This document shows, piece by piece, positions 1 through 64,000 of a DNA stretch of 64,000 bases. Position numbers and translations under genes: made by a program. A model generated the notes under the pieces. That model made no database searches, was not told the DNA's origin, and saw nothing but the letters and a program-made list of their open reading frames with translations. Origin of the DNA: Celerinatantimonas diazotrophica (GTDB taxonomy: Bacteria > Pseudomonadota > Gammaproteobacteria > Enterobacterales > Celerinatantimonadaceae); NCBI RefSeq assembly GCF_004339545.1, contig NZ_SMGD01000013.1:248001-312000 (forward strand), read 5' to 3'. Within the stretch, counting starts at the first letter, position 1, and each line of letters starts with the position of its first letter.

Positions 1-57
1 CGTACTGAGTTGGCATTGCCCTTTTTCAAGAGCTGAAGCAATCGATACGTTAGTCAT
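1..57 (-). CDS. prmC: PrmC (release factor glutamine methyltransferase), N-terminal 19 codons only
   Basis: Partial gene cut by the window edge. The minus strand from an ATG at 55-57 reads [14 protein letters not shown]..., open to the edge, which fits the start of PrmC, the enzyme that N5-methylates the GGQ glutamine of release factors. The ATG lies inside the last codons of prfA, so the two genes overlap by 8 bases, the same translational coupling as in other gammaproteobacteria (hemA-prfA-prmC). The assignment rests on position more than on the short sequence. Confidence 0.75.
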
Positions 58-1138
58 TCTCAGCCAAAGCAGCCAACTGATCGGCTTGATACTCTTGCAT
101 AATAGGTTGCAATAATGAGTCTAAGTCGCCAGCTATGACATCATTTAATTTATACAAAGTCAGGTTAATACGATGGTCACTCACCCGGCCTTGCGGATAG
201 TTATAGGTGCGAATGCGTTCGCTGCGATCACCACTCGCTACTAGGTTACGGCGCATGGTCGTTTCTTCAGCATTGCGTTTTTCATCTTCAGCTGCTTGCA
301 AACGTGACGCCAATACTGCCATCGCTTTGGCCCGGTTTTTATGCTGCGAACGTTCATCTTGACATTCAACCACCAACCCCGATGGAATATGGGTTATACG
401 CACCGCCGAATCAGTTTTGTTAATGTGCTGACCACCAGCACCAGAGGCACGAAAAGTATCGACGCGGAGATCGGCAGGGTTGATTTCGACCGCCTCAGCT
501 TCAGGCACTTCCGGCATAATCACTACGGTTACCGCTGAGGTATGAATACGTCCCTGAGATTCAGTTTCTGGCACTCGCTGTACTCGATGTCCGCCAGATT
601 CAAACTTCATCACACCATAAACATGGTCACCACTGATTTTCGCAATCAGCTCTTTGTAGCCACCATGTTCGCCTTCATTGCTCGATACAATTTCAATCTT
701 CCACCCACGATGCTCAGCATAGCGGCTGTACATACGAAACAGATCGCCGGCAAAGATAGCTGCTTCGTCGCCCCCTGCTCCAGCTCGAATTTCCAAAAAG
801 ATATTGCGTTCATCATTGGGATCTTTAGGTAATAACAAGATCTGTAGCTGATCTTCTAATTGTTCCAGCATCTGTTTGACCGTATTAATTTCTTCACCGG
901 CCATCTCCCGCATCATCGGATCGTCATCTTCTTGCATTTCCTGAGCAGCCTGCAAATCAGCTTCGGCTTGTTGGTACTGTTCAAAGCAATTCACAACCCC
1001 TTCTAGCTGCGAATATTCTTTGGTCAGGGCTCGAAAACGATCTTGATCACTAATGATTTCAGATTCAGCCAATAATGCCTGAACCTCTTCATAACGCTCT
1101 TTAAGGGTCTCTAATTTCGATAAAATCGATGCTTTCAT
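50..1138 (-). CDS. prfA: Peptide chain release factor 1
   Basis: RF1 recognises UAA and UAG stop codons in the ribosomal A site and triggers peptidyl-tRNA hydrolysis. The 362-residue product has the usual family length. It shows the catalytic GGQ within [18 protein letters not shown] (about residues 230-247) and the upstream [14 protein letters not shown] segment typical of class I release factors. The order GGQ then [18 protein letters not shown] is diagnostic. The gene lies 42 bp downstream of hemA on the same strand and overlaps prmC, which would methylate its glutamine. RF1 rather than RF2: no programmed frameshift, and the hemA neighbour is characteristic. Confidence 0.97.
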
Positions 1139-1180
1139 GTTGTTCTCTGTGAATTGGTCAATCTATGGCTGTCAATACCG

Positions 1181-2443
1181 CTAAAAGCGACTCTTCGCCG
1201 GACATCCTAGTGCCTGACGAATGACTTCCAGATGATCAAAACGCCCTTCTCGACCAGCTTTATTAAGTGCCTGGGTCGGGGCATGAATTAATTTGTTGGT
1301 TAGTTTAAATGCAAGCTCTTGAATCACTTCTTCGGGAGGATGTCCATTGGAGAGAGATTCCAATGCTTTATCGACTTGCTCATCACGCATTTCAAAACAA
1401 TGTACGCGAAAATGACGGATACTATCGACGGTTTCCAGCGAACGAAACCATGCCATAAACTCATCGACCTGGCGGCTAATTAATGCCTCAGCTTGGTCTG
1501 CCTCTTCACGCCGATGAGCTAGGTTTTGCTCAATAATACCTTTAAGATCATCAACTGTGTATAAGTAGATATCTCGCAGATCACCCACTTGAGATTCAAT
1601 ATCACGCGGCACGGCGATATCAACCATAAACACCGGTTGATGGCGGCGAGTTTTCATCACCTGCTCCATCATCCCCTTGCCGATAATTGGCAAAGGACTT
1701 GCCGTCGAGCCGATCACAATATCGGCTTGCGGTAGATAGTCTGGCAACTCATTTAGAGCTATCGCGTGCCCATTAAACTGTTTGGCTAATTCTTGAGCTC
1801 GAGTCACGGTGCGGTTGGCCACTGTGATTTCAGTAACCCCCTGCTCAAGCAGATGCTTCGCTACCAACTCAATGGTCTCTCCGGCACCAATTAACATGAC
1901 TTTGGCCTGACTAATGTCAGCAAAAATCTGTTTAGCCAAACTCACCGCAGCATAAGCCACTGAAACAGCGCTTTCACCAATACCTGTCTGCGTTCTAACT
2001 TCTTTAGCCGCAGCAAAACCTCGTTGAAAACAACGCTCTAAGATCGGACCAATAACACCGACTTCACGGGCCTCAGCATAAGCCTGTTTGACCTGACCGA
2101 ATATTTGCGGTTCTCCTAAGATCATCGAATCTAAACCGGCCGCTACCCGAATCAGATGACGGACGACTTCGGAACCTCGATAAACATAGAGAGACTCACG
2201 CAATTGCTCTTCATCCAGATGTTGGAAGTTCGCCAACCAGTGGATAATTGGCTCAGGATCATCTTCATTACAATGGACATATAACTCAGTTCGGTTACAT
2301 GTCGAGACGATCACAGATTGACTATGGCAATTGTCGTGTAACTCGCTCAGGGCATGACTTATCTGCTCGGCACCAATAGCAGCTTTCTCGCGAAATTCCA
2401 CGGAAGCTGACTCATGATTCATTCCTAACGCCAACAAGCTCAT
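1181..2443 (-). CDS. hemA: Glutamyl-tRNA reductase
   Basis: HemA reduces glutamyl-tRNA(Glu) to glutamate-1-semialdehyde with NADPH, the first step of C5 tetrapyrrole synthesis. The 420-aa protein starts MSLLALGMNHESA, and carries the catalytic cysteine at residue 49 in STCNRTELY, the Rossmann motif GAGETIELVAKHL in the middle, and a C-terminal helical dimerisation domain (HLEVIRQALG end). It heads the hemA-prfA-prmC operon and is divergent from lolB with a 134-bp shared control region, the classical enterobacterial/vibrio arrangement. The length matches the E. coli enzyme closely. Confidence 0.97.
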   Translation of the reverse strand: MSLLALGMNHESASVEFREKAAIGAEQISHALSELHDNCHSQSVIVSTCNRTELYVHCNEDDPEPIIHWLANFQHLDEEQLRESLYVYRGSEVVRHLIRVAAGLDSMILGEPQIFGQVKQAYAEAREVGVIGPILERCFQRGFAAAKEVRTQTGIGESAVSVAYAAVSLAKQIFADISQAKVMLIGAGETIELVAKHLLEQGVTEITVANRTVTRAQELAKQFNGHAIALNELPDYLPQADIVIGSTASPLPIIGKGMMEQVMKTRRHQPVFMVDIAVPRDIESQVGDLRDIYLYTVDDLKGIIEQNLAHRREEADQAEALISRQVDEFMAWFRSLETVDSIRHFRVHCFEMRDEQVDKALESLSNGHPPEEVIQELAFKLTNKLIHAPTQALNKAGREGRFDHLEVIRQALGCPAKSRF

Positions 2444-2577
2444 TAACTATGGTTTCTAGCTTTCACACACGATATGATATAAACCGCTAATTGTACGGGA
2501 ATCCCCAATTAAAAGAAAGGTAGTTACTCGATTGGTTCCTAGGAATAAATAATAAATACAAAATTATTGAGGTTCTC

Positions 2578-3168
2578 TTGTTTAGATCCATTTTTGTCAT
2601 CGCATTTTTGGCCTTGTTAAGTGGTTGTGCAATGCACCCAACGCCGCCCGCTCAGGGGTCATGGCAACAGGTGAATCAACAACTTAAGCATATTCAGTCA
2701 TGGCAAATGAATGGCCAGATCGCTTTTATTACACCTAAAATTCGCCGTCGTGCCGACCTCTTTTGGCAACATCGAAAAACCTCGGATCAACTGATTCTCA
2801 CGGGTCCTTTTGGCCAACAATTATTAACCGCCATGATTACCCCACAAGGTGCGACCATTGTGGCTGATGGAAAAACATACCGAGGGCCGGATTCAAGCCA
2901 ACTCATCTATCAGCTCACAGGCTGGCAACTACCAATTAATCGACTACCGGCATGGTTAATTGGCTTACCCAATAGCGCAGACTATCAATTGAATGCTCAA
3001 AACCGGCTCGGCAAAGTAACTAGTAATGATGGCTGGATTTTAAGCTATCAAGGTTATATGCAAGTCGGTAACTATGTACTGCCGCAAAAATTAAATGCCA
3101 CATCGGCAAATACGCGTTTAAAACTGATTATCGACAACTGGAAAGTAACTTCTGATCCCCATGACTAA
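2578..3168 (+). CDS. lolB: Outer-membrane lipoprotein LolB
   Basis: LolB accepts lipoproteins from the periplasmic carrier LolA and inserts them in the outer membrane. The 196-aa product begins with a short hydrophobic signal peptide and a lipobox LLSGC, with lipidated Cys17. The body contains WQMNGQIAF and DLFWQH, typical of the LolB beta-barrel fold. The only plausible start is TTG at 2578, preceded by a GAGG-type ribosome binding site about 6 bases upstream. The 3' end overlaps ispE by 8 bases. The position opposite hemA and before ispE-prs is conserved in gammaproteobacteria. Confidence 0.93.
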   Translation: MFRSIFVIAFLALLSGCAMHPTPPAQGSWQQVNQQLKHIQSWQMNGQIAFITPKIRRRADLFWQHRKTSDQLILTGPFGQQLLTAMITPQGATIVADGKTYRGPDSSQLIYQLTGWQLPINRLPAWLIGLPNSADYQLNAQNRLGKVTSNDGWILSYQGYMQVGNYVLPQKLNATSANTRLKLIIDNWKVTSDPHD

Positions 3169-4012
3169 CCCTATATTTTTCCCTGCGCCAGCAAAACTAA
3201 ATCTGTTTTTACACATCAACGGTCGACGCCCAGATGGTTATCACGAACTTCAGACTCTTTTTCAGTTTCTTGATATTGCCGATGAACTCAGTTTTACACC
3301 CACCCACCAGAGCGAAATAATACTCGAGCCACCGCTACCCGGGGTCAACAATAGTGATAATTTAATTATTCGTGCGGCCAACCTACTCAAACCTTATACG
3401 GATAAAGCTCGAGGGGTAAAAATCACCCTGAAAAAAAACTTGCCAATGGGCGGAGGTATCGGAGGCGGTTCATCTGATGCCGCAACAACGTTAGTCGTAT
3501 TAAACCGCTTATGGCAATGCGGATTAAATAATCAACAACTAGGACAATTGGGGCGGAAGTTAGGCGCAGATGTTCCGATTTTCATTCATGGATACGCCGC
3601 TTTTGCTCAGGGGATTGGTGAACAATTAACCCCTGCATTTCCCGCAGAGCAATATTATCTTCTGCTCACCCCTAACGCCATGGTCTCGACCGCCAAGATT
3701 TTTAATCATCCCGATTTACCCAGAAGCACGCCTAAGTTCCCCCCAGAGCAATATTGCTATGAAAAAACGGCTAATGATTGTCAAGGGATTGTCACGGATC
3801 ATTATCCCGAGGTTGCACAGGCTCTTAAGTGGTTGGTAGAATATGCGCCAGCAAGAATGACAGGAACGGGATGCTGTATCTTTGCCCCATTTACAACGTT
3901 ATCAGCAGCTAAGGCGGTCGCAGATCGTTGCCCTGCTCAATTTCACTCTCGCGTTTGTCAAGGGATGAACCAGTCATCTTTATACAAAAAGCTTGAGGGA
4001 TTGGGGTTGTGA
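3161..4012 (+). CDS. ispE: 4-diphosphocytidyl-2-C-methyl-D-erythritol kinase
   Basis: IspE phosphorylates CDP-methylerythritol in the MEP (non-mevalonate) isoprenoid pathway. The 283-aa protein belongs to the GHMP kinase superfamily: N-terminal [23 protein letters not shown], the ATP-binding glycine-rich loop [17 protein letters not shown] (about 94-110), and the C-terminal [10 protein letters not shown] motif. It starts inside the lolB stop region (8-bp overlap), so translation is probably coupled. Length and context (lolB-ispE-prs) match E. coli. Confidence 0.96.
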
Positions 4013-4082
4013 CCTATCATTCATTTGCAGGATTAGCCTATCAACCAATCAACGGCAACACACAAACCGAGGTATTTTTACC

Positions 4083-5024
4083 GTGCCCGATATGAAGATT
4101 TTTGCAGGTAACGCCATACCTGAACTCGCCCATAGTATCGCTGATCGTTTATATACTCGACCAGGCAACATTTCTGTTGGTCGCTTTAGTGACGGCGAAA
4201 TTAGCGTCGAAATTAAAGAAAACGTTCGCGGCGGGGATATTTTCATCATTCAATCTACCTGTGCACCAACCAACGACAACTTAATGGAGTTGATCGTAAT
4301 GGTTGATGCAATGCGCCGAGCATCGGCTGGACGCATTACGGCAGTTATGCCTTACTTTGGCTATGCCCGTCAGGATCGCCGACCACGCAGTGCGCGTGTG
4401 CCGATTACTGCCAAAGTTGTAGCAGATTTTCTCTCTAGTGTCGGAGTAGACCGGGTACTGACTGTTGACCTGCATGCTGAGCAAATTCAGGGCTTTTTCG
4501 ACGTTCCTGTCGATAACGTTTTTGGTAGCCCAGTATTAATGAGCGACATCCAGCACAAAGAACTTGAACAACCGATTGTCGTTTCTCCTGATATTGGCGG
4601 TGTTGTTCGCGCCCGTGCAGTTGCTAAGTTACTCAACGATACTGATCTTGCCATTATTGATAAGCGCCGTCCACGCGCTAACGTTGCCCAAGTCATGAAC
4701 ATTATTGGGGATGTTAATGGCCGTGACTGTATTTTAGTTGACGACATGATCGATACCGGTGGGACATTATGCCAAGGTGCTAAAGCGCTCAAAGATAAAG
4801 GGGCAAAACGCGTCTTTGCTTATGCAACTCATGCGGTCTTCTCGGGGAATGCTCCTGAAAACATCAAAAATTCAGTGATTGATGAAGTCGTGATCACTGA
4901 CTCTGTTCCGCTACGCCCAGAAATGCAGAAACTAACCAAAGTGCGTCAATTATCCTTGGCCCCTCTTTTGGCTGAAGCGATTCGCCGGGTTAGCAACGAG
5001 GAATCAATCTCAGCAATGTTCTAA
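4083..5024 (+). CDS. prs: Ribose-phosphate pyrophosphokinase (PRPP synthetase)
   Basis: Prs transfers pyrophosphate from ATP to ribose-5-phosphate, giving PRPP for nucleotide, His, Trp and NAD synthesis. The frame is open from 3993, but the protein should begin [10 protein letters not shown] at the GTG at 4083, like the E. coli GTG start, with CGAGG upstream; this gives 313 aa. Visible motifs are [10 protein letters not shown], the flexible-loop [16 protein letters not shown], the [12 protein letters not shown] segment, and the PRPP-binding loop DDMIDTGGT. It follows ispE after 70 bp and ends at a strong hairpin terminator. Confidence 0.97.
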
Positions 5025-5051
5025 TCAAGCATGCTAAGACCTCCCCTTAAG

Positions 5052-5076
5052 GCGCCTCTATAACGAGGCGCTTTTT
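5052..5076 (+). terminator. Rho-independent terminator of prs
   Basis: A perfect 7-bp stem GCGCCTC / GAGGCGC with a 6-nt loop is followed directly by TTTTT, 27 bp after the prs stop. Confidence 0.9.
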
Positions 5077-5077
5077 A

Positions 5078-5107
5078 TTGGCAAACTTTTATCGCTAATG
5101 TTAGAAT
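5078..5107 (+). promoter_or_regulatory. Sigma70-type promoter for rplY-pth-ychF
   Basis: TTGGCA (5078-5083) and TAGAAT (5102-5107) are separated by 18 bp, immediately after the prs terminator and about 75 bp before rplY. The leader between them and rplY can fold a CAGTTGTT / AACAGCTG stem (one G-U pair), function unknown. This is an inference from consensus match. Confidence 0.6.
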
Positions 5108-5185
5108 AGCGCGCCCTGTTTTTAGGGGTACGGGCAGTTGTTTGGTCGCGAACAGCTGTCATGATTTATTTTTGGAGAAAAATTA

Positions 5186-5836
5186 ATGTCTAAAATCGTA
5201 CTGAATGCAGAACTTCGCAGTGATTTGGGGAAAGGTGCGAGCCGCCGCCTGCGCCGTGAAGATAAAGTACCAGCAATTGTTTATGGTGCCGGTAAAGACG
5301 CAATTTCTATTACTCTGGCTCATGATAAGCTACTGCAAGCTCAAGAAGTTGAAAGCTTCTACTCTCAGGTTCTGACCCTGAAAATTGGCAATGAAAATGT
5401 GGACGTTCTGGTTAAAGACATGCAACGTCATGCGTTCAAACCAAAAGTTCAACACGTAGACTTTTTACGTATTAGCGCAACTGAAGTGGTTACAACAACT
5501 GTTCCTGTTCACTTTATCAACCATGATAAAAGTGTCGCAGTTAGTGAAGGAGCTATTATTCACCACCACGCTACAGAAATCGAAATCAGCTGTCTGCCTA
5601 AAGACTTGCCTGAACACATTGAAGTTGACGTTGCGGAACTGGCTAATGGTGATTCTATTCACCTATCAGAAATTACGATGCCTGAAGGCGTTACAGCCAC
5701 TGCATTAAGCAAAGGTTCTGACCACGATGTCGTTCTGGCATCTGCCGCTACGGAACGTGGTAGTCTGGTTGCTGATGAAGATGAAGCTCCAGCTGCTGAT
5801 GCTGATAACAGCGCTGATGCTCCAGAAGCTGAGTAA
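5186..5836 (+). CDS. rplY: 50S ribosomal protein L25, long form with CTC domain
   Basis: L25 binds 5S rRNA in the large subunit. This 216-aa version has the N-terminal L25 fold ([29 protein letters not shown], about 1-95) plus the C-terminal TL5/CTC beta domain and an acidic Ala/Asp/Glu-rich tail ([21 protein letters not shown] region), unlike the 94-aa E. coli protein. It is preceded by GGAG at good spacing and lies 2 bp before pth. The prs-ctc-pth-ychF order is widespread in gammaproteobacteria such as Pseudomonas. Confidence 0.95.
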
Positions 5837-5838
5837 TT

Positions 5839-6429
5839 ATGGCGAATACTATTCGCTTAATCGTGGGCCTGGGAAATCCAGGCCCCGAATACACCCAGAC
5901 AAGGCATAACGCGGGCGTCTGGTTGATCGATGAAATTGCCAACCGTTACCAAGCCGCTCTCCAACCTGCTCCCAAATTTTTTGGTTATACAGGCCGCATC
6001 AGTCTCAATGGCGAAGATGTCCGGTTATTAGTCCCCACCACATTTATGAATTTAAGCGGTAAAGCCATTGCAGCTTTAGCGAATTTTTATCGTATCGCAC
6101 CTGAAGAAATTCTGGTTGCCCACGATGAGATGGATATACCACCAGGGGTTGCCAAATTAAAACAAGGCGGTGGACATGGCGGCCATAATGGCCTTAAAGA
6201 TACCATTGCCAAGCTTGGTAATAATAAAAATTTTTATCGCCTGCGGATTGGCATCGGTCACCCTGGAGATAAATCAAAAGTGACCGGATATGTATTAGGT
6301 AAACCGCCACAAACTGAGCAACAGCTGATTGACGAAGCAATAGATGAATCAACCCGTTGTCTTGATGTATTATTTAAAGATGGTTTAATCAAAGCACAAA
6401 ATCGTCTGCATAGTTTTAAAGCCAATTAA
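5839..6429 (+). CDS. pth: Peptidyl-tRNA hydrolase
   Basis: Pth releases tRNA from prematurely dissociated peptidyl-tRNA. The 196-aa protein has the family signature [17 protein letters not shown] with catalytic His23, the TTFMNLSG segment with the conserved Asn, and HDEMDIPPG with the conserved Asp. It begins 2 bp after rplY and 15 bp before ychF, so all three probably share one transcript. Confidence 0.97.
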
Positions 6430-6444
6430 TAAGGGAATCGTGTC

Positions 6445-7536
6445 ATGGGATTCAAATGTGGGATCGTGGGTTTACCAAATGTTGGTAAATCGACCCTATT
6501 CAATGCATTAACACAAGCAGGAATTGAAGCGGCAAATTTTCCGTTTTGTACCATTGAACCCAACACTGGGATTGTTCCTGTTCCCGATCCTCGTATGGAC
6601 AAACTCGCTGAGATTGTTAATCCACAGCGGATTGTTCCAACAACGATGGAATTTGTAGATATTGCGGGCTTGGTTGCCGGCGCCTCAAAAGGCGAAGGAC
6701 TAGGCAACAAATTCTTGGCCAACATCCGTGAAACTGATGCAATTGGGCATGTTGTTCGCTGTTTTGAAAACGACAACATCGTACATGTTTCAGGCAAGGT
6801 TGACCCTGCTACCGATATCGAAACCATTAATACCGAACTGGCTTTAGCTGATTTAGAAAGTTGCGAAAAAGCAATTATTCGAGTGGGCAAAAAAGCCAAA
6901 GGTGGCGATAAAGACGCCAAAATCGAACTGCCTATTCTACAAAAGATTGAATCGCACTTAGGCGAAGGTGAGATGATCCGCAGCTTAGGTTTAGATGAGG
7001 ATGAACTCAAAGCAATCAGCTACATGAATTTCCTCACCTTAAAACCAACCATGTATATTGCGAACGTCAATGATGACGGGTTTGAAAATAATCCTTATCT
7101 AGATGTGGTTCAAGAAATTGCAGCTAAAGAAAATGCGGTTGTCGTACCAGTTTGTGCTGAAATCGAAGGTGAAATTGCAGAACTAGAAGCCGATGAAAAA
7201 GCCGAATTTATGGCTGAAATGGGGCTTGAAGAACCTGGCCTGAACCGGGTGATCCGTGCCGGATACACGCTATTAAATCTGCAAACCTATTTTACAGCTG
7301 GGGTGAAAGAAGTTCGCGCTTGGACCGTTCGCATTGGTGCCACAGCGCCACAAGCTGCAGGTGTGATTCACACCGATTTTGAACGCGGTTTTATTCGTGC
7401 TGAAGTGATCGCCTACGATGACTTTATTAATTATAACGGCGAAGCTGGTGCCAAAGAAGCGGGTAAATGGCGTCAGGAAGGAAAAACTTACAAAGTTGCA
7501 GATGGCGATGTCATCCATTTCTTATTTAACGTTTAA
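6445..7536 (+). CDS. ychF: Redox-regulated ATPase/GTPase YchF (OLA1 type)
   Basis: YchF is a universally conserved Obg-family NTPase that prefers ATP and associates with ribosomes. The 363-aa protein has G1 GLPNVGKST (8-16), G3 DIAGLV, and a C-terminal TGS domain ending in [14 protein letters not shown]. Its partner pth lies just upstream, an arrangement kept in many bacteria. An AAGGGAA ribosome binding site precedes the ATG. Confidence 0.96.
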
Positions 7537-7554
7537 TTCAGCTGAATAATCTAA

Positions 7555-7585
7555 AATCAGCCAGCTCAACATCGGCTGGCTGATT
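7555..7585 (+). terminator. Hairpin after ychF
   Basis: An 11-bp perfect inverted repeat, AATCAGCCAGC / GCTGGCTGATT, with a 9-nt loop lies 18 bp after the ychF stop. There is no clear T tract, so it may be a weak terminator or an mRNA 3' stabiliser. Confidence 0.55.
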
Positions 7586-7677
7586 GCCTTGATTCCTTCC
7601 AATCCCCTCCTCCATAAGATATGGCCAATACCTAAGAGAGTATTCATCCTTGCGATGTATCGGACCTTCAAGTTAGC

Positions 7678-7708
7678 GATATATTTTTAACGAGGTCAAA
7701 AATATATC
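7678..7708. repeat. AT-rich 11-bp inverted repeat between convergent genes
   Basis: GATATATTTTT / AAAAATATATC with a 9-nt loop lies between ychF and the convergent oxidoreductase gene. Either a bidirectional terminator or a chance AT hairpin. Nothing else recognisable was seen in 7586-7834. Confidence 0.4.
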
Positions 7709-7834
7709 GTGAATAAAATTTTTACCCTTAGTCATTTCTACAATGCAATGACATATATCAGAGCCAGTTACTATATCGGTTTGGATGAAAATAGTGTTCC
7801 GGCAAGGAATATCTAACGATGTAAACTTCACTGG

Positions 7835-10177
7835 TTAAGATGTTTGAAATTGTGGCAGTTCAAATGCCGTGACAGACAAAGCATCACCAGTCCACGCTTC
7901 TATCTCAACCAGACACGTTTGGGCTGAGCACCCTTGTGAGAAACTAGATGCTGGCACATCGGCCGTTAACGCATTCGGATTACCATGTTTTTCCAATAAC
8001 CCACCCTCTGCATTTTGCCAATGTTGGGGGTCATACCACGCTCCCGTCGCCAATCTCGCAACGCCTTCACGCACCGTTTCACTCAGCACTGCACTGGCTA
8101 GGCAACTGCCACGCTCATTAAACACTCTCACCACATCACCATCCTTAAGACCTCGACGTTTGGCATCCTGTGGATTCATATACACCGGCTCACGACCATG
8201 AATGCGGTCTTTTCGACTGTGTGGACTATGGTCGAGCTGGCTGTGCAATTTGTTCTTTGGCTGATCGGAAATTAAATGCAACGGAAATTGCTCGGCTTTC
8301 GGGCTGCCTAGCCATTCATGTGGTTCAATCCAGCACGCGTACCCAGGACAATCCTCCAAACCAAAATCGGCAATCGACTGAGAGAAAATCTCGATTTTGC
8401 CCGATGGCGTTTTCAATGGGTTAGCTTCAGGATCGCGGCGAAAGGCTTCGAGCAGAATGACCGGGTCGTCGGACTGCGGCATGTCCGCTGTATTGTCTTG
8501 CCAAAACGTCGCGAAATCAGGCAATTCAAAATTTTCCTTTTCTTTTAGTTCTTCACGCCAATTCACGTACAAATGCTCTAGCCACTCATCCGCCGTTTTA
8601 CCTTCAGTAAACTGCTCGGCAATGCCAAGGCGCTCTGATAACGCGGCAAAAATAGCGTAATCATCCCATGCTTCCCCTTCTGGTAATTTTGCTTGTTTCA
8701 TCGCGGCAATAATCGGTTCACGCTTGGCGTAGAAAATATCATTACGCTCTATCGTGGTGGTTGCCGGGAAGACAATATCCGCCATCTTGGCAGCTGGGGT
8801 CCAATATTGTTCATTGGTGATGATGGTTTCAGGGCGCTGCCACGCTTGCGATAAGCGCTTGAGGTCTTGATGGTGGTGGAAGGGGTTGCCACCCGCCCAA
8901 TAGATTAAGCGGATATCTTGATATTCGTAGGTCTTCCCTTCATAGGTAAAGTGCTCTCCTGGATGAAGTAACATATCGGCAATACGTGCGACTGGAATAA
9001 AGTGTTCAACCGCATTCTTACCTTGCGATAAGGTGGGGCCAAACACATGCTTATGCGGACTGCCCAACAAATTTTCGGCGCCGTAACAAAACGCAAACCC
9101 GCCGCCGGGCAAGCCAATTTGTCCGAGCATCGCGGCCAACGTAATCAGTGCAAAACACGGTTGCTCACCATGATCGGCGCGTTGTAAGGACCATGCCATA
9201 TTGATAATGGAGCGATGCGACGACAATTCGAATGCCAATTGTTCGATGCGCTCAGCAGGAAGACCCGTGATAGACGCCGCCCATTGAGCGTCTTTCGGTT
9301 GATGATCCATCTCGCCTGTCAAATAACGCTCAAACTCTGAGTAGCCGACACAATAACGCTCGATAAAATCGCGATCATGTAAATCGTGTTTCCATAAGGT
9401 GTAGGCTAGCGCAAGCATTAGCGCGGTATCGGTGTTGGGTTTGATGGGCAGCCATTCAACATTGCCACCGGTTTCAATATCATCGGATACGGGACTGACG
9501 TTAATGAAACGTACACCTGCCTTATGCATCGCATTTAAGCCACCACGCGCTCGATGTTCAGCGGTACCGCCAGTCGATACCTGCGCATTTTGATATTTTG
9601 AACCACCAAATGACAAAAACAGCTCGCAATGCTTTTCCATGGTCTTCCAATCGGTATGGGACTCCATGAGATCTTTCATTGGCATCACCAGCCAATGCAA
9701 TAATGCGCTCGCAGCACCGAGGCTGTATGAGTTTTTACTGCGCACATAGCCACCAAAGCTATTTAAAAAACGATGCACTTGGCTTTGTGAATGATGAAAA
9801 CGTCCCGCACTTGACCAACCATAAGACCCGCCAAAAATCGCCTGATTGCCATATTGCTCTTTGACTTTGCGTAGCGCGTCAGCGGCATAGTCTAATGCGG
9901 TATCCCACGACACTTCGATGTACTCATCGCCGCCGCGGGGCGCGCCCGGTTTCCCTTGCTGTTGGTCTAACCAGCCTTTCCGTATGGCTGGTTTTTGCAC
10001 GCGTAACGCTTCGACTTGAGGATGATTCAAATAACGACCAATATCAGAAGGGTTCGGGTCATGGCGGTAAGGTCCTATCGTCATGTTTTCCGTCATGCCA
10101 TGTGAGATTTCGTACAATCCCCAATGGGCGGCAGTATAAGTGATAGCTTGACCTTGCTGATTATCATTCTTGGACAT
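7835..10177 (-). CDS. Cytosolic bis-MGD molybdoenzyme of the BisC/TorZ (DMSO reductase) family
   Basis: Predicted to reduce an S-oxide or N-oxide such as biotin or methionine sulfoxide or TMAO. The frame opens at 10225, but the ATG at 10175-10177 (MSKNDNQQ) has a perfect AGGAGAG 8 bases upstream, giving 780 aa, close to E. coli BisC. It has no Tat signal and no N-terminal 4Fe-4S cysteines. Motifs: AHWGLYEISHG, GGSYGWSSAGRFHH (about 116-129), SKNSYSLGAA with the probable Mo-ligating Ser152, NEQYWTPAAKMADIVFPATT, and the C-terminal MGD-binding LATGAWYDP. No cytochrome, membrane anchor or chaperone gene is adjacent, which supports a soluble BisC-like enzyme; exact substrate unknown. Confidence 0.85.
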   Translation of the reverse strand: MSKNDNQQGQAITYTAAHWGLYEISHGMTENMTIGPYRHDPNPSDIGRYLNHPQVEALRVQKPAIRKGWLDQQQGKPGAPRGGDEYIEVSWDTALDYAADALRKVKEQYGNQAIFGGSYGWSSAGRFHHSQSQVHRFLNSFGGYVRSKNSYSLGAASALLHWLVMPMKDLMESHTDWKTMEKHCELFLSFGGSKYQNAQVSTGGTAEHRARGGLNAMHKAGVRFINVSPVSDDIETGGNVEWLPIKPNTDTALMLALAYTLWKHDLHDRDFIERYCVGYSEFERYLTGEMDHQPKDAQWAASITGLPAERIEQLAFELSSHRSIINMAWSLQRADHGEQPCFALITLAAMLGQIGLPGGGFAFCYGAENLLGSPHKHVFGPTLSQGKNAVEHFIPVARIADMLLHPGEHFTYEGKTYEYQDIRLIYWAGGNPFHHHQDLKRLSQAWQRPETIITNEQYWTPAAKMADIVFPATTTIERNDIFYAKREPIIAAMKQAKLPEGEAWDDYAIFAALSERLGIAEQFTEGKTADEWLEHLYVNWREELKEKENFELPDFATFWQDNTADMPQSDDPVILLEAFRRDPEANPLKTPSGKIEIFSQSIADFGLEDCPGYACWIEPHEWLGSPKAEQFPLHLISDQPKNKLHSQLDHSPHSRKDRIHGREPVYMNPQDAKRRGLKDGDVVRVFNERGSCLASAVLSETVREGVARLATGAWYDPQHWQNAEGGLLEKHGNPNALTADVPASSFSQGCSAQTCLVEIEAWTGDALSVTAFELPQFQTS

Positions 10178-10444
10178 GAATGCAACTCTCCTAGACGTCT
10201 TTTTATGCTTGCGGCTAATGTCCAATCATCATTGATTGCGCTAACCCCGTCAAGACTCCCTTGGTTATCCCTCCTGACCGATTCGATACAGTTGCATTAC
10301 GTCCTTTCGAATCTCAAACTCAAAAGAACCCAATGATGCTTTATCGTATTGACATGAGGAACGAAGTATTAATTCAATTGGGTCGCAATAAGCCTATTCC
10401 ACCACATGATGATTTCTGCCATCATCGCCATAAAGAGCGAAATA
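10178..10444. other. Divergent control region, no gene seen
   Basis: Together with 10445-10549 this separates the molybdoenzyme gene from the divergent permease. Short open frames here lack ribosome binding sites or recognisable sequence. The permease promoter lies at its downstream end. Confidence 0.5.
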
Positions 10445-10475
10445 TTGATACGCTCTGCACGTAGAAAGATATAAT
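10445..10475 (+). promoter_or_regulatory. Possible sigma70 promoter for the permease
   Basis: TTGATA (10445-10450) and a perfect TATAAT (10470-10475) are separated by 19 bp, slightly long, 75 bp before the permease start. Confidence 0.45.
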
Positions 10476-10549
10476 ACATTGCAAGAGTAAATACCCGGAA
10501 TACTCATGCTTCGCGCCTTTGCACAAAGCGTTAAAGGAGATTTAAATCT

Positions 10550-11647
10550 ATGGGCAAAAACCAAGCAGAAGAGTTTGCCAACGGGTTAATTAGTTTTATT
10601 ATAAAAGAGTGGTTGGTCGTTACATCTGGTGTTGGCGTAATACTGACCTCTCTTTATACCAAGCATATTCCGCACTACTCCATTGAAGAATTACAGGTGC
10701 TTTTCATCCTGTTTGTTCTATTCATTACGGTTAAAGGACTACAGCAAAGTGGGCTCATATTAAAAATTGCCCGAAATATAGAAACAGGAAAAGTCATCCC
10801 TCTAAAACTCGTAGCAACCACCTTTTTCCTGTCCATGTTGGTCACCAATGACATAGCACTGATTGTCATGGTACCACTGACAATCTCTCTTAATATCAAT
10901 CGCAAAGCTATTCTCGTTATTCTTGAAGCATTAGCAGCCAATGCCGGCTCAGCCCTCACCCCATTCGGTAACCCGCAGAACTTATTTATTTACTGGTTCT
11001 ATAATATTCAACCCACTACTTTCATCGCAAAAATCGCCCCATTTTGTTTGATTTTTATGGTCATTTTGTTTTTGGCATCACTCCTTATTAAAACCCAAAC
11101 GGAGTTAACAGAAACGGCACCACAACAGACTCATAAAAAGGCATATATTTATGTGACGCTGCTCATCACCGTGCTATTAACGATTCTTCATGTACTCCCG
11201 GTTTGGGTCGGAATATTAGTTGTGACATTTGCCCTAACCTTTGATCGAAAAGCCTTGAGTATTGATTATGCTCTGCTATTAACTTTCTTTTTCTTCTTTG
11301 GCATTGCTGATAATTTAAAAACAATGCTAGCTTCCGATATAAGCCATTCTGAACATATTTTTCTATTGTCAGCTTTGGCAAGCCAGGTGATGAGTAATGT
11401 TCCTGCTGCACTATTATTTGCCAAATTCACATCGAATTGGGAAGCTTTATTATGGGGCGTGAGTGTCGGAGGTTTTGGTAGTTTATTTGGTTCGTTGGCA
11501 AATCTGATTGCTTACAAAATTTATATTACGCATGAACGCTCAGACAGCACTGCTATGTTTACTGCGAAATTTCTCATACTAAGTTATACGGCTTTTTTTG
11601 TAGCGATAGGGCTATATTTCCTTTTAAAGCAACTTCAATGGTTATGA
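10550..11647 (+). CDS. Ion transporter superfamily (ArsB/NhaD/SLC13-like) permease
   Basis: A 365-aa polytopic inner-membrane protein with about ten hydrophobic segments. The mid-region ANAGSALTPFGNPQNLFIYW matches the conserved loop of the ArsB/NhaD and SLC13 anion-permease superfamily (a GNPQN-type motif), and VTNDIALIVMVPL fits the preceding helix. Start is well supported by AAAGGAGA 9 bases upstream. No ArsR, ArsC or dehydrogenase neighbour indicates the substrate. Slightly shorter than the usual 410-450 aa. Substrate could be an anion or Na+/H+ exchange; not resolved. Confidence 0.75.
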   Translation: MGKNQAEEFANGLISFIIKEWLVVTSGVGVILTSLYTKHIPHYSIEELQVLFILFVLFITVKGLQQSGLILKIARNIETGKVIPLKLVATTFFLSMLVTNDIALIVMVPLTISLNINRKAILVILEALAANAGSALTPFGNPQNLFIYWFYNIQPTTFIAKIAPFCLIFMVILFLASLLIKTQTELTETAPQQTHKKAYIYVTLLITVLLTILHVLPVWVGILVVTFALTFDRKALSIDYALLLTFFFFFGIADNLKTMLASDISHSEHIFLLSALASQVMSNVPAALLFAKFTSNWEALLWGVSVGGFGSLFGSLANLIAYKIYITHERSDSTAMFTAKFLILSYTAFFVAIGLYFLLKQLQWL

Positions 11648-12110
11648 TCGTCGATTAAAATGACTACGACGAAAGAGAAGAATCCTATTAAATCTAGCTT
11701 AAATCCCACTTCCATAGCACAAATCGAAATAAAACACTCAAACGATAAATTATTCAGTACACAGCATCTTGGAGCATTTTGTGCTGGGGAAATGGAAATA
11801 ATTAATCGGTTTGAAAGGCTATTTTCGTTGGATCTTTTAAGGACGTTTTTATGCCCCTTGCCACTTACATAACAAAGGCCATACGTATCGTTTTTTCGCT
11901 CAATATTTCTGGTGAATATGGCACTATGTATTTGGCACCTCAAAGCATCCAGAAACAGATAAAGTTTTTTCTAGCTAGCCACGGAGATGATTCGCAAAAA
12001 TATCTCTTAGGGGCCGACTTTGAGGCCTTATTTAGACGATTCTCGATGAACTTAAATTTTTGTTTTTATTGAATTTATTTTTATTGAGAACTTCTCAGTA
12101 AATGATAACC
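11648..12110. other. Intergenic stretch, no supported gene
   Basis: AT-rich 460 bp between the permease and the qnr gene. Both strands carry open frames of 70-100 codons (for example 11851-12072 plus and 11635-11943 minus), but none has a convincing ribosome binding site or recognisable family. A small palindrome GAGAA-C-TTCTC at 12086-12096 lies just before qnr. Confidence 0.4.
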
Positions 12111-12132
12111 TCCTCGTTAAACCATCCGAGGA
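12111..12132 (+). promoter_or_regulatory. Hairpin enclosing the qnr ribosome binding site
   Basis: TCCTCG (12111-12116) pairs perfectly with CGAGGA (12127-12132); the right arm contains the GAGGA Shine-Dalgarno 7 bases before the ATG at 12140. Folding would restrict initiation. No LexA-type CTGT-N8-ACAG box was found upstream. Confidence 0.4.
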
Positions 12133-12139
12133 TTCTGCA

Positions 12140-12796
12140 ATGAATAATACCGATCAGTTGTATACGCAAACAGATTTTTCTCACACCGATCTAAGCGGCC
12201 ATATTTTTAACCACTGCACATTCATTCGTTGTAATTTTAAGCAAACCAACCTTCGGGATAGTCAATTTGTAAACTGCACCTTCCGGGAAAAAGGTGAAAT
12301 CGAAGGATGTGACTTTTCGTACTGCGATCTTCGAGATGCCTCCTTTGACAATTGTAGGCTTGCAATGTCTTATTTTGGAAGAGCAAACGGCTTTGGTATA
12401 GAAATTAGAGACAGTGATTTAAAAGGCGCTAACTTAGCCCAAATGAACTTTGTAAATCGAGTTTCAAACAAAATGTACTTTTGTTCTGCCTATATCACCG
12501 GTTGTGATTTGTCTTACACCAACTTTGAGAGACAACTGATTGAAAAATGTGATTTATTTGAAAATAGATGGGTAGGAGCCAACCTAAAAGGCGCATCATT
12601 TAAAGGGTCAGATTTAAGTCGGGGTGTGTTTTCCAAGGATTGTTGGGAGCAGTTTCAAATTCAAGATTGTGACTTAACTCATTCACAATTGTATGGTTTA
12701 GATCCCCGAAAAGTAGATCTTACCGGTGTCAAAATATGTTCATGGCAACAAGAGCAATTATTAGAGCAATTAGGAATAATCGTCCTTCCTGATTGA
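12140..12796 (+). CDS. qnr: Qnr-type pentapeptide repeat protein (quinolone resistance family)
   Basis: A 218-aa right-handed quadrilateral beta-helix protein. Qnr proteins bind and protect DNA gyrase and topoisomerase IV from quinolones. The A(D/N)LXX repeats run almost throughout, and the family's signature blocks are present: EGCDFSYCDLRDASF, KMYFCSAYITGCDLSYTN, KCDLFENRW, GSDLSRGVFSKDCW, and the C-terminal dimer helix VKICSWQQEQLLEQLGIIVLPD. The 218-residue length equals QnrA and QnrS. No integron, IS or att site flanks it, so it looks like an intrinsic chromosomal gene, as in Shewanella, Vibrio and Aeromonas. The variant does not match QnrA exactly from memory; subfamily needs alignment. 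Confidence 0.93.
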   Translation: MNNTDQLYTQTDFSHTDLSGHIFNHCTFIRCNFKQTNLRDSQFVNCTFREKGEIEGCDFSYCDLRDASFDNCRLAMSYFGRANGFGIEIRDSDLKGANLAQMNFVNRVSNKMYFCSAYITGCDLSYTNFERQLIEKCDLFENRWVGANLKGASFKGSDLSRGVFSKDCWEQFQIQDCDLTHSQLYGLDPRKVDLTGVKICSWQQEQLLEQLGIIVLPD

Positions 12797-13113
12797 TTAA
12801 ATGAGTTCTAACTTTTTCCCTTGAGTTGAACCGTGTAATGAAAAGACGCCCCATAAAGTATGAATTCTCGACAGCAAACACAAGTTAAGAAGAGCTACAT
12901 TGACAAATAGTGGTGATGATAGACATCATAAAATATTAACCGTGGATAAAACGAGATAGTGATTTAGCCTGTTGTGATAAATTGGAATTTTGTAGAAATT
13001 GTCTGGCATAAGAGATAACAAACATTTGAGTTATCCGCTCCAAGCCGTGGTTCAACATCAGTTTTACAAACTTCCTGCTCTTGAATGGTATAGAACCATA
13101 AGGAACGTTTGTA
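12797..13113. other. Intergenic stretch, nothing recognised
   Basis: 317 bp between qnr and the GFA gene. The minus strand is open for up to 73 codons, overlapping the GFA start, but it has no supported ribosome binding site or known motif. A good -35-like TTGACA occurs near 12900 without a well-spaced -10. Confidence 0.35.
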
Positions 13114-13509
13114 ATGATTAAAATACTCGGCAAAACAAAAATCAAAGAGAAGCACAAACTTACATGTCATTGTGGCGCTGTTGAACTATTGCTCCATTTA
13201 CCTAATGGTATTGTGAATCCGAGACGTTGTGACTGCTCCATGTGCCGAAGAAGAGGTGCAATTGTTGCGTCTGTCCAATTGGATGGCATCGAAATTATCA
13301 AAGGAGCCGAAATGCTCAAGCTCTACCAATTTAACACGATGACAGCCAAGCATTATTTTTGCTCCAACTGCGGTATTTATACTCACCATCAACGTCGTTC
13401 CAATCCCTCTGAATACGGCTACAATGTCGGTTGCCTAGAGGATGTCAATCCATTTGATTTAGGTCCTATCACCACAGCAGATGGGGTCAATCACCCATCA
13501 GATCAATAG
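13114..13509 (+). CDS. GFA/CENP-V family zinc protein
   Basis: A 131-aa member of the family named after glutathione-dependent formaldehyde-activating enzyme. It shows the zinc ligands in order: CHCGAVEL (N-terminal CxCG), CDCSMCRRRG (CxxC), and YFCSNCGIYTHH (CxxCG). AAGGA precedes the ATG. No formaldehyde dehydrogenase lies nearby, and most family members have no proven activity, so a role in formaldehyde detoxification is not established here. The position beside qnr suggests an accessory region. Confidence 0.88.
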   Translation: MIKILGKTKIKEKHKLTCHCGAVELLLHLPNGIVNPRRCDCSMCRRRGAIVASVQLDGIEIIKGAEMLKLYQFNTMTAKHYFCSNCGIYTHHQRRSNPSEYGYNVGCLEDVNPFDLGPITTADGVNHPSDQ

Positions 13510-13581
13510 GTTCATTTAAAGCTCACCAAACCAGCGAGAGCGATTTCCACTTCACATAGGTTTCCCAGATATGGAGGTATC

Positions 13582-14034
13582 TTGAGCAGCCATATTTCTA
13601 CACTGATTGGCCTAGGCGTCGCCATATGTGTATCTATCTCTTTCTATTTTCAAGGGAAAAGACTCAAAGCGAAAACTAACCCTGCTCACTATGCCAAGCT
13701 CAAGCAGCAAGGTCAGAAACTCCGTTTTAAGAGTGCCATATTGGACGGTCAACGATACAGTGGTTGTATGGAATTTATTATCACTGATAGTGCGCTCGGA
13801 ATGCGCTGTTACTGGCCTTCGTTCTCAATCATTACCAAATATAAAGATTTAACATTATCTAAAAGCAGAGCATTGATCGGATCACGGGTTCGCTTACATA
13901 TATCAGGCCGAGAAGAAAAAATAGAAATAAGTCATTCGCTAGCTAAAAAGCTAAAAAAACTCTCTAACGGAAAGTTTGGATACCACCATCTAAGCCCCGC
14001 GACAGATGAACCTACTGATCATAAAGATTCATAG
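13582..14034 (+). CDS. Hypothetical protein with one N-terminal membrane segment
   Basis: 150 aa, not recognised. Residues about 5-24 form a hydrophobic helix, followed by a basic, soluble domain rich in Lys and Ser (KLKQQGQKLRFKSAIL, then KKLKKLSNGKFGYHHL), suggesting a cytoplasmic domain anchored in the inner membrane. The start is probably the TTG at 13582, 4 bases after GGAGG, which is tight spacing; no ATG lies in frame before codon 57. A bidirectional terminator separates it from ybiT. Confidence 0.55.
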   Translation: MSSHISTLIGLGVAICVSISFYFQGKRLKAKTNPAHYAKLKQQGQKLRFKSAILDGQRYSGCMEFIITDSALGMRCYWPSFSIITKYKDLTLSKSRALIGSRVRLHISGREEKIEISHSLAKKLKKLSNGKFGYHHLSPATDEPTDHKDS

Positions 14035-14124
14035 ATTAGATCGTGTGAAACCGAATCGATACGACACGTTTCATCAGTAAGCAAGAGCATACTCACCATT
14101 TGAATTAATATTTATTCCCAATAA

Positions 14125-14147
14125 AAAAGGCGCATACCGCGCCTTTT
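14125..14147. terminator. Bidirectional terminator between convergent genes
   Basis: AAAAGGCGC / GCGCCTTTT, 9-bp stem with loop ATACC. A/T tracts on both sides serve both the plus-strand hypothetical gene and the minus-strand ybiT. Confidence 0.88.
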
Positions 14148-14164
14148 ATCCACGCCAGATCGAC

Positions 14165-15760
14165 TTAGCCTTGCAGTCCTTGTTTGGCTAAGTACTCATC
14201 ATAAGTTCCATGGAAGTCATTCACGCCATCGGCGGTAATTTCAATAATGCGGGTTGCGATTGATGAAACAAACTGACGATCATGCGAGATGAACATCAAC
14301 GTCCCTGGATAGTTTTCTAACGCCAAGTTCAACGACTCAATCGATTCCATATCCATATGGTTGGTCGGTTCGTCCATCAGCAAAATGTTAGGCTGTTGCA
14401 TAATCAGCTTACCAAACAACATTCGCCCCTGCTCCCCCCCAGAAATGACTTTCACAGATTTAGTGATTTCATTTTGTGAAAACAACATCCGCCCTAAAAT
14501 ACCACGTACGGTTTGCTCGTCATCCCCTTCTTTTTTCCACTGCGACATCCAGTCGAGCAGATTCATATCTTCACTAAACTCATGAGCATGATCCTGAGCA
14601 TAAAAACCAATATTACTATTCTCAGACCATTTAATTTCACCAGCCATTGGCGCCATGACGCCTGCTAAGGTATTGATAAGTGTTGATTTACCAATCCCAT
14701 TTTGACCAATAATGGCTACGCGCTCACCGACTTCAACCCTCAGATTGACATCATTAAACAGAATATTATCGCCATACCCCTGTTTTAAATCGATCACTTC
14801 TAACGCGTTACGAAACAGCTCTTTACTTTGTTCAAAACGAATAAAAGGAGATTGACGACTGGATGGTTTCACTTCTTCGAGCTGGATCTTATCGATCAAT
14901 TTTTGCCGTGAAGTTGCCTGCTTGGCTTTGGATGCATTAGCTGAAAATCGGCTAACGAACGTTTTCAGTTCTGCAATCTGGGCTTTTTTCTTCGCATTAT
15001 CGGCTTGCAGACGGTCGCGCGCCTGCTCAGCGGCAATCATATACTCATCATAATTGCCATGGAACATCCGCAATTCACCATAATCCAAATCAGCCATGTG
15101 CGTGCATACGGTGTTCAAGAAATGGCGGTCATGGGAAATAATGATCATCGTACAATTTCGCGCGATGAGAACTTGTTCTAACCATGCAATGGTGTGCATA
15201 TCCAAGTTGTTGGTTGGTTCATCGAGCAACATTACATCAGGTTCAGCAAACAACACTTGCGCTAACAGTACTCGCAGTTTTAATCCCGGCGCAATTTCGC
15301 TCATCAGACCAAAATGCTGCGCTTCAGCAATCCCCAAACCGAGCAGCAGCTCACCAGCCCGTGCTTCGGCGGAATAACCATCCATTTCGGCAAACTCAGT
15401 TTCAAGATCACCGACTCGCATACCGTCTTCGTCAGACATCTCAGGCAATGAATAAATGCGATCCCGTTCCTCTTTCACGGCCCATAGCTCTTTATGTCCC
15501 ATAATCACGGTATCGATCACACTAAATTGCTCAAAAGCAAATTGATCCTGGCCCAATTTAGCAATACGTTCATTTGGGTCATAAACCACCGTGCCCGATG
15601 ACGACTCTAACTCGCCGCTTAAAATTTTCATAAACGTCGATTTGCCGCAACCATTGGCGCCAATCAGGCCATAACGATTGCCATGACCAAACTTGATCGA
15701 AATGTCTTCAAATAATGGCTTAGCGCCAAATTGCATGGTGATATTTGCGGTTGATAGCAC
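14165..15760 (-). CDS. ybiT: ABC-F family ATPase YbiT
   Basis: Soluble duplicated ABC ATPase of the ABC-F (EttA/Uup) class, which act on ribosomes rather than in transport. The 531-aa length matches YbiT (530). First domain: Walker [10 protein letters not shown] (about 34-42), degenerate signature [12 protein letters not shown], Walker [11 protein letters not shown]. The linker ([23 protein letters not shown]...) is the ABC-F interdomain arm. Second domain: GQNGIGKST, signature [19 protein letters not shown]. The weak first signature is characteristic of YbiT. Cellular role incompletely known. Confidence 0.93.
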
Positions 15761-15955
15761 AAGAACTTCCCAGACTGGATAAACAACAAAATAAAGTGAA
15801 AGTCACCCTCACTTTTCGAGCGGGTGATTCTATCAGTTTTTTTCGTCGGTATCAGTTTTTAGCTGACTATTTTTTATCCTTTTCGAGGATTAAATAATAA
15901 CAACAGCCTTACTGAACAAAAGAGCCATGCAAACGCGCTACGATTCTCCGGTGGC

Positions 15956-16393
15956 TTATATCTGGGTATCCTCAGAACTGTTAAATGAATACATGCGAAC
16001 TTCCTCACGCACCTGCCAACCAAGACGCTGATAAAACTTTTTAGCGTTCTCATTTGCTATATTCACAAAGAGATGCGTTTTCGCGATACCAATCTCTTTA
16101 AGTGCTTTGACAGCCTTTGCAATGAGATCCCGCCCAATCCCTTGCGAACGACATTCAAGCGCAACGGACAAATGTTGAATGTAGCCACGACGCCCATCCG
16201 TTCCGACCAGAATCGCCCCTATAATTTCATGATTTTCATTCTCTGCGACAAAACTTAAATTGTGATTGCGTGCCAAGTAATGAGCAATATTGGTTTGACT
16301 ATCTGCTTCTCTTAACAACATCTCCTCGGTCTGTAACCACAATGCCATTACCGAATCATAATCATTAATTTGCATAGGACGGTACTGAATCAT
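15956..16393 (-). CDS. GNAT family N-acetyltransferase
   Basis: 145 aa, a single Gcn5-related acetyltransferase domain. The acetyl-CoA binding motif A is CRSQGIGRDLIAKAVKAL (Q-x-x-G-x-G/A form, about residues 82-98), followed by the motif B segment NENAKKFYQRLGW. Acceptor substrate unknown. Overall look resembles YpeA/RimI-like small GNATs. It stands alone between ybiT and cutC on the same strand. The 269 bp upstream contain no recognised gene. Confidence 0.85.
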   Translation of the reverse strand: MIQYRPMQINDYDSVMALWLQTEEMLLREADSQTNIAHYLARNHNLSFVAENENHEIIGAILVGTDGRRGYIQHLSVALECRSQGIGRDLIAKAVKALKEIGIAKTHLFVNIANENAKKFYQRLGWQVREEVRMYSFNSSEDTQI

Positions 16394-16662
16394 TTTTATT
16401 CCTTTTACTCCACGAAAATATGAGATAACTACGTACTGATTTAGCTTGATTTGAGTCTGAAGCTTTAGTCAAAACTCATCTGAAAAGCCCAAACAGATGA
16501 AACAAACCACTTCTGCTCAGGCTAAAACCTGAATTTAAAAGTTTAGATCCATTGAATCTTAGTGAGTATCCAAATCATGTAGTCGATGAGATCTGCTTGT
16601 ATGCTAGTGTATTCCTGCCAAGCTCAACGCTATAAACAAAGCAAATACTCAGGAGCTTTTGT

Positions 16663-17385
16663 TCAGGCCCTATCTATAAGCAACCGCATTTTAACAATCT
16701 CATCCTCAGCAATCTCATAGCGCTGATATTCATCTTGGCCAGCGGCTCCCATAAAAACCTGACGATTGATAAAGCGCATGTTCGAGGGCTTAGAGACACT
16801 TGCTGATGAGTGAAACTCGCTCACGCCAGCCTCAAGCAATTTTGGCAAAGTAGCCGCTCGTACGCCTCCTCCAACCATCACGGTCGGCCCATCAATCGCC
16901 AGTAACTTTATAATGAGATCAAGCCCGGCAACGGCGGTGTTTTGCTGACCTGAGGTTAGAACCCGTGAAACACCAAGTTGGGCTAATAGCTGATAACAAG
17001 CGATGGGATCTTTGGTCATATCAAATGCGCGATGAAAGCACACTTCAAGCCCTTTGGCTGCTTCTAACAATTGTCCCATAGCGGCAATATCAATTTGCCC
17101 ATCGATGGTTAGTGCACCAAGCACTACGCCCCTTAAATGAAATGCTTTAACTTGGGCTATATCTTCACACATCTGAGCAATGTCATTTTGGCTATAACAA
17201 AAATCGCCCCCATGAGGACGAATCATGACCATCACTGGCAGATTCGAGCATGTGGCTAATTTCATTAAACCAAACGAAGGGGTTAATCCCCCTTCCCCAC
17301 GAGCACAACACAGTTCAATACGCTGGGCCCCAGAACGTTCAGCCGCTTGAATGTCATCATAACTAAAACAGCAAATCTCCAACAT
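16663..17385 (-). CDS. cutC: CutC family protein (PF03932, copper homeostasis / (5-formylfuran-3-yl)methyl phosphate synthase-like TIM barrel)
   Basis: 240 aa, TIM-barrel protein. The N-terminus LEICCFSYDDIQAAERSGAQ RIELC and the segments GGLTPSFGL, VMIRPHGGDFCYS, GVVLGALT, CFHRAFDM and RVLTSGQ are family hallmarks. The original link to copper tolerance is weak, and the true biochemical role is unsettled. A MITE-like element occupies most of the 261 bp between the upstream ROK kinase gene and this one, so any former co-transcription has been altered. The ribosome binding site upstream of the ATG is poor. Confidence 0.92.
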   Translation of the reverse strand: MLEICCFSYDDIQAAERSGAQRIELCCARGEGGLTPSFGLMKLATCSNLPVMVMIRPHGGDFCYSQNDIAQMCEDIAQVKAFHLRGVVLGALTIDGQIDIAAMGQLLEAAKGLEVCFHRAFDMTKDPIACYQLLAQLGVSRVLTSGQQNTAVAGLDLIIKLLAIDGPTVMVGGGVRAATLPKLLEAGVSEFHSSASVSKPSNMRFINRQVFMGAAGQDEYQRYEIAEDEIVKMRLLIDRA

Positions 17386-17404
17386 GATTAAGTACGCTCT
17401 ACTA

Positions 17405-17667
17405 GGGACTGTTGATCTTTGGTGGTTGAATTTTGTTCAAATTAAACGCATTTTGAACGCGGCGCCCCCTGCGACGCTTAATGAGTGAAGCAAGCAGGGG
17501 GCAACAAAGTTCAGGATGCGTTTAAATGAACCCCAAGGGCAGTATCTGAGAGGAATTTATCCGGCGTTAAACGTTCTTTGTGGAGAATAACTACACGGCA
17601 CAACGTTTGCCTTGCCTAAATCCCTCTCAGATTTCTGCAAACCTAATCACAAAAGGTCAACAGTCCC
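17405..17667. mobile_element. MITE-like element with 16-bp terminal inverted repeats and TA flanks
   Basis: 263 bp bounded by GGGACTGTTGATCTTT (17405-17420) and AAAGGTCAACAGTCCC (17652-17667), inverted repeats with one mismatch, flanked on both sides by TA. It has no coding capacity. Inside are two long hairpins. The first pairs 17435-17458 with 17509-17531 and contains a perfect GCCCCCTGC / GCAGGGGGC stem (17464-17472, 17494-17502). The second pairs ATCTGAGAGGAATTTA (17544-17559) with TAAATCCCTCTCAGAT (17617-17632). TA duplication suggests mobilisation by an IS630/Tc1-like transposase in trans; this is inference. The right end supplies the last six codons and stop of the ROK gene. Confidence 0.8.
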
Positions 17668-18579
17668 TAGCAAAGAGGCGCCAATTAAACCGCCATCTTG
17701 ATGAAATATTCCGGGGACGATCAACGGTGCATTAATGGGATTCAAAATCAGCGCTTTCACTTGCTCATCTAAACGTGCAATCAGTTCAGGCTCACTCGCT
17801 AAACCACCACCAACGACCACAATTGAGGGACTGAGAATATTCATCATCAACGCGAGCGGTTCACTCACGATAGCCAACCAGACTTGGATCGTTAGTTCAG
17901 CTTGGACATCCGATTGTTTATCTAAAGTCATAATTTGTTGACTGGTTAACGACTGTTGATGAAGTTGCAAATGCAACCGTTCGATTCCTCTCGCCCCAGC
18001 CAGTGTATCAAGGCAACCGGTCTGACCACAGCCACAGCGAATTCGTGGCAGATGAATTAAGCGACCATGGATAGAAACTTCAGTGCGAGTAATCGGCCCA
18101 TGCCCCCATTCAGCCATAACGCCGCCGCGACCTTCAATAATTTTGCCATTAATAACCAAACCACCACCAATCCCTGTGCCTACAATTGCCCCAAGAACAA
18201 TCGGCAAATTGCTCCCTTTTCCCAAATGCGCCTCAGCAAGGGTAAAACAATCTGCATCATTGGCAATATAGACTGGTCGTTTCAATAACTGTGAGAGTTC
18301 TCGTCGCAATTGATGGGTATGATAAGCACGAATATTACCTGCAAAAACCGTATCGGCAACATGATCAACGATCCCAGTTGTCGAGATAGCTAACGCTGAA
18401 TCACGATCATAGTTGGATTGCCACTGCTCAATCAGTGTCACGAGGGCTTGACTCAATGCTTGCCAACTCTCGTTAGGAGTAGCAATTTTATCCAACAGCT
18501 TGATCTGTCCAGGCTTTGCTGAAACCGCAAACTTGATAAACGAGCCGCCAATATCGGCACAAATGACAGGTTTCACCAT
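17647..18579 (-). CDS. ROK family sugar kinase (NagK-like)
   Basis: 310-aa cytosolic sugar kinase. ATP-binding ADIGGSFIKFAV at the N-terminus, catalytic Asp in IANDADCFTLAEA, GTGIGGGLVINGKI, EWGHGP, and the ROK zinc motif CGCGQTGCLDTLAGARG. It resembles N-acetylglucosamine kinase (NagK) or glucokinase/fructokinase of the ROK family; the substrate is not fixed by sequence. The last residues GTVDLL and the stop are encoded by the terminal inverted repeat of the MITE at 17405-17667, so the native C-terminus has been replaced, probably harmlessly as the fold is complete. Confidence 0.88.
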   Translation of the reverse strand: MVKPVICADIGGSFIKFAVSAKPGQIKLLDKIATPNESWQALSQALVTLIEQWQSNYDRDSALAISTTGIVDHVADTVFAGNIRAYHTHQLRRELSQLLKRPVYIANDADCFTLAEAHLGKGSNLPIVLGAIVGTGIGGGLVINGKIIEGRGGVMAEWGHGPITRTEVSIHGRLIHLPRIRCGCGQTGCLDTLAGARGIERLHLQLHQQSLTSQQIMTLDKQSDVQAELTIQVWLAIVSEPLALMMNILSPSIVVVGGGLASEPELIARLDEQVKALILNPINAPLIVPGIFHQDGGLIGASLLGTVDLL

Positions 18580-18733
18580 CGTGAGTTACATATTAGAAAT
18601 ATCAGTCATAAATTATCTTAGCTAGAACAGGTTGATTATCGCAATGGTTGATCACACAAAACGGGATACCCTAAGCACCTTAAGCTTAAAAAGTCACGGT
18701 AAAGAAAGATAAGCGAGCTCCCCAAAGCCCCAT

Positions 18734-19627
18734 TCATGATTTCGCAATGAATGTTTTTTTATAGTAGTAACATAAATCAATCCAGGCTTGAGCGGCTTTC
18801 GATAGGTATCTCTGAGCATGCCATATTACCCCCAGATCCCAGTTAATCGTCGGTTCGATAGGGCGAATTAATAGTCCGTTGTGATCCATTCGACGGCACA
18901 ATGGCTCTGGAACAAAAGCAACGCCCCCCGTTTTGACCAATGCCACTAAAAAATCCCACTGGCTACTACGTGCCGCAATTTGAGGGGTAAATCCAGCTTT
19001 CTGACACGCCTGACGAATTGACCCACTTAAGGTAAATTCATCGGTATAAACAAAAAAGGACTCCTCTGCAAGCTCTGACCAGCGAACGGTACTTTTCCTC
19101 CGCCAATTGGGCATGTCAGACAGTACGGCATATACGGGATAGCTATTAAATTCCAATGTTGCAAGCTCATTACCTATGTATTCTGAAAGCATCGTAATCG
19201 CGACATCAAGCTCTCCATCAAGCACAGCTTGCTCGACTTTGCGCCCCCCATACTCCAAAATAACAAGTTCTACATCCGGGTATAACTGACGATATTGACG
19301 AATAATACCGGCATACATGTGACCAATCATCGGCGGAATACCGACTTTTAACCGACCTTTACGCAACTCGTTTAAATCATCTAGCTCAGTAACCAATTCA
19401 TCCATCTGGGATAAAATACCCTGAGCCTTTTGAAACACCACTTCACCCGCATCGGTTAACCAGAAACGCCGTCCGTCCCTGTGAAGCAACGGAAGGTCTA
19501 GTTCAACCTCTAAATTTTTAATCATTTTGCTAATCGTAGGTTGCGTTACAAAGAGCTTTTGTGACGCTTTCGTGAAGCTTTTTTGTTTAACTAATTCAAC
19601 AAAATAACGTAATGCCTTGATATCCAT
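18734..19627 (-). CDS. LysR family regulator, divergent from lrgA-lrgB (CidR-like)
   Basis: 297 aa. N-terminal winged HTH (MDIKALRYFVELVKQKSFTKASQKL, about 1-60) followed by a LysR substrate-binding domain (KVGIPPMIGHMYAG, LDVAITML, GGVAFVPEPLCRRM). It is transcribed away from lrgA/lrgB across 136 bp with an interrupted palindrome of LysR type between them. LysR regulators such as CidR activate cid/lrg operons in response to pyruvate or acetate metabolism; a similar job here is inferred from position. Confidence 0.88.
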   Translation of the reverse strand: MDIKALRYFVELVKQKSFTKASQKLFVTQPTISKMIKNLEVELDLPLLHRDGRRFWLTDAGEVVFQKAQGILSQMDELVTELDDLNELRKGRLKVGIPPMIGHMYAGIIRQYRQLYPDVELVILEYGGRKVEQAVLDGELDVAITMLSEYIGNELATLEFNSYPVYAVLSDMPNWRRKSTVRWSELAEESFFVYTDEFTLSGSIRQACQKAGFTPQIAARSSQWDFLVALVKTGGVAFVPEPLCRRMDHNGLLIRPIEPTINWDLGVIWHAQRYLSKAAQAWIDLCYYYKKTFIAKS

Positions 19628-19649
19628 AATAAGCTATTTACCGGAGTTA

Positions 19650-19668
19650 CCTTATCATTCCAATAAGG
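19650..19668. promoter_or_regulatory. LysR-type operator (CCTTAT-N7-ATAAGG)
   Basis: Perfect 6-bp dyad with 7-bp spacer (T-N11-A class) 22 bp upstream of the LysR start, in the divergent region. An overlapping dyad ATTCC-AATAA-GGAAT (19657-19671) and a further CTCCTTATACT around the lrgA -10 (TATACT, 19717-19722) share the CCTTAT word. Confidence 0.55.
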
Positions 19669-19763
19669 AATAGTTTAAATAAAAAAAATTCATTTTTGGA
19701 CTAGTTTGGAACTCCTTATACTGTGCGTCACTTCACAAATATTAACAAGAGTTATTCATTCAA

Positions 19764-20189
19764 ATGCTGCGTCTCAGGGTTGTTCTACTCACCTGTATAC
19801 AGGTTACTATTCTTTCCCTTATTTGGATGGCGGCTAACGTTTTTGTCCAGCGTCTGCATGTTCCCGTTCCATCTAATCTGGTTGGATTATGTCTATTGCT
19901 CATTTTGGTTTTCACCCGAATCATTCGCCCAAACTGGCTTCGCTTGGGAGCTAGTTGGTTATTAGCTGAAATGCTGTTGTTTTTCGTCCCAGCTGCTATT
20001 TCAGTCATTAAATATCCCCAATTAATTCGCCAATTTGGCCTACAAATCATGGCGGTTATTTTTCTAAGTACCCTTTGTGTCATAATTTCGACTGCATGGA
20101 CCGTCGATAAAATGCACCGAATCGAGGTTCGCCTGGCTCGTCGTCGTGATCATAAACTCATCTTGTCGAACCGGAGTAATCGTTCATGA
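19764..20189 (+). CDS. CidA/LrgA family holin-like membrane protein
   Basis: 141 aa, four hydrophobic helices with the family segment VFVQRLHVPVPSNLVGLCLLLIL and the helix pair LLAEMLLFFVPAAISVIKY. CidA/LrgA proteins are holin-like proteins linked to murein hydrolase control, overflow metabolism and pyruvate uptake. The basic C-terminal tail (RRRDHKL) is probably cytoplasmic. The stop overlaps the lrgB start by 4 bp (ATGA), so the two are co-translated. Confidence 0.9.
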   Translation: MLRLRVVLLTCIQVTILSLIWMAANVFVQRLHVPVPSNLVGLCLLLILVFTRIIRPNWLRLGASWLLAEMLLFFVPAAISVIKYPQLIRQFGLQIMAVIFLSTLCVIISTAWTVDKMHRIEVRLARRRDHKLILSNRSNRS

Positions 20190-20875
20190 ACAACTCTGCA
20201 ATAGCCTTGGGTTGTTTCGTGCTGACGATCGTTTTATATCTCATTAGCAAGTGGCTATATCATAAAAAAAACATTGTCTTATTCATGCCTTTATTGTTAG
20301 CCCCCGTGCTCATTTTAATCGTAGTTCTGGCGCTGAAAATTCCATATAAAGATTACATTCAGGATTCACACTGGCTGCTGTGGATGTTAGGACCTGCTAC
20401 CGTCGCTTTTGCGATTCCAATTTATGATCAGCGCCAACTCATTGCTAGACACTGGCTATCGCTCACTGTTGGGGTCTGTGTTGCAGTCTTGGTGGCCGTG
20501 ACTACATCAGTGATGTTAGCTAGGTTATTTCATCTGACCATTGAGCTACAACGCAGTTTAGCCATGCGCTCGATCACCACCCCATTTGCCATTCAGGCCA
20601 CCAAAATTATTGGAGGCCAGACAGACCTAAACGCCGTCTTTGTTGTCATTACAGGTGTACTAGGTATGGCAATTGGAGAATTCACTCTGACGCTCACTGC
20701 CATTCGTTCACGACTTGGTAAAGGGGCAAGTTTAGGAGCTTGTGCCCATGGGGCAGGAACGGCTAAGGCTTATCAGCTAGGCCATACAGAAGGCGTTACA
20801 TCAAGCGTGATCATGATGCTGGCCGGCGTAATTACCGTCTGCGCCGCCCCGTTGATTGGTCATGTATTTTGGTAA
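20186..20875 (+). CDS. CidB/LrgB family membrane protein
   Basis: 229-aa polytopic partner of the upstream LrgA/CidA protein. Conserved LrgB motifs are LGPATVAFAIPIYDQR, the central RSITTPFAI(Q)ATKIIGG, and the C-terminal GACAHGAGTAKAYQLG. Usually encoded directly after the holin-like gene, as here. Function as an antiholin-like protein or pyruvate transporter subunit is known from other species; which applies here cannot be told. Confidence 0.92.
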   Translation: MNNSAIALGCFVLTIVLYLISKWLYHKKNIVLFMPLLLAPVLILIVVLALKIPYKDYIQDSHWLLWMLGPATVAFAIPIYDQRQLIARHWLSLTVGVCVAVLVAVTTSVMLARLFHLTIELQRSLAMRSITTPFAIQATKIIGGQTDLNAVFVVITGVLGMAIGEFTLTLTAIRSRLGKGASLGACAHGAGTAKAYQLGHTEGVTSSVIMMLAGVITVCAAPLIGHVFW

Positions 20876-20933
20876 GATGTCCGTAACTTTAGCTACATCA
20901 ATCCATGTAGTTTTTGCCTCACGTTGAGGCGTT

Positions 20934-20963
20934 AAGCATCTGGGCAGGACCAGATGCTTTTTT
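20934..20963 (+). terminator. Rho-independent terminator of lrgA-lrgB
   Basis: 10-bp stem AAGCATCTGG / CCAGATGCTT, 6-nt loop, then TTTTTT. A second hairpin GCCTC-ACGTT-GAGGC lies just before it (20916-20930). Confidence 0.9.
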
Positions 20964-20988
20964 ATTTCACACTCTTTTACTCACTAAT

Positions 20989-22083
20989 CTAATCTTGCGG
21001 TTCATCCTGCGGTAGCGATTCAATATGCAACGTCTGAGTTGGGAATGCACAATCAGCGCCATTTTGATGAATAATATCTAACGTTTTAAGCAAGACATCT
21101 TGCTTAATCTGATGATACTTTTTCCAATCCACTGTTTTAGTAAATGTGTAAATAAAAAAATCCAGGCTGGATGCCCCAAAGCCATTAAAGTTCACCATTA
21201 AAGTCTTATTGGCATCTATCGATTCGTGATTCTCCAGCATCTGCTTCACTTGTTCAACAATCGTACGCACCTGCGTCGCATCCTGATAACGAACACCGAC
21301 CGTCTCATAAATGCGCCGATTTAACATGCGTGAGGGGTTTTCAACTGAAATTTGGGTGAAAACTGAATTGGGCACATATAGTGGCCGTAGATCAAATGTG
21401 CGAATTTTAGTCACCCGAAACCCGATACGCTCAACCGTTCCTTCTATCGGACGATCGGGGCTACGGATCCAATCGCCAACCCGGAAAGGCTTATCTAAGT
21501 ATACGACAAACGCACCAAAAAAATTGGCCAACAGATCTTTAGCTGCCATCCCAATGACCAACCCACCAACACCCCCAAAAGCAAGCAATCCAGAGATGCT
21601 CACACCAAGGCTTTGGAAGACGGTAAGCAACACAATAATGATGATTGAAGCTTTCAGTAGTTTAGCAACAGCTTGAACCGTGGTTGCATCTCGCCCCTTA
21701 GCGATAAACTCTTCTTCACCACTATTGGTCACCCGCCAAGCAGCCAAGGCAAACAGACCTTCTAAACACACCTTGCGAACAACCGGCAGGTATATCGCTA
21801 AATTAGAATCGATCCGATCCGCAACACTATCAGCAACCAGACTCAGCCCCAGCAATAAAATAAACCAACTCACCGGTCCATTGAGCGATTCCCATAAAAT
21901 ATTGTCCCAGTGAGTCTGTGAACGCTCCGTTATTTTGACAATTCGTTTCCCAAGCACTCGCCATAAAAGAGTGACCAATAACGTCAAAGCAATAATACAA
22001 CTTACTTCGATAGCCCACCCTTGCCCTAATTCATGAGTTAGATGGGCAAATTGCATATGAAACCAGTTAGAGGTGGTTTCCAT
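20989..22083 (-). CDS. MscS-family mechanosensitive channel (YnaI-like)
   Basis: 364 aa. N-terminal transmembrane helices (about 20-42, 70-90, 105-120), then the pore helix region SGLLAFGGVGGLVIGMAAKDLLANFFG (Gly/Ala-packed TM3) and the cytoplasmic beta domain VYLDKPFRVGDWIRSPDRPIEGTVE. The run TFDLRPLYVPNSVFTQISVENPSRM closely resembles E. coli YnaI. Gating under hypo-osmotic stress is the family role. Monocistronic, convergent with lrgB. Confidence 0.92.
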   Translation of the reverse strand: METTSNWFHMQFAHLTHELGQGWAIEVSCIIALTLLVTLLWRVLGKRIVKITERSQTHWDNILWESLNGPVSWFILLLGLSLVADSVADRIDSNLAIYLPVVRKVCLEGLFALAAWRVTNSGEEEFIAKGRDATTVQAVAKLLKASIIIIVLLTVFQSLGVSISGLLAFGGVGGLVIGMAAKDLLANFFGAFVVYLDKPFRVGDWIRSPDRPIEGTVERIGFRVTKIRTFDLRPLYVPNSVFTQISVENPSRMLNRRIYETVGVRYQDATQVRTIVEQVKQMLENHESIDANKTLMVNFNGFGASSLDFFIYTFTKTVDWKKYHQIKQDVLLKTLDIIHQNGADCAFPTQTLHIESLPQDEPQD

Positions 22084-22275
22084 AGATAAAATGTCTCGTT
22101 GATAAAATTAATGAATAAATCTTAGAGAAGAGTTTCACGAAGCTCAATGATAATCTTAATGAATCCTCCGTTGATTTAAGCAATGACCAACTTCCACGCC
22201 AACTACTTTTGCAATCGACGATGAAATTCAGCAGACTGATATTACCGTGCTCATAATTCATCTTAAGAGGTCATT

Positions 22276-23199
22276 ATGACCAAACAGAATTCTCAACTTT
22301 TCGGCTACTCTAAAGGCGCTCAAGTTTTACAAGTCCCTGTTCAAGAATTACCTTTAGATGTTATTAATCAGGTTGTGTTCTCACAGGTTCTAGAACACAA
22401 CGCCATGCTACAACTTTGCATGACTTTGATTGTTCCGCGAACACCCCAACCTAAACCAGCAATTATCTATTATCCCGGTGGTGGATTTACCAGTAGTAAA
22501 CGGGATCAATTTATCGAAATGCGCGTTGCACTGGCCAAGACGGGTTTTGTCGTTGCAGCAGTAGAGTATCGTGTTGTGCCTCACCAATTTCCCGCTCCGA
22601 TAATCGATGGTAAAGCGGCAATTCGTTATTTACGTCAGCATGCCAAAGAATTCACAATCAATCCGGATCGAATCGGTGTTTTAGGGGATTCAGCGGGCGG
22701 CTATATGGCACAAATGATGACTCTCGCAGAATCAGAAGAATTTGACCAAGGTGACTTCCTCAACCAGTCTTCAGCAGTCCAAGCTGGCGTCAGCATTTAT
22801 GGGATCTCAAATCTGTTAAATATAGGTGAAGGATTCAACGATAAATTGCAACAGGTGCACCAATCGCCCGCTGTGACAGAGGCACTGTTAGTTCATGGAG
22901 CAGCATTTAATACGTTTGCGGGTGCATCGATTCAAAGCGACCCAGATCGAGCATTATATGCCAGTCCAATGGGACATATCGATGGCGCCAAACCACCACT
23001 ATTATTGATGCATGGGAGTGACGATCCGCTAGTGAGCCCTATTCAAAGTCAGCAACTTTATGAGCAATTGCAGGAGCGTGAGGCTCTAGTTGATTATATT
23101 ATCGTAGAAAAAGCAGGTCACGCAGATGATGATGTTTGGTATCAACCTGCTATTACTGATACTGTTTGCCAGTGGTTTAAGCGCCATCTATTAGATTAA
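22276..23199 (+). CDS. Alpha/beta hydrolase (esterase/lipase, BD-FAE/HSL-like)
   Basis: 307 aa, no signal peptide. Oxyanion-hole motif YYPGGGF (in place of HGGG), nucleophile elbow GDSAGGY with catalytic Ser, Asp in GSDDPLVSP and His in AGHADDDVW near the C-terminus complete the triad. Sequence resembles small-acyl esterases and feruloyl-esterase-like (BD-FAE) proteins. Preceded by AAGAGG 9 bases before ATG. Natural substrate not deducible. Confidence 0.88.
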   Translation: MTKQNSQLFGYSKGAQVLQVPVQELPLDVINQVVFSQVLEHNAMLQLCMTLIVPRTPQPKPAIIYYPGGGFTSSKRDQFIEMRVALAKTGFVVAAVEYRVVPHQFPAPIIDGKAAIRYLRQHAKEFTINPDRIGVLGDSAGGYMAQMMTLAESEEFDQGDFLNQSSAVQAGVSIYGISNLLNIGEGFNDKLQQVHQSPAVTEALLVHGAAFNTFAGASIQSDPDRALYASPMGHIDGAKPPLLLMHGSDDPLVSPIQSQQLYEQLQEREALVDYIIVEKAGHADDDVWYQPAITDTVCQWFKRHLLD

Positions 23200-23237
23200 A
23201 TAGCCAAACTACAAACTGAGCGCATAAAAACGCTCAG

Positions 23238-25694
23238 TTAAATCGGTTTTTTACCATTAAACAATAACTGTTCAAAAATATCTGGCTCAAGCGCCTCACT
23301 GAACAAAAATCCTTGATAAGTGCGACATCCCCGATACTTAAGAAATTGCATCTGAAAATCTGTTTCAACACCTTCCGCAACCACCTCAATGCCTAAGTTT
23401 TCACTCATAGCAATAATCGTCGCGATAATGGCGCTACTGCCAGCTCGAGTCCCATTAACAACAACTTCATCGACAAATGATTTATCAATCTTAAGGCAAT
23501 GAATCGGCAGTCGATTCAAATAGGCAAGTGATGAGTATCCAGTACCAAAATCGTCAATAGAGAAACGCACGCCAAACTCACGTAGCTCCGACAGTTTGGT
23601 AATCGTTTCATCAACATTGGTCACTAAAACGCCCTCGGTAATTTCCAGCTCCAGTAACGACGGATCACATCCTTCCTGATTAATAATATCAATGACTTCC
23701 TGGACAAAACCACTCCGATGAAATTGTTTCGGGCTAACATTGACAGAAAGGGTCTTAAACTGAACAGGGATCCCTTTGTCTTGCCACTGTTTTAATTTAC
23801 GGCATGCGCCTCGCATCACCCACTCACCGAGTTCCACAACAAAACCTGACTCTTCTGCCATCGGAATAAAGACCCCCGGAGAGATCCACCCATAGCGCTC
23901 ATCAAACCAACGCAATAACGTCTCAGCACCAGTCATCTGATAATTGTCATTAAAGCGCGGCTGAAAATAAATAACCATGTCATCATTGTTCATCGCTTTA
24001 GGCATCAACATCTGAATTTCATGACGCTGATGCGCCTTACTCGCCATCTCTTCGATAAAGAAATGAACTTTTGAACGTCCGACTTCTTTACCATGATAGA
24101 GTGCAATATCAGCCTGACGGAAGACTTCATAAGCTTTGTTTTTCTGATGTGGGAACAGAGCAATGCCAGTGGTGATATTCAAATTAATTTCACTATTCTG
24201 AATTTCGATGGTTTCACGGACATGGCTACTTAACTGGTGGGCAATGGAGAGTAATTTACGCACCGCGTTTTGTTTCACTTGTCCTAAATGAGTCAATAGT
24301 ATCGCAAATTCATCGCCACTAATCCGCGCGACAGTATGCACATGGCTGCGGCGAGTTTCTAACCTTCTGGCAACTTTTTTGAGGATAAAATCGCCGATGT
24401 GATGACCAAATAGATCATTAATATTTTTAAAATTATCAATGTCTATGTAAAACAAACCACCAAATTCTTGATATTCAACGTGTGAGTCAATCGCTTGTTC
24501 GAGCTCTTCTAACAGTCGGCTACGATTCGCCAATTTCGTGGTTGAATCATAATTACTCTGATATACCAACTTCTCTTGAGCCCGGTGTAATTCCGAAATA
24601 TCTTTAAATAATCCCACCATCCGGAGTGGTCTACTATCATCTTTTTCAATGACCATCACTCGCGGTGAAACCCAAATAATTTCGCCTCGAGCACTGACTA
24701 GACGATGAACATGCACAAACGTATCACGCACACCTTGCATATAAAGTCGAAATTGATTGAGCGTTTCGTCTTTATCATCAGCATGAATATAGTTTTGCCA
24801 ACCCCCAATATCTTTCGCTAACTGTTGCGGTGCAATTTCCAACATGAGGGCCCATTGCTGATTAAAATGAACCTCATCAGTGACTAAATCCCATTCCCAT
24901 ATGCCGTTCATATCGCTATCGAGTGCAAACTGCCAACGTAACTCAGCAGCTTGTGTTTGCGACATGCAAGTGCTCAACGTTGAGCGCAAATCATTTAAAA
25001 AATAGCCAACCTGAGCCACTTCTCCTCGTCCAAATTGCTCGGTTTGTATCTGCGGGAGATGATGCAGATGATTGATTGAAATTTGCTTTAACGGCTTCAC
25101 TAACCAACGGCGAATTAACATATTCATGACTAGGGCTCCCAACAAAATAAGCCCCCACTGCCATAATGCTTGATTAAGTAATCGTCGAAAAACTTGCGAC
25201 CACTGATGGCCCAAATCATACTCAACCAACAAAACCCGTTTAGAACTACCTGAAGACTGATGCGTTATCACCGGCTCATAAAAAGCCCCCATTAAACCAT
25301 TGTCAAAAACATACCATTGAGCACGGCTCGTATAGATAACTTTCTTGAATATTTTAGAATTAAAATATTCGCTTACATGATTGATAGACTCACCCTGATG
25401 CTGATGGTTACTATCCAGCAAGATATGCAGATTTGAGCCAACCAGCATGATCGAATGAAACGGCTGAAGATACGTTAACAGGTTTAAAAAATCTTCATTG
25501 TTTTGCTGCTGTGACTGTTCCAAATGCAAAAAGCCATTAATCCGCTTGGAGAAATGTTCAACTCGTTGCTGAGTTTCAGTGATTAAGCTTTGTTGATGAA
25601 AATTAATCGATCGCCAAAACAGCAGCCCTTGGGCAAGCGAGGCAATCACAAAAAAAATTATCGGGATAAGAATGCTAAGTGACAATCGGCGCAT
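23238..25694 (-). CDS. Membrane-anchored PAS-GGDEF-EAL protein (cyclic-di-GMP turnover)
   Basis: 818 aa. TM helix about 8-27, periplasmic sensor of about 145 residues, second TM about 175-193, PAS/PAC domain about 253-370 (WEWDLVTDEVHF), GGDEF domain about 375-545 and EAL domain about 555-805. The GGDEF signature is SGDEF (459-463) and the EAL signature is ETLLRW. The other EAL catalytic positions are kept: NVSPKQF, ELEITEG, DDFGTGYSS, LKIDKSFV, AEGVET. The phosphodiesterase is thus probably active, while cyclase activity of the SGDEF site is uncertain. A single-gene unit. Confidence 0.93.
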   Translation of the reverse strand: MRRLSLSILIPIIFFVIASLAQGLLFWRSINFHQQSLITETQQRVEHFSKRINGFLHLEQSQQQNNEDFLNLLTYLQPFHSIMLVGSNLHILLDSNHQHQGESINHVSEYFNSKIFKKVIYTSRAQWYVFDNGLMGAFYEPVITHQSSGSSKRVLLVEYDLGHQWSQVFRRLLNQALWQWGLILLGALVMNMLIRRWLVKPLKQISINHLHHLPQIQTEQFGRGEVAQVGYFLNDLRSTLSTCMSQTQAAELRWQFALDSDMNGIWEWDLVTDEVHFNQQWALMLEIAPQQLAKDIGGWQNYIHADDKDETLNQFRLYMQGVRDTFVHVHRLVSARGEIIWVSPRVMVIEKDDSRPLRMVGLFKDISELHRAQEKLVYQSNYDSTTKLANRSRLLEELEQAIDSHVEYQEFGGLFYIDIDNFKNINDLFGHHIGDFILKKVARRLETRRSHVHTVARISGDEFAILLTHLGQVKQNAVRKLLSIAHQLSSHVRETIEIQNSEINLNITTGIALFPHQKNKAYEVFRQADIALYHGKEVGRSKVHFFIEEMASKAHQRHEIQMLMPKAMNNDDMVIYFQPRFNDNYQMTGAETLLRWFDERYGWISPGVFIPMAEESGFVVELGEWVMRGACRKLKQWQDKGIPVQFKTLSVNVSPKQFHRSGFVQEVIDIINQEGCDPSLLELEITEGVLVTNVDETITKLSELREFGVRFSIDDFGTGYSSLAYLNRLPIHCLKIDKSFVDEVVVNGTRAGSSAIIATIIAMSENLGIEVVAEGVETDFQMQFLKYRGCRTYQGFLFSEALEPDIFEQLLFNGKKPI

Positions 25695-26016
25695 CTAACC
25701 ACCTGATTGAATCGAACGGATGCAAACTTATCTCTATAAATCTAATTACTAGCTGATTAAACGATTTAAACTGCGGCAATTTATAATCATGGCAGGCCAC
25801 TGAACAACTTTCCTTAGCTTGAGGTGCACTCCTAAAAGCAAACACCTTAACTACATCACTTGATCGAAAATTGTGACAAGATACAAAGGAAAATGGAAGA
25901 GAAATTAGAATAAATTATACAAAAAATCTATAGTGCTCTAATTTTTCAGGAAGTTATCGCTAAATTCTAGCAATTTTCATGAAGAACCATCGAACAAATT
26001 CGATGGTTCAGAAGTA
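25695..26016. other. Intergenic stretch with the htpX terminator
   Basis: AT-rich region without recognisable gene. At 25984-26009 a perfect 11-bp hairpin GAACCATCGAA / TTCGATGGTTC with loop CAAA follows the htpX stop on the minus strand and is the likely terminator, although its T tract is poor. Confidence 0.55.
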
Positions 26017-26889
26017 TTATAAGTTGCGAAGAGCTTCGATACGTTTAGCAATCGGAGGATGAGACATAAACAATTCACTAAAGGAACTTCGACCATTAAT
26101 CCCAAAAGCTGCAATCGAACCTTCCAATTCACTTTCGTGTCCTTGACCTAAACGTTGCAACGCAGCAATCATTTTTTGTCGACCGACTAACTGCGCACTA
26201 CCCGCATCAGCCCGATATTCTCGTTGCCGAGAGAACCACATCACAACGACCGAAGCAAGCATGCCAAAGACCAGCTCGAGCACAAATACGGTCGCCATAT
26301 AAGCCAAGCCCCCCATTGCGGGACGATCTTCATCGCTATTATTGCCAACATTGGCAATAATCCCTGCAACAACCCGGGCTAAGAAGATCACAAACGTGTT
26401 CACAACCCCCTGAATCAGAGTCAATGTGACCATATCACCATTCGCGATATGGCTAACTTCATGAGCCAATACCGCCTCGGCTTCATCACGTGTCATTGAA
26501 TTAAGAAGGCCACTGCTCACAGCAACTAACGAGTTATTTCTACTGGCCCCGGTGGCAAATGCATTCACCTCGCTCGAGTGATAAATTGCCACTTCTGGCA
26601 TCCCTATCCCAGCGGCATTTGCCTGAGCTTGGACGGTACTCAAAAGCCAGTGTTCTTCACTGTTACGTGGCTGGCTAATCACCTGAGCCCCCACCGAACG
26701 TTTTGCCATCCACTTCGACAGAAGCAAAGAGATGAATGCCCCGCCAAAACCGAACACACTCGCAAAAACTAATAAACCAGCATAACTTCTAGAGTGTATT
26801 CCTGTCATCGCAAAAACAATATTTAAAATAATTCCAAGAACTAGCACAACAGCTAAGTTCGTCAGAATAAACAACAGAACACGTTTCAT
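26017..26889 (-). CDS. htpX: Membrane metalloprotease HtpX
   Basis: 290-aa inner-membrane zinc protease (M48 family) taking part in membrane protein quality control with FtsH. Two N-terminal TM helices (about 4-28, 38-58), then the zinc-binding HEVSH at 143-147, two further hydrophobic segments, and the third-ligand region [18 protein letters not shown]-terminal [14 protein letters not shown] is typical. Length equals E. coli HtpX closely (293). Heat-shock/Cpx control is known elsewhere; here only a sigma70-like promoter was spotted. Confidence 0.96.
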
Positions 26890-27341
26890 TTTGAATGCCT
26901 ACCGTAAACAATCAGTTAAGACAAAAGTATAGTTTGCTAGGCGCAAATCGCTTAGCTTTCTCGAAGGATATTAGCGGTATTGGAAATAGAGTCAACATTC
27001 TATGTATCGGAATATCAGTTGGGTTTTTATCGGGATTTATATAGGCTTTAATCTTTTGACGATATCATACCCGATTCTGTCATGCCATATTTTAAAAAAG
27101 TGCCGTAACCGACATACTAATCGACACTCGTTGACAATATTGAGACAGATAAAGGAATTAACTCAACCGAGAAACATCCCTCTATGCAACTAAACTGCCT
27201 GAGCCTAATCACGAGGTTATAAATTTAGTGCGATGGTTACAGTAAAAATAACGGCAATATGGACATTCTGAAGAGGATTTAGAAGAGGGAAACTAAGCAG
27301 CACAACGATGTTGGACGATGCGCTGCCTCAGTTTAAAAAGA
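26890..27341. other. Intergenic region with possible htpX promoter
   Basis: 452 bp. On the minus strand TTGACT (26990-26995) and TAATAT (26968-26973) are 16 bp apart, about 80 bp upstream of htpX. A 63-codon plus-strand frame at 27002 lacks a ribosome binding site and is not supported as a gene. Nothing else recognised. Confidence 0.4.
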
Positions 27342-28004
27342 TTATTTAACCGCCAGACCCTGCATGAATGATGCGGGTAAAAACATCGATACGACTGAAA
27401 ACATAGCGGTTACACAGAGCATTAAAATAATTAACGACAATAGAATATTCAAAAAACCTTTCATTGCAGAAAAATGCTGCACTCGACCAACACATCGACT
27501 AAAAATAATCAGCGCCCATATGCCAATGACCAATTGAACCACTTGCATCCACCAGAGAGTTCCAACCAGATCAGGAGCCCGTTTAACCACCATAGCAGCA
27601 GGTAAAAACGCATCATGCCCGAGCAATGCAATACGAGGGATCCATAGAATCAAAGCCCAAATAGTCGGCACATTGGCCCAACTTACTGCAGCACGTAAAT
27701 GTTCAGGGCTGGCATTTCCTCCTAACCATGAACCACTCCAGCGTAATAATCCCGCAAGAATATACAGCATCACAACGCCAAGAATAGATCCGGCAATCAG
27801 TGCAAAAATTGCTATTTGTGCACCATTAAAATGGCCACCTGCATTTAACTCGCTTAATTGGTATAAAAATTCAGAAAAGCCACTCACTGCGGCCAAAACT
27901 ATGACTGAGTTTTTCGGATTAGTTTTTACAATCTGCTCAATGGTATCTCCCGGGCGAGTCCAGATCGATGTCCAGGGATTACGGATTGGTTGATTAGATT
28001 CCAT
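27342..28004 (-). CDS. Yip1 domain membrane protein
   Basis: 220 aa starting at the ATG at 28002-28004; a TTG two codons upstream is a weaker alternative. The N-terminal NPWTSIWTRPGDTIEQIV motif and five hydrophobic helices are typical of bacterial Yip1/DUF1282-like proteins, integral inner-membrane proteins of unknown function. It lies 450 bp upstream of htpX on the same strand but with its own spacing, so is probably a separate unit. Confidence 0.8.
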   Translation of the reverse strand: MESNQPIRNPWTSIWTRPGDTIEQIVKTNPKNSVIVLAAVSGFSEFLYQLSELNAGGHFNGAQIAIFALIAGSILGVVMLYILAGLLRWSGSWLGGNASPEHLRAAVSWANVPTIWALILWIPRIALLGHDAFLPAAMVVKRAPDLVGTLWWMQVVQLVIGIWALIIFSRCVGRVQHFSAMKGFLNILLSLIILMLCVTAMFSVVSMFLPASFMQGLAVK

Positions 28005-28128
28005 GTGCAACTATATATCTTATTGAGTGGATTGATATCTTATTATACGGATTTTTAGGGGGATCAATCTAGTATTGACCTTAAAAACATAATCTCGCTG
28101 ACACGACTAGAACTTAACAACACTCTGC

Positions 28129-28440
28129 CTAACCAAAATTATCGCTCACTTTTTTGCAATACAATAATGACAACCACCACAAATAAGCTACTATCCCAAT
28201 CGCGCCCATGATTGAACAAGCCATTGTATTCAAGAGCTATCCAGCAACAATACAAGCCATCCACAAAATAAGATCAAAGAAATATAGAAAGCCTTATCAA
28301 ACTGTTCATACAGCGGATTTTCTTAAAAACCACTCTCCGTAGAGAAGTGACCCCAAACTACCCTAATAAAATGAAGGATAAGCAGATACCGCCATACACT
28401 TCCAGACTAAAACGCCAATGGCCTCTCTGACAAATTTCAT
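28129..28440 (-). pseudogene. Decayed small membrane protein gene
   Basis: Between the Yip1 and ydfG genes the minus strand spells a protein only if one stop and two frameshifts are repaired. From ATG 28438-28440 it reads MKFVREAIGVLVWKCMAVSA, meets TAG after 25 codons, continues GSLLYGEWFLRK, shifts frame to NPLYEQFDKAFYISL and a hydrophobic helix ending LVLLLDS, then shifts again to MACSIMGAIGIVAYLWW and ends CKKVSDNFG-TAG at 28129. About 103 codons with two or more predicted TM helices. Family not recognised. The intact-looking amino-acid runs in three frames argue for a recently dead gene rather than chance. Confidence 0.5.
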
Positions 28441-28531
28441 CACACTACAATCACCCAGATTAGAAATAGCAGACCAAGCTATCAGAAAACAAACCTGATT
28501 CAGTTGGAGTTATGGTGAAACTAGCAATAAA

Positions 28532-28551
28532 AAGGTACCCTAAGGTACCTT
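28532..28551 (-). terminator. Terminator of ydfG
   Basis: AAGGTACC / GGTACCTT 8-bp stem with 4-nt loop, followed on the minus strand by TTTATT, 25 bp after the ydfG stop. Confidence 0.8.
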
Positions 28552-28575
28552 ATTTCGTAGCAAATGAGTCAGTTA

Positions 28576-29319
28576 CTACTTTTGTCGATGAACCGCTAAC
28601 GGTGCACTTGCCTGAGATACGGGCATCATTTCAATACGATTGTAATTGACGTGCGTAGGCTGACTGACTAAAAAGGAAACCGTACTAGCGATGTCTTCCG
28701 GCATAATATATTTAACATTTTCATATACTTTAGCCGCTTTATCATCATTACCTTTAAAACGAACATTCGAGAACTCAGTATCCCCACACAAACCTGGCTC
28801 TATATTGGTCACCCGAACTTGAGTACCCAATAGGTCCGTTCTAAGATTTAGACTAAATTGTTTAACAAAGGCTTTGGTCGCGCCATAGATATTTCCGCCC
28901 GGATATGGGTATGTGCCAGCAATCGAGCCCATATTAATAATCAACCCACTATTTTGTGCAATCATCGTAGGCAGAACTTTCTGGGTAAAATAAACGAGAC
29001 CATTGATGTTTGTGTTAATCATGGTCGTCCAGTCTGAAACCGCCAAGTTTTGCATTCCTTCAAGCCCCAGCGCTAGCCCAGCATTATTCACCAGAACATC
29101 GATACTGCCTTCTGGCACCTCACTAAAGGCTTTATCAATACTTGCAAAATCGGCGACATCACACACTATCGGAGTAAATAATTCACCAAGTTGTTCTTTT
29201 AGCACCTCAAGCTTCTCTGCTCTGCGAGCAAACCCCACAACATAATGCCCCTCGGCAACTAACCGTTGGCAAATGCTTTTACCAAATCCTGATGATGCTC
29301 CTGTCACTAAAATATTCAT
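28576..29319 (-). CDS. ydfG: NADP-dependent 3-hydroxy acid dehydrogenase YdfG (SDR)
   Basis: 247-aa short-chain dehydrogenase that oxidises L-serine, L-allo-threonine, 3-hydroxypropionate and related 3-hydroxy acids with NADP. Cofactor motif TGASSGFGKSI (6-16), NNAGLALG, catalytic Ser in GSIAGTYPYPGGN, and YGATKAFVKQFSLNLRTDL with Tyr and Lys. The YdfG-specific stretches EPGLCGDTEFSNVRFKG and EMMPVSQ match the E. coli enzyme. Monocistronic with its own terminator. Confidence 0.94.
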   Translation of the reverse strand: MNILVTGASSGFGKSICQRLVAEGHYVVGFARRAEKLEVLKEQLGELFTPIVCDVADFASIDKAFSEVPEGSIDVLVNNAGLALGLEGMQNLAVSDWTTMINTNINGLVYFTQKVLPTMIAQNSGLIINMGSIAGTYPYPGGNIYGATKAFVKQFSLNLRTDLLGTQVRVTNIEPGLCGDTEFSNVRFKGNDDKAAKVYENVKYIMPEDIASTVSFLVSQPTHVNYNRIEMMPVSQASAPLAVHRQK

Positions 29320-29405
29320 AGCGGTCCTTTTTGATGATGAAGAATGGCTTGTTGTACATATGTGATTCTTGCATATTACTGAGCATCAAATAGTCGCGCA
29401 ACCGC

Positions 29406-30140
29406 TTACAACCAGAGTTCGCTAACCGCAAGCTGTGGATCGAAGTGGTACTGCACCTGGGCTTGTAAAAGTTCAGCACTGGATAACGCATCACTTTGAG
29501 CATGATGTGCTCGATATGGAGGTAAACCATATCGAGCACGGCTATTCGCAAGGCGAATAGATAATCTTGGCCGCCCAGTCAAACGTAGCCAGAAGTCCCG
29601 CCACCCTTGACGACAGATTTTGTTTTCAATTGCCATTGTATCAATCATGGGAAACAACAATTCTTCATGAACCCGATGTTTAATTGCTTGATTTAAGAAA
29701 TTACGTTCAATCGCTAAATGATGTGCAACCACAACCCGACCAGCCATAAGTTCTAACAACATCGGCAGTACACTTAAAATATCAGGTTTATTTGCCACTC
29801 GCGATTGAGTGATCCCATGAACCACCACCGTTTCTTCAGGTAACTGTTGGTGAGGATTCACTATCCAATGACGTGCAGCAGGTAAAGTAATACGGGATAA
29901 TGTAAAGGGGACTATACCAATACTTAAAATCGAATCTCGTGCTGGATTTAAGCCAGTAGTTTCAAAATCAAGAGCAACAAAAGGTACCGATTCTAGCGGC
30001 GTTTCGGCACTCACGATCCCCTGCTGATAGTAACGTTTTATGGCAGGATGGTGAGAACGACGCGCTTGCTGAAGATAATAATCAGGCCAGTTTACCGGTT
30101 CTGGTTCAACAAGCATTTGTGATGTCGGAAGATAGAACAT
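29406..30140 (-). CDS. 3'-5' exonuclease (DnaQ/DEDDh family)
   Basis: 244 aa. ExoI motif VALDFETTGLNPARDSILSIG, ExoII region AHHLAIERNFLNQAI, and ExoIII HHAQSDALSSAELLQAQ with the His and Asp of the DEDDh class. It resembles the epsilon subunit of DNA polymerase III, but the gene starts 18 bp after a DUF294 protein gene; this exonuclease/DUF294 pairing recurs in gammaproteobacteria, so it is probably a dedicated nucleotide- or nucleic-acid-processing partner, not DnaQ itself. Co-transcribed with 30159-32060. Confidence 0.87.
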   Translation of the reverse strand: MFYLPTSQMLVEPEPVNWPDYYLQQARRSHHPAIKRYYQQGIVSAETPLESVPFVALDFETTGLNPARDSILSIGIVPFTLSRITLPAARHWIVNPHQQLPEETVVVHGITQSRVANKPDILSVLPMLLELMAGRVVVAHHLAIERNFLNQAIKHRVHEELLFPMIDTMAIENKICRQGWRDFWLRLTGRPRLSIRLANSRARYGLPPYRAHHAQSDALSSAELLQAQVQYHFDPQLAVSELWL

Positions 30141-30158
30141 GTTAAATCACCAAAACAC

Positions 30159-32060
30159 TTAACTGTGAACTTTCGTAGTTTGATATCTAAATTTCAGATA
30201 TTTTTGAGCATTACTGACAATCTGAAATGCATCTTTTAAATGGCGTTGTTCAAACGCTGATAGTGCTTCAGGCTCAATATTGTTATCAGGTTCTTGAGCT
30301 AATTCGATATCACTCGCCTGATGACGAATTCGAACCATTGAAATAAATTCCAAGGCATCACGTAAATCAGAAGCACGACCTTTCGGCAAAATATTAGCTT
30401 CATCAATAGCATTTAAGCGGTCAAATGAGTTTTGTTCGGTAATCCCCAGTGACAAAGCATGCACTCGAATAAGATCGACTAATGGGGCGCTTCCACGGCG
30501 TTTCAAATTAATTGAATTATTATGCTGGCCATTTTTTTCCATCACAAAATCTTTAAAAAACCCTAATGGTGGCGTGCGATTTAGAGCATTACGCGCCATA
30601 CAAGCTAAAAAGCTCGGGCTGCGGCGAGCTTGCCGCTGGATTTGGAGGCGCAGTTGATCGGCCCACTCAGTTTTCCCCCACACCCCATCTAAATCAAAAA
30701 AGATATTACTATCGAGCAATGAACGAGGCGTTGGATGGGCAATCCATTCACTAAAACATTGTTGCCAGTTCTTTAAACTCATACGCCACTGCGGATTGCT
30801 CGCCATAATATTGCCTTTACACAACGAATAACCACAGCGAGCCAGTCCCTGACAGACAAACTCAGCCAATTTGGCAAAATATTCGCCATGCACTTGTTCG
30901 TCATAACGATTATCAAGCACCAGAGCATTATCTTGATCCGTTACAATAAGCTGCTCATCTCGAGCCATTGACCCTAGTGCTAAAAAACAATATGGGATCG
31001 GCGGAGGCCCAAGCTCCATTTCAGCTAGTTCTAACAGACGCTGTTTAAAGCTGCGGCCAATCACCGCCATTGCGCTACCTATCATTCGCGAGTTGGCATC
31101 TTCGTTCACCATTCGGACAAAACAATCTTTCACGTCATCACTTAAAATAGCTAATTCATCAACGCTATTTTTAGCAAAGATACCACTGACGATGAAAAGG
31201 CTACTTTGCGACTCGTAGCGAATGATATCCATCATATCGATGATCCCAAGCGGCTTACGTTTTGATAACACTGGCAAATGTTGCAGGTTATAACGAAGCA
31301 TGGTCATCAACGCTTCAAAAACAAACTGCTGAGACTCGATAGTCACCAACTCTTTAGACATCACAAAACCAATTGGTGAATCAAGGTCGATCCCTTTAGC
31401 CAAAACGCGTATGCGGAGATCACTGTCAGTCACGATACCAACGATATTGTGCTCAGCTTGCGGCTGATAATCATAAATTTTATCCGCACCATCAACATGC
31501 TCAACTAGCACCGAGCTACAGACCGCTTCCGTCATCTTCTGCGCTGCTTCGCGAATAGTAGCATGCACATCAATCGTCACTAACGGCCGATTTAACAGCA
31601 TATTGACGCGCGAACTCATTAGATCATTACCATCATTCTGATTGGATACCACTTGACGCAGTCGGCGACGATCTTCAAGTTCAACAAAATCAGCAAACTG
31701 CTCAGATTGCTCACACAAGTCATAAAAAAGATGATCGGGAATCAGATACACTAGCGTATCTTCAATCGCTCGAGCGGGTAGACGAACCTTCTTGTTCATC
31801 AAAAGCCCCATTTGGCCAAATAGCTCTCCTTCGCCTAAGCGATTATAAAGCTCCCCATTACGCCGAAATATTTCAACTGAACCAGAACGAACCATATAGA
31901 GATCTGAGATTGGGTCGCCATAGAGGAAGATGTCACAATCTGCTCGGTAATAGCTAATGGATACCTGCGAAGCAACAAGTTCGAGTTGCTCTTCACTAAG
32001 CTTATCAAATGGCTCAAATTGGCGAATAAAGGCCAAGACCTCAAGCTGCTCTATTTCCAT
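30159..32060 (-). CDS. cNMP-binding / CBS / DUF294 nucleotidyltransferase-like protein
   Basis: 633 aa from ATG 32058-32060, chosen because GGAG lies 8 bases upstream; the frame opens 19 codons earlier without one. Order of domains: cyclic-nucleotide-binding-like (about 12-130, YGDPISDLYMVRSGSVEIF), a CBS pair (about 150-290), DUF294 nucleotidyltransferase domain with FLALGSMARDEQLIVTDQDNALV (GS...D-x-D), and DUF294 C-terminal substrate-binding domain. Soluble signal-transduction protein that probably senses a nucleotide and modifies an unknown partner. Sandwiched between the BCCT transporter gene (61 bp) and the exonuclease (18 bp), likely one operon. Confidence 0.88.
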   Translation of the reverse strand: MEIEQLEVLAFIRQFEPFDKLSEEQLELVASQVSISYYRADCDIFLYGDPISDLYMVRSGSVEIFRRNGELYNRLGEGELFGQMGLLMNKKVRLPARAIEDTLVYLIPDHLFYDLCEQSEQFADFVELEDRRRLRQVVSNQNDGNDLMSSRVNMLLNRPLVTIDVHATIREAAQKMTEAVCSSVLVEHVDGADKIYDYQPQAEHNIVGIVTDSDLRIRVLAKGIDLDSPIGFVMSKELVTIESQQFVFEALMTMLRYNLQHLPVLSKRKPLGIIDMMDIIRYESQSSLFIVSGIFAKNSVDELAILSDDVKDCFVRMVNEDANSRMIGSAMAVIGRSFKQRLLELAEMELGPPPIPYCFLALGSMARDEQLIVTDQDNALVLDNRYDEQVHGEYFAKLAEFVCQGLARCGYSLCKGNIMASNPQWRMSLKNWQQCFSEWIAHPTPRSLLDSNIFFDLDGVWGKTEWADQLRLQIQRQARRSPSFLACMARNALNRTPPLGFFKDFVMEKNGQHNNSINLKRRGSAPLVDLIRVHALSLGITEQNSFDRLNAIDEANILPKGRASDLRDALEFISMVRIRHQASDIELAQEPDNNIEPEALSAFEQRHLKDAFQIVSNAQKYLKFRYQTTKVHS

Positions 32061-32120
32061 CAAATGCTCCAGAATGCTAATAGCAAATCGGGGCTTGTTA
32101 GCCCCGATTAAATTCAAACA

Positions 32121-33782
32121 TTATTTTTTCTTAACTTTTTTCGGCCTCGGTTCATCCATCAACCCTTTAACAAGAGCCACACAAGAGGCCAAAAGGACAA
32201 TCGTAAATGGGAAACCAGTCGAAACGGCCATGGCCTGCAAGGCAACTAACCCCCCACCTAAAACCAGGGAGATTGCAACTAAGCCCTCAAATGTACACCA
32301 AAATACGCGTTGTGGTTTGGGAGCTTCAACTTTACCGCCAGCTGAAATCGTATCAATCACTAACGAGCCTGAGTCAGATGATGTAACAAAAAACACAATC
32401 ACTAGAATAATACCAATAAATGAAGTGATTGAAGATAATGGCATATGCTTCAGCATCACAAATAATTTCAGCGGTAGGTCAGCATTGGCAACGGCTTTAT
32501 AACCCTCGTTAACATACTGGTAAATCGCTGCATCCCCAAAAGCTGTCATCCAAGCCACACAGGCCAGTGAAGGGATCAGCAAAACACAGGTGATAAATTC
32601 ACGTACAGTTCGCCCACGTGAAACACGTGCAATAAACATCCCAACAAATGGCGACCATGAAATCCACCATGCCCAATAAAATGCAGTCCAGCCCTGTTCA
32701 AAGTTACTATCTGTACGCCCAAATGGATTCGCTAAAGCAGGAAAATGCTGAACATAACCAACAATGTTGTCAAAAAAGCCTGTGACAATCATCATTGTGG
32801 GTCCAACAAAGATCACAAACAACAGCAGCAATAATGCCAATATCATGTTAATTTCAGACAAGCGACGCACTCCGGCATCTAGGCCTGCCAATACCGAAGT
32901 CGTAGCTGCTGCAGTGATTAAAAAGATCAAAATAATCTGAGTGGTATCGCCTAATGGGATCCCAAACAAAAAATGTAAACCTGCGGCAGCCTGAGAGGAA
33001 CCAAGGCCTAACGAGGTTGCCAGTCCGAACAAAGTCGCCACAATCGCCAAAATATCAACGATATGACCTGGCCACCCCCAGACACGTTCACCCAATAGTG
33101 GGTAAAAAATTGAACGCATCGTCAATGGGAGCCCTTTATTAAAGGCAAAAATCGCCAACCCTAACGCTATCACGGCATAAATTGCCCATGGGTGTAATGC
33201 CCAGTGAAAGATCGTTGCGGCCATCCCCAACTGTTCTGCTAAGGCAGTATTTCCAGCCGCTCCTCCCAAGGGAGCCCAGTCAGTCCGCATGCCACTGGCA
33301 TCAAACTTGACCCCACCTAATGCAGCCGAGAAATGACTTAACGGCTCAGAGACACCGTAGAACATCAAGCCAATCCCCATACCTGCGGCAAATAGCATGG
33401 CAAACCAGCTTAAATAACTGAAGTCAGGTTTCGCTTCAGTTCCGCCAATGCGAACCCGACCCAATGGAGAAACAACAATAGCAAGACAAACCAGCACAAA
33501 AATATTGCCAGATAACAAAAAGAACCAATCTAAGCTTGAAGTTAACCAGTTTCGCAAATCGCTAAACATCGGAGCGACTTGGTTTTGAAAAGCCAGGGTT
33601 AACACGACAAACGCAACAATTGCCAATCCAGCAATCATGAAAACACGGTTATGGATATCAAATCCAAAAGGCCCTATCTGCAGGGCTACGTTATCTTGAC
33701 CGACCTGATAATCGGTATCAATCGGATTCACCTCACCATCTGGTAAAATGACATCCATTTCTTCATTTTTCTTTTCGCTCAC
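32121..33782 (-). CDS. BCCT family transporter (glycine betaine/choline/carnitine type)
   Basis: 553 aa if translation starts at GTG 33780-33782 (VSEKKNEE), which has GGAG 7 bases upstream; the frame is open 43 codons further upstream without support. Twelve hydrophobic helices with BCCT hallmarks: GMGIGLMFYGVSEPLSHF, the Trp-rich FYWAWWISWSPFVGMFIARVSRGRTVREF, and GLATSLGLGSSQ. Acts as Na+- or H+-coupled importer of betaines, for osmoprotection or catabolism. Genes of betaine catabolism or choline oxidation are not nearby. Basic C-terminus PRPKKVKKK is of the kind seen in osmosensing members. Confidence 0.92.
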   Translation of the reverse strand: MSEKKNEEMDVILPDGEVNPIDTDYQVGQDNVALQIGPFGFDIHNRVFMIAGLAIVAFVVLTLAFQNQVAPMFSDLRNWLTSSLDWFFLLSGNIFVLVCLAIVVSPLGRVRIGGTEAKPDFSYLSWFAMLFAAGMGIGLMFYGVSEPLSHFSAALGGVKFDASGMRTDWAPLGGAAGNTALAEQLGMAATIFHWALHPWAIYAVIALGLAIFAFNKGLPLTMRSIFYPLLGERVWGWPGHIVDILAIVATLFGLATSLGLGSSQAAAGLHFLFGIPLGDTTQIILIFLITAAATTSVLAGLDAGVRRLSEINMILALLLLLFVIFVGPTMMIVTGFFDNIVGYVQHFPALANPFGRTDSNFEQGWTAFYWAWWISWSPFVGMFIARVSRGRTVREFITCVLLIPSLACVAWMTAFGDAAIYQYVNEGYKAVANADLPLKLFVMLKHMPLSSITSFIGIILVIVFFVTSSDSGSLVIDTISAGGKVEAPKPQRVFWCTFEGLVAISLVLGGGLVALQAMAVSTGFPFTIVLLASCVALVKGLMDEPRPKKVKKK

Positions 33783-34097
33783 ACACTTTCTCCTATTCCT
33801 ATGAAAGTTTTGCTTCGCTAAAGGCTTATGTTTAATAAACTCAGCAAAAAACTTTACCAATGACCCAACTTTAAAGTTCTCAAGCCTTACAAGCCTTAAA
33901 GAAAGAAACACAATTTATAAAATCCCGGTATTCTAAAGATTCATAAATATATTTCAACCAGAGGACCCATCCCCCTAACTAAATGAGACTAACATGTTAT
34001 TATATACGCAGCATCTAGCAGATACGCTAAAATACATAGAAAAAGTATAGGCAAACCTACATGTATTGCTGAATTTTTAACAAGAGATAGACCCAAT
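33783..34097. other. Divergent control region between BCCT and HTH genes
   Basis: 315 bp, AT-rich. It holds the BCCT ribosome binding site (33790-33793) and presumably promoters of both genes. No clear operator or further gene. Confidence 0.4.
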
Positions 34098-34427
34098 ATG
34101 GATTTCCGAGCTTGGCGTATTTACCGTGGATATACAAAGCGACAATTAGCACACCTCTGTAAAGTTTCAACTCGATGCATCCGGAACATCGAAAAAGAAC
34201 AAAAAGCAAGCGCAGATCTAACCACTAAACTCTATTCAATTCTGTCTATTCCTCCTGATTCTCCCTATCCACCAGCGTTTCGCAATGAACAAAAACGGCA
34301 AAATGATGTCACTAAAATAAATGAAATAGGTCATTGGTTTAGGCGCATTGCCTATCTTATGATCGTAATACTGCTCATCTTTTTATTTAAAAATTGGTTT
34401 ATTACGTTCATTAATCTATTTAAGTAA
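34098..34427 (+). CDS. Small membrane-anchored XRE-type HTH protein
   Basis: 109 aa. Residues about 4-50 form a Cro/C1-type helix-turn-helix (WRIYRGYTKRQLAHLCKVSTRCIRNIEKEQKAS). A charged linker leads to one hydrophobic helix at about 85-105 (IAYLMIVILLIFLF) and a short tail. A DNA-binding head on a C-terminal membrane anchor is unusual for a protein of this size. Target unknown; it faces the BCCT gene divergently and precedes a small membrane protein gene on the other strand. Confidence 0.7.
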   Translation: MDFRAWRIYRGYTKRQLAHLCKVSTRCIRNIEKEQKASADLTTKLYSILSIPPDSPYPPAFRNEQKRQNDVTKINEIGHWFRRIAYLMIVILLIFLFKNWFITFINLFK

Positions 34428-34643
34428 ATCGTTTAACTATCCATCATTATTTTAATAATTACCTCAACTCCCAGTATTGAACCTCTCTAGCTGGAGATAA
34501 TATTTACATTTCTTATGCTTGATAAACCGTTAGCTCTACCGGCCAACACACGCTGGCAATATACAATTCAAAATTAAGGGCCTAAACAGGGGAGCAAAAC
34601 TGATGCACGTTATAAAATTTGTTCTGAAGGATGATTTCTCAAT

Positions 34644-34674
34644 CAATGGTTTTGATAGGTCACCAAAACCATTG
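34644..34674. repeat. 11-bp inverted repeat between convergent genes
   Basis: CAATGGTTTTG / CAAAACCATTG with 9-nt loop, between the HTH gene and the convergent membrane protein gene. Possible terminator without a proper T run. The remaining 34428-34719 shows nothing recognised. Confidence 0.45.
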
Positions 34675-34719
34675 CTTTGAATTAAACAAAACCACCTATC
34701 GTCTTGCTTAAATAATGTA

Positions 34720-35085
34720 CTAAGTAAACAATCCCACGTAATAACTACCCAATGCGCCGATAACCATCAACATTAAGATAAATATATTATAATAATGGTA
34801 ATCATTTTTCCGGCGATTGCGTTTTATTCGTAACAACACCTCAACAATGGTGATCCCAAAACATAGCCAAAGCGAACGGATAAACCATGGTAGATAGGCT
34901 GCATCCCAATGCTGTCGAGTTGCAATCCCCTTATAATCAAGATAACCATAATTAACTTGTGGACGTGCATAGTGAAACACAATCAATGCGACTAAAAATA
35001 GTACCCAACACAGGACCGATAATGCTCCTAATAACCGTTGAAAGCGATCGGGGCCTTTACGGCGATTAACAAAAGTTCTTTTCAT
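34720..35085 (-). CDS. Hypothetical membrane protein with three TM segments
   Basis: 121 aa, not recognised by name. A basic N-terminus (MKRTFVNRRKGPDRFQRLLG) is followed by hydrophobic helices at about 21-43, 68-84 and 98-118; the loop between the first two (ARPQVNYGYLDYKGIATRQHW) is polar. Start ATG has AAGGAGCTCC 5 bases upstream. Similar small proteins occur in marine gammaproteobacteria. It is divergent from asnS. Confidence 0.65.
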   Translation of the reverse strand: MKRTFVNRRKGPDRFQRLLGALSVLCWVLFLVALIVFHYARPQVNYGYLDYKGIATRQHWDAAYLPWFIRSLWLCFGITIVEVLLRIKRNRRKNDYHYYNIFILMLMVIGALGSYYVGLFT

Positions 35086-35272
35086 TGGAGCTCCTTTTTA
35101 GAATTCAAAGAATTCACCTATCCTTCCAATATCTACTGAGTCTAGATATCAATGATCGATCTGGACAAAGCAATCATCTATATAGACCAATTTTTTCTTG
35201 AGTCTTGTATCCTGACGAGTAACATAGCAGATTCGAATTATTTGACCATTTATAACGGAGTATTTTGCTGCT

Positions 35273-36673
35273 ATGACGCACACTTCAGTGGCCGACCTCC
35301 TCGCAGGCAAACATCAGGTTGGCGAGCAGGTAACTGTCAAGGGCTGGATTCGCACTCGGCGCGATTCTAAAGCGGGAATTTCATTTTTAGCTGTTCACGA
35401 TGGCTCATGCTTTAATCCCATCCAAGCAGTTGTGCCTAATAAGCTTAATAATTATGACAATGAAATCCTGCGTTTGACTGCAGGCTGCTCCGTTGCGATC
35501 ACTGGTAATTTGGTTGAATCACAGGGCAAAGGGCAATCTTTTGAGATTCAAGCTGATGAAGTAACAGTGATTGGCTGGGTTGAGAATCCAGATAGCTATC
35601 CAATGGCAGCCAAACGCCATAGTATTGAGTACCTCCGTGAATATGCGCATTTACGTCCGCGCACCAATGTGATCGGAGCAATTACTCGTGTTCGTAACTG
35701 CTTATCCCAAGCACTACATCGTTTTTTCCACGAACAAGGCTTCTACTGGATCAGCACACCTATTATTACCGCTAGTGACTGTGAAGGCGCCGGCGAAATG
35801 TTCCGTGTTAGTACGCTGGATTTTGCTAACTTGCCACGGACTGAAAATGGCGCAGTAGACTTTAGTGATGATTTCTTCGGCAAAGAAGCATTTCTAACTG
35901 TTTCTGGCCAGCTAAATGTCGAGACTTATGCTTGCGCATTGAGCAAGGTTTATACCTTTGGTCCAACATTCCGTGCGGAAAATTCAAATACCAGCCGCCA
36001 TTTAGCCGAATTTTGGATGGTTGAACCCGAGATCGCTTTTGCCAATCTGGACGATGCTGCAGAACTAGCTGAAAAAATGCTGAAATATGTATTTAAAGCT
36101 GTTTTAGATGAACGTCGTGATGATATGGAGTTCTTTGCTCAACGTATTCAAAAAGATGCCATTACTCGCTTAGAGAGCTTTATTAGTCAAGATTTTGCAC
36201 AGGTTGACTACACAGATGCTATCGATATCTTAATTCAATCAGGTCGCAAATTTGAATACCCAGTGCAATGGGGGATTGACATGTCTTCTGAACATGAACG
36301 GTATCTGGCAGAAGAACACTTTAAATCACCAGTAGTGGTTAAAAACTATCCAAAAGATATTAAAGCATTCTACATGCGTATGAATGAAGATGGTAACACG
36401 GTTGCCGCAATGGATGTTTTAGCACCAGGCATTGGCGAAATTATTGGGGGAAGCCAGCGTGAAGAGCGCTTAGATGTGCTCGATGCTCGCCTTAGCGAAA
36501 TGAACCTTAATCAGGAAGATTACAGCTGGTACCGCGATCTACGTCGTTATGGCACTGTGCCTCATTCAGGCTTTGGGCTGGGATTTGACCGGTTAGTAAC
36601 TTACGTCACTGGCATGCAAAACATTCGTGACGTCATTCCATTCCCTCGCGCACCACGCTTGGCTGATTACTAA
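35273..36673 (+). CDS. asnS: Asparaginyl-tRNA synthetase
   Basis: 466 aa, the same length as E. coli AsnRS, and near-identical motif order. N-terminal OB anticodon-binding domain ([18 protein letters not shown]), class II motif 2 [21 protein letters not shown], and motif 3 [15 protein letters not shown] at the C-terminus. Charges tRNA(Asn). Monocistronic, with a 14-bp hairpin after the stop. Confidence 0.98.
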
Positions 36674-36686
36674 CAGCAAGAAGATC

Positions 36687-36718
36687 ATTGTTTAGCAGGA
36701 CTTATCCTGCTAAACAAT
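36687..36718 (+). terminator. Hairpin downstream of asnS
   Basis: Perfect 14-bp stem ATTGTTTAGCAGGA / TCCTGCTAAACAAT with loop CTTA, 13 bp after the stop. No long T tract. Confidence 0.65.
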
Positions 36719-36833
36719 TAACTAATACTAAGTTAATTTCTATACCGCTCCCTGTCTCATCACCTAGAATCCGTCTCAATACACACATCGGCTATTTTCC
36801 TACTAGATACTTCTAGAGCAGCAATATCAAACA

Positions 36834-37010
36834 TCACTTCGTATGCGCGACACCATCACTTGTCGGTGCATATGACAACGGAACGAGCACAAATAGCGTG
36901 GGGATCTGGATGCACGACCGGCCACTCACATAGGTATGAGTCAAACACGACCTTGGTGAGAAGAGCAAACGAATCATCTCTCGCCGGTCATCACAACACA
37001 TCCGAGAGAT
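36834..37010. other. Unexplained stretch with serial hairpins and a 55-codon open frame
   Basis: Part of a 416-bp gap between asnS and ydjA, visibly richer in G+C than the neighbouring spacers. Three inverted repeats follow each other: TTGTC/GACAA (36860-36878), ACTCA/TGAGT (36924-36941) and ATCTCTCG/CGAGAGAT (36976-37010). The minus strand is open for 55 codons (36834-37001, start MCCDDRREM) and the plus strand is also open through most of it. No family recognised. Could be a repeat element, a small RNA or a gene remnant. Confidence 0.3.
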
Positions 37011-37089
37011 AGTGTAGCAACAGCAAAATCATGAAGTTTGAGAACACATCATCATGCTAATCACTTCGCAGCGCGAAGCCAAACAACTG

Positions 37090-37632
37090 CTAAACCAAAC
37101 TTGTGACGAAATCGCTAATTGTATATGCTTTTTTCTGAATTGGTTTAGCGGCCGGGGTCCCTAGATATAAAAATCCGACAATCTGTTCTTTGTCACTCAA
37201 ACCTAGTTTTTCTTTGACCAATGGATCGTAACTTACTCCTCCACTGCGCCAAATGCCGTTAAATCCTTGCGCAAGTGCAGCCATCTGCATCGCATGAACC
37301 GCACAACCAGCTGATAATAACTGTTCAGTTTCAGGGACTTTGGGATGTTCGGTGCAACTTGCGATCGCAACAATAATCATTGGCGCTCGATATGCCATCT
37401 GTTTGGCTTTATCCACATTACCACCAGTGGCTTGTGTTGCTTCAACAAATATTTCAGTCAGTTTATCCAGACCTTCACCTTGGATTTCGATAAATCGCCA
37501 TGGACGTAAATCACCATGATCTGGCGCTTTAAGGCCTGCTAGGTAGATATTTTCTAACACTTTACCAGCCGGCGCGGGATCTGAAAGTTTTGCACAGGAA
37601 TGGCGATTTAATAACAGCTCTAAACTATCCAT
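37090..37632 (-). CDS. ydjA: Nitroreductase family protein YdjA
   Basis: 180-aa FMN-dependent nitroreductase fold, minimal-size YdjA type. N-terminal LELLLNRHSCAKL with the FMN phosphate-binding Arg/His/Ser, PDHGDLRPWRFIEI, SAGCAVHAMQMAALAQGFNGIWRSG, and VGFLYLGTP all match YdjA. Physiological substrate unknown. Its neighbourhood with sppA and ansA is the same as in enterobacteria, which supports the name. Confidence 0.92.
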   Translation of the reverse strand: MDSLELLLNRHSCAKLSDPAPAGKVLENIYLAGLKAPDHGDLRPWRFIEIQGEGLDKLTEIFVEATQATGGNVDKAKQMAYRAPMIIVAIASCTEHPKVPETEQLLSAGCAVHAMQMAALAQGFNGIWRSGGVSYDPLVKEKLGLSDKEQIVGFLYLGTPAAKPIQKKAYTISDFVTSLV

Positions 37633-37734
37633 TTTTTGTTCCTTAATATATGATTCATTCTTCTATTTTGCTTGACTGTCAGATTAAAAAAAAACACACT
37701 TTTATCCGAACAATCAAACCCGCAGGCTGACAAT

Positions 37735-37881
37735 ATGGCTAACTCCAAATCACTGCCCTCATCTAAGCCTATACTACCAGCGCAAAAATCAATCGTTGAG
37801 TTAGTTGAACGTTATCCAACTCAAACCATCCGAGTCCTCAAAGCCTGGCTCAAACAACCCAATGAAAAGCCACGTCGTTAA
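37735..37881 (+). CDS. Small basic protein (48 aa), unknown
   Basis: Starts MANSKSLPSS at an ATG with AGG 9 bases upstream; the frame is open from a TTG at 37672 with no ribosome binding site. The Ser/Pro/Lys-rich N-terminus is followed by a compact helix SIVELVERYPTQTIRVLKAWL and a basic end KPRR. That helix loosely resembles the C-terminal FliG-binding tail of the flagellar M-ring protein FliF; this may be chance. It lies 36 bp before yfcE and may share its transcript. Confidence 0.5.
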   Translation: MANSKSLPSSKPILPAQKSIVELVERYPTQTIRVLKAWLKQPNEKPRR

Positions 37882-37917
37882 AATCCTATTACCTATTCAG
37901 TCACAAGGAAATGGAAC

Positions 37918-38508
37918 ATGAAGTTACTCATCGGTTCAGATATTCATGGTGATCGCCAGGCAACCGAACGCCTGATCAGTGCTTATCACCATCACCATTG
38001 CGATTATCTCATTTGCCTGGGGGATCTACTCAATCACGGACCTCGCAATAAAATCCCGAAGCATTATGATCCACAAGCCGTTGCAGAACTGCTCAACGAG
38101 TATTGTGATGAACTGCTAGTCGTTCGCGGTAACTGTGACAGTGAAGTCGACCAAATGCTCTGCAAATTTCCGATGCTTAGCGATTATCAACAATTGCTAA
38201 CCGCTCAGCGCCGCATTTTTTTAACTCATGGCCATATTTATCGTCCAAATAACCTGCCCCTGTTAAAATCAGGCGATCTATTTGTAAGTGGTCACACCCA
38301 CATCCCCGTCGCCAATTGTGGCGATGATGGAATATATCGGCTCAATCCCGGCTCCGTTGCGATTGCTCGCGATGACTGGCCTGAAAGCTATGCCTTACTA
38401 GATGAGCAACGAATGCAGGTCTGCCATCTTATTGAGCATCAACTATTAATAGAGTGCGTATTCGCCGATAAACATAAAAAAACAGTGAAAGCACGAACAG
38501 ACAATTGA
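37918..38508 (+). CDS. yfcE: Phosphodiesterase YfcE
   Basis: 196-aa calcineurin-like metallophosphodiesterase active on model phosphodiesters. Metal ligands in family order: SDIHGD (Asp8, His10), GDLLNHGPRN, VRGNCDSEVDQ, THGH, and SGHTHIP. LNPGSVAIAR closes the active site. AAGGAAA precedes the ATG. E. coli YfcE is 184 aa; the extra C-terminal dozen residues are basic. Confidence 0.94.
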   Translation: MKLLIGSDIHGDRQATERLISAYHHHHCDYLICLGDLLNHGPRNKIPKHYDPQAVAELLNEYCDELLVVRGNCDSEVDQMLCKFPMLSDYQQLLTAQRRIFLTHGHIYRPNNLPLLKSGDLFVSGHTHIPVANCGDDGIYRLNPGSVAIARDDWPESYALLDEQRMQVCHLIEHQLLIECVFADKHKKTVKARTDN

Positions 38509-38572
38509 GCATTCTCTCTGTCACAGGTATGTTAAACTTATACTTTTATTAACTTATAGCGTAGCGGTCTCT

Positions 38573-40429
38573 ATGAAAATTTTGTTTAGACTCATTGGCA
38601 AGCTTCTAAAATATGCGTGGCGAACGATTAATTTTGTTCGCCAATTTATTGTGAATATCTTTTTTTTCGCTATCATCATTGCGGTCATTGTAGCCTTCAA
38701 TCATCAAGGACACCAAAAACCGACTCCAGAATTAACTGGCCGTAATGCTCTGACTATTAACCTAGATGGTAAGTTAGTCGAACAGCCGCGAAAAATCAGC
38801 GATATCACCCGTTTAGTTCAGAAATACTTAGGGGCGCAGTTACCTCAAGAGATTGGAATTCATCAGTTAGCTCATACTATCGAACAGGCTAAAAGCGATC
38901 CTAATATTAATGGTATTGTGCTTAACTTAAATGATCTGCAACATTCCGGATTGAGTAAACTACAAACGGTTGGCCAAGCTCTAAACGACTTTAAAACATC
39001 CGGCAAGCCCGTCATTGCAATTGCTGACAACTATGATCAGGGACAATATTTCTTAGCCAGTTTTGCAACCCAAATCATTCTGAATCCAGCCGGAGCAGTG
39101 ATGATCAAGGGGCTCAGCGCGAATGAACTCTTCTACAAAGATGCGCTAGATAAACTGGGGATTCATATGCATGTCTTCCGAGTTGGGATCTATAAATCTT
39201 TTGTCGAGCCATATATTCGGAACAACATGTCCAAGCCTGCTCGGGAAGATCTAACCCGTTGGGTTGGCAAAATTTGGCATGATTACACAGAGCAAGTTGC
39301 TAAAAATCGTCAAATTACTACCGAAGATGTTGCGCCAAGTGGTGCCGAATTGCTAGCAAAACTCAAAGCTGTCGATGGCAATGCCGCACAATACGCACTG
39401 AACAATAAATTGGTAGATCATTTATTTACTCGTGATGAAACCAAGCAATATCTGATTCATCTGTTTGGGGGAGATAACCACGGCGATTATAACTACATCA
39501 CCTTAAATCACTATCAACCCCTGAAACCGCCATTGTACCAAAGCTTGAACTCATCACAGCCACAAATCGCGGTATTAAATGCATCAGGCCCCATTGTTAG
39601 CGGTAGCGGCACTAATGGTGTGATTGCCTCCGATGATATGATTGAAGCGCTGGATAAAGTGCAGCATGACGCTAATATTAAAGCATTAGTATTACGTGTT
39701 GATAGCCCTGGAGGAAGTGCCTTTGCTGCTGAACTCATCCGTTCAAAACTAGCATCAGTGCAAAAAGCAGGGAAACCTGTCATTGTTTCGATGGGCTCAA
39801 CAGCAGCATCCGGTGGGTATTGGATTTCTTCGACCAGCGACCATATCTTCGCGCAAAGTTCGACGATCACGGGTTCTATCGGGATCTTTGGCATGTTTGC
39901 AACCGCTGAGGATGGCTTAGGTAAATTGGGCATTCACACTGATGGGGTCGCAACGACCGACTATGCAACCGTTACGCCACTTGCACCACTGCCTGATGAT
40001 GTCGCTAAAATCCTTCAGCTCAATGTTGAAAATGGCTATCACCAGTTTGTTTCATTAGTTGAAAAAGGCCGTCATTTTAAAAGCTTCAATGCTGTAAATA
40101 AAATCGCTCAAGGACGGATCTGGACGGGTCGCGAGGCTAAATCGATTGGTTTAGTCGATTCTATCGGTGGACTAAATAGCGCAATCAAATATGCTGCTAA
40201 AAAAGTGCACCTCACCCACTATGCACTCGTGCATATCGATACTTCTGGCAGTACACCAGAACATATCGTGGCCCAGATATTAGACTCGCAAGCAGGCCAA
40301 TGGTTATCATCGACCTTACCGTGGTTACCATCTCTGGCTTCGATAAAAACTCAGACGCCATTGGTTCTGTTAAAACAGGATCCAAAACATCTGTTTAGCT
40401 ACTGCAGTCTCTGTCGCAATCCGTTATAA
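38573..40429 (+). CDS. sppA: Signal peptide peptidase SppA, long (67K) form
   Basis: 618-aa inner-membrane serine-lysine protease that degrades cleaved signal peptides. One N-terminal TM helix (about 24-43). Tandem peptidase S49 domains: catalytic Lys208 in RVGIYKSFVEP and nucleophile Ser413 in STAASGGYW, spacing typical of the E. coli enzyme (K209/S409). DSPGGSAFAAELIR and ITGSIGIFG are further S49 hallmarks. Followed by a terminator and ansA, as in enterobacteria. Confidence 0.96.
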   Translation: MKILFRLIGKLLKYAWRTINFVRQFIVNIFFFAIIIAVIVAFNHQGHQKPTPELTGRNALTINLDGKLVEQPRKISDITRLVQKYLGAQLPQEIGIHQLAHTIEQAKSDPNINGIVLNLNDLQHSGLSKLQTVGQALNDFKTSGKPVIAIADNYDQGQYFLASFATQIILNPAGAVMIKGLSANELFYKDALDKLGIHMHVFRVGIYKSFVEPYIRNNMSKPAREDLTRWVGKIWHDYTEQVAKNRQITTEDVAPSGAELLAKLKAVDGNAAQYALNNKLVDHLFTRDETKQYLIHLFGGDNHGDYNYITLNHYQPLKPPLYQSLNSSQPQIAVLNASGPIVSGSGTNGVIASDDMIEALDKVQHDANIKALVLRVDSPGGSAFAAELIRSKLASVQKAGKPVIVSMGSTAASGGYWISSTSDHIFAQSSTITGSIGIFGMFATAEDGLGKLGIHTDGVATTDYATVTPLAPLPDDVAKILQLNVENGYHQFVSLVEKGRHFKSFNAVNKIAQGRIWTGREAKSIGLVDSIGGLNSAIKYAAKKVHLTHYALVHIDTSGSTPEHIVAQILDSQAGQWLSSTLPWLPSLASIKTQTPLVLLKQDPKHLFSYCSLCRNPL

Positions 40430-40438
40430 ACAATATTT

Positions 40439-40466
40439 AGCCCGGTGCAATGCCGGGCTTTATTTC
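40439..40466 (+). terminator. Rho-independent terminator of sppA
   Basis: AGCCCGG / CCGGGCT stem followed by TTTATTT, 10 bp after the sppA stop. It falls inside the open frame upstream of ansA, which argues against the longer ansA start. Confidence 0.88.
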
Positions 40467-40534
40467 GACAATCACTTTGCTTGTTTTGCAAGCACCGATA
40501 TAATGCCCGCCATCAACATTTAATGAGCATATTT

Positions 40535-41548
40535 ATGGCGAACAAATCAATTTATATTGCCTATACGGGTGGCACTATTGGCATGCAACGCAGTCCTTAT
40601 GGATATGTTCCTATAGCTGGTTACATGAGTGAACAGCTCGCAAAATCTCCAGAATTCCACCGTCAGGAAATGCCAAGCTTCACCGTGCATGAATATGCAC
40701 CCTTAATCGATTCATCAGAGATGACACCTGAACACTGGCAGGCGATTGCCAATGATATCCAAGCCAATTATGACCAATACGATGGTTTTGTAGTACTGCA
40801 TGGTACTGATACCATGGCTTATACTGCATCCGCTTTGTCGTTTATGCTTGAGGATCTCTCGAAGCCAGTTATTATTACCGGTTCCCAAATTCCGCTGTGT
40901 GAACTCAGATCAGATGGCCATACCAATCTGCTCAATGCACTATACTTAGCTGCATATTACCCGATTGCTGAAGTTTGCCTGTTTTTCAATAATACCCTGT
41001 TTCGCGGCAACCGTTCGACCAAAGCGCATGCAGATGGATTTGACGCATTTAGCTCGCCAAACTTTCCTCCTTTACTTAAAGCCGGAATTCAAATCGAACT
41101 GATTAAAGGTCAAATCAACGCTTGTTCCAAAAACACGCTCAATGTTACGCCCATCACTCCACAACCGGTAGGTGTGGTGACACTATACCCGGGTATATCA
41201 AACGATGTACTGAAAAATATCTTGCGCCAACCCGTGAAGGCGCTAATTATTTTAAGTTACGGTGTGGGCAATGCCCCTCAAAATGAGCAGTTTTTAGCAC
41301 TGCTAAAAGATGCTTGTGAACGCGATGTTATTGTTATTAATTTAACCCAATGCTTAAGCGGAACGGTCAATATGGGAGGCTATGCAACCGGTAATGCACT
41401 CGCTCGTGCCGGGGTAATTAGCGGAGGGGATATGACAACAGAAGCTTGTCTGACCAAATTACATTATTTGCTCAGCCAGCCATTAAGCGTAGATAAAATT
41501 CGCCAGCTCATGCAACAAGATATTCGTGGAGAACGGACATCACATTAA
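40535..41548 (+). CDS. ansA: Cytoplasmic L-asparaginase I
   Basis: Hydrolyses asparagine to aspartate and ammonia in the cytosol. From ATG 40535 (MANKSIYIAYTGGTIGM) the protein has 337 aa, like E. coli AnsA (338); ATG 40523 is possible. Active-site threonines lie in YTGGTIGM and in HGTDTMAYTASALSF. LRSDGHTNLLNA and GVGNAPQN are type I hallmarks. No signal peptide, in line with the housekeeping type I enzyme. Confidence 0.95.
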   Translation: MANKSIYIAYTGGTIGMQRSPYGYVPIAGYMSEQLAKSPEFHRQEMPSFTVHEYAPLIDSSEMTPEHWQAIANDIQANYDQYDGFVVLHGTDTMAYTASALSFMLEDLSKPVIITGSQIPLCELRSDGHTNLLNALYLAAYYPIAEVCLFFNNTLFRGNRSTKAHADGFDAFSSPNFPPLLKAGIQIELIKGQINACSKNTLNVTPITPQPVGVVTLYPGISNDVLKNILRQPVKALIILSYGVGNAPQNEQFLALLKDACERDVIVINLTQCLSGTVNMGGYATGNALARAGVISGGDMTTEACLTKLHYLLSQPLSVDKIRQLMQQDIRGERTSH

Positions 41549-41556
41549 TTGTATTT

Positions 41557-41586
41557 AGCAGCGGGAATCACAATAACCCCGCTGCT
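41557..41586. terminator. Hairpin between convergent ansA and DUF3581 gene
   Basis: AGCAGCGGG / CCCGCTGCT 9-bp stem with a 12-nt loop just after the ansA stop. T tracts are weak on both sides. Confidence 0.6.
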
Positions 41587-41600
41587 CTGCACTATCAACC

Positions 41601-42308
41601 TCAGGCTGATTGGGCACTACGACGCTGCTCATAGTGATCAGCAAAGGCCTCAATTGCTGCTTTTTCATATGGGCGCAGGCCACCTAAAATGGCTTTTTTG
41701 ATCCCTTTACCAATGACTTCGTCGCCATCAGCAAAAGCAAAATGCAGATGCTCATCAGCCCGTTTACCTTGCACATCAAGTGTTGTTTCACGAAGCTCAA
41801 TTCTCAGGTTATCGGCATCCAGTGTTTGCAACTCAAAACTCATACTGTCGTACATCACTAATGGACGAGCTGGATTAAACATTACCTGATGTTCAAGCAA
41901 CAAAGGCATAAGCAAAGTTGGAAAATTTTGCCCTGAGAACGCACCGTAGTGGCGAATCAGTGCTTCGATCATCGCTTCGTTATACGTTTTTTTACCAGCA
42001 AACGACACTTCTAACAGACTTTTACCATGTTGGTCTGTAATCGTTAACTGTTCTTGTGTTGCCTTAGGAAGCTGCAAACGAGTTTGTTCATTGACCATTC
42101 CGGTAAAACGAAATTGCATTTTTTGGCTCAGACCATAATGCTGCAACACCATTGAAAACAGTAAATCACCAGGGACACAAAAACGTTTCGCATCCGGATC
42201 GTGGATTGGATTAAAATCTTGACAAATCTCTTTGGCAAACTGACTAGCCTGCACTGGACTAATGACAACGCCATCTGGATGATGTTGATAATATTGATCT
42301 AAAAACAT
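41601..42308 (-). CDS. DUF3581 family protein
   Basis: 235 aa, soluble, conserved in Vibrio, Shewanella and relatives. The segment CQDFNPIHDPDAKRFCVPGDLLFSMVL resembles the hot-dog-fold MaoC-like pattern (FNPIH...PGDLL), which suggests binding of an acyl thioester or similar ligand, but no activity has been assigned. It ends 52 bp after the ansA convergent stop and lies 51 bp downstream of the yeaC homologue on the same strand. Confidence 0.82.
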   Translation of the reverse strand: MFLDQYYQHHPDGVVISPVQASQFAKEICQDFNPIHDPDAKRFCVPGDLLFSMVLQHYGLSQKMQFRFTGMVNEQTRLQLPKATQEQLTITDQHGKSLLEVSFAGKKTYNEAMIEALIRHYGAFSGQNFPTLLMPLLLEHQVMFNPARPLVMYDSMSFELQTLDADNLRIELRETTLDVQGKRADEHLHFAFADGDEVIGKGIKKAILGGLRPYEKAAIEAFADHYEQRRSAQSA

Positions 42309-42359
42309 GGGTATTCACAATTAAAATTTGCACACAAACCGATCAGAATCAGTAACTAA

Positions 42360-42656
42360 CTATGATTCTGGTTTTAACCGAGCAATGGTTAATGAGTCTT
42401 CGCGATATTGCGCTTTGAGCTCAGTCTTGGACTTTTGTTCAATTTCACCAGATGTGTTAACAGTCATATGCTGCGCCTGTTTATTATGGCAAGACTGATA
42501 CAACAATGTGGCTTGCAGTGCATATTCTCGCTGGTTGTCCGAGACCAATCGTCCATCTGGCCAACGCCCAGTTTCGACAGCACAACACAACTGCTGATAA
42601 AGCTCAGGAGTCATCATTGCCAATAGTTGATCAATGTTATCAATATGAGATTTCAT
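42360..42656 (-). CDS. DUF1315 family protein (YeaC-like)
   Basis: 98 aa from ATG 42654-42656 (GTG two codons upstream is an alternative). MTPELYQQLCCAVETGRWPDGR and LLYQSCHNKQAQHMTVNTSGE match E. coli YeaC in order and length. Function unknown. GGTAGG lies 5 bases upstream of the ATG. Likely co-transcribed with the DUF3581 gene. Confidence 0.85.
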   Translation of the reverse strand: MKSHIDNIDQLLAMMTPELYQQLCCAVETGRWPDGRLVSDNQREYALQATLLYQSCHNKQAQHMTVNTSGEIEQKSKTELKAQYREDSLTIARLKPES

Positions 42657-42866
42657 TATCACCTACCAATGCTCACAAAGGAGCTACTATACCTGATTTG
42701 AATATAAATTACGTCTAAAATAAATTAGCACCGATGCTTCATCCACTTAAGATCATTAACTTATTCTGTTAAAAGCAATTTTCTGCTGGTAAAGGATCTT
42801 TGTGTTTTATAAATTAGCCACCTATCATTTATGATGTAAGTGTGTGAGCATTCACAAGGATTTTCT

Positions 42867-43688
42867 GTGGCTAAATATTATCGCTGTTTATTTTACTCTA
42901 TTTTTATTCTAGGACTGAGCAGTTGTAAAACAGAATTAACAGCCAATACGCCTGCGTCTGAATACTGTAGCCGGGATCCACAAATTTGCCAAGATGTCCC
43001 AGATGAAGGCTGGTGCACGCTAAAACGAGATGACTTAATTCGATCCCGCTGGTATGCCAAACATGCTCCCTCTGATAAGCATAACTATTTACTATTAAAC
43101 TCAATGCAAAATTATCAAAAATGCATGACGATTGCAGCACGAATTAGACCTTTAAAGAATAAAATACGAAAAACGATCCGCACAGAGGCTTTACTTAACA
43201 TTACTCATGAAATTCATCAGCGTCAGCAGGAAATCCTAAAAAAACGTGATCTGTTTTCACTGTATTATCGCTGGAGTCAGTTGGGGGATCATGATGCCAA
43301 AGAGATGTTTTTAAACCGTGAAACTCAGCCACAGATGAATGACCCAATTTTAAAATATGCGCTAGCTTCACTATATAACCAATCAAACCCCAAAAAGAGC
43401 CTACTACTATTACAGCAGTCATTGGCGGGCTATACGAAAAAGTGGCCCATCCCTCACTATCTGCTCGAGGCTATCATCACTGAATATATGCGTCTAAAAC
43501 AATACGAACAGGCGTATATCTGGGCGCTCGTGCTCAAAAAACTGGGGGATGTTAACACTAATTTTGAACAGCTCAAACGCTACCGACACTTTAGCGAAGA
43601 ACAGATTGATGATTTTAAAGATCAAGCGAAAAAACTAGTTAAGGATATCAAAAAACGTCAATATCAAGCACCAACCAGCACCCCATAA
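42867..43688 (+). CDS. DUF2989 family lipoprotein
   Basis: 273 aa. Start taken as GTG 42867 because AAGGA lies 6 bases upstream; the frame extends 9 codons further. A signal peptide ends in lipobox GLSSC (Cys20), so the protein is a lipoprotein. The Cys-containing block SRDPQICQDVPDEGWCTLKRDDLIRSRW is the DUF2989 signature. The rest is helical, with repeated pairs that could form TPR-like hairpins (LASLYNQSNPKKSLLLLQQS, YEQAYIWALVLKKLGD). Function unknown. Converges with msrB, 2 bp apart. Confidence 0.85.
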   Translation: MAKYYRCLFYSIFILGLSSCKTELTANTPASEYCSRDPQICQDVPDEGWCTLKRDDLIRSRWYAKHAPSDKHNYLLLNSMQNYQKCMTIAARIRPLKNKIRKTIRTEALLNITHEIHQRQQEILKKRDLFSLYYRWSQLGDHDAKEMFLNRETQPQMNDPILKYALASLYNQSNPKKSLLLLQQSLAGYTKKWPIPHYLLEAIITEYMRLKQYEQAYIWALVLKKLGDVNTNFEQLKRYRHFSEEQIDDFKDQAKKLVKDIKKRQYQAPTSTP

Positions 43689-43690
43689 AA

Positions 43691-44092
43691 TTAGTCTTTT
43701 GTCTGATCGGATTCAAATGACATCGATACAGAATTAATGCAGTAACGCTGCCCTGTCTCCGTTGGCCCGTCTTCAAACACATGTCCTAAATGAGCACTAC
43801 AATGGTTGCAACGAACCTCAATCCGGTGCATACCATGGCTAAAATCTTCAATGTATTGAACACTTTGTTCGCTAATTGGTTTATCAAAGCTTGGCCAACC
43901 GCACGCTGAGTCAAATTTAGCATCAGAGTAAAAAAGAGGTTGGTGACAACAAGCACAGTGATAATAACCACTTTGGCGATTATGTAATAACGAACCACTA
44001 AATGGTGCTTCGGTTCCCCCTTGACGGCAAACTCGAAAAGTTTCAGGGTCAAGTTCTGCTTGCCACTGCTGCTGTGTTTTTTCGTCACTCAT
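43691..44092 (-). CDS. msrB: Peptide-methionine (R)-S-oxide reductase
   Basis: Repairs methionine-R-sulfoxide in proteins. From ATG 44090-44092 (GGGAGG upstream) the protein is 133 aa; the open frame extends 35 codons upstream into glgX. Zinc cysteines are Cys46/Cys49 and Cys95/Cys98, the catalytic Cys118 sits in RYCINSVSM, and a possible resolving Cys64 in SACGWPSF. Length and pattern match E. coli MsrB (137 aa). It lies 86 bp downstream of glgX on the same strand. Confidence 0.96.
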
Positions 44093-44178
44093 ACAACCTC
44101 CCACTTTATTTAGCAACATCACTGATGGGTATATCAGCATATAGTCAATATTGTGCCGATTCATACTCAAGGATGCAA

Positions 44179-46311
44179 TTAACGGGGTCGGACGCAACCA
44201 ATAGATTGATTTTCAAATAACTGCATCGAATGTTCAATTAAAATGGTGTTTTTACCACTGAGCATTTTTTCACTATCGCTTACTTGCTCATATTGAGTAT
44301 CGACCCATCGATACCAGCCTTTTTGCCCACCAGGATCAGGTAGATAAAAACGTAGCGGTTTATCGCTGGCGTTAAACAAAACTAATAAATGTTCAGAACA
44401 ACCATAGCGGCCATAGTATTCCACCATAATGGCTTTAGCTAAGCCATTGTTCCAATCTCTGGGCGTCATCAGTTGTCCATCAGGTCGATACCAACGCACC
44501 CCATGAGCTCCCATACCCGTTTTATTACCAGGGAAACTGTCATCGCCCAAACGTAAATGGTTCAGTAACTCGAACCGCTGACGAAAGTGAATCATCGTCT
44601 GGGTAAAACGCACCAAATCACGATCACTCTCACAACAATTCCAATCGACCCAACTGATCTCATTATCTTGGCAGTAGGCGTTGTTATTTCCTTTTTGAGT
44701 TCGACCAAATTCATCGCCCGCCAAGAAATGCGGAAAGCCTTGCGAGATAAATAATGTCGCAATAAAGTTACGTTTCTGGCGATTCCTCAATGCATTGATG
44801 TCTGGGTTCTGGGTAAGTCCTTCAAAACCATAATTAGCGGACAAATTATGTCCGTGTCCATCTCGGTTATGTTCTTTATTCGCTTCATTATGACGCTGTT
44901 CAAAACTCACCAAATCTTGCAAAGTAAAGCCATCGTGGTAGCAAATGAAATTGACACTGGAATGAATACTACGAAATTCAGCGGCAAAAAGATCTCTTGA
45001 GCCCATTAATCGCGTAGCAAACTCACCAAGTTGACCCTCATCACCGCGCCAGAACGCGCGAATATTATCGCGATAATGGTCATTACACTCATGCCAGTTA
45101 TAGGGGAAATTTCCAACCTGATAGCCATCCGGGCCAATATCCCATGGCTCTGCAATCAGCTTAACCTGACTTAAAATAGGATCTTGTTCAAGTGCTTTAA
45201 AAAAAGCATTCAACGGACTAAAACTCGTTCTTTCGCGCCCCACACTAACCGCTAAGTCAAATCGAAAACCATCAACCTGCATCACATCGGCCCAATAGCG
45301 CAGACAATCGGTGACGACACGTAAAACAATCGGCTGGCTGACATCAAAACTATTACCACAACCACTATAGTTCGCATACAGTTCATAATCTGGCTGCAAG
45401 CCATTTTGCTCGAACAAGTAGTAACAATAATTGGCCAACCCACGAAAACTGATAATAGGTCCGCCTTTTCCTCCCTCAGCGGTATGGTTAAAAACCACGT
45501 CTAGAATGACTTCCAAACCATTGCGATGCAATTCCCTGACCATCGTTTTGAACTCTTCAACAGCATTATCGACACTATAACGCGGCTCAGGAGCAAAGAA
45601 GGCGATCGGATTATATCCCCAATAGTTCGTTAACCCCTTATCACGCAGATGTGATTCGTCCATAAAGGCGGCAATTGGCTGAATTTGGATAGTGGTAATG
45701 CCAAGCGATTTTAAATACCTTATGACATTCGGTTCACATAACCCCAGATAAGTTCCCTGTAATGCCTTGGGTACCGAAGGATGGCATTTGGTAAACCCTT
45801 TAAGATGCAGTTCATAAAGAATACTCTGGCGCACAGGAATAGTAGGTTTTGTCACCCCTTGCCAGTCAAATTGATCATCAACAACGACCGATTTAGCAAT
45901 CATCGAGCCATCTTCATTCTCATATAGCTGAGCATTCCACACTTGAGGTCGATTGAGTGCTTTGGCATAGGGATCAATCAGCAATTTTTTGGGCAAAACC
46001 ACCTGTCCAAGCTCAGGATGAAATTCCCCATAAACACGATAGCCATATAATTGGCCAGCTTTGATCCCCTGAATATAACCATAGTGATACGCACCATATT
46101 GACAGGGCAAAACGAAGCGAGCTAATTCGTCTTCAGATTCATCAAATAAACACAATTCGACATTTTTTGCAGACCCAGCAAAAACCGAAAAGTTACACCC
46201 TTGCGCATCCAGCGTTGCTCCTAATGGAAAACGATGTCCATAAAACAGTACAAAAGCACCTACTTGATAAATCGGTTCCTGATTCAACGTTAGCTGCGAC
46301 AACTGTGTCAT
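44179..46311 (-). CDS. glgX: Glycogen debranching enzyme (isoamylase-type, GlgX)
   Basis: 710 aa from ATG 46309-46311, with GAGGTG 7 bases upstream inside the end of glgB. N-terminal CBM48 ([19 protein letters not shown]), then the GH13 barrel: [13 protein letters not shown], nucleophile Asp in [11 protein letters not shown], acid/base Glu in [13 protein letters not shown], and [29 protein letters not shown] and [21 protein letters not shown] are GlgX/TreX features. Removes short branches left by phosphorylase. Third gene of the malQ-glgB-glgX unit. Confidence 0.93.
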
Positions 46312-46315
46312 AAAA

Positions 46316-48529
46316 TTACACCTCAACGACTTTTAGATAAAGACAAGCCAATGGTGGTAATGAGAGAGAAATTGAATGTGCTCTGTTATGCCATGGTTTA
46401 TTCTGTGACTCAAAACAGGATAACGACAAATATCCACTACCCCAGTATTGTTGATCATCAGTGTTCAAAATCACCTGATACGTTCCTGCCTCAGGAACGC
46501 CTATACGATAATTCTCATAGGTGCTGGGGGTAAAATTACAAACACATAATAGTCGATCTGAACCATCCAAACTTAGACGTTCAAAGGCAATGATACTGCG
46601 CTCCCAATCCCCATAATCAATCCAATGAAAGCCTTGGTGTTCATAATCAGCTTCATAAAGAGCCGGTTGCTCTCGATAAAGATGGTTCAAGCGCTGGGTC
46701 AGCAGATACTGGCCATGATGACGTTCATACTGCAGAATGTCCCAATCGATGCTGCCATCATGATTCCATTCACTTACCTGAGCAATTTCATTGCCCATAA
46801 AATTAAGCTTTTTCCCCGGATGAGCATACATAAATGCTGTATAGGCACGAAGATTGGCCACTTGTTGCCATTCATCTCCAGGCATTTTGCCAAGCAAAGA
46901 GCCTTTGCCATGAACAACCTCATCGTGCGATAACGGAAGAACAAAGTTCTCATCATAGTTATATACCATGGAGAACGTGATCTCGTCATGGTGATATTTA
47001 CGAAACAACGGATCTTGAGCCATATATTCAAGGGAATCATGCATCCAACCCATATTCCACTTAAAGCCAAATCCGAGCCCCCCGGTATAAGTTGGCCGAG
47101 ACACACCCGCAAATGCAGTGGATTCTTCAGCAACGGTAATAGCTTTAGGAAACTCGCGATAGACCTCTTCATTGAGCCACTTCAATAAACTGATAGCCTC
47201 GTAGTTTTCATTACCACCATTGATATTCGGGATCCACTCGCCTTCTTCGCGAGAATAATCCCAATACAACATCGAAGCCACCGCATCGACTCGAATGCCG
47301 TCCACATGGTAATAATCAAACCAAATCAACGCACTGGAGATTAAAAATCGACGAACTGTCTCGCGACCAAAATCGTATATATAGCTATTCCAGTCTTTAT
47401 GCCAACCCCGACGGGGATCTTCATACTCATACAAAGGAGTACCATCAAATCGAGCCAGACCATGGGAATCGGCAGGGAAATGGGCAACAACCCAGTCAAT
47501 AATGACCGCAATCCCGGCCTGATGCGCACAATCAATAAAATATTTAAAATCATCCGGTGTTCCATACCGGCTAGTCGGGGCAAATAATCCGACCGGTTGA
47601 TAGCCCCATGACCCATCAAATGGATATTCAGCAATTGGCATCAGCTCGATATGGGTATATCCCATTTTTTTTACATAGCTAATGAGTTCATCCGCTAACT
47701 CTCGATAACTCAATGAAGCCCAGCCAAAGCTATTATGTTTGCGTTTCCAAGAGCCGATATGTACTTCATAAATACTCATGGGCTGATGAAGTGAATCCAC
47801 CTCACGATCTTGCCAATTTTGGTCATGCCACTGATAGTGATTATGGTCCCAGACCACTGAGGCAAAAGAAGGATACTGTTCGGCATAAAATCCAACCGGA
47901 TCGGCTTTATGAGCCAATTGAGCCCCAAAGCGATCTTTCAGTTCATACTTATAACGGATTCCAGCTTTAAGATCAGGCACAAACAAAATCCAGTGACCAT
48001 CTAAACAGCGTTCCATAGGATGACGCCGACCATCCCAAAAGTTAAAATCGCCAATGACACTGACACTGGAAGCATTCGGAGCATAAACAACAAATCGCAC
48101 CCCACTAATGGGATGATCTGCCAACGAAAAGCTCATCAGTTGAGCGCCTAATACCTGATACCAGCTTTTGGGGGATTTATCTAACTGCTCAAGCCCTTGA
48201 TAAACATTCTGCTTAAAAGCGTAGGGGTCAATACCTTGCCAAGTATCTTGACTATATTCGACCCGTAACTGATACCCATCAACAAAATCTTGGGCGGATG
48301 ACAGCTCGAATAAACCACGATAGTCAACGCATTGCATTTGTTGACTATGTTGACCTTCAAGACTTAATACCCAAACCGACACAGCATGAGGATACCAAGC
48401 TCGAATCACTGGCCCTTGCGCTGTTTCGACATACCCAAGCTCAGAAAAAGGATGATCAACTTGTACGGCTTCAAGTTGGGCGACCAGAGGATGCGTTTGT
48501 AAAGTTGCAATTGTTTTTGTCACGTTCAA
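46316..48529 (-). CDS. glgB: 1,4-alpha-glucan branching enzyme
   Basis: 737 aa, makes alpha-1,6 branches in glycogen. N-terminal modules then CBM48 (GVRFVVYAPNASSVSVIGDFNFWDGRRHPM), GH13 barrel with SWGYQPVGLFAPTSRYG, nucleophile Asp in DGIRVDAVASMLYWDYSR, Glu in TVAEESTAF, and LPLSHDEVVHGKGSLL. Length and motif set match E. coli GlgB (728). It starts 25 bp after malQ and ends 4 bp before glgX. Confidence 0.96.
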   Translation of the reverse strand: MNVTKTIATLQTHPLVAQLEAVQVDHPFSELGYVETAQGPVIRAWYPHAVSVWVLSLEGQHSQQMQCVDYRGLFELSSAQDFVDGYQLRVEYSQDTWQGIDPYAFKQNVYQGLEQLDKSPKSWYQVLGAQLMSFSLADHPISGVRFVVYAPNASSVSVIGDFNFWDGRRHPMERCLDGHWILFVPDLKAGIRYKYELKDRFGAQLAHKADPVGFYAEQYPSFASVVWDHNHYQWHDQNWQDREVDSLHQPMSIYEVHIGSWKRKHNSFGWASLSYRELADELISYVKKMGYTHIELMPIAEYPFDGSWGYQPVGLFAPTSRYGTPDDFKYFIDCAHQAGIAVIIDWVVAHFPADSHGLARFDGTPLYEYEDPRRGWHKDWNSYIYDFGRETVRRFLISSALIWFDYYHVDGIRVDAVASMLYWDYSREEGEWIPNINGGNENYEAISLLKWLNEEVYREFPKAITVAEESTAFAGVSRPTYTGGLGFGFKWNMGWMHDSLEYMAQDPLFRKYHHDEITFSMVYNYDENFVLPLSHDEVVHGKGSLLGKMPGDEWQQVANLRAYTAFMYAHPGKKLNFMGNEIAQVSEWNHDGSIDWDILQYERHHGQYLLTQRLNHLYREQPALYEADYEHQGFHWIDYGDWERSIIAFERLSLDGSDRLLCVCNFTPSTYENYRIGVPEAGTYQVILNTDDQQYWGSGYLSLSCFESQNKPWHNRAHSISLSLPPLACLYLKVVEV

Positions 48530-48554
48530 CTATCCCTGAATAAATACTATGAAT

Positions 48555-50753
48555 TTAGCGTGGAGTCGCTTGTTGGCGAGCTTCAGTCAACTGCTGCATT
48601 AGCTTAATAATGTGTGGCTGAGCAAAAAGACTTTCTAATGTCATCGACAGTTTACGGCGCCAATTAGGATATTCATCGCTGGTTCCCGGGACATTCACCG
48701 GCTGAGTCATCTCTAGCCAATCCTCTAGTTGTAACGACAACAAGGCACTATTCCCGCGAGCCATGTGCAGCTGCATACAATGATTCAACGTTCGGTCCAT
48801 CGGAATCCAAGCCGCATCTGTACCCATGTCATCAGGGATACTATGATGTCCATGAAGACTATTCAATATTTGCTGCTTGCAAAACAGACGCTCATCAAAA
48901 AGCTGTTTCAGCCGTTGTTCATCTGGATACAAACCAAGTTTGGCACCAAGCTTCAGATCATCACAATGCCAGAACCCAGTCAACGTCGCCATATCATGCG
49001 TTGTCAATGCTGCTAGCGCCTGCTCTGGATAATGATGAGGTGAAATAAATCCGCCATCACTCGCTTGAGAAAAGAAAAACACCCGATACGAATGAATTCC
49101 ATTTTCTTGTAATTGCGTATAAATTTGTTGCGGGACGGTCCCCAAATCTTCGCCAACCACCAAACACTGATTACGATGGCTCTCTAAAACTAAAATAGTC
49201 AGTAGATCCTTCAAAGGGTAATTCACATACGCACCATTTTTAGCACCGCGCCCCGCAGGAACCCACCATAACCGCATCAATCCCATCACATGATCAATAC
49301 GTAATGCGCCACAAAATCGCATATTACGCCGAAACACTTCAATAATAGGTTGATAATAATGCTCTTTAAGCCGCCTAGGCTCTGGCGGTGGAAGCCCCCA
49401 GTCCTGACCCAGCGGCCCCAAAACATCGGGAGGCGCACCAATATGGCTAAGCAAATTATATTGCCGCCGATTGTGCCAAGCTTCTTGCGAACCGGAACTC
49501 ACCCCTACAGCCACATCAAAATAAAGCCCAAGAGCCATATGTTCGTGTTGCGCCTGGGTACTTGCTTGTGCTAATTGCTCGGTAGCGACCCATTGCAACC
49601 AAGAGAAAAAATCCACCTCATCATGATGCTCACGGATCCATTGCTGCGTCTGAGAACTTCCGTAGTTTTGAAACGATTGAGGCCAGCTATCCCAATGCGG
49701 CCCAATATTAGGATCTTTTTTAAAGGAATTTTGCAGGGCATCAAATGCTGCCTGAGCTTTAAGCGATTCCCCTTCTTGTTGACAAAACTCAGCATAAGCG
49801 AGTCGACGTGAATGGTAACGCTCAAGCTGGCAAAACTGCTGGAATACCAAACGCAAACACTCAAGTTTAAGTTCACTCACTTGCGTATATTGCACATAAT
49901 CACTAGCACGCAACTTTCGTATTTTTTCAACAAAATCAGCACTTGAAACCAATGGTGCTGCAGCACTGGAGGGAAATTCTGTAATCGCTTCGACATCAAT
50001 ATAAATAATATTGATCCAACGCCGTGATGACGGGCTATAAGGGCTTGCCAGTTCAGGCCAAGCAGGATACAACGCATGGAGAGGATTTAATCCCACGAAA
50101 CTACCACCACCACGGGCGATCTGTGTCACCAAATAATGGAGATCGGTAAAATCCCCCACGCCCCAGTTTCGCTCACTACGTAAGCTGTAGAGCTGTACAG
50201 TGACCCCCCAAGCACGTAATCCTTTCGCTATTGCCGGTGGTTTATAGGCTTGATTGGGAGCGACAATATATTGTGAACGAGCGATAGGTTCTGATTCATC
50301 GATCAATGACAGAGCCAATTTGTGGTAGCCACAGGGCAGTTCAATATTAAGCGGAACTGTTAAAGCCAAATACTGTTGGTCATCTAACTCTTGGCATTGT
50401 TCAACGGGATAATCAATCGCATGAAAAGAGCCACTAAAGCGCTCACCTTGTTCGGTATCTATATACCAATGAAACCACTCTTCGCGCTGTGTTTGGGCAA
50501 TCCGCAGTTCAATATAAATAGGTTCACCAAGACGCGACGTATAGACATGACTTAGATAACAGCTCCAATGCGCTGTTAAGTCTTGTTGAATTTGAGCATG
50601 CACACGGACATCATCATCAATGGCATACCCCATCGTCTTTAGTAACGCATCGAGATTTTCGTCACTGATCGTTGCCTTTTGTCCCCAAGCGTCGATATAT
50701 TCGTGGGCAATCCCGTGCAAAGTGAGTAATTGTTGACGATCATGAGTATTCAT
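48555..50753 (-). CDS. malQ: 4-alpha-glucanotransferase (amylomaltase)
   Basis: 732 aa from ATG 50751-50753 (MNTHDRQQLL); the frame opens 16 codons earlier at TTG, and an ATG at codon 5 is also possible, as no strong ribosome binding site decides. GH77 family: SLRSERNWGVGDFTDLHYLV, PLHALYPAWPELASPYSPSSRRW, catalytic Asp in ALRIDHVMGLMRLWW, Glu in VVGEDLGTVP, and ALTTHDMATLTGFW. Transfers glucan chains between maltodextrins. First gene of the glucan operon; here the unit contains no glgC, glgA or phosphorylase. Confidence 0.95.
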   Translation of the reverse strand: MNTHDRQQLLTLHGIAHEYIDAWGQKATISDENLDALLKTMGYAIDDDVRVHAQIQQDLTAHWSCYLSHVYTSRLGEPIYIELRIAQTQREEWFHWYIDTEQGERFSGSFHAIDYPVEQCQELDDQQYLALTVPLNIELPCGYHKLALSLIDESEPIARSQYIVAPNQAYKPPAIAKGLRAWGVTVQLYSLRSERNWGVGDFTDLHYLVTQIARGGGSFVGLNPLHALYPAWPELASPYSPSSRRWINIIYIDVEAITEFPSSAAAPLVSSADFVEKIRKLRASDYVQYTQVSELKLECLRLVFQQFCQLERYHSRRLAYAEFCQQEGESLKAQAAFDALQNSFKKDPNIGPHWDSWPQSFQNYGSSQTQQWIREHHDEVDFFSWLQWVATEQLAQASTQAQHEHMALGLYFDVAVGVSSGSQEAWHNRRQYNLLSHIGAPPDVLGPLGQDWGLPPPEPRRLKEHYYQPIIEVFRRNMRFCGALRIDHVMGLMRLWWVPAGRGAKNGAYVNYPLKDLLTILVLESHRNQCLVVGEDLGTVPQQIYTQLQENGIHSYRVFFFSQASDGGFISPHHYPEQALAALTTHDMATLTGFWHCDDLKLGAKLGLYPDEQRLKQLFDERLFCKQQILNSLHGHHSIPDDMGTDAAWIPMDRTLNHCMQLHMARGNSALLSLQLEDWLEMTQPVNVPGTSDEYPNWRRKLSMTLESLFAQPHIIKLMQQLTEARQQATPR

Positions 50754-51015
50754 AACGCAGCCATTGGGCAAATTCCCCCTATTAATCATCTCTGTATACA
50801 ACAGTGTAAAACATTTGTTGAATATTTACCCAAAAAATTAATAAAAATCAGTCAACAAGATTAATATTAACAATCCATTGCACCGAGTCTGCCTCCCATC
50901 ATAAAATATGGTAAAATTTTTAGGTAAATCGGACTGGTTGAAGACTAAATGTTATCAAATGTAATTTTTTTTCATCATTCAGTTTGATTTTGCGCAAAAA
51001 TTTGAAAGTCTGCCC
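50754..51015. other. Divergent control region malQ / gapA
   Basis: AT-rich leader between the two operons. Nothing recognised before the gapA promoter region beginning at 51016. A 180-codon minus-strand frame crossing it is an antisense shadow of gapA. Confidence 0.5.
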
Positions 51016-51047
51016 TTGACCTTACACTCCAATGTTGTAAGTTTACA
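51016..51047 (+). promoter_or_regulatory. gapA promoter with MerR-like dyad between -35 and -10
   Basis: TTGACC (51016-51021) is followed at once by a dyad CTTACA-N9-TGTAAG (51021-51041) and then TTTACA (51042-51047), a 20-bp spacer. An unusually long spacer filled by a palindrome is the layout of MerR-family-activated promoters. No regulator gene of that family lies in the window. The -10 match is poor, as expected for such promoters but also consistent with a misassignment. Confidence 0.4.
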
Positions 51048-51077
51048 GACAGATTTTTTTGATAACACTTCAGATAA

Positions 51078-52091
<1,014 letters not shown>

Positions 52092-52120
52092 GCGCTAACT
52101 AACATTGCCAGAATGACATT

Positions 52121-52145
52121 AGGGTAGCCTCGGCTACCCTTTTTA
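52121..52145 (+). terminator. Rho-independent terminator of gapA
   Basis: AGGGTAGC / GCTACCCT stem with loop CTCG, followed by TTTTTATT, 29 bp after gapA and 19 bp before yeaD. Confidence 0.92.
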
Positions 52146-52164
52146 TTATGGATGGAGGTTTTTA

Positions 52165-53040
52165 ATGACAGAACGACTCAAGGAACTTGGCTTATCAATT
52201 GACAAACAACTCGACAATGCCGTCTTTAGCGCAACCAATAATGATGGCATGCTTTTTTACTGGATCGATCATCCACTCGGTAAAGCCTTAATTAGTGCCT
52301 ATGGTGCTCACATCATCAGCTATCATCCTTCTAATCAGAGCGAACAATTTTGGTTAAGTAAAGCAAGTGCTCTAGATGGTAGCGCACCAATTCGTGGTGG
52401 AGTTCCTATCTGTTGGCCCTGGTTTGGCAATACCCGCCAACCGAATCATGGTTATGCGCGGACCCAAATCTGGAAATTAGCGAGCATTAACACGACTGAA
52501 GAAAACACTGAGATAACATTGGCACTCAGTGACGACATGTTAGATAAAGCTGAGTTTAAATTCTCACTGGAATGCAAATTCACCGTAGGTGAAGAACTCC
52601 AGATTGATCTAAGTACAACAAACTTAGATAACCACCCAATCGAACTGGGTGCCGCGTTACATAGTTACTTTGCCACCCACCGAGACAGCGCCAAAGTATC
52701 GGGCATGGGCGATAGTTTCCTCGACAAAACTGATGACTTTGCTAAAAAAACACAAACCGAATTTGCTCTGAGTGAAGAAACAGATCGACTCTACACTCAA
52801 CCAAACCACCACATCACTCTCACACATGGTAACGGCCATCAGCTTAAACTGGCTCATCAAGGTGAAGATACGGTTGTGATCTGGAATCCAGGAGATACCA
52901 AAGCAGAAGGGATTGCGGATATCCATGCTGGCGGGGCTCAAGAATACCTGTGCGTTGAAGCGGTTCGCACCCAAAACCCTATACAACTTGGGGTGAAAGA
53001 AACTTACACTTTATCGCAACATTTATCCGTTCCAATCTGA
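52165..53040 (+). CDS. yeaD: Glucose-6-phosphate 1-epimerase (D-hexose-6-phosphate mutarotase)
   Basis: 291-aa aldose-1-epimerase-like beta-sandwich protein that equilibrates alpha and beta hexose-6-phosphates. RGGVPICWPWFGN and NHGYARTQIWKL are the substrate phosphate and sugar-binding segments; ALHSYF carries the conserved His and VEAVRTQNPIQL the acidic residue. GGAGG lies 7 bases before ATG. The gapA-yeaD pair is conserved; read-through of the gapA terminator may feed it. Confidence 0.93.
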   Translation: MTERLKELGLSIDKQLDNAVFSATNNDGMLFYWIDHPLGKALISAYGAHIISYHPSNQSEQFWLSKASALDGSAPIRGGVPICWPWFGNTRQPNHGYARTQIWKLASINTTEENTEITLALSDDMLDKAEFKFSLECKFTVGEELQIDLSTTNLDNHPIELGAALHSYFATHRDSAKVSGMGDSFLDKTDDFAKKTQTEFALSEETDRLYTQPNHHITLTHGNGHQLKLAHQGEDTVVIWNPGDTKAEGIADIHAGGAQEYLCVEAVRTQNPIQLGVKETYTLSQHLSVPI

Positions 53041-53185
53041 AACGCAACTCACCACAACTCTGGCAAAGATATATAACATGAGCGGCAATGGTAGTGCATC
53101 ATTGCCGCAACTATTTTAAAACATTTCATTTTTGCTCTTGATATGCATAATAAAGAAGCCACGCATCCCAGTTAAGGAGCAAAGA

Positions 53186-53746
53186 TTGAAAAGCGTTGCT
53201 GTATTTTGTGGATCCAATTTAGGTTCATCCCCTGTCTTCAATGAAGCAGCCATTAAATTGGGCCACTACTTAGCTGAGCACCAGATCAACCTGATTTATG
53301 GTGGCGGCAAAGTTGGGTTAATGGGAACGATCGCCGATGCTGTATTGGACCAAGGTGGTAAAGTTTATGGCGTTATCCCTGAGAGATTAAGGGACAAAGG
53401 AGTCGCCCATGATGGCTTAACCGAATTAACCATTGTTGCCGATATGCACGAACGTAAAGTTCAAATGGCTCAGTTAAGCGATGGATTTATTGCTATGCCA
53501 GGTGGTAGCGGCACACTGGAAGAAATATCTGCAGTATGGACTTGGGCGCAGTTTGGCTATCATCATAAACCTTGTGGTTTTTATAATATCAATGGCTTTT
53601 ATGATCCACTATTATTAATGGTGGACCGGATGGTTAAGCAGGGATTCTTGCGTCAAGCCTATTGCGATATGTTACAAATTTCAGATTCACCGCATGCACT
53701 GGTCAGTGCAATGAGCGATTATGATCCACCCGCCGATAAATGGTAA
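53186..53746 (+). CDS. LOG family protein (TIGR00730, nucleoside 5'-monophosphate phosphoribohydrolase)
   Basis: 186 aa starting at TTG 53186, which has AAGGAG 6 bases upstream; the frame opens 18 codons earlier without a site. KSVAVFCGSNLGSSPVF, YGGGKVGLMG and the signature MPGGSGTLEEISAVWTWAQ define the lysine-decarboxylase-like LOG family, which releases ribose-5-phosphate from nucleotides (cytokinin activation in plants; in bacteria, nucleotide salvage or general phosphoribohydrolase). Separated from yeaD by 145 bp. Confidence 0.9.
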   Translation: MKSVAVFCGSNLGSSPVFNEAAIKLGHYLAEHQINLIYGGGKVGLMGTIADAVLDQGGKVYGVIPERLRDKGVAHDGLTELTIVADMHERKVQMAQLSDGFIAMPGGSGTLEEISAVWTWAQFGYHHKPCGFYNINGFYDPLLLMVDRMVKQGFLRQAYCDMLQISDSPHALVSAMSDYDPPADKW

Positions 53747-53755
53747 TAATATCGT

Positions 53756-53776
53756 CCCCTAACAGTAAGTTAGGGG
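53756..53776. terminator. Convergent terminator
   Basis: CCCCTAAC / GTTAGGGG 8-bp stem with a 5-nt loop, followed by AAAATTT, between the LOG gene and the convergent ABC permease gene. Confidence 0.75.
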
Positions 53777-53788
53777 AAAATTTCTAAT

Positions 53789-54652
53789 TTACTGACCAAT
53801 TTTAGCGACCATTTCAGGACGCATAAATCGTTCGACCACCAGCATAAAGAGCACCGATGGCACGAGTAAGATCAGAGCACTAATCGATGCGACCTGATAA
53901 TTTCCTTCCATACTGGCGTTATATAACAGCAACGGCAATGTAGTCACATCCGGAGCGCCCACAAAAAAGCTTCCAGTAAACTCATCTAGCGATTCTAAAA
54001 AGACGAAAATGGAGCTAGCTATAATACCGCCCATTGCCTGAGGCATGGTAATCGTGAAAAAGACTTTCATATTCGAAGCCCCCAAATTTGAGGCCGCTCG
54101 CTCAGTTAATGGATCACATTGACTAAAAGCCGCCACAATAATCCACACTGAAAAAACCAAACCATGCACGGTATGAACTAAGATAACCCCAAGATATGTG
54201 CCATTTAAGCCCAGTTGATAAAATATACGGGCGATATTAATGTATATTGGAAGCTCTGGAAAAGCTTGTGGTAATAGAAACAATAACATGATGAACATGC
54301 GACATGGTAAATGTCGCCTAGCCAGAGCATAACCAACAGGAATGGCAACCAATGTGGTCACAACAACCGCAGCACAGGCAATACCAATACTGGTCAATAG
54401 CGCGGCAAAAGCTCCATTGACTGGATTAAAGACATAGTGCCAATATTTAAATCCCCAACTCACAGGTAGAGCATGTGGAAAATACCACCGCTCGGTCACT
54501 GTCCAAATCAATAAATTTGTCACCGGACCAAACATCACCAAGGCTAACATCGTGACAAAGAGCGCTTGAGTCCACCAGCGCAGCCGCAGCCACTTAACAA
54601 TGTGCTTCAATGTAAGATGCTGTGCACCTTGCGCAACGCTCATCTCAACCAT
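53789..54652 (-). CDS. ABC importer permease 2 (PotC/PhnV-like)
   Basis: 287 aa, six predicted TM helices, MetI-like inner-membrane domain. The EAA loop reads ERAASNLGASNMKVFFTITMPQAMGGI (about 200-225), the contact to the ATPase. It begins with an 8-bp overlap into the upstream permease gene, so both are co-translated. Last gene of the importer operon 57735-53789. Resembles permeases of iron, polyamine and phosphonate/sugar-phosphate importers. Confidence 0.88.
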   Translation of the reverse strand: MVEMSVAQGAQHLTLKHIVKWLRLRWWTQALFVTMLALVMFGPVTNLLIWTVTERWYFPHALPVSWGFKYWHYVFNPVNGAFAALLTSIGIACAAVVVTTLVAIPVGYALARRHLPCRMFIMLLFLLPQAFPELPIYINIARIFYQLGLNGTYLGVILVHTVHGLVFSVWIIVAAFSQCDPLTERAASNLGASNMKVFFTITMPQAMGGIIASSIFVFLESLDEFTGSFFVGAPDVTTLPLLLYNASMEGNYQVASISALILLVPSVLFMLVVERFMRPEMVAKIGQ

Positions 54653-55481
54653 ATGTCCTCTGTTGTTTTAAATTATGCTGCAGATAAAACCAGGCCACTG
54701 CCGATGTCACCAAATAACTAAACACACCTAGCGCATTAGCTGTTGCATAATCCCCATATGAATTAATGCGGAAAGACATATCAGTCGTTAACATGCTGGG
54801 AGTTCCGGTTCCAAGCATCAATGGCACCGACAAAACAGACATCATCGTTACGCAGCTCAGCACTAAAGCAACCCCTAAATTCGGCAAGACTTGTGGCAGT
54901 AAAATGCTTGTGAAAACTTTCATTCGAGTCGCACCTATGTTTTGAGCGGCTTTCACCTGCTGGGAGTCAATCGCGGCCATCGCTCCGGCCACTAACAATG
55001 TACTAAAAGCCAATTGCTTCCAGACAAAGGTAAAAATAATACCTCGCCAATCTAAAAAGGAGACCGTTTCAAATGGCGTCAACAGATGCAACTGCACTAA
55101 CGCATTATTCATCAGTCCATTTTTGGCTAGAAAGGTCCGCATCATCTGACCGACCACAATAAATGGGATAAAGAGCGGCCATCGGTACAAAAAAGCGAGA
55201 CACTGGTTAAGACGTTTAAATGGAGAGAGCGTGATAAGACCTGAGATAACCACTGTTAAAATAGCAATCAATCCTAATGCTACAGCAACCACGATAATCG
55301 TATAAGCCAAGTCTCTATCATACAAACGCCATGCTTTAATAAGCGGATTTATTGACCAATTTCCTGCCGCATCGCTTAACGCTATTTTTAACGAGCTGAT
55401 CAGCGGATAAATAAAAAACAGGCCGATCAACCCACACGCTGGGGAAATCATCAAAATGCTGTATAAACGATTTTGTCTCAT
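54645..55481 (-). CDS. ABC importer permease 1 (PotB/PhnU-like)
   Basis: 278 aa, six TM helices. EAA loop AAQNIGATRMKVFTSILLPQVLPNL. MRQNRLYSILMISPACGLIGLFFIYPL is the usual N-terminal helix of this permease class. It pairs with the next permease to form the membrane channel. It is separated from the binding-protein gene by a 46-bp gap that contains a perfect hairpin. Confidence 0.88.
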   Translation of the reverse strand: MRQNRLYSILMISPACGLIGLFFIYPLISSLKIALSDAAGNWSINPLIKAWRLYDRDLAYTIIVVAVALGLIAILTVVISGLITLSPFKRLNQCLAFLYRWPLFIPFIVVGQMMRTFLAKNGLMNNALVQLHLLTPFETVSFLDWRGIIFTFVWKQLAFSTLLVAGAMAAIDSQQVKAAQNIGATRMKVFTSILLPQVLPNLGVALVLSCVTMMSVLSVPLMLGTGTPSMLTTDMSFRINSYGDYATANALGVFSYLVTSAVAWFYLQHNLKQQRTYG

Positions 55482-55487
55482 GCTATT

Positions 55488-55508
55488 AAAGGGAGTCAGA
55501 CTCCCTTT
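55488..55508 (-). promoter_or_regulatory. Intercistronic hairpin between binding protein and permease genes
   Basis: AAAGGGAGTC-A-GACTCCCTTT, a perfect 10-bp inverted repeat filling the gap. Such hairpins commonly stabilise the upstream binding-protein message or attenuate read-through, giving more binding protein than permease. Confidence 0.65.
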
Positions 55509-55527
55509 CCTTACAAATCAATCAAAG

Positions 55528-56673
55528 TTAGTTATTGACTTGGCTTTCATAGCCTTCTTTAATGTCATCCATATAGGCAGCTAGTGGAAAGCTCTTAGCA
55601 TAGTTGGCCAGATCTTCAGGCGTGATCTCTTTAAAGAGTTTATTCCAAACCGCACGGTTGAGTTCTGGTTTAACATATTTCGCATCAATCCCCGGATACC
55701 AATTGAAGCGTTTCACAATGCCATTGGCTTGAACTTGTGGGCTGGTTGCCAGATTAATAAATTCCTCGGCTAATTTTTTATGGCTAGCTTTGGCTGGGAT
55801 CACATAATACATCGGCTGTCCCGGCATTCCCGGAGCAATGAGATCGAGTTTCAACGAAGGCGGCAATTTACCCGCATCTTTCCAGCTATAAAACATATCA
55901 ACCCAAACAGGCCCCATAAATATCTCACCGCGATTGAGCATATCCAGCGTACCAGCATTACCAGGCGTGAATGTGACATATTGATTAAACTCTTTGAGCT
56001 TATGGAAGGCTTCTTTCCAGCTATTTTTTAATTGTGGGTTATATGGCTTAGTCGACAATTTTTTTGCACTTGAGCCATACTTATAAATCCAACCGGTTAC
56101 AAAGCTCACTCCAGACATACCGTGTTTAATACCGTTATAACCAAATGCTTTCGGGTGCTGATGCACCCATTTGACTAACTGAGCGTAACTTTTCGGCGGG
56201 TTTGGAACCATATCCGAGTTATATGCAATAGCTGTCTGGCTTTGAAACATCGGCATTACATAGCCATCGACATTAACCCCAAGTGCATTTCTAGCACTCT
56301 GAGTCGATACTAATTTGCCGTTCGCGATATCGCTGCGATAGCGACTCAGAAGCCCTTTTTCGACCATCTCACCGCCCATTTTTTGATGCACAACAGCCAC
56401 ATCAATGTCCCAATGCGCACGATGGCTTTGCTGTTGAGCCGCTAACTTCTCATAGATCTTCTGTGAACCCGCATCTCCGGGCCCGGTTCCAACGACACTG
56501 ATCGTGACCCCAGGGTGGGTAGCCTCAAATTTAGGTGCCAGATACGTTCTGACATAATCAACCATATTCTGACTGCCGGCGCTGGCAACATGCAGCGTCG
56601 TTTGTGCACTCACACCAAAAGAGCTTGTGAGCATAGCAATGGCCATCGTTCGTTTGATTGTTAGGACTTGCAT
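55528..56673 (-). CDS. ABC importer periplasmic solute-binding protein (family 1 type)
   Basis: 381 aa. Signal peptide of about 23 residues (basic MQVLTIKRT, hydrophobic core, SAQTT cleavage region). The mature part has a bilobal Fe/polyamine/2-aminoethylphosphonate-type pattern: LHVASAGSQNMVDYVRTYLAPKFEATHPG, VVGTGPGDAGSQKIYEKL, VDGYVMPMFQSQTAIAYNSDM, and the C-terminal hinge AYMDDIKEGYE. The GTGPGDAGSQ loop might contact a phosphate or other anion (inference). Substrate unknown. Lies 18 bp after the ATPase gene. Confidence 0.87.
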   Translation of the reverse strand: MQVLTIKRTMAIAMLTSSFGVSAQTTLHVASAGSQNMVDYVRTYLAPKFEATHPGVTISVVGTGPGDAGSQKIYEKLAAQQQSHRAHWDIDVAVVHQKMGGEMVEKGLLSRYRSDIANGKLVSTQSARNALGVNVDGYVMPMFQSQTAIAYNSDMVPNPPKSYAQLVKWVHQHPKAFGYNGIKHGMSGVSFVTGWIYKYGSSAKKLSTKPYNPQLKNSWKEAFHKLKEFNQYVTFTPGNAGTLDMLNRGEIFMGPVWVDMFYSWKDAGKLPPSLKLDLIAPGMPGQPMYYVIPAKASHKKLAEEFINLATSPQVQANGIVKRFNWYPGIDAKYVKPELNRAVWNKLFKEITPEDLANYAKSFPLAAYMDDIKEGYESQVNN

Positions 56674-56691
56674 AAAATCATCCTTGTATCA

Positions 56692-57735
56692 TTAATGAAC
56701 TGAAGGCGCGACAAAGATATGTAGCGCCCTCAATGGGATAAATAATTTAACTGACTGTCCGTGCGCTAATGGCTGTTCATAGTCGCACCAACACGCCCCA
56801 TAAACCGTTTCAAGACCATGACGGTAGCTCTGTCCTTGAAAGACGCTTTGACTTACCCGAGCATCAATACCAATGCCATCCGATGGAAAACTATCTGCTG
56901 AAAAGAGAATCTGAGCCGACTCGGGTCTGAAATAAATGCTGTAGTATTGCTGTGCGCTGCGCTTTGAATCCTCTTTTAGTAATTGATTCAACTGTTCACC
57001 ACGAACACGAAAATGGTTATCCAGCCCCATAAAATCGGCAACGAAAGCACTTTTAGGATGGTGGTAGATGGTCTCGGGTTCACAAAACTGTTCAATTTTG
57101 CCTTGATTCATCACCGCAATGCGATCCGCCATGACCAATGCTTCTTCACGATCATGGGTCACCAATACAGAGGTAAAACCAAGTTGCTGCTGCAGTTGCT
57201 TTATCTCATGACGAACGCTTAAACGGACTTTAGCATCTAAATTTGAAAGCGGCTCATCCAGTAATAATACGGAGGGTTTTACTGCCAAGGCTCGGGCTAA
57301 GGCGACGCGTTGGCACTGTCCTCCGGAAAGCGTCGTCACTGAACTTTTAGCCAACACCCAAGGTAAATTGACCAGTTCAAGCATCTGAGCCACCCGCTGC
57401 TCAATCGCTTTAGCAGACCATCCGCGAACCTTAAGGCCATAGGCAATATTGCCAAAGACACTCATGTGAGGCCACAACGCATAACTTTGAAAGACCTGCA
57501 CCATCTGTCGACTCTGAGCATTTGCCTGCGTGACATCTTCATTATCGAGCCAAATTTGACCTCGGTCGGTTTGAATGAATCCACATAACGCATTGAGCAA
57601 TGTCGTTTTGCCACACCCTGAGGGTCCCAGTAATGCAACCATCTCACCACGTTGAATCGCCATGGACAGCTCGCATAAAACCGGCTTGCCTGCATAACTG
57701 ACACTGAGCTGCTCAATACGAAGTGTTTTTGACAT
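56692..57735 (-). CDS. ABC importer ATP-binding protein (PotA/FbpC/UgpC type)
   Basis: 347 aa. Walker A GPSGCGKTT (about 37-45), Q-loop VFQSYALWPHMSV, signature LSGGQCQRVALARAL, Walker B VLLLDEPLSNLDA, H-loop VTHDREEA, then a C-terminal TOBE-like regulatory domain of about 100 residues (YFRPESAQILF). First gene of the importer operon, controlled from the divergent region with the LacI operators. Confidence 0.92.
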   Translation of the reverse strand: MSKTLRIEQLSVSYAGKPVLCELSMAIQRGEMVALLGPSGCGKTTLLNALCGFIQTDRGQIWLDNEDVTQANAQSRQMVQVFQSYALWPHMSVFGNIAYGLKVRGWSAKAIEQRVAQMLELVNLPWVLAKSSVTTLSGGQCQRVALARALAVKPSVLLLDEPLSNLDAKVRLSVRHEIKQLQQQLGFTSVLVTHDREEALVMADRIAVMNQGKIEQFCEPETIYHHPKSAFVADFMGLDNHFRVRGEQLNQLLKEDSKRSAQQYYSIYFRPESAQILFSADSFPSDGIGIDARVSQSVFQGQSYRHGLETVYGACWCDYEQPLAHGQSVKLFIPLRALHIFVAPSVH

Positions 57736-57760
57736 GTAAAAGTCCCAAAATATTTAGGCA

Positions 57761-57776
57761 ATGAACACGTGTTCAT
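57761..57776. promoter_or_regulatory. LacI-family operator O1
   Basis: Perfect 16-bp palindrome ATGAACACGTGTTCAT with central CG, 26 bp upstream of the importer ATPase start. Near-identical to O2 86 bp away. Probably bound by the LacI-family protein encoded at 58659-59636 (inference). Confidence 0.8.
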
Positions 57777-57819
57777 CGTCACAATCCCATTGACATGTTG
57801 GGTATTATTTCGGCTTTTT

Positions 57820-57847
57820 TTGACAACTTTATGAAATTTTTTAAGAT
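57820..57847 (+). promoter_or_regulatory. Promoter for the MBL hydrolase and LacI genes
   Basis: Perfect -35 TTGACA (57820-57825) and TAAGAT (57842-57847) with 16-bp spacing. O2 begins at the end of the -10, so repressor binding would block it. Confidence 0.6.
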
Positions 57848-57862
57848 TGGACACGTGTTCAT
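57847..57862. promoter_or_regulatory. LacI-family operator O2
   Basis: TTGGACACGTGTTCAT, the same 14-bp core as O1 with one changed half-site base. Centre-to-centre distance to O1 is 86 bp, about eight helical turns, which would allow DNA looping. Confidence 0.75.
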
Positions 57863-57919
57863 AAAAGATTCAAAAAACTTCGCTAGCTTGATGAAGCGAT
57901 CACTTGAACAGGAATCATA

Positions 57920-58666
57920 ATGAAAGTTGAAATGCTTGGCATTGGCAGTGCTTACAGCCGTCACTGGACAACTTCGGCGCTTTGGATTGAGTCATCAAAA
58001 TATAACTGGCTTATTGACTGCGGACCGACTGTGCCACGCGCATTATGGTTCAAACAGATAGATCTCGATCAGTTAGACATCATTTATTTTACGCATATTC
58101 ACCCTGACCATTGCCTTGGCTTGGCCACTCTCGTGAACTACCTGCATAGCCATCACCGCTGTCAACCATTGACGATTATGGCCCAGCATGAGCAGCAGCC
58201 CTATCTAAGCTCCTTATTAGAAATGGCTAGCATAGAAGAACCACTTAATTTTCAGATCATCTGGCAAGACATTCATGATCAAGGCATAGTTGGTTCACAA
58301 CACTATGCTTCAGCACTGAGTCACCACCCAGTTGCCAACCGATCGCTGCTGTTAAAAGTCGATGACTTACAATTGTTTTATAGTGGTGATGGCAAGCCAA
58401 CAGCGCAAACCATCAAGCTAATACAGCAGGCGGATTTAATCGTACATGAATGCGGCAATGCTGCTCTAAAGGCTCCAATAGCCAATGGCCATAGCCATCT
58501 GAGTGAGCTCCAAGCTATTGCTTTGACGACTGCCGATACACCATGGCGACTGTATCACTGTCCAGATGAGCATCAATCAGAACTAAGTGATGCACTGCGA
58601 TCGATGCCCCATATGGCGCTTGCCCAAGAAACATTATTAGCTACAGATGGGATCATTTATGGTTAA
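57920..58666 (+). CDS. Metallo-beta-lactamase-fold hydrolase (PhnP/RNase Z-like)
   Basis: 248 aa, cytosolic. Metal-binding motif THIHPDH (His59, His61, Asp63, His64), further ligands in SHHPVANRS, YSGDGKP, HECGNA and NGHSHLSE, the order of phosphodiesterase-type MBL proteins such as PhnP and RNase Z. A start MKVEMLGIGSAYSRHWTTSA resembles PhnP (LGTGSA). Encoded divergently from the ABC importer and overlapping the LacI regulator gene by 8 bp, so it probably processes the imported compound, perhaps a phosphodiester (inference). Confidence 0.85.
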   Translation: MKVEMLGIGSAYSRHWTTSALWIESSKYNWLIDCGPTVPRALWFKQIDLDQLDIIYFTHIHPDHCLGLATLVNYLHSHHRCQPLTIMAQHEQQPYLSSLLEMASIEEPLNFQIIWQDIHDQGIVGSQHYASALSHHPVANRSLLLKVDDLQLFYSGDGKPTAQTIKLIQQADLIVHECGNAALKAPIANGHSHLSELQAIALTTADTPWRLYHCPDEHQSELSDALRSMPHMALAQETLLATDGIIYG

Positions 58667-59636
58667 GCGTAGCGTGACTGCACAAGACGTAGCAATTCGA
58701 GCCGGTGTTTCTCGGGCAGTCGTGTCCAGAACGCTTTCGAATAACGGCTGCGTCGCTGAGAAAACTCGGCAAAAAGTCTTACATGCCGCCCAGGAATTAG
58801 GCTATCAAGTCAATATGTTAGCCCAAAGTCTCAACCGCCAGCGGAGTCTATTAATTGGCGTGATTACAGCTGGACAAACCGATCCTTACCGCAGCCAGTT
58901 GCTCGAAGATCTGGTACGCTCCATCCAATCACAGAACTACCAAGCCCTCCTATGTGATATACAAACGCCTCAGGATCTAGCGACAACACTGACCAAACTT
59001 ACGCAGTTCCGCGTCTCTGGGGTAATTGTCACCTCAGGGCACCCTTCTGCAGAACTGGTCAGCGAATGCGTCAAACTTGCTATTCCTGTCGTAGTTATTA
59101 ACCGCTCTACCCCACTGCCACAGGTCGATGAGATAAGTTCTGACAATATTCAAGGTGCAAAGCTTGCCATTAATTATTTAAAAAAAATGGGGTGTCATAA
59201 TCTGCAATTTTTAGGGATCCAAAATGGCACCTATTCAGCACAAATCAGACAAGCTGCCTGGCAATCTATTGAACCAACAACCCCCTTAATGGCCCCCGTG
59301 AGTAGTTACGAAGGGGGGGTACAAGCCGCTCGAACCGCCCTACAAAACGGATTGAACTTTGATGGTCTGTGGTGTGCCAACGATCTACTTGCGTGCGGTT
59401 TTGCAGATTGTGCTCGATTTGAATTTAATCTTAAACTGGCTCAAGATTTTTATCTGGTTGGTTTTGATGATATCCCTAGTACCCATTTTGCCAGTTATCA
59501 GCTCACCACTTTGCGCCAAGATACAAACCAAATTGCAGTATTAGCGCTGCGGCGCCTAAATGAGAGAGCCGCTGCAATATCCATCAAAAAACGCATTGAT
59601 AAAGTCGATGTGCAGCTAATTATCCGCAACAGTTAG
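58659..59636 (+). CDS. LacI family transcriptional regulator
   Basis: 325 aa from ATG 58659 (MVKRSVTAQDVAIRAGVS); a start four codons upstream is possible. N-terminal HTH and hinge (about 5-60, SRAVVSRTLSNNGCVAEKTRQKVLHAAQELGY) followed by a periplasmic-binding-like effector domain (LLIGVITAGQTDPYRSQLLEDL, VVVINRSTP, LVGFDDIPSTHFASYQLTTLRQD). ATG overlaps the end of the hydrolase gene. It likely represses both itself and the importer through O1/O2, with the transported substrate or its product as inducer. Confidence 0.92.
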   Translation: MVKRSVTAQDVAIRAGVSRAVVSRTLSNNGCVAEKTRQKVLHAAQELGYQVNMLAQSLNRQRSLLIGVITAGQTDPYRSQLLEDLVRSIQSQNYQALLCDIQTPQDLATTLTKLTQFRVSGVIVTSGHPSAELVSECVKLAIPVVVINRSTPLPQVDEISSDNIQGAKLAINYLKKMGCHNLQFLGIQNGTYSAQIRQAAWQSIEPTTPLMAPVSSYEGGVQAARTALQNGLNFDGLWCANDLLACGFADCARFEFNLKLAQDFYLVGFDDIPSTHFASYQLTTLRQDTNQIAVLALRRLNERAAAISIKKRIDKVDVQLIIRNS

Positions 59637-59920
59637 TTGCTATTCGAAACCTTAATATAGCCATGCATCGCGGTAGCGATGAACAAAATCGTGAGTGGGA
59701 TAACGTCATCTTAAAAATCAGCCTTAACTAACATGAGTAATCAGTCCCGTTGGGTTAAATGCTTAAATCTATTTGCCCCTCAATAGATGAAAGAACATCT
59801 GCTCAACTACGTATTCCCAGCCGATAGACCTAGAGTCCATCGATTTTAATGGTGGTATGTTGAATATGAACGATAAGCCAAAGTAGGTGGAAAAATCGAT
59901 TCACTACCTTACACCGCTCT

Positions 59921-60859
59921 TTATAGTTTATGATCCCGCAGCACACGTTTACCAATCAATCGATACAACATCTCGAATTGAAATACTTGTAAGATTAAAC
60001 ACAAAATAATCAACCCAATACCAAAACTGCCAATGAATGAAAAATGTTCACCGACAATGGTGATCGCCAATAGCGTTGCAACTGCCGGTTCAAGTAATGT
60101 AATCAAAGTCGCTTTACTGGCTTCGATTTGTTGCAAAGCATAACCAAAACATAAATATCCAACAAACATAGGGACGACTGCCATATAAGAAATAATCGCA
60201 ATATGCTTGAAATCCATAAAGAGATTCTGACCAGTAAAGTACAGCGATGGCAACAAAACTAGGGCAGCAAATCCAAACATCCCAGCCATCGCCGAGCGAG
60301 AATGAATCCCTTTTTCGATCATATGCCGAGCAGACCATGAATAGAGTGCGTAAGATAATCCAGCCAACAGTCCTAAGCCAACACCTGCTAGTTGCATATG
60401 GGCATTCTGAGCAAGACTGCTTTGCTTACCTAGAGTTAAAAATATGGTTCCCAAGACACCGATAGCAAATGACACGATCCACTGCGTCAAAATTGCTTTA
60501 TGACTGATGACGCGCTCAAGTAACACGCTAAAAAAGGGAGCACTGGCAAGTGATACAAGCGTTCCAATGGCGACTCCAGAAAATTTCATCGAAGTGTAAA
60601 AAGCCAGCGGATATACCCCAACAGCGACGCTACCAATAAGAAGTAAAGGCCAATTGACTAGAAATAAACACGCATCTTCGAGCAAATAGCGCCAAGCATA
60701 ACATGCCAATAATAGTCCGCCACCACCCATGGCAAAAGCACCAATAGCCAAGGGACTAACATCTGATATATAACTTGCAGCAGTCCCTGTTGTGCCCCAT
60801 AAAACACTGGCCCACACCACCGCAAAAACACCATTAAAGTCTGCTCTATCCTTTCGCAT
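59921..60859 (-). CDS. DMT superfamily (EamA) transporter
   Basis: 312 aa, ten predicted TM helices as two EamA repeats (WASVLWGTTGTAASYI in the first, AGLSYALYSWSARHMI and EASKATLITLLEPAVATLLAIT in the second). Usually exporters of amino acids or metabolites; substrate unknown. Lies 98 bp downstream of an AraC-type regulator on the same strand, which may control it. Confidence 0.88.
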   Translation of the reverse strand: MRKDRADFNGVFAVVWASVLWGTTGTAASYISDVSPLAIGAFAMGGGGLLLACYAWRYLLEDACLFLVNWPLLLIGSVAVGVYPLAFYTSMKFSGVAIGTLVSLASAPFFSVLLERVISHKAILTQWIVSFAIGVLGTIFLTLGKQSSLAQNAHMQLAGVGLGLLAGLSYALYSWSARHMIEKGIHSRSAMAGMFGFAALVLLPSLYFTGQNLFMDFKHIAIISYMAVVPMFVGYLCFGYALQQIEASKATLITLLEPAVATLLAITIVGEHFSFIGSFGIGLIILCLILQVFQFEMLYRLIGKRVLRDHKL

Positions 60860-60957
60860 TACAATATCTCAAGCCATCTAACGCTACTGGTTAGTGTATC
60901 TTGAAGAATGAATCATATTATGCCAATCGGACACTTTTATAGGTTTAACAGACACAC

Positions 60958-61689
60958 CTAGCGAGCAAATTGCGAAGGTGTTAAACCTGAATATTTGAAG
61001 AACCGACGACTAAATGCCGCATGATCTTGATAACCAACCACTTCTGCCACCATCTGAATCGGATAATCGGTGTGCAGCAACAATGCCTGAGCCTTGTTCA
61101 TCCGAACCTGAGTGAGATATTGAGTTACCGTCAAACCCGTTTGTTCTTTAAATAATTTTTTAAACTGGGTCTGACTTAAACAAGCAACACAAGAAAGAAG
61201 TTCATTATTAAGAGGCTCAGCTAAGTGTGTCTGGATATATTCCAAAACATTCTGGATACGGCGATCTAAACGTTTTGTGACAGGCTGCTCAGACAATAGA
61301 CAACAAAAGGTCTCAACCATTAACGTTTCGATTGTCTGATTAATCTGGTATTTCAACTGTTCATCAATAAAATGCAGATAGTGCAACAATGGCTGGGAGA
61401 CACTAAAAACGTTCATCTTTGCCTGCGCAATATTTTCCGGGAGGCAGTTAAGATCAGCGACCACAAACCTTGCCTTAGGTTCAGAAGTAAAATAGTGCGT
61501 TTGTTCTGCTTTTACCACCACACATTCACCAGGCAAAACCTTACCTGAAAAACCAGCGACCTCGATATTAATGCTACCCATCACGGGCAAAACCAACTGA
61601 TGGTAAGGATGGCTATGCCCTTTTTTGACTAGATTATATGAGCGAATCGACAGTGAATTTTGAATAGGCACAACACAAACCAAACCCAA
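60958..61689 (-). CDS. AraC family regulator with N-terminal cupin
   Basis: About 243 aa. N-terminal cupin-like sensor (GHSHPYHQLVLPVMGSINIEV) and C-terminal double HTH (LDRRIQNVLEYIQTHL..., SQTQFKKLFKEQTGLTVTQYL, MVAEVVGYQDHAAFSRRFFKYSGLTPSQF). The frame starts at TTG 61689 without a good ribosome binding site; GTG 61671 is a plausible alternative. Lies just upstream of the EamA transporter gene, the common regulator/exporter pair. Confidence 0.87.
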   Translation of the reverse strand: MGLVCVVPIQNSLSIRSYNLVKKGHSHPYHQLVLPVMGSINIEVAGFSGKVLPGECVVVKAEQTHYFTSEPKARFVVADLNCLPENIAQAKMNVFSVSQPLLHYLHFIDEQLKYQINQTIETLMVETFCCLLSEQPVTKRLDRRIQNVLEYIQTHLAEPLNNELLSCVACLSQTQFKKLFKEQTGLTVTQYLTQVRMNKAQALLLHTDYPIQMVAEVVGYQDHAAFSRRFFKYSGLTPSQFAR

Positions 61690-61768
61690 GGGATGATGAA
61701 AAATTATACATAAGAGGACATCAGATTAAACATTGAAGTGACGTAAAGTTTATTTCTTCCAATAACGA

Positions 61769-61786
61769 AGGGCCATAAATGGCCCT
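61769..61786 (-). terminator. Hairpin downstream of budC
   Basis: AGGGCCAT / ATGGCCCT nearly perfect palindrome 26 bp after the budC stop; T-rich (TTCGTTATT) on the minus strand. Confidence 0.6.
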
Positions 61787-61812
61787 CTTTCAGCAACATA
61801 TAATGTATGTGA

Positions 61813-62592
61813 TTAACGATAAACCATGCCACCATCAATCAATGGCGCTTGCCCGGTCATATAATCAGCATCAGGGCTAGCTAAATAACTGACAAAAGCA
61901 GCGACATCCTCAGGTGTTTCAGCACGCCCCAAAGCAATACCTTGTACGTATTTATCGTAGGTTTCACCTTTGGCAGCTCCGGTTAAATCTGCAAAACGTT
62001 GATCGATTTCTTCCCACATATCGGTACCCACAACACCGGGGCAATAAGCGTTCACCGTAATGCCCTTGCTCGCATATTCAGCTGCTGCAGCCTGAGTTAA
62101 ACCGCGCACCGCAAATTTAGTAGCAGAATAAACACCTAACATGGCAAAACCATTGTGTCCGGCAATGGATGAGGCATTAATAATTTTACCTTTGTGGCCT
62201 CGAGCAATAAATTTAGCCGCGGCGGCTTGAATTCCCCACAAAGTGCCCTGAACATTAATTTTAAAGATTTTTTCTACTTCCTGAGCAGTCACATCGCTCA
62301 ACGCATTTACTTGGCAAATTCCGGCATTATTGACCATGATGTCAAATCCGCCTAGCTCTTTTTCAGCATGATCAACCGCGGCAATGACCTGTTCACGATC
62401 ACTAATATCTGCTTTAAATATTGTTGCTTTACGGCCCAATCCTTTGACCTCTTCAGCGACCTGCTTAATTTTCTCTTCATTAAGATCAACTAAAGCAATA
62501 TCTGCTCCATCTTTTGCCAAGCGTAAAGCAATACCCCGCCCGATCCCTTGTCCCGAACCTGTCACTAACGCAACTTTTCCAGAAATAGCCAT
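61813..62592 (-). CDS. budC: (S)-acetoin forming diacetyl reductase / 2,3-butanediol dehydrogenase
   Basis: 259-aa short-chain dehydrogenase that interconverts diacetyl, acetoin and meso-2,3-butanediol with NAD(H). Cofactor motif [11 protein letters not shown] (11-21), DLNEEK acidic residue, NNAGIC, catalytic Ser in ASSIAGHNG, and [69 protein letters not shown] are close to Klebsiella BudC. AAGGAGATACA precedes ATG. No budA/budB is adjacent. Confidence 0.9.
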
Positions 62593-63012
62593 TGTATCTC
62601 CTTAAGATAATTTGAGAATTACTTAGATTAAGCTTCTACTTATCAGTGTTAAGAAATGTATGACCCATAAGCAAAGTTGAGTAATAGGTCCCAAACTGGT
62701 CACTGGCTAATAATATCTGCATAAAAGCGCTCATTGATTGCCAGCATTAGATGCTTTTACTCTGTAACCCTATGGTAGAAAAGTGTTTATATTCTTAGTT
62801 CAACTAAGCTGTTTAGCTTAATCATTGTGCCAAAATTGCAATAAATTAAAACTCACTATTGAGCAATAAATAAACAAAGTTATTCATCAATATGTGAAGC
62901 TGTGAACAGGTACGCAGAGTCAGCAAAGATATTAATAACAGGCGCAAATGCTATTGCCATACAGCTATTTCTAGATATTGGAAAAACTTCAGCGCAACTA
63001 CAATGCAACTAT
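62593..63012. other. Intergenic region, nothing recognised
   Basis: About 420 bp upstream of budC, AT-rich. A 63-codon plus-strand frame (62902-63093) lacks a ribosome binding site and runs into map in antisense. It presumably carries the budC promoter. Confidence 0.45.
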
Positions 63013-63037
63013 AAAAGCAGCAAAATTGCTGGCTTTT
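63013..63037. terminator. Bidirectional terminator downstream of map
   Basis: CAGCAA-AA-TTGCTG stem, with AAAA before it (TTTT on the minus strand after the map stop) and CTTTTAT after it. Confidence 0.75.
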
Positions 63038-63063
63038 ATAGCAGAAGAAATAAGAGGATCGAT

Positions 63064-63837
63064 TTAGGCTTGTTCTTCAGGACGAAGCGTTAAGGCTTCA
63101 TAACCATCTTCAGTCACTAAAATAGTATGCTCCCACTGGGCAGATAATTTTTTATCGCGAGTGACAACCGTCCAACCATCTTTTTTGGTTTTTAGTTTGG
63201 GGCCGCCTTGGTTAATCATTGGCTCGATAGTAAAAATCATCCCAGGCTGCAACTTGAGTCCAGTACCTTTAGTACCGTAATGTAATACCTGCGGTGATTC
63301 ATGCATTTCTCGGCCCACACCATGGCCGCAATATTCACGCACCACACTATACCCAGCATTTTCAGCATGCTGTTGAATGGCATGGCCAATATCCCCTAAA
63401 GTTGCGCCTGGCTTGACCTGCTCAATTCCTTTCCACATTGCTTCGTAGGTTTTACTAACCAACCGTTTTGCCAGCGGTGATGCATCCGGCATCACATACA
63501 TTTTACTGGAATCGGCAATTAAACCATTTTTTTCCAGAGTAATATCTAAATTCACGATATCACGACCTTTAAGTCGATATTCACTGGGCATCCCATGACA
63601 AATCACTTCGTTCACGGAGGCATTTAAAACATAAGGATAATCGTATTGACCTTTACTAGCTGGACGAGATTTGAGCTCATTGACGATATAGTCTTCTACG
63701 CGATCATTAATCGCCATCGTCGACACACCAGGACGAACAAAATCATCCAACATGGTGAAAACACTCGCCAGTAACTGACAAGATTCTCGCATTAACTCTA
63801 TTTCTTCAGCTGTTTTGATGACAACTTGTTGATCCAT
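63064..63837 (-). CDS. map: Type I methionyl aminopeptidase
   Basis: 257 aa from ATG 63835-63837 (MDQQVVIKTAEEIELM), in line with family length; the frame opens 12 codons earlier. Removes N-terminal methionine from nascent proteins. All metal and catalytic positions are present: His81, Asp98, Asp109, His172, His179, Glu205 and Glu236, one residue later than in E. coli. It is not next to rpsB-tsf, where the main map usually lies, so it may be a second paralogue, as seen in Shewanella and Vibrio. Confidence 0.95.
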   Translation of the reverse strand: MDQQVVIKTAEEIELMRESCQLLASVFTMLDDFVRPGVSTMAINDRVEDYIVNELKSRPASKGQYDYPYVLNASVNEVICHGMPSEYRLKGRDIVNLDITLEKNGLIADSSKMYVMPDASPLAKRLVSKTYEAMWKGIEQVKPGATLGDIGHAIQQHAENAGYSVVREYCGHGVGREMHESPQVLHYGTKGTGLKLQPGMIFTIEPMINQGGPKLKTKKDGWTVVTRDKKLSAQWEHTILVTEDGYEALTLRPEEQA

Positions 63838-64000
63838 AGCTACTTCATACCTTTTGTGCAAAAAAATACTCACAGCAACCTTAAAGTGGGCTGTTATGGT
63901 CGTTATTCATTCGTTTGATATGAAGTGTATTATACATTTATTTAACAAGTTTTTATACCACTACACCTCAGGCAAATTCAGTATCCGTAACAATGAACAG

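Follow-up and report, generated by a model that had tools for sequence, protein, structure and literature searches.

The hairpins of bacterial MITEs are usually regarded as incidental, and the elements themselves as transposon ends that have decayed. Among the repeats described so far, the CIR elements of Caulobacter and Brucella are nearest in shape to the element reported here: they are intergenic and consist of two long stem-loops joined by a linker, with a phylogenetically conserved RNA model (PMC2229807). CIR elements are, however, listed without terminal inverted repeats and bear GANTC sites, whereas our element has clear terminal repeats and TA duplications, and its arms are inverted homologues of each other (a comparison of descriptions, not of sequences; PMC2229807). 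The nearest model for function is offered by ERIC and Correia (NEMIS), which are likewise TA-flanked, MITE-like repeats with folding transcripts; Correia elements measure 107 or 155 bp with repeats of 24 bp, and the repeats of ERIC measure 7 bp (PMC2229807, PMC10969869). RNase III cleaves Correia RNA, and an ERIC element at the 3' end changes how the mRNA decays (PMC10969869). A review describes both as a single end-to-end stem-loop (PMC2229807, PMC10969869); the element described here differs from them in length and terminal repeats and has two inward arms instead of one stem-loop. MITEs derived from the IS5 family (NF033580-type transposase, TA duplication, YTAR target) resemble it in being short, in lacking an ORF, in sharing their ends with an IS of their own genome, and in their high copy number, but the interior of our element is not an IS remnant; it consists of two inverted copies of a covarying unit, which occurs with many different ends. 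A literature search found no description of the family; ISfinder was not covered, and an earlier name is possible. No part of the family is as widely conserved as the hairpins, which are inverted copies of each other and covary like a functional fold beside many different terminal repeats; an old question becomes testable with them, namely, whether bacterial MITEs bear selected nucleic-acid structure of their own.

We analysed a stretch of 64,000 nucleotides of Celerinatantimonas diazotrophica DNA (the window), in which a preliminary description made from the letters alone had placed a nonautonomous element at 17405-17667. These coordinates proved exact (263 bp), and the features read there were all found: the 16-bp terminal inverted repeats are real and match at 15 of 16 positions (GGGACTGTTGATCTTT and GGGACTGTTGACCTTT), the TA flanks are present (CTA on the left, TAG on the right), no ORF of 60 aa or more lies within the 263 bp, two long hairpins fill the interior, and there is no second copy in the window, with further copies elsewhere in the genome. 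The features of the locus are as follows (CM R2 is a covariance model built from unit A only).

16663..17385, - strand: cutC (Pfam CutC, 1.3e-61), downstream of the kinase and parted from it by the insertion
17403..17404, no strand: left TA target-site duplication; target YTAR, with TA on both flanks in 140 of 170 elements of one set and 207 of 300 of another
17405..17667, + strand: whole MITE, end A left and end B right; paired ends and flanks, and 40 or more near-full-length copies in its own genome, 95-98% identical
17405..17420, + strand: terminal inverted repeat, end A (GGGACTGTTGATCTTT); the two IS ends in the same genome have the identical sequence
17434..17532, + strand: structured unit A (hairpin 1), running inward from end A; covariation, RNA fold z of -9.2, CM R2 90.9 bits in L001
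17531..17539, no strand: small linker hairpin CCC-CAA-GGG between units A and B, from the consensus fold
17538..17639, - strand: structured unit B (hairpin 2), running inward from end B; covariation, CM R2 55.7 bits (E=9e-12), CM R1 89.5 bits
17647..17667, - strand: 3' end of the ROK kinase gene, comprising its last six codons (GTVDLL) and the TGA stop, within end B
17647..18579, - strand: ROK-family sugar kinase (Pfam ROK, 2e-56); C-terminus VERT changed to GTVDLL, judged from the reconstructed empty site
17652..17667, - strand: terminal inverted repeat, end B (GGGACTGTTGACCTTT); paired ends and 16-bp end matches
17668..17669, no strand: right TA target-site duplication, with the same flank counts as the left

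We consider it probable that this is an IS5-mobilised MITE whose body consists of two inverted selected units, most likely folding in read-through transcripts. As DNA, the whole element folded at -66.9 kcal/mol, compared with -31.1 +/- 3.7 for shuffles (z -9.7), and the RNA folds of the inward strands were similarly extreme (z -9.2 for hairpin 1 and -7.2 for hairpin 2). A scan for promoters and intrinsic terminators found no promoter-like site in the element; neither conserved hairpin serves as the stem of its terminator-like sites, and its A/T runs are misplaced for intrinsic terminators acting on the hairpins.

The reading as a nonautonomous mobile element was supported by its own genome. 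A search with the 263 bp, as the preliminary description had proposed, gathered the copies counted in the list, a number that is a lower bound. The 16-bp end had 139 matches in this genome at no more than one mismatch (reversed control, 0), and a covariance model recovered 129 hairpin units, with about 60 A units and 69 B units; the element itself occurs about 60 times. An exact scan with a genome-specific 32-mer gave no match. Some copies are flanked by TTA and TAG, so the duplication can only be TA, and a duplication of four bases is impossible. The element has four hallmarks of a MITE, namely, dispersed near-identical copies, terminal inverted repeats with a target-site duplication, no transposase gene of its own, and a partner with matching ends. 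Shorter derivatives of 178, 189, and 204 bp also occur in this genome, in which both ends and unit B are kept and unit A is lost at its base (L037, L038, L039, L040, L041, and L031:94-282), and one very short fold-back remnant has little beyond the two ends (L066:537-610).

The partner is an IS5-family insertion sequence. Several contigs of the same genome break within it, and both of its ends bear 16 bp identical to the MITE end, as the search for a transposase with matching ends had been meant to find; an intact gene cannot be read there because the assembly breaks at the IS copies (contig ends C1, C3, C8, C9, C10, C13, and C15). In relatives, both 16-bp ends lie on one IS of about 855-874 bp with flanks CTA...TAG, and the 252-aa product of an intact copy (L104:1497-2370) is an IS5-family transposase (NF033580, 5e-82; Pfam DUF4096 and DDE_Tnp_1). 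From the common ends and target we infer, without transposition data, that such a transposase may mobilise the MITE in trans, in which case it would recognise the common 16-bp ends and insert the element at YTAR with duplication of TA. The unit model found nothing significant in the autonomous ISs examined; the sole strong match in the IS search was a MITE lying beside an IS end. At that place, at the start of contig 3 of the same genome (L031:1-282), the IS5-family end and the 189-bp derivative have one CTAG in common, apparently a tandem insertion, each in the other's target. Origin of the MITE by deletion from a parent IS was rejected, since the unit model detected no homology in the ISs examined; nor is the body a transposase gene in decay.

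Next, we considered the interior. A model built from unit A alone was run on 22 elements. In 21 of them it matched the whole of hairpin 2 on the opposite strand, with scores of 40-63 bits and E values mostly between 1e-7 and 1e-13; the lone exception scored 19 bits, and wrong-strand matches did not exceed 33 bits. The reverse model, built from hairpin 2, scored up to 45 bits on hairpin 1, and a profile comparison of the two hairpins gave 44, where shuffled columns scored 25 +/- 3.5 and the same-strand control scored 24. Furthermore, the unit A model found the inverted pair in genomes outside its training set, and the geometry is fixed (29 + ~100 + 6 + ~101 + 29). These comparisons show that the body is made of two inverted copies of one structured unit of ~100 nt, each read inward and 5-6 nt apart, a relation that the preliminary description missed.

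We evaluated the pairing within each unit on a tree of 123 nonredundant elements against null simulations in which substitutions were placed randomly on branches. At P values of 0.005 or less, the null was exceeded by 20 of the 32 variable pairs of hairpin 1 and by 14 of the 27 of hairpin 2, and pair-preserving double changes fell on 168 and 128 branches, respectively. Counted independently in alignments of 50 sequences, 92.9% (hairpin 1) and 92.4% (hairpin 2) of the cells were paired, values reached by 0 of 500 shuffles, and the covariation scores were 0.554 for unit A and 0.470 for unit B (no more than 0.116 with the partner slid). Unpaired columns showed no overall excess of conservation over paired ones; only specific loop bases are invariant. 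The covariation shows that selection maintains base pairing within the unit. Template-switch correction is known to act on long imperfect palindromes, and the pairing could instead be kept up without selection if switching between the arms corrected one arm to the other, a process that would suit the many double changes on single branches. Such correction should nevertheless erase internal loops, yet the internal loops of the units, with their near-invariant bases, persist across genera; it also predicts no strand preference, which is not what the wobbles described below show. We therefore regard mutational upkeep as improbable and keep to selected pairing.

If pairing is selected in one strand, that strand should tolerate G-T (G-U) wobbles but not A-C mismatches, and without selection both should be equally frequent. 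We counted changes from Watson-Crick pairs to GT or AC on the window strand, using one parsimony reconstruction, such that the counts are not fully independent. The GT:AC ratio was 114:49 in unit A, 50:88 in unit B, and 32:34 in the terminal repeats; sign-flip tests by column gave P values of 0.003 for hairpin 1 and 0.048 for hairpin 2, and the difference between the two had a P value of 0.00015. The bias in unit B is weak by column (10 columns versus 13). The units would thus seem to act each in the strand that is read inward, in agreement with their inverted order. Selection on the inward strand is thus supported by the wobbles, which cannot separate RNA from single-stranded DNA.

Two roles for the fold have to be weighed. 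In the RNA reading, a transcript entering from either flank would fold the first unit it meets, and the folded unit would process, stabilise, or limit the read-through RNA, handling that may make insertion beside genes tolerable. This role is inferred by analogy with the RNase III cutting of Correia RNA and the altered decay of ERIC-tailed mRNA; there are no transcription or processing data, and we advance it tentatively. In the other reading, the units would raise mobility by folding at the DNA level, either in single strands or as cruciforms, while the element is replicated or transposed, with no role in RNA. Single-stranded DNA of the inward strand would be equally expected to show the wobble bias, but the partner ISs examined lack the unit, which is thus not generally required. 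IS5-family transposases, moreover, are DDE enzymes and are expected to act on double-stranded ends. We find the DNA-level role somewhat unlikely in itself, and nearly as likely as the RNA role.

We also looked into how far the family extends. Related elements of 262-265 bp (65-73% identity) were present in 16 of 60 relatives, and the genera among the matches listed for the 29-base pattern of end B included Shewanella, Vibrio, Pseudoalteromonas, Colwellia, Thalassotalea, Psychromonas, Grimontia, Enterovibrio, Neiella, Rheinheimera, Alishewanella, Oceanisphaera, Paraglaciecola, Aliidiomarina, and others. Within the order, the family consensus matched in 130 of 394 genomes, belonging to 29 of 115 genera. 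The unit models matched in 42 of the 274 genomes searched from the class and in 70 of 299 from the phylum, some of them outside the Gammaproteobacteria, and the folded unit is thus conserved in many proteobacterial families. At about 20 of 27 distant loci, none in the training set, a second unit lay on the opposite strand a few nucleotides off, and the distant elements measured about 263-266 bp where both ends could be read. The length of 262-266 bp holds over the Gammaproteobacteria and beyond, at unrelated loci, and a covariance model would annotate many copies that are now unannotated.

The ends of distant members differ (GGGCCTGTTAACACTA, GGGGGCGTTCTCAATT, GGGCCTGTTCACCCTA, GAGCCTGTCTCATAAA, TATACCCAAGTGACTTC, and others), each forming an inverted repeat in its own element. 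Most resemble IS5-type ends that have diverged, and they have TA on their flanks; those of the TATACCCAAGTGACTTC type do not and possibly belong to another transposase family. Distant members retain the paired core and their ends change; exchange of ends and divergence together with the transposases were not distinguished. A pair kept in fixed geometry beside many different ends is what would be expected if the units were part of the mobile machinery, as the DNA-level role proposes. It is also possible, though we would not insist on it, that the inverted pair is a phylum-wide mobile module of fixed geometry that has persisted over deep time with the ends of different transposases, the core being conserved and not the ends, and that it acts on transcripts entering from either side. 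Two loci (L425:345-607 and L414) carry the core between TATACCCAAGTGACTTC-type ends, which are very unlike the GGGxCTGTT type. Outside the main group, a single unit was detected between inverted ends at five loci (L419, L420, L421, L424, and L404). Longer size classes recur as well, with spacings of 277-278 and ~310 bp (+15 and about +48 bp; for example, L161, L186, L153, and L194).

Insertions survive mainly between genes, at stop codons, or in last codons. With genes called by a simple longest-ORF rule, 183 insertions could be judged: 130 were intergenic, 28 lay exactly in a stop codon, 11 among the final 20 codons, and 14 inside genes. Of the YTAR sites in the same DNA, by contrast, 71% fall within genes. 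Stop codons were enriched over other noncoding YTAR sites (odds ratio 2.0, P value = 0.002), since the element begins with G and TA plus this G restores TAG. Last-codon insertions would end the protein with a few residues and a stop from the element end; most give an R-x-C-stop end, in another frame, and among those listed only the element at 17405-17667 gives GTVDLL. Orientation relative to codirectional genes showed no significant bias (26 versus 15), a result that would also suit the DNA-level role. The element in this way documents the reshaping of protein C-termini by stop-codon and last-codon insertions.

The ROK kinase is one such case. That its GTVDLL end and stop come from one terminus of the element, and that the element separates it from cutC, had both been proposed and were borne out; that the element supplied the 3' end of the gene is supported by the empty site rebuilt by removing the element and one TA, in which the kinase has a different C-terminus, ending GASLLVERT* with its TAA 2 nt before the cutC start. 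The insertion turns this end into GASLLGTVDLL*, with GTVDLL in place of VERT. Comparison with an empty site in a related strain, which the preliminary description had called for, succeeded in part: in the only same-genus genome searched (G001), kinase and cutC adjoin without the element, and the kinase ends GAAIYASQQ, 39 bp from a shortened cutC. Because the proteins there are only ~50% identical, this locus shows absence and is not a base-exact empty site.

The adjacency of kinase and cutC and the conservation of the structure in distant species might suggest an independent small-RNA gene or an attenuator of the kinase-cutC operon in place of a mobile element. The early reading had likewise set a MITE against an RNA conserved in distant species; the mobile, multicopy element stood, and the fold is conserved too, but at nonorthologous loci. 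The 40 or more copies at unrelated loci with target duplications, the absence of the element from the orthologous locus of the same-genus genome, and the lack of any Rfam family at or above gathering score over the element or its distant copies all speak against such a gene. As the primary explanation it is refuted by the dispersed copies, and we give it almost no credence beside a mobile element. A t44 RNA (Rfam) recorded at L403 lies outside the element. In the same-genus genome, the cutC beside the ROK kinase appears shortened or frame-broken (L268:1177-1485).
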